Part shown: in pieces, positions 1 to 13,705 of the stretch | How positions within the stretch are numbered: the first letter of the stretch is position 1 | Layout: every line of letters begins with the position of its first letter | The notes under the pieces: generated by a model | What the model was told of the DNA's origin: nothing | Seen by the model: the letters and a program-made list of their open reading frames with translations, nothing else | The model's database searches: none | Position numbers and translations under genes: made by a program | NCBI GenBank assembly: GCA_030141585.1 | Contig: JAQIFP010000072.1 | Location: 1-13,705 of the forward strand | DNA length: 13,705 nt | Source: Ophryocystis elektroscirrha | Taxonomy: Eukaryota; Apicomplexa; Conoidasida; Neogregarinorida; Ophryocystidae | Reading direction: 5' to 3'

Positions 1-64
1 TAATTATAATAATAATAGTAATAATAATAATAATAATTATTCTAGTAATTATAATAATAGTAGT
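1..64. repeat. TAA/AAT trinucleotide-rich tract
   Basis: An imperfect run of TAA/AAT triplets with occasional TAG interruptions fills the start of the window, just beyond the 3' end of the WD40 gene. It is seen directly. No gene is visible here; the rest up to position 92 is short 3' flank. Confidence 0.8.
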
Positions 65-92
65 GCGAGAAACAAAATTATTATTAATACAG

Positions 93-3000
93 TCAGAAAC
101 ATAAATTTACACTGTAAATGAAGTATACTAAGCTTTTTTGTTTATTACTTTGTTCATGTGAGTGAGGAAAATCAGTTTGCTTGTATTTAAAAGTAACTGG
201 TTCTTGTTTGGATTCAATAAAATCGTTATGGACTGGCATATATTCTAATTCTGTATGAATTTTATCTAATTCATTCTTTTCTGTGTAAACGTTGTCAAAT
301 AACGTATCAAGGCAGTCATAGGAGTACACTAAGAAAATATTTTTTTTTTTTTTTTTTGGGTTACCGGAGTCTTTTTTAAAAAACGATGGAAGTACTTCCG
401 CTTCTTCCTGCCCATCTATTTGAGGGACATCTTTTCTTAACTCAAGTATGGTCCCTTTTGAGTTCGTTAACCCTGATATTCCAATAAATAATTTTTGACT
501 GTCAGGACTGAAAGTAGCTCCTACGGAGCGACCAAAAAAGTCGGCTACGGTGTATTTTTGAAACTGAGAAGCTACGTCGTACATTGTAACTGTGTCAATA
601 GATTCCACGACAGCTAAAGTTTGACCGTCTGGAGAAAAGGAAACGGCCCTAACTTCTGAACACATACTATCTAATACAAATAAAGAAGATTTTGGATATC
701 TGATGTCCCAAATTCGAGTTGTCTCATCTTGAGAGCCAGAAGCTAGAAGAAAAGAGTTAGGGTCTGGATGCCAAGCAGATGAAAAAGAATAATCAAGATG
801 TCCTTCGAGTTTACAGACACGGCGCCCAGCAGTAGGGTCAAATAAAAATAAAGCCTACATAATTATAAACATTTGAATATATTAGAATAAATTTTAATAA
901 TTTGCATAAACGTTTTGATGCATAGAATTATTAATCTATGGCATACAATAAATACATATAAATACATATATATATATATATATCTAAAGTTATATTTAAC
1001 TATATAGAAAAACATAATTACATGATTTAATATATTATTAAATATATTAATTAATATTCTATTTAATATGTGTCAACTTATAATATAACATTATTTATAT
1101 TTATTTTATTTGTTGATATTAAAGTTAATTATTTATATAAATACAGATAACAAAAATTTGTATATTACTAATATACTATATCCTCAAAAATTTACCTTGC
1201 AGTCAGCTGCTATAGATATAAGACGTCTCGTCTTATTAACAGCCATATGATTTGGATGCCATGGAAGTTGATATAGCCATTTAAGCTTGCCATCTACCGT
1301 GTATTCCGAAATCCCCGCTGAATTAAAAGATATATATAAAGATAAATTGTTGGGATCTACAGATTCAGTCATAAGGGAGTTCGAGGCTTTTTCGATTAAA
1401 ATCGAGTTTATTGTTTCCTCCATATAATCAGTTACACTGTAACCATCTAGAATCTGAATATAATAAGGCAAAACATTATATAAAAAAAAAAAAGAGCTAA
1501 CTTTATATTTATATTTATCTATAGCTAAAATATTTATTGCATTTATTGTGCTTTTTACTAAATAATTTATACCGTTCGTCCTCTCCATGTATTCGATATT
1601 TTTCTAGCAGGCAAAATAGGGTTCACTTTGGTTCTAGATGAATACCAATCAGGTTCATACAAGTAATGAGGACACTGAGTGTTTTTGTGGAATTCAGGTA
1701 ATACACTATCGTCGTCTGGCGTTAAATACATATATTCGTAATTTGGTCCTAAATCAACAACGCTTATTTTTGAATATTCTAATAATCCTGCAGCCACAAA
1801 ACCATAACGGGCGTCTAAAGTGTCAATTTTAGAAGACGAAGCCGATGATGTGGGTCCAATTATTGGAATTGTTCTAAAATTTCAACCTCATTATCACTAC
1901 ACTCACAAATGTTTATAATATATATATGTATATATATATATACTTGATAACATTGTCTATAACTATATATATATATATATACTGGGCATGTAGTAATATT
2001 TTTTTTTTAAAATTACCTCCCAGTAAAGGTATTTAACCCGAAAGTAGAATATTTGTGACAGTAGACGACGTCTACAGAGTTAACTGCAGTAATACAATGA
2101 CGAAGCTATAGAAAAATAGAGCAAAAATAATTGTTTACTTGCGAATGAGTTAAAGTCGGGGGATATGTAGGCATGTAACTTTTCCATATATGGTATAAAT
2201 TGGTATGACTAGATGCAAAGTTGTAATGCTCAGAATGGGAGTTACAGACATCTGCTAATGTCTTTTGAATACTTGGTGTTATAGATATTCTATGTTCTCG
2301 ATCTCCGGGATTGTGTTTTAATCTCAATGTTCTTGTTTGTTTTCTTAGTCGTGGAGTAGACCAGCTAGGAAACTGCTTTTGATAATCTTCTCCATGGGCA
2401 ATGTGATAAGCCTATTATAAAAATGTATTCTTTTGCTCTATTAATTAGTACAAATCATAAACTTACAAACTCTTATTTATTATATAACCAACATAATGTA
2501 ATAAATGTGCTAATACTTATATATATGCACCATATATACCTGATATGTACATTACATATACATCATACATATATCATGTATACATCAATTTTACAATATA
2601 TATATATATATATGTATCATAAATACATCATACTTATATCACATATATATATGCATACATCGTATATACATCATATATACATTATATATACATCATATAT
2701 ACATCATATATACATCATATATACATCATATATACATCATATATACATTATATATACATCATATATACATCATATATACATCATATATATGATCATATTT
2801 ACATCATATATATACATGTATATATTATATACATATTTATAGTTTATATATAATTAATTATTTTGACTGCTATAAAATGATTTATTTATAAAAACGAAAA
2901 TTTATTTTAACGATACAACATACATAGCAAATATACTATATTTTGAGTAAATGTGTATGACGAAAAAAACAGCTGTAAATAATTAAAAACTGAACTTCAT

Positions 3001-4017
3001 AATTAATGATATTTATAATTATATAACAACAGTGATATTATTGCAGATAAAATAATTTACAGTGATGCAACTTGGAATTATAAAATATGAAATGTATCAA
3101 ATTACAGTCAAAACACCAGTATCATGTTCGGAAGTTTCCCAGTGTCGATTGAAGCCAATTCTTCGGACGTCCTCTAAGAACTCCGTGTGTGAAACTGTAC
3201 ATGAGGGGAGCTTTGCTGTATCATCCATAGAATAAAATAAAGAAGCTTTTAATTGAGGAAACGCAGGAAATAATCCATGAGATTCTGGATTTATGGGAGC
3301 TACAGCTGTCATTTGTCTGGAACTTAAATACTGCGTCCAGTTTTTTTGACGTATAAAGGCTTCAGCTGGAATAGTTTCATTGCAATTTTGAGGCCGTTCA
3401 TTTCCAGGGAAACTATCTCTCTGCAATATATTGGAAAAAAGGTTTCTATTATTGCTCATTTCAAATACAGGTAAACTGCCGATATCACTTTGTAATTGCA
3501 CAGAATTATTATTGCGTAAAATGCTGTCTCTACTAAGCCGATTTCTCACTACAGAATGAAGTTCGTCTGTAGCTGTATTAGTCGAGTTTATCACGGACCT
3601 ATTAGCAAGGTTTTCTCTATTACCAGAAACGTTTCGTAAGGTTTCTGTTACGTTACTGGTATTGTACGCATTATTAAAGTTCAAAACGTTCGAAATTCTG
3701 CTCGACAACACGGATTCAGTGTTTTCATTACGATTGTTGTTTCGCAATAATATAATGGGAAGAGTCTCCTGTAAGATCAATGGCTGATTTGGTCTACTTC
3801 CATTTTCACTCGCAGAATATAATAAATTGTTTCTCGAAGGTATTTGAGATTCTCTGTTAGGCTCTAAATCTTCTGTTTCACTGCTAGACGATAAGTTACG
3901 TGGATTTATTTGCAACTCTTCCGTTTCTTCTCTTGAAACAAATTCATCATTTTCTACAGGGTAAAAAGCATCCCTTATAGAAGCTCCAGAATTCCCATCG
4001 CTTAAATCGTTTGACAT
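93..4017 (-). CDS. WD40-repeat protein of the SPAC2A9.03 / At3g13340 family, seven exons
   Basis: Spliced model on the minus strand: 4017-3106 (tentative first exon), 2411-2139, 2105-2017, 1873-1573, 1453-1196, 854-365, 328-93; TGA stop; about 852 residues. Introns are 694, 33, 143, 119, 341 and 36 bp and all phases match. Exons 2-6 follow the order of the plant/fission-yeast family as I remember it: LRHCITAVNSVDVVY, then IDTLDARYGFVAAG, LYQLPWHPNHMA, a clear WD repeat (KLEGHLDYSFSSAWHP ... SQDETTRIWDIR, about residues 626-663), EVRAVSFSPDGQTLAVVES and ADFFGRSVGATFSPDSQKLF. The fold should be a C-terminal beta-propeller serving as a protein-interaction scaffold; its cellular role is not known to me. 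The N-terminal 300 residues and the charged C-terminal tail (after about residue 735) are low-complexity or lineage-specific. Confidence is high for exons 2-6, moderate for exon 1 and the tail. Confidence 0.8.
329..364 (-). other. 36-bp intron (WD gene intron 6) holding an 18-A homopolymer
   Basis: Minus strand: donor TCCG|GTAACC, then 18 consecutive A residues (T340-T357 on the plus strand), acceptor TTTTCTTAG|TG. Phase 1. The length is a multiple of three without a stop, so an ORF finder reads through it as a 12-residue lysine-rich insert. Splicing gives KKDS-VYSYDC. The size and signals match the other ten tiny introns, which is the main argument for calling it an intron. Confidence 0.65.
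855..1195 (-). other. WD gene intron 5 (341 bp), A+T-rich
   Basis: Donor TGCAAG|GTAAAT (GT 1195-1194), acceptor TTATGTAG|GC (AG 856-855), phase 0. It joins IAADCK to ALFLFDP. It contains a short TA run near 965-983; nothing else is visible in it. Confidence 0.8.
1454..1572 (-). other. WD gene intron 4 (119 bp)
   Basis: Donor CGAACG|GTATAA, acceptor TATATTCAG|ATTC, phase 0. It is partly open in the downstream frame, so an uncorrected ORF starts too early (at 1588) and includes intron. Several upstream AGs exist (TTATTTAG, TATTTTAG, AAAGTTAG), but only the last one is preceded by a Y-rich TTCAG. Confidence 0.65.
1874..2016 (-). other. WD gene intron 3 (143 bp) with TA runs
   Basis: Donor GGGAG|GTAATT (GT 2016-2015), acceptor AAATTTTAG|AAC (AG 1875-1874), phase 2, recreating an Arg codon. 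The interior holds two TA dinucleotide tracts around 1918-1942 and 1964-1981. Confidence 0.75.
2106..2138 (-). other. 33-bp intron (WD gene intron 2)
   Basis: Donor TCGCAA|GTAAAC, acceptor TTTTTCTATAG|CTTC, phase 0. Removal joins THSQ to LRHCITAV, matching the family's HFQLRNLVWA-like segment. Read through, it ends in an in-frame TAG. Confidence 0.85.
2412..3105 (-). other. WD gene intron 1 (694 bp, inferred) with minisatellite
   Basis: The acceptor at 2413-2412 is well supported by the exon 2 frame; the donor at 3105-3104 depends on the exon 1 inference. The interior is A+T-rich and carries an 11-bp tandem repeat. A long plus-strand open frame here (2423-2842) is only translation of that repeat. 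Confidence 0.55.
2654..2790. repeat. 11-bp minisatellite, unit TACATCATATA
   Basis: About twelve near-perfect tandem copies of TACATCATATA on the plus strand, with two copies carrying TTA instead of TCA. It lies inside the inferred first intron of the WD gene. As 11 is not a multiple of three, all frames cycle and give a spurious Tyr/Ile/His-rich open frame. Confidence 0.9.
3106..4017 (-). CDS. Probable first exon of the WD40 gene: Asn/Ser-rich N-terminal region
   Basis: This open frame starts at ATG 4017, with an in-frame TAA six codons upstream, and stays open to TGA at 3097-3099. It is rich in Asn, Ser, Glu and Arg with no recognisable domain, so probably disordered; the end (EFLEDVRRIGFNRHWETSE) is more ordered-looking. 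Five codons after that segment, and two codons before the stop, lies a phase-0 donor (ACT|GTAATT, GT at 3105-3104). WD exon 2 has a phase-0 acceptor (ATAATAG, exon from 2411), no in-frame Met at its start, and needs an upstream exon. Joining the two gives one open frame. The alternative is an independent intronless 306-residue protein with the WD gene starting elsewhere; I favour the joined model. Confidence 0.55.
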
Positions 4018-4591
4018 ACTATTTACACATTTTTATTTTTAAAATTAACTCTGCCAGACCTATTAATTTCTTAAAAACTAAATAAATAAATTTTCAGTAA
4101 ATTTTTACAAACCAATTTATAATTTTAACCTATCATTGTTGATTTAATTGTTTATTTATTATTTTCAACACATCACAGGTTTTTTTATTTTAATTCTAAG
4201 TGGTGAGTGTATTTTTTTAATTATGAGGCCATACCTATATATATTCCCAATACAGTATGGTTACATTTATTAATCTAAATTTAACTCCATCATAATACTA
4301 ACTTTACGGAATAAATTAGTAAAGTTAGCTTCGCTTGTGGAGAATATCATCTGATTTTCTTTAATATTATAGTGTGCTTTTATATATTGTATGCAAAAAA
4401 AAGAAAATCGACAATAAAGTATTTCACTTCTATAAATAATTGAATTAAAACAAAAAGCATAAAAAATTTTTTAACAATAATTTCTATTATTTATTGTTAC
4501 AAGCTATTAAAATATATTATTATAAATTAAATAACGTTATTTTTTATAAGTCGAAAAAAATTGGATAAAAATAATTATAATTTACTAAAAC
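4018..4591. other. Intergenic region between CTU1 3' end and WD gene 5' end
   Basis: 574 bp between the CTU1 stop (TAA at 4594-4592) and the WD start, both genes on the minus strand. It is A+T-rich with many A/T homopolymers. It should hold the CTU1 polyadenylation region (a minus-strand AATAAA is near 4488-4493) and the WD promoter. I see no defined promoter motif and no credible gene. Confidence 0.6.
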
Positions 4592-7153
4592 TTAACGCGC
4601 ATATTCAATATCAATACGTTTAGATCGTTTGTGTATTTCAAGAGGATTGGGTAGTTTTTCCAAACTTTCAACCATTTGGCAAGGTTGGCAAATATCGTAA
4701 GAAGTTAAACCGCTGCACTTCTTACAGGATTTAAGTTTGTCATGTTCTATTGTATACTGTTTTGCTTTTAAATGGAATGTTGCTATCAAAAGATTTTTCA
4801 CAAATTGCGGATTACAACGTTCAAGTACTTTAACAAATCCTCTAAATAGTATTAAAATTGATACAATTTAATTAATTATAATATTTAAAACAATAAGCAA
4901 AATTACATGTATTATACATTACGTGTATATATATATTTTTATTAGTATCAGTAAAATGTAACTTTATTACTGCTTATAACTTATCAATATAGCGTATTTT
5001 ACCTAGCACTGTTTCTGTATGCATTTTTAGCGTATTTACACTCCATAGAAAAATAAAGAAGTTTTTTGAAATGTGCGTATAAAACAATTTCTTTTTGTGA
5101 AGAATTCATTAAAGGTTTACATCTAAAATGTGATATATATTGCTCAGTTAATTACCTAGGTATTCGGGAGTTATTTTCGCGCCCTGTTATAACTCCGGAG
5201 CATCTTATAAATCTGTTTATATCTCCTCTGAATACTGAAAATATGATATATTGTCAAATTCTCATTAAATCCTATTATATAGGTATAATATATAGGAGAA
5301 ATTTTATTTAAATTCAAGCTAATTAAGTAGTAATATCGATAAATATAATACTCTAATATAATTGAATACCAAAACGGTATATATAATAATTACTTGGCTT
5401 TATTTAGTAAAATTCTTATCTCTTACTATTTACACTGACTAAATGTACGTACTGTTAAAAAATATGTTTGTATATGGACCGTATTGCTATATAAAATAAA
5501 ATACTGCAATTACCATGTACTCTATGCCTGATTGACTATAGCAATAATATGCAATATATTTGTATAACCTATTTTCAAAGTTATCTGTATGTATAATAAT
5601 TAATTAAAATCATTTAATAATAACTTTGCCTAACTGTTAATCAAAAAAGTTTCTGCAGCGTCGTCTAAATTGTGTCCTGTGCATAATTTTGAAGCCTATT
5701 TGTAACCTTATATAGCAAATTTTTACCTGGAAAGACTCAGCTCCTTTATCCATAGCTTTTCGTCGAAATACACCGCAATATGTGCCTACATAAAAATGTA
5801 TCACATGGAGCAGATACAGTTATGTTTTTGTCCAATCTTGTTGACAACGTCATCCATAGTGTACCCATACAACTCCTGAATATAGTTGTCTTTATTATAA
5901 GGCTATTAAATAACCAAGTATCTAGACACTACCCTATTTTCACTAATTTAAGCAAACTTTATCGCTATAAAAACAACAAATAAATACAAATTTGGTTATC
6001 ATAACATTTAATATCAAGCTAATACCAAGTCATTCATGAGAACATACCGCAAAAGATTTAACAACTAAGGGTAATCCATAGTCTTCTTTATTACAATTTA
6101 CTGTCACCAAAGATGCATCACGGTATGTCTAATGATCTTTTAAACAGAAATAGCTACCGCAATTCCTTCATCTATAGCTAAAAGTCTCAAATCTAGTCCA
6201 TAATCATAACGTTCATTTAAAAGTTTCAAAATGTATGCAAGAACAGTAGAATCTAATAAGAAATTACATTAGTATAATAATAATCTTATAATTAGCTGTG
6301 CATATATATATGACTATATGTACATATTTAATTATATATATACATGCTTATATGTAAATGTGTATATATTATGATATATATTATATATATATATAATATA
6401 TATATGCATATATAAATTATTTGATGTATATATTTATATATAATTATACTTATATATGCACATGTAGGTAAATATGTATATATGATGATATGTATATACA
6501 TATGATTATATGTATATGTGTATATATAAGTAACAATATATAATGTATATATATATATGATATATATATATATGATTATATGTAAACGTGTAGATATAGA
6601 TATATGTATATATGTTTAAATATATATATATATATATGTTAATATATAATTATATGTATATATATCTGTATATATATGTATATACATATGATCATATGTA
6701 TATGCGTATATTGCATATATATATATATATGTATATATGATGATACAAATATATGAATCTATATATACATATCATTATGTGTTTATATACATAAATGTAT
6801 ATTCATATAAATGTATGCATGTTTTTGATCGTATAGGAGATTATATATCATAAATTATTTATTTGATTAGACAGATATAGTTTAAATCTGTATTTTTATG
6901 TTATTGTAAGTTTATTTATAAAGACGATAAACTTATTGATTAATATATCTTGAGTCAAAGTAAATAAACTACCTTTTCCTCCGGAGACTGCAACAGCTAC
7001 TCGATCTCCTTTTTTAAATAAATTATTTTTAACAATAGTTAAATGTACTTCTTCCTCAAAATCCTTGAAAAAACAACTGGCACAATGAAGCTGCTGCGAT
7101 TTAGTGCGTTTTATTTGAGGAGCTGCACTTTTACAAATAGCACACAGCACCAT
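4592..7153 (-). CDS. CTU1: Cytoplasmic tRNA 2-thiolation protein 1 (CTU1/NCS6), nine exons, complete
   Basis: CTU1 (Ncs6, TtuA-like) with CTU2 transfers sulfur from Urm1 thiocarboxylate to C2 of wobble U34 in tRNA-Lys, -Glu and -Gln, in the cytosol. Exons on the minus strand: 7153-6973, 6252-6158, 6128-6048, 5875-5818, 5785-5727, 5695-5635, 5234-5156, 5122-5003, 4841-4592. All phases agree and give 327 residues (family usually about 350). Visible: N-terminal zinc pairs C4xxC7 and C24xxC27; PP-loop SGGKDS (57-62) split by intron 1; IDEGIATYRDASL; NCTYCG with C139 and C142; [10 protein letters not shown] (165-174); FRGD; RCKPL with C206, the third expected Fe-S ligand; C-terminal pairs C284/C287 and C296/C299. 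Introns are 720, 29, 172, 32, 31, 400, 33 and 161 bp. The start is fixed by an in-frame TAG four codons upstream. It is divergent from the TRAPPC11-like gene. Confidence 0.95.
4842..5002 (-). other. CTU1 intron 8 (161 bp)
   Basis: Donor GCTAG|GTAAAA, acceptor TACTATTTAG|AGG, phase 2, recreating an Arg codon before GFVKVLE. It is plain A+T-rich sequence with one short TA run. Confidence 0.85.
5123..5155 (-). other. 33-bp intron (CTU1 intron 7)
   Basis: Donor CCTAG|GTAATT, acceptor CACATTTTAG|ATG, phase 2. It restores the conserved R-CKPL segment that carries the Fe-S ligand C206. Read through, it gives an immediate TAA. Confidence 0.9.
5235..5634 (-). other. CTU1 intron 6 (400 bp), unusual donor
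   Basis: Acceptor TATTTTCAG|TATTC is followed by FRGDINRF; the donor that fits is AACA|GTTAGG, phase 1, giving Ile. This is the only donor in the three genes that does not start GTA. The interior is A+T-rich and I see no further exon in it. Confidence 0.75.
5696..5726 (-). other. 31-bp intron (CTU1 intron 5)
   Basis: Donor TTCCAG|GTAAAA, acceptor TACAAATAG|GCTT, phase 0. It joins GAESFQ to ASKLCTGHN. There is no pyrimidine tract before the AG. Confidence 0.9.
5786..5817 (-). other. 32-bp intron (CTU1 intron 4)
   Basis: Donor ATAACT|GTATCT, acceptor TTTATGTAG|GCAC, phase 1. It splits the codon of C139 in the NCTYCG iron-sulfur motif, so without splicing the motif is lost and the frame meets a stop. 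Confidence 0.93.
5876..6047 (-). other. CTU1 intron 3 (172 bp)
   Basis: Donor TTTGCG|GTATGT, acceptor CTATATTCAG|GAG, phase 0. It joins VVKSFA to ELYGYTMDD, as expected for the family's SYKDLYGWTMDE segment. The plus-strand open frame over this region is a shadow. Confidence 0.88.
6129..6157 (-). other. 29-bp intron (CTU1 intron 2), smallest in the window
   Basis: Donor ATTGCG|GTAGCT, acceptor GATCATTAG|ACAT, phase 0. It joins IDEGIA to TYRDASL, matching the conserved SIDEGISGYRDDSL-like segment. The length is not a multiple of three and includes a TAA in the incoming frame, so retention would abolish the enzyme. Confidence 0.93.
6253..6972 (-). other. CTU1 intron 1 (720 bp), mostly TATA-rich simple sequence
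   Basis: Donor GGAAAAG|GTAGTT, acceptor TTCTTATTAG|ATTC, phase 1. It falls inside the PP-loop, between Lys60 and Ser62, splitting the Asp61 codon. Roughly 6300-6820 is TATAT/ATGTATA simple sequence with no strict period; I see no gene in it. Confidence 0.9.
6300..6820. repeat. Degenerate TATATG/TATACA simple-sequence block
   Basis: About 500 bp composed almost only of TATA, ATGTAT and ATAATT words, without a fixed repeat unit. It lies wholly within CTU1 intron 1. Confidence 0.8.
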
Positions 7154-7166
7154 ACCGGCGTACTAA
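7154..7166. promoter_or_regulatory. 13-bp spacer between divergent start codons
   Basis: The spacer ACCGGCGTACTAA separates the CTU1 start (CAT, 7151-7153) from the TRAPPC11-like start (ATG, 7167-7169). It has a G+C-rich core, CCGGCG, unusual in such A+T-rich DNA. In-frame stops precede both starts, so neither frame can extend across. Any promoter elements must overlap both coding regions, or the messages have almost no independent leader. A regulatory role is inferred, not shown. Confidence 0.5.
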
Positions 7167-10100
7167 ATGGTTCTAGAAACTTTTGTGCCAAAGTGTTTTT
7201 TGCAGCCTCCAATACCTCAGGTTGCCGTTATTGGTACAGAAGAGCTCAATTTTAACATTAAAGCGCTTCTTAAACAGCAGTTGGAGAAAAATAAAAAACA
7301 ACTTTATTCCAGTTTCCAAATAGCAACTGGTACTTTAAATCAATGGACTGAGCATTGGAATCAAATAAATTTCGAGTCTAATTTGCATGAATTGCAGATA
7401 GACAAATTCAGGTGTTTATCTATTGAATGGATGGACGTATTTATAAGGAAATTTCCTTCCTTAATTCTTTTGTTATATGATTTTCAAAACTACCCTAAAC
7501 ATGTTTCATCAAACTGGAAATTGAATCAGATAAATGCAGCTAAAACCATGCAAAGTGCTGCAATGGAAACCTATAATGCTGTAAAAAATGACTTTGCAAA
7601 TTATGCGGATAAAAACGCTACAACATGGACTCAAAATAAATTTATGCCTCGAATACTTCCTGTATTTATCTTTTGCTCATTTACTGATGAGGCTTCCATG
7701 CCTTTGGTCGATCTTCAAGGTGTTTTTAACCCCATTTCTTCCCATAAAGACACCTTTGACACTAAAGATGCCGTTTTTATCACTAGCATTCAAGATATTG
7801 ATATGTAGAAATATAACGGATGCACTAAATAAATGTACCTTATGCACGTATTGCTAATAATATCTGTTATATGCAGCAGTCACTCATAAAAAAAATATTA
7901 TCTTATCAATAAATTATATTCTCAATACGTAATTCGCATATATTACACATCAAAAATATACTACATTAGATTCTAATTCTATGTACATGCAATAAATAAT
8001 TTGTACCTTGATAAGACACTCTAAATAATAGTCTAAATAATTACTGATTTTTTTTGTATCACTTGTATTAATGGATAAATGGTATCATCGAATAATAAAT
8101 ATGAATTTTAACGTTATAAAATCTATTACAAGTCCAACTTTAGATACATATATATATGTATATATATATATATACTTGTATATACATGTATGTATTTATG
8201 TGTGTCTGGATATGTACATATATGTGTATATATGTGTATATATGTGTATATATGTGTATATATGTGTATATATGTGTATATATGTGTATATATAGATATA
8301 ATTTTGCAAATTTATATATTTATATATGTGTATACACATATGTATATTTATCTATATGTGCGTTTAAGTATATTTATGAAAATTTAAATATTTATATATG
8401 TATATAAGAATATAAACATATATATATATATATATATGTCTATATCCTTATTCTAATCATGTATATATATATCTGTATAAATAAAAATATATCTATAAAT
8501 ATGTATAAACTGATAAATATTTTATAGGGATTAATTATGTATATATCATATACATATAATATATATGTATAAAGAATTGAATTTGAATAAATAAAATATT
8601 TTGAATAATTCATTAACATAATATATATTGTAATTTCACGATAAGTTGTTATGTAGAAATAGTTGTGATTATATATAATAAAATTTTGACCGATTTCTTT
8701 TAGGTTTGTAACTATGATTCAAGACTACATATACAGCTATCATTACCAAATAATGGAAGTGATCAGAGGTTATTTGCAATACCCGGAAAAAATGATAGAA
8801 ATTGAAAATAAAGAAATTTGCACTGTAAGTTTTTTTATTATAAACTTATAAATACAGGCCGTGCTACAAACGGTTCTTGGATTTATAATGGAATTTGTTT
8901 CAGATGTAACTATGTCGTTGAAAACATACGTGACAGCGTGGAAAATGTTATACAACGAAACTTTCTTGGAATCTATTCAAAAGTTAACAGTAAAAAAAAT
9001 AAATTAGAAAATAAATTTAATACTTTTTGCAAAAATTATTGAGCTTTGTTATATATTAATAGTTGTGTAATTTTCTTAGTTTCCGTATGTACCAGTTATA
9101 CATACTACACAATAATCCACAACGTGCAATTTATCATGTACAACCCCACCAAGGTATTCTTTATTATTTCACCTATAAAACTTAGAGTTACTATCAAGTA
9201 TCGTAGACAAAGAAGATCAGAGAGAGCTTCGTATACTAAAAATCCTATGGATTAGTTTAGCCAGATTTTATATTGGCGAATTAATTCAACCAGATTTTAT
9301 TAATCACAAATGTGAGACAACATATTTTGACCACCCTACTAAAGTTGTATCCCGTATGTTTAATGTTGTTTGATAATTATGAAATTAGCATCGGAATTTA
9401 TTCCTATTAATATATCTATAGAGAAATTATTTACCCAGGCTATATATACAGCTGCATTTTTTCAGTATATGGTAAATTCTTGAATGTGTCAAGATTAATA
9501 TTCAGAAAGCGTATAAGTTAGCGCATATATGTGCAGTTATGCTCACAGAAAACACATTAAATGAGACTGTAAAATCTATAAGCAGTTATAATATAACCTA
9601 CGTCATCGATTTTCTTATATACATTGTATACAAAATAAGCAGAAACTACTTACAACAGGTACTTTTATTATACAATAACAAATTATGACTATATTTATAT
9701 ACACGTGCATCAATATTTTACTTGAATTTGGAAGTTATTGTCTTAATGCAATAAATATTGTATAACTTGTTCCTATATACACCTACACATACTACAAAAT
9801 CTAATTATGCATAATTTTATTGATATTTTCTCTATATTACACATTTATTTATGTATATTATTAGCATACGCTTAATTCTAGCGAATGTTATTTATTTTAT
9901 CAAAATCTATTTATATAAAATATATATATAAACTATATATATAAGCTATATATATAAGCTGTATATATATATTATATATAAACTATATATATATATATAA
10001 ACTATATGTATAAGCTATATATATATATATTATATATATTGTATATATAAGCTATACATATATACTATATATGTAAACTATATATATAAACTATATACTA

Positions 10101-12131
10101 TATATAAAAACTATATATATAAGCTATATATATAAACTATATATATATACTATATATGTAAACTATATATATAAACTATATATATAAATTATATATATAT
10201 ATATATATATATTTAGTTTGTGTTTTTATCATAAATATTATGTAAGTAGAAACTTTTGTATTTTAGAATCCGAGCTGGCCAAATCACCGATGGAACATAA
10301 TTTGGTTATTGCAACTTGCTAACACATTATGTGAGTTTTATGTCACTGACGAAGCTTCAAAAATATATTATTACATATTACAATTTTTACTGCAAAACTG
10401 TTATTCAAAACCTTCCAAAGTAAATCCAAATCCCATTCAGCTGTAATAAAAATAAAGTCACATTTGAGTTAGGTTCACTGATAATTTGGAGACAGTGCTA
10501 AAGCGATATTTGATGTGTATATCCAACTCCACTTTAGAGAGTACTCAAAGAGTATCAAATATACACTATAGGATGTCAAAAGACACCGAAAATTATATGA
10601 AAGAAATATGTTTGAAGTTTATAGTATCTACCGGCTATTCTATTAATATAGACCCTAATAAAAATCAACTTATTATATTGGGATTAATTGCGTGCTATCA
10701 TTTCAAGCCGAATTTAATAACTATACCTCTGAAAAATATTGGAGAATTAATAACACTATATAGTAAAGATGACACCCATACATCTAAATATGAAATATAT
10801 TTCCCATATATATATACATTTATATATGAAAATAATTTATACGCCATTAATATGTACCATATAAATTTTCCTGTCAATATATTCGCTGTACAATGTGATT
10901 CTGGTGCTTTATATTTCCAGTATACTCAAAGAAATAATTTTGAACAAGTATCATCTTTAGGTATTTAGCTGTCAAATTAATTAAATAATCATAGTAACTT
11001 ATATAAACCACCATTTATAAATGAAAATCAAATAGTTTATCAAATTTTACACTGTTATGCTTGATACTTAATATTATAATCACGTTAATGGTTACCTTAT
11101 GTTAATACTTGCAATTATATGCTTGATAATATAAAAATTTATATAATATGTATATATAAATTTATTATATTTGTATTTAAAACTAATAATATATAAGTAT
11201 ATACATATAAACATATATACATATATACATATATACATATATACATATATACATATATACATATATACATATATACATATATACATATATACATATACAG
11301 ATATATACATATATAGAGTTATACATTAATACTTATATGAATATACATATTTATAAATATATATATATATATATATTTATGTTATTATATATATATATAT
11401 TATTTATTTAATTGAATAAATTTAGGTAATTTAATTGCTGAAGATACACCATTTATTTTGGAGCCGCACACTTGGTCCAAGTTATCTTTATTATCGCTTG
11501 AAGCCAGCCATAATATTTCAAGTATAAAATTCAGGTCGATACGCTTAGGTAATATCAAAATTTGGCTAAAAAGTAATTTTACTTATTGCCCTAACGACCT
11601 TTACAAAATACAACCGTATATACCTTTTTCTCTTGAAAGTCCCAAACCGGTTGATTCCATAGATCAAATACTAACGTATCTCACTAAAATGGATTTTGAC
11701 TACCTTACGAAATATTTATCTACTTTATATCCCAATTGTAACAAGTTAAGTTCAGCTTTTTCTAATACTTACTTGAAAACATGTAAATCATTTAACCGCA
11801 CACAGCTCCTTACATCAATATATTCTTTTCTTATCAAAAACCCGGAATACAAAGATTCCTATAATTTATCTTATGAAACTATACAAGCTTATCTTCCTGA
11901 ACTTTACCATTATTGTTTTTTTCATAAACAGCCGTATTGTTACATATATCCTTCAATCGACGTAAGACTTGAAGTCCAATTATATAATAAAAATCCTGAT
12001 ATATGTGTACTCGTGAAATAAAAAATTCATATATTATTTATTAAATTGTAATAATTTTATAATAAAAAACTTACTTGAAAGTTATATAATATATTTAATA
12101 TAATATATTTATAGTACCTATCATGAGCTTG

Positions 12132-12192
<61 letters not shown>

Positions 12193-12883
12193 ACAGATAT
12201 ATACATTTATATAAAAATAAGATATTCTCAGCGTATAATACTATTAATCTAATGTCATAAATTGCATAGCCTGACACATATGTTGCATACATAATATTTT
12301 GTATAATAGTTATTTTATTATTTATGCATAGGTTTATAAAATTCTAATATTATATTTAATATATTTTTTTTTAACCTTATCTTCTGAAATAAATTTTAAA
12401 AGATGTTACTTGAGATTTATATAGAATTTTAATAATTTATAGAGGGGATAATTTCAAATTAAACGTAAATTTATTCAGATATTTGCAAAAAATCTGTTCT
12501 ACTTTACATACTGTACAATCGAAGTTCCGAATAGCATATATACAAATAATTATTCTCAAATTCAATTAATTTTGACTTACCCCAAAATAATTGCAAAGTA
12601 ACTACATTAGATTATATGCAGTAAATATTTAACACAAACATATAAGCAAACTTTGGTATTTCAGTATCGTTCAAAACTCTGCCTGTGGAAATTTTTTGGT
12701 TGAAGATTTAGACTCTACCAATAATCAAGACAATAAAGTAATAAAGTAAACATTAATGACATACAATAACAAATACTTTGTATATAAATATATATTTTTT
12801 AGGAATTATTATCGTGTATTTATCACATGTGTACATATATTCATTTCTCTATCTATAATAAACGTGTATTTTACATTGAATAT

Positions 12884-12918
<35 letters not shown>

Positions 12919-13005
12919 TATTAATATCACACAATATAATTAAATATATATATATATATATATATCACACAATATAGTTCGATGTACATATATATATGTT
13001 TACAT

Positions 13006-13043
<38 letters not shown>

Positions 13044-13416
13044 TATTAATATCACACAATATAGTTAAATATATATATATATATATATATATTCAGCTTT
13101 GTTTATTTATAGATAAGGCAATAATGTTACCTTGCATTAGGTGGGTCAAATTTTTGCTGTTTCAAAAAGCATGGAATTAGTGGAATTGAATGTTTTGAAT
13201 ACAGAGCGATTTGTATCTTTGTTCTCTGAAAATTATTATTACCTCCCTGAAAATTCCAATGAAGAACACAGTTTTTTTAGAAAAACACTTGAATCTACGA
13301 CTGGACATCCATTCTGTACAATGATAGCTCCTTTATTTATCCGACTTGAAAAACCTTCCAATTATAGAATATATTTCACTTTAGATTTGGCTGGATATGG
13401 TATTAATAGTCTATAA
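7167..13416 (+). CDS. TRAPPC11: TRAPPC11-like (foie gras domain) TRAPP complex subunit, at least eleven exons
   Basis: TRAPPC11 belongs to a TRAPP tethering complex in ER-Golgi traffic and autophagy. Exons: 7167-7804, 8704-8824, 8858-8989, 9063-9153, 9186-9353, 9389-9471, 9506-9658, 10267-10442, 10473-10960, 11426-12006, 13141-13416; about 968 residues (family about 1,100). Phases agree at every junction. The assignment rests on remembered pattern: [12 protein letters not shown] near the N-terminus, [20 protein letters not shown] (human: [20 protein letters not shown]), [12 protein letters not shown], then helical stretches in the foie-gras order ([85 protein letters not shown]), and from about residue 540 beta-rich sequence like the gryzun region. 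Catalytic motifs are not expected. The start follows an in-frame TAA immediately. The last junction and the true end are uncertain. Another large TRAPP subunit is the main alternative. Confidence 0.65.
7805..8703 (+). other. TRAPPC11-like gene intron 1 (899 bp)
   Basis: Donor GATAT|GTAGAA, acceptor TTCTTTTAG|GTTT, phase 2; the rejoined codon is ATG (Met213), giving [15 protein letters not shown]. The interior is A+T-rich and carries a 10-bp tandem repeat. I see no other coding sequence. Confidence 0.8.
8221..8294. repeat. 10-bp tandem repeat, unit TATGTGTATA
   Basis: Seven exact 10-bp copies plus a partial one, preceded by a variant copy (TATGTACATA) at 8211. It sits in the first intron of the TRAPPC11-like gene. 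Three overlapping Tyr/Val/Cys-rich open frames here are repeat artefacts. Confidence 0.92.
8825..8857 (+). other. 33-bp intron (TRAPPC11-like intron 2)
   Basis: Donor TGCACT|GTAAGT, the closest to the textbook donor among the tiny introns, and acceptor AAATACAG|GCC, phase 0. It joins KEICT to AVLQTVLGF. Unspliced, it ends in a TAA. Confidence 0.88.
8990..9062 (+). other. TRAPPC11-like intron 3 (73 bp)
   Basis: Donor TTAACA|GTAAAA, acceptor ATATTAATAG|TTG, phase 0, joining SIQKLT to [10 protein letters not shown]. An alternative uses donor CAAAA|GTTAAC with the acceptor at 9079, giving the same downstream frame but a shorter protein. I prefer the GTA donor. Confidence 0.65.
9154..9185 (+). 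other. 32-bp intron (TRAPPC11-like intron 4)
   Basis: Donor CACCAAG|GTATTC, acceptor AAAACTTAG|AGTT, phase 1. It joins HVQPHQ to [11 protein letters not shown]. The two flanking frames differ and both close quickly without splicing. Confidence 0.9.
9354..9388 (+). other. 35-bp intron (TRAPPC11-like intron 5)
   Basis: Donor ATCCC|GTATGT, acceptor ATGAAATTAG|CATC, phase 1, producing a Pro codon between TKVVS and SEFIPINIS. Confidence 0.85.
9472..9505 (+). other. 34-bp intron (TRAPPC11-like intron 6)
   Basis: Donor TATATG|GTAAAT, acceptor TTAATATTCAG|AAAG, phase 0. It joins AAFFQYM to KAYKLAHIC. Confidence 0.88.
9659..10266 (+). other. TRAPPC11-like intron 7 (608 bp)
   Basis: Donor CAACAG|GTACTT, acceptor GTATTTTAG|AATCC, phase 0, joining RNYLQQ to NPSWPNHRW. 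The second half is a TA-rich tandem array; the first half is plain A+T-rich DNA with no visible exon. Confidence 0.82.
9930..10210. repeat. Degenerate ~13-bp TA-rich tandem array with AAGC/AAAC spacers
   Basis: Repeated words of the form CTATATATATAAG and CTATATATATAAA, with drifting length because of extra TA steps. AAGCT and AAACT spacers alternate along the array. It is confined to intron 7 of the TRAPPC11-like gene. Confidence 0.85.
10443..10472 (+). other. 30-bp intron (TRAPPC11-like intron 8)
   Basis: Donor CAGCT|GTAATA, acceptor ATTTGAGTTAG|GTTC, phase 2, giving Leu521 between NPNPIQ and FTDNLETV. An alternative donor AAA|GTAAAT at 10424 is in the wrong phase for this acceptor. Confidence 0.82.
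10961..11425 (+). other. TRAPPC11-like intron 9 (465 bp)
   Basis: Donor CTTTAG|GTATTT, acceptor ATAAATTTAG|GTAA, phase 1, making a Gly codon between VSSL and NLIAEDTP. It carries an 8-bp tandem repeat and a TA run near 11359-11399. Confidence 0.8.
11209..11306. repeat. 8-bp tandem repeat, unit ACATATAT
   Basis: About eleven to twelve tandem copies of ACATATAT, the first one slightly changed (ACATATAA). It lies in intron 9. The minus-strand Tyr/Ile-rich open frame over it is an artefact. Confidence 0.92.
12135..12189. repeat. Long TA dinucleotide microsatellite
   Basis: About 27 uninterrupted AT/TA dinucleotides. Such a run is self-complementary and prone to length change and assembly error. 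Confidence 0.95.
12665..12737 (+). CDS. Candidate small exon of the TRAPPC11-like gene
   Basis: TGGTATTTCAG at 12654-12664 is a good acceptor, and the following frame reads [16 protein letters not shown] and on to a phase-0 donor AATAAA|GTAATA that fits the exon at 13141. Base composition is less A+T-rich than its surroundings. Its incoming phase (2) fits none of the donors I favour in the preceding exon; only CAGCC|GTATTG (phase 2, about 11930) would, at the cost of dropping coding-looking sequence after it. Low confidence. Confidence 0.3.
12889..13092. repeat. TA tracts with a duplicated 30-bp non-TA module
   Basis: A 30-bp block (starts TCATATTAATATCACACAAT) occurs at 12916-12945 and again at 13041-13070 with one A/G difference, each time between long TA runs; a partial copy, TCACACAATATAGTT, lies at 12965-12979. 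The spacing between full copies is 125 bp, which suggests segmental duplication of a TA-flanked unit. Confidence 0.85.
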
Positions 13417-13705
13417 ACTGATAATTAACACTTCAATAATTATATATATATAAAACTGCTACATGTATATATGTTCACAAAATTATTTTTAATATACCTT
13501 AAATAGATAAATATATTGTTCTTAAAAAATTTTACACGCAATAATTTAATTAACATATACGTATAAATATCTATTTCTCTATCTAAAATACTTTCAAAAT
13601 ATTATAGTCTGCACAAATGAGCTCAAAATGTCACTGCGTAAACACATGAGACAGTATATTTAAGTATGTATACCTATATATGTAGATATATAAACATATA
13701 TATAT
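13417..13705. other. 3' flank of the TRAPPC11-like gene, with a possible terminal exon
   Basis: A+T-rich flank without an ORF. If the preceding exon ends at GATATG|GTATTA (13399, phase 1) rather than reading to TAA at 13414-13416, an acceptor ATTATAG at 13601-13607 opens a frame CTNELKMSLRKHMRQYI that stops at TAA 13661-13663. This may be the true last exon; the evidence is weak. Confidence 0.35.

Follow-up and report, generated by a model that had tools for sequence, protein, structure and literature searches.

Background

Among the closest described systems, the gregarine Porospora cf. gigantea has a genome of 8.8-9.0 Mb with 54% G+C, and according to the part of its report cited here, short introns of 25-30 bp (mode 28), in which the A located 6 bp ahead of the acceptor is strongly conserved, account for 71-72% of all its introns (PMC9250747). 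The same part of that report cites Babesia microti as having 20-bp introns with a consensus resembling that of Porospora. For Theileria parva and T. annulata, AT-rich introns of two length classes are described, with modes of 55 and 80 bp (PMC2612703, in part). As for ciliates, the intron classes of Oxytricha and Stylonychia lie at 33-36, 48-51, and 78-80 bp, the short class having a standard deviation of about 3, and introns of 3n length are depleted (PMC5014332, in part). Stentor has GT-AG introns of 15-16 bp with no strong branch consensus and a branch adenine that is nearly fixed in position (PMC9505925, in part), and lengths of 16-17 and 18-21 bp are given for mikrocytids and chlorarachniophyte nucleomorphs, respectively (PMC10245619, in part).

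The genome paper of the neogregarine Ophryocystis elektroscirrha reports about 8.1-8.9 Mb and 27% G+C; the published assembly has 156 scaffolds (8.63 Mb), and that of a relative 332 contigs (8.06 Mb). In the main text of this paper the word "intron" appears once, as a mapping limit, and RNA-seq data from an infected host pupa are described (PMC10210345). A limited literature search found no paper on intron lengths for neogregarines or Ophryocystis.

The introns described below were found in a window of 13,705 bp (the whole stretch of DNA that was analysed) and elsewhere in the same assembly. Judging from their sequence, they are very probably ordinary U2-type GT-AG introns compressed to a near-minimal ~29-41 bp (median 33), accompanied by a longer minority; as part of the same explanation, several of the long introns have in all likelihood been enlarged by AT satellites. 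The likeness to Porospora is a narrow class of very short introns in an apicomplexan of similar genome size. In contrast to what the cited part of the Porospora report describes, the class spans 29-41 bp with a mode of 31-33, no conserved A is seen at -6, and G+C is 26-29% instead of 54%. Oxytricha and Stylonychia likewise have a class with a mean of ~33-36 bp next to longer introns within one genome, but they are ciliates with, as far as the cited excerpts go, three classes and depleted 3n lengths, whereas here 18 of 47 short introns in conserved genes are 3n (a count biased by detection). Babesia microti is also an apicomplexan with very short introns, but it is a piroplasm and its introns are reported to be shorter. 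Theileria shares the phylum, two length classes, and AT-richness, and differs in the reported modes of 55 and 80 bp. Stentor, mikrocytids, and nucleomorphs have narrow classes of tiny introns as well, which are shorter than those found here according to the excerpts cited, and the almost fixed branch adenine described for Stentor has no counterpart in the present set.

Introns in the window

The original prediction claimed eleven introns of 29-36 bp in three genes of the window (G+C 26%), all with a GTA start and an AG end, in phases 0, 1, and 2. Ten were re-derived at the claimed lengths, with GTA and AG ends in every case and all three phases represented, while the 36-bp one is a stop-free in-frame candidate. 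The reading frame thus supports 10/11 short introns, and homology additionally proves the four in CTU1. Removal was also said to rejoin recognisable protein: this holds for the CTU1 four, for which the alignment is gap-free, whereas the other six have frame support with no domain match across them. Longer introns do occur alongside the short ones, as stated, with lengths of 73 bp (8990-9062) and of 119 to 720 bp.

CTU1/Ncs6 is assigned to the PP-loop family by Pfam and matches TtuA-type thiolase structures; its best match shows 51% identity across 96% of the length. The alignment with CTU1 homologues at each junction, which had been proposed as a check, was run with 10 homologues: all 8 junctions of the spliced protein (4 short and 4 long introns) are free of gaps, and invariant residues are preserved either side of every cut, in agreement with the view that the four short introns are near-certain. 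With settings favouring short introns, the gene finder predicted 5/8 of these introns exactly and the gene only partly correctly.

4592..7153, minus strand: CTU1/Ncs6, 327 aa, hand-spliced; introns of 720, 29, 172, 32, 31, 400, 33, and 161 bp
6253..6972, minus strand: 720-bp intron, phase 1; homology; within the SGGKDS P-loop; AT satellite at 6302-6802
6129..6157, minus strand: 29-bp intron, phase 0; homology; within the conserved DEGI..YRD segment
5876..6047, minus strand: 172-bp intron; hand splicing and homology
5786..5817, minus strand: 32-bp intron, phase 1; homology; interrupts the Cys codon of the NCTxCGVFRR segment
5696..5726, minus strand: 31-bp intron, phase 0; homology; directly precedes the TGHNxDD segment
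5235..5634, minus strand: 400-bp intron, donor GTTAGG; hand splicing and homology
5123..5155, minus strand: 33-bp intron, phase 2; homology; within the R-x-KP segment
4842..5002, minus strand: 161-bp intron; hand splicing and homology

As for the third gene, its frame is open once eight introns are removed. The predicted protein has no convincing Pfam match (best E 0.089), and for the 465-bp intron the gene finder picked another acceptor (11548).

8714..12021, plus strand: third gene, predicted 635 aa; introns in order of 33, 73, 32, 35, 34, 698, 30, and 465 bp
8825..8857, plus strand: predicted 33-bp intron; sole evidence, reading frame
8990..9062, plus strand: predicted 73-bp intron; sole evidence, reading frame
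9154..9185, plus strand: predicted 32-bp intron; gene finder; further evidence, reading frame alone
9354..9388, plus strand: predicted 35-bp intron; gene finder; further evidence, reading frame alone
9472..9505, plus strand: predicted 34-bp intron; gene finder; further evidence, reading frame alone
9569..10266, plus strand: predicted 698-bp intron; gene finder and frame; 13-bp/TA satellite at 9907-10212
10443..10472, plus strand: predicted 30-bp intron; gene finder; further evidence, reading frame alone
10961..11425, plus strand: predicted 465-bp intron; frame; ATATATAC satellite at 11189-11376

In gene 1, WD40 scores above its Pfam cut-off at residues 623-661, and related propeller models score below theirs. 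Seven GTA..AG segments of 36 bp are listed for the window, with 329-364 being the likeliest eleventh intron. Since this segment and the one at 3864-3899 have 3n lengths and open frames, and no homologue is at hand to decide, both may be coding rather than intronic.

93..4017, minus strand: gene 1, 864-aa WD40-repeat protein; gene finder; introns of 694, 33, 143, 119, and 341 bp
3864..3899, minus strand: alternative 36-bp candidate inside the first exon; GTA..AG, 3n, open frame
2412..3105, minus strand: 694-bp intron; gene finder; 11/22-bp AT satellite at 2521-2852
2106..2138, minus strand: 33-bp intron, phase 0; frame restored; outside the Pfam-matched domain
1874..2016, minus strand: 143-bp intron; gene finder
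1454..1572, minus strand: 119-bp intron; gene finder
855..1195, minus strand: 341-bp intron; gene finder
329..364, minus strand: 36-bp candidate intron; GTAACCC-A18-TATTTTCTTAG; 3n, no in-frame stop

The short class in the assembly

The assembly analysed comprises 118 contigs (8,008,172 bases). Over 200 kb of another contig, C1 (G+C 29%), the gene finder with splice-site matrices and no length preference yielded 104 GT-AG introns of 28-41 bp, compared with 4-13 under seven decoy rules. The decoy-tested gene finder, applied to C1 with no length preference (flat length prior), reported 82, 49, and 25 introns of this size at three penalty settings, while eight decoy dinucleotide pairs gave 10-22, 5-14, and 4-11, respectively. 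At 16 loci on 11 other contigs (two pairs of loci overlap), 22 short introns were obtained versus 2-6 in decoys, using settings that favour short lengths. An early run with introns up to 1500 bp resulted in 54 introns of 29-36 bp versus 9-12 in four decoys; it was dropped as a gene model because nearly everything was chained into one gene. The GTANGT-N22-AG pattern shows no excess in the whole genome (452 vs 716 in the reversed control), and its count, taken alone, is too weak a signal. Overall, the short class is present on at least 9 contigs.

According to homology, 67 introns in 14 conserved genes include 47 at 29-41 bp (median 33), 4 at 44-68 bp, and 16 at 114-720 bp. Only 4/67 thus fall between 42 and 113 bp, or 3/62 when two unchecked chaperonin models are set aside. 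The short-class share of 47/67 is inflated by the settings, since most models (C1 homology genes and chaperonins) were built with a prior favouring 28-41 bp; CTU1 was spliced by hand. For longer introns the gene finder reported 32 at 61-100 bp and 88 at 101-250 bp, versus 22-31 and 67-98 in decoys. Because it does not resolve introns of 42-250 bp above decoys, the claimed bimodality of lengths is borne out by the homology set and not by the gene finder. The narrow lower mode is real, but its upper end lies at ~41 bp and not at 36; the mode itself is 31 in the C1 gene-finder set and 33 in the homology set. Besides the 3n introns counted above, two more that are stop-free were found by eye in PRPS and UBE2K, the gene finder being blind to such introns.

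In nine conserved C1 genes (PRPS, UBE2K, MCM, AspRS, SpdSyn, TYW1, RUVBL1, RPE, and NMT), 33/43 predicted introns of 28-41 bp fall within homology-matched ranges, which for MCM, SpdSyn, TYW1, and RPE means a Pfam range and not a residue-level alignment; the RPE model may be wrong where two introns sit five bases apart. Alignments of NMT, PRPS, UBE2K, AspRS, and CCT-gamma indicate that intron removal rejoins conserved protein. A 538-residue alignment to solved CCT-gamma covers each of the 8 short introns predicted in the CCT-gamma gene, 7 of which fall inside the Pfam domain, and neighbouring chaperonin matches are separated by 16-43 bp in 11 cases, in 7/9 genes. The central claim, spliceosomal introns of a short class in genes that also carry long introns with AT satellites, is therefore upheld by CTU1 homology and by recurrence on other contigs.

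Splice signals and spliceosomal components

The donor consensus across all predicted introns of C1 is AG/GTAA, and the 5' end of U1 snRNA, AAACUUACCUGG, is complementary to it. The GTA donor expected for the class is shared by the ten introns of the window; elsewhere donors are mostly GTA, with GTT and GTG too. Predicted short and long introns have similar acceptor surroundings, the long set being no bigger than in decoys. The interior of short introns has a G+C of 19%.

No convincing branch site had been noticed, and the statistics bear this out apart from one weak signal. EM motif search in 255 introns gave a log-likelihood of 24 versus 27-34 in three simulated controls, and yTNAy is not in excess there (262 vs 260 expected). 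A k-mer search showed slight enrichment of TTGAT and overlapping words only: TTGAT occurs 29 times in the 255 introns (18.9 expected) and 16 times in 107 introns (8.1 expected), where TGATTT occurs 11 times (3.7 expected). Nor is a fixed branch adenine seen, with A at -6 in 36% of the 107 introns and in 25-45% at other interior positions. The short introns thus lack a clear branch-site consensus, and the site may be degenerate.

U1, U4 (5' part), and U6 snRNAs, SF1, and Prp8 are present in the assembly. U2 snRNA was not found by its Rfam model (46/713 candidates scored; controls were also silent). A 26-base pattern of its branch-binding core has no match in the assembly with up to 3 mismatches, and a 19-base core has 6 matches at the same tolerance (3 in the reversed control), none of which is listed as U2 at E<=1. 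The SSU rRNA motif also has no match with up to 1 mismatch; with both U2 and this motif missing, the assembly may be incomplete.

Regarding its origin, the organism appears to be an apicomplexan from the gregarine/Cryptosporidium side. Its genome is like that of Ophryocystis in size and G+C, the RUVBL1 tree fits as well, and Ophryocystis or a relative is the likely source. CTU1 gives no clear placement, the matches listed including animals, fungi, Chromera, and a ciliate. A piroplasm origin is disfavoured: no Theileria or Babesia name is among the 120 matches listed in either protein search (most rows are nameless), and the Theileria modes of 55 and 80 bp, as given in part of PMC2612703, also speak against it.

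Discussion

The compressed introns would be recognised through intron definition, with U1 snRNA pairing with the donor, and SF1 and the U2 snRNP selecting any well-placed adenine in the AT-rich interior. The closeness of the next YAG may serve as a signal in itself; if a short donor-to-YAG distance acts in this way, little sequence information would be needed beyond the splice sites.

It is very improbable that the segments are assembly or sequencing indels or part of a decayed pseudogene, the introns just bridging frameshifts. The sequence is AT-rich and repeat-rich, and the 36-bp candidate carries an A18 run, as such errors would suggest; however, bridges of 28-41 bp favour GT-AG ends over all eight decoy rules (82 vs 10-22), the excess repeats on other contigs, and the invariant CTU1 residues flanking each cut are intact. 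Even less credible are ciliate-like internal eliminated sequences cut from DNA, or stretches that the ribosome bypasses. In length, the short introns do overlap with the smallest of the sequences eliminated in ciliates, but TA direct repeats are not seen at the ends, which are GTA..AG in ten of ten short introns of the window, with a U1-complementary donor. Moreover, RUVBL1 clusters with apicomplexans, and long GT-AG introns break up the same genes.

Other readings differ in how the introns are recognised or where they come from. Two recognition modes, in which the short introns are handled by intron definition and the long satellite-bearing ones by exon definition, are conceivable but doubtful: the sparsely filled gap at 42-113 bp would agree with them, whereas the alike acceptor surroundings do not, although the long set compared is no bigger than in decoys. 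Homology with the 25-30 bp class of Porospora, with its branch adenine fixed near the acceptor, is unlikely. Both genomes are of 8-9 Mb, apparently from gregarine-side apicomplexans, and have a narrow short class, but the mode differs from the 28 given in the cited part of the Porospora report, and the frequency of A at -6 lies inside the interior range. There is little reason to favour a lineage that splices largely without branch-sequence recognition, using a length ruler for short introns and an exon-defined route for long ones; U2 snRNA would then have escaped detection because its branch-binding core has changed. Ordinary U2-type introns of near-minimal length remain the preferred explanation.

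The combination of short and long introns, described as unusual in the original prediction, appears less so, since similar classes have been published for Porospora (PMC9250747, in part), Oxytricha and Stylonychia (PMC5014332, in part), and Babesia microti; as far as these excerpts go, the present class is another case of a known phenomenon. As for its consequences, annotation that bars introns of ~30 bp may miss them and break or lose genes here. The default minimum intron length of TopHat is 70 bp. In the cited part of the Ophryocystis paper, RNA mapping for scaffolding is given a maximum intron length and no minimum, and complete BUSCOs amount to 72.2% for the RNA-guided set versus 79.1% for the GeneMark-ES ab initio set, which is the official one (PMC10210345). 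If the present genome is that of Ophryocystis or similar to it, missed short introns may be partly behind the low published Ophryocystis count of 2,591 protein-coding genes. The present set extends the list of apicomplexans whose introns approach the lower size limit by one apparent member, and it shows that a short class can exist without the fixed branch adenine described in the cited part of the Porospora report.

Introns of the genes in the window

The genes of the window (positions 1-13705 of contig C88) were rebuilt independently and are listed below.

7153-4592, minus strand: CTU1/Ncs6; eight introns (720, 29, 172, 32, 31, 400, 33, and 161 bp), 327 aa once spliced
6302-6802: AT satellite in CTU1 intron 1
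4017-93, minus strand: gene 1, WD40 protein; introns of 694, 33, 143, 119, and 341 bp
2521-2852: AT satellite in the long intron of gene 1
8714-12021, plus strand: third gene; introns of 33, 73, 32, 35, 34, 698, 30, and 465 bp removed, leaving a 635-aa open frame
9907-10212 and 11189-11404: AT satellites in long introns of the third gene

The spliced CTU1 protein shows 51% identity to its best database match, with 96% of the length covered. Aligned with ten homologues, it has gaps at none of the eight junctions, each of which is flanked on both sides by nearby invariant residues. One short intron (28-41 bp) interrupts the Cys codon of the NCTxCGVFRR segment, and another lies within the DEGI-YRD segment. 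As sequence evidence, this is the strongest attainable without RNA. The CTU1 start codon (7153, minus) is divergent from a 213-aa open frame (plus, 7167-7808), with 13 bases between the two starts.

As for the third gene, no convincing Pfam match was found for its product, so support for its five short introns comes from the frame alone. The original prediction comprised eleven spliceosomal introns of 29-36 bp (GTA..AG) in these three genes; ten have frame support, and four are proven by homology. The eleventh, of 36 bp, most likely corresponds to 329-364, one of seven 36-bp GTA..AG segments listed in the window. Since both 329-364 and a second possibility, 3864-3899, are in frame without stops, it stays a candidate. 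An A18 run (coding sense, 340-357), in frame close to the 3' end of gene 1, falls inside the 329-364 segment and would, if coding, give a lysine run.

Conserved genes beyond the window

In nine conserved genes of contig C1 of the same assembly (PRPS, UBE2K, MCM, AspRS, SpdSyn, TYW1, RUVBL1, RPE, and NMT), 43 short introns and 10 longer ones were predicted; of these, 33 and 7, respectively, fall within segments covered by a match to Pfam, a solved structure, or a close relative. Two further short introns, stop-free and missed by the gene finder, are insertions in the alignments of the following genes.

C1 24066-25700, plus strand: PRPS, with an in-frame stop-free short intron
C1 44048-44868, minus strand: UBE2K, with an in-frame stop-free short intron

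These introns (33 and 30 bp) are visible solely by comparison with homologues and, if retained, would lengthen the protein by 11 or 10 residues.

Chaperonin family members were matched on nine contigs, with neighbouring matches 16-43 bp apart in 11 cases (seven of nine genes); these spacings are inexact intron lengths, as match ends overlap or stop early. CCT-gamma (contig C31) aligns over 538 residues with solved CCT-gamma 4b2t_G, and this span contains eight short introns, seven of them within the Pfam domain; additional introns measure 44, 54, and 68 bp.

Across 14 genes, CTU1 included, 67 introns fall inside domains. The 29-41-bp class accounts for 47 of them (median 33), a further 4 measure 44-68 bp, and the other 16 measure 114-720 bp, with lengths hand-copied from the gene models. 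Because most models used a prior favouring 28-41 bp, the short-intron share is an upper-side estimate. The tally includes two tentative chaperonin models, L038 and L041 (five introns), whose long introns disagree with the spacing of the family matches; removing them leaves 62 introns in 12 genes (47, 3, and 12, respectively).

According to the RUVBL1 tree of the 120 matches listed, the query pairs with one sequence (support 1.0) in a nine-tip clade (0.996) that also holds four Cryptosporidium sequences and one from Selenidium, as named by their sources, together with two transcript entries of eukprot. The nearest RUVBL1 relative among the matches listed, P0121 (76% identity, 448 residues), possibly comes from another gregarine-side parasite. 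Solved relatives of NMT and UBE2K are presumably apicomplexan; just one of the structure chain names shown indicates Toxoplasma. The CTU1 database matches listed give no clear placement of the organism.

Gene-finder test

A simple gene finder, written for the purpose and trained on long open frames, was applied to 200 kb of C1 (29.3% G+C) from the assembly of 8,008,172 bases in 118 contigs. With a flat length prior and GT..AG as the sole requirement, three penalty settings yielded 82, 49, and 25 predicted introns of 28-41 bp; eight decoy dinucleotide pairs yielded 10-22, 5-14, and 4-11, respectively. With splice-site matrices learned per case, GT-AG gave 104 against 4-13 for seven decoys, and the length mode was 31 bp. 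No excess was detected on C1 at 42-60 bp (12 vs 7-21 in decoys) or at 61-250 bp (120 vs 91-129). Long introns are thus known from homology only, and the finder gives no proof of the predicted bimodal lengths. The finder is rough, recovering 5 of 8 CTU1 introns exactly with short-favouring settings.

Among the C1 models, L017 (85472-88548, minus), which may be a fusion of several genes, encodes a predicted protein with repeats that by eye resemble alveolin (inner membrane complex) repeats. Two predicted proteins exceed 3,000 aa each (L021-L022, 125661-136572; L023-L024, 148497-159610); one has no predicted 28-41-bp introns and the other twelve, and both may be fusions of adjoining genes.

Splice signals and machinery

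Taken together, the predicted introns have AG/GTAA with a weak +5 G as donor consensus and (T/C)AG/G as acceptor consensus. The U1 snRNA 5' end, AAACUUACCUGG, is complementary to this donor. No position near the acceptor carries a fixed adenine (A at −6 is 36%, n = 107 introns). Among 255 introns of a length-favouring run, branch-like words show no excess over Markov expectation except TTGAT (29 vs 18.9 expected) and overlapping words, and the branch motif search scores worse than three simulated controls. In the 107 flat-prior introns, TTGAT occurs 16 times vs 8.1 and TGATTT 11 vs 3.7. TTGAT, present in a small fraction of introns, matches yTNAy and may represent a weak branch site. Statistically, the reported lack of a convincing branch site holds apart from these slightly overrepresented words, though a degenerate site may exist. 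An excess of T at −5 and −4 (55-61%) provides a weak pyrimidine signal, and short-intron interiors have 19% G+C.

Regarding the machinery, U1, U6, SF1, and Prp8 were located. U1 and U6 snRNA were each found once in the assembly, the Prp8 central domain lies within a single open frame, and of U4 the 5' part was found at the edge of the piece analysed. U2 snRNA was not found with an Rfam model, which scored 46 of 713 candidates, or with two patterns of its core, whose matches were checked. An SSU rRNA motif is missing as well, so the simplest explanation is that the assembly lacks U2; an altered U2 is less likely.

Given canonical U1, SF1, and Prp8 and just two visible signals, splicing of the short introns by intron definition appears likeliest. 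The donor would be recognised, a loosely specified adenine of the AT-rich interior would then serve as branch point, and a nearby acceptor would be chosen.

Relation to known tiny introns

According to published reports, narrow classes of tiny introns occur in Porospora (25-30 bp; PMC9250747), Oxytricha and Stylonychia (33-36 bp, alongside longer classes; PMC5014332), Stentor (15-16 bp; PMC9505925), mikrocytids and nucleomorphs (16-17 and 18-21 bp, respectively; PMC10245619), and Babesia microti (20 bp; as cited in PMC9250747). Compared with Porospora as described there, the length mode differs and the −6 adenine is missing. No report of a short intron class in a neogregarine was found in the literature searched. 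The class described here is well supported and of a kind already known from other microbes. It bears mainly on annotation and on how the splicing machinery recognises introns in which no branch site can be seen.
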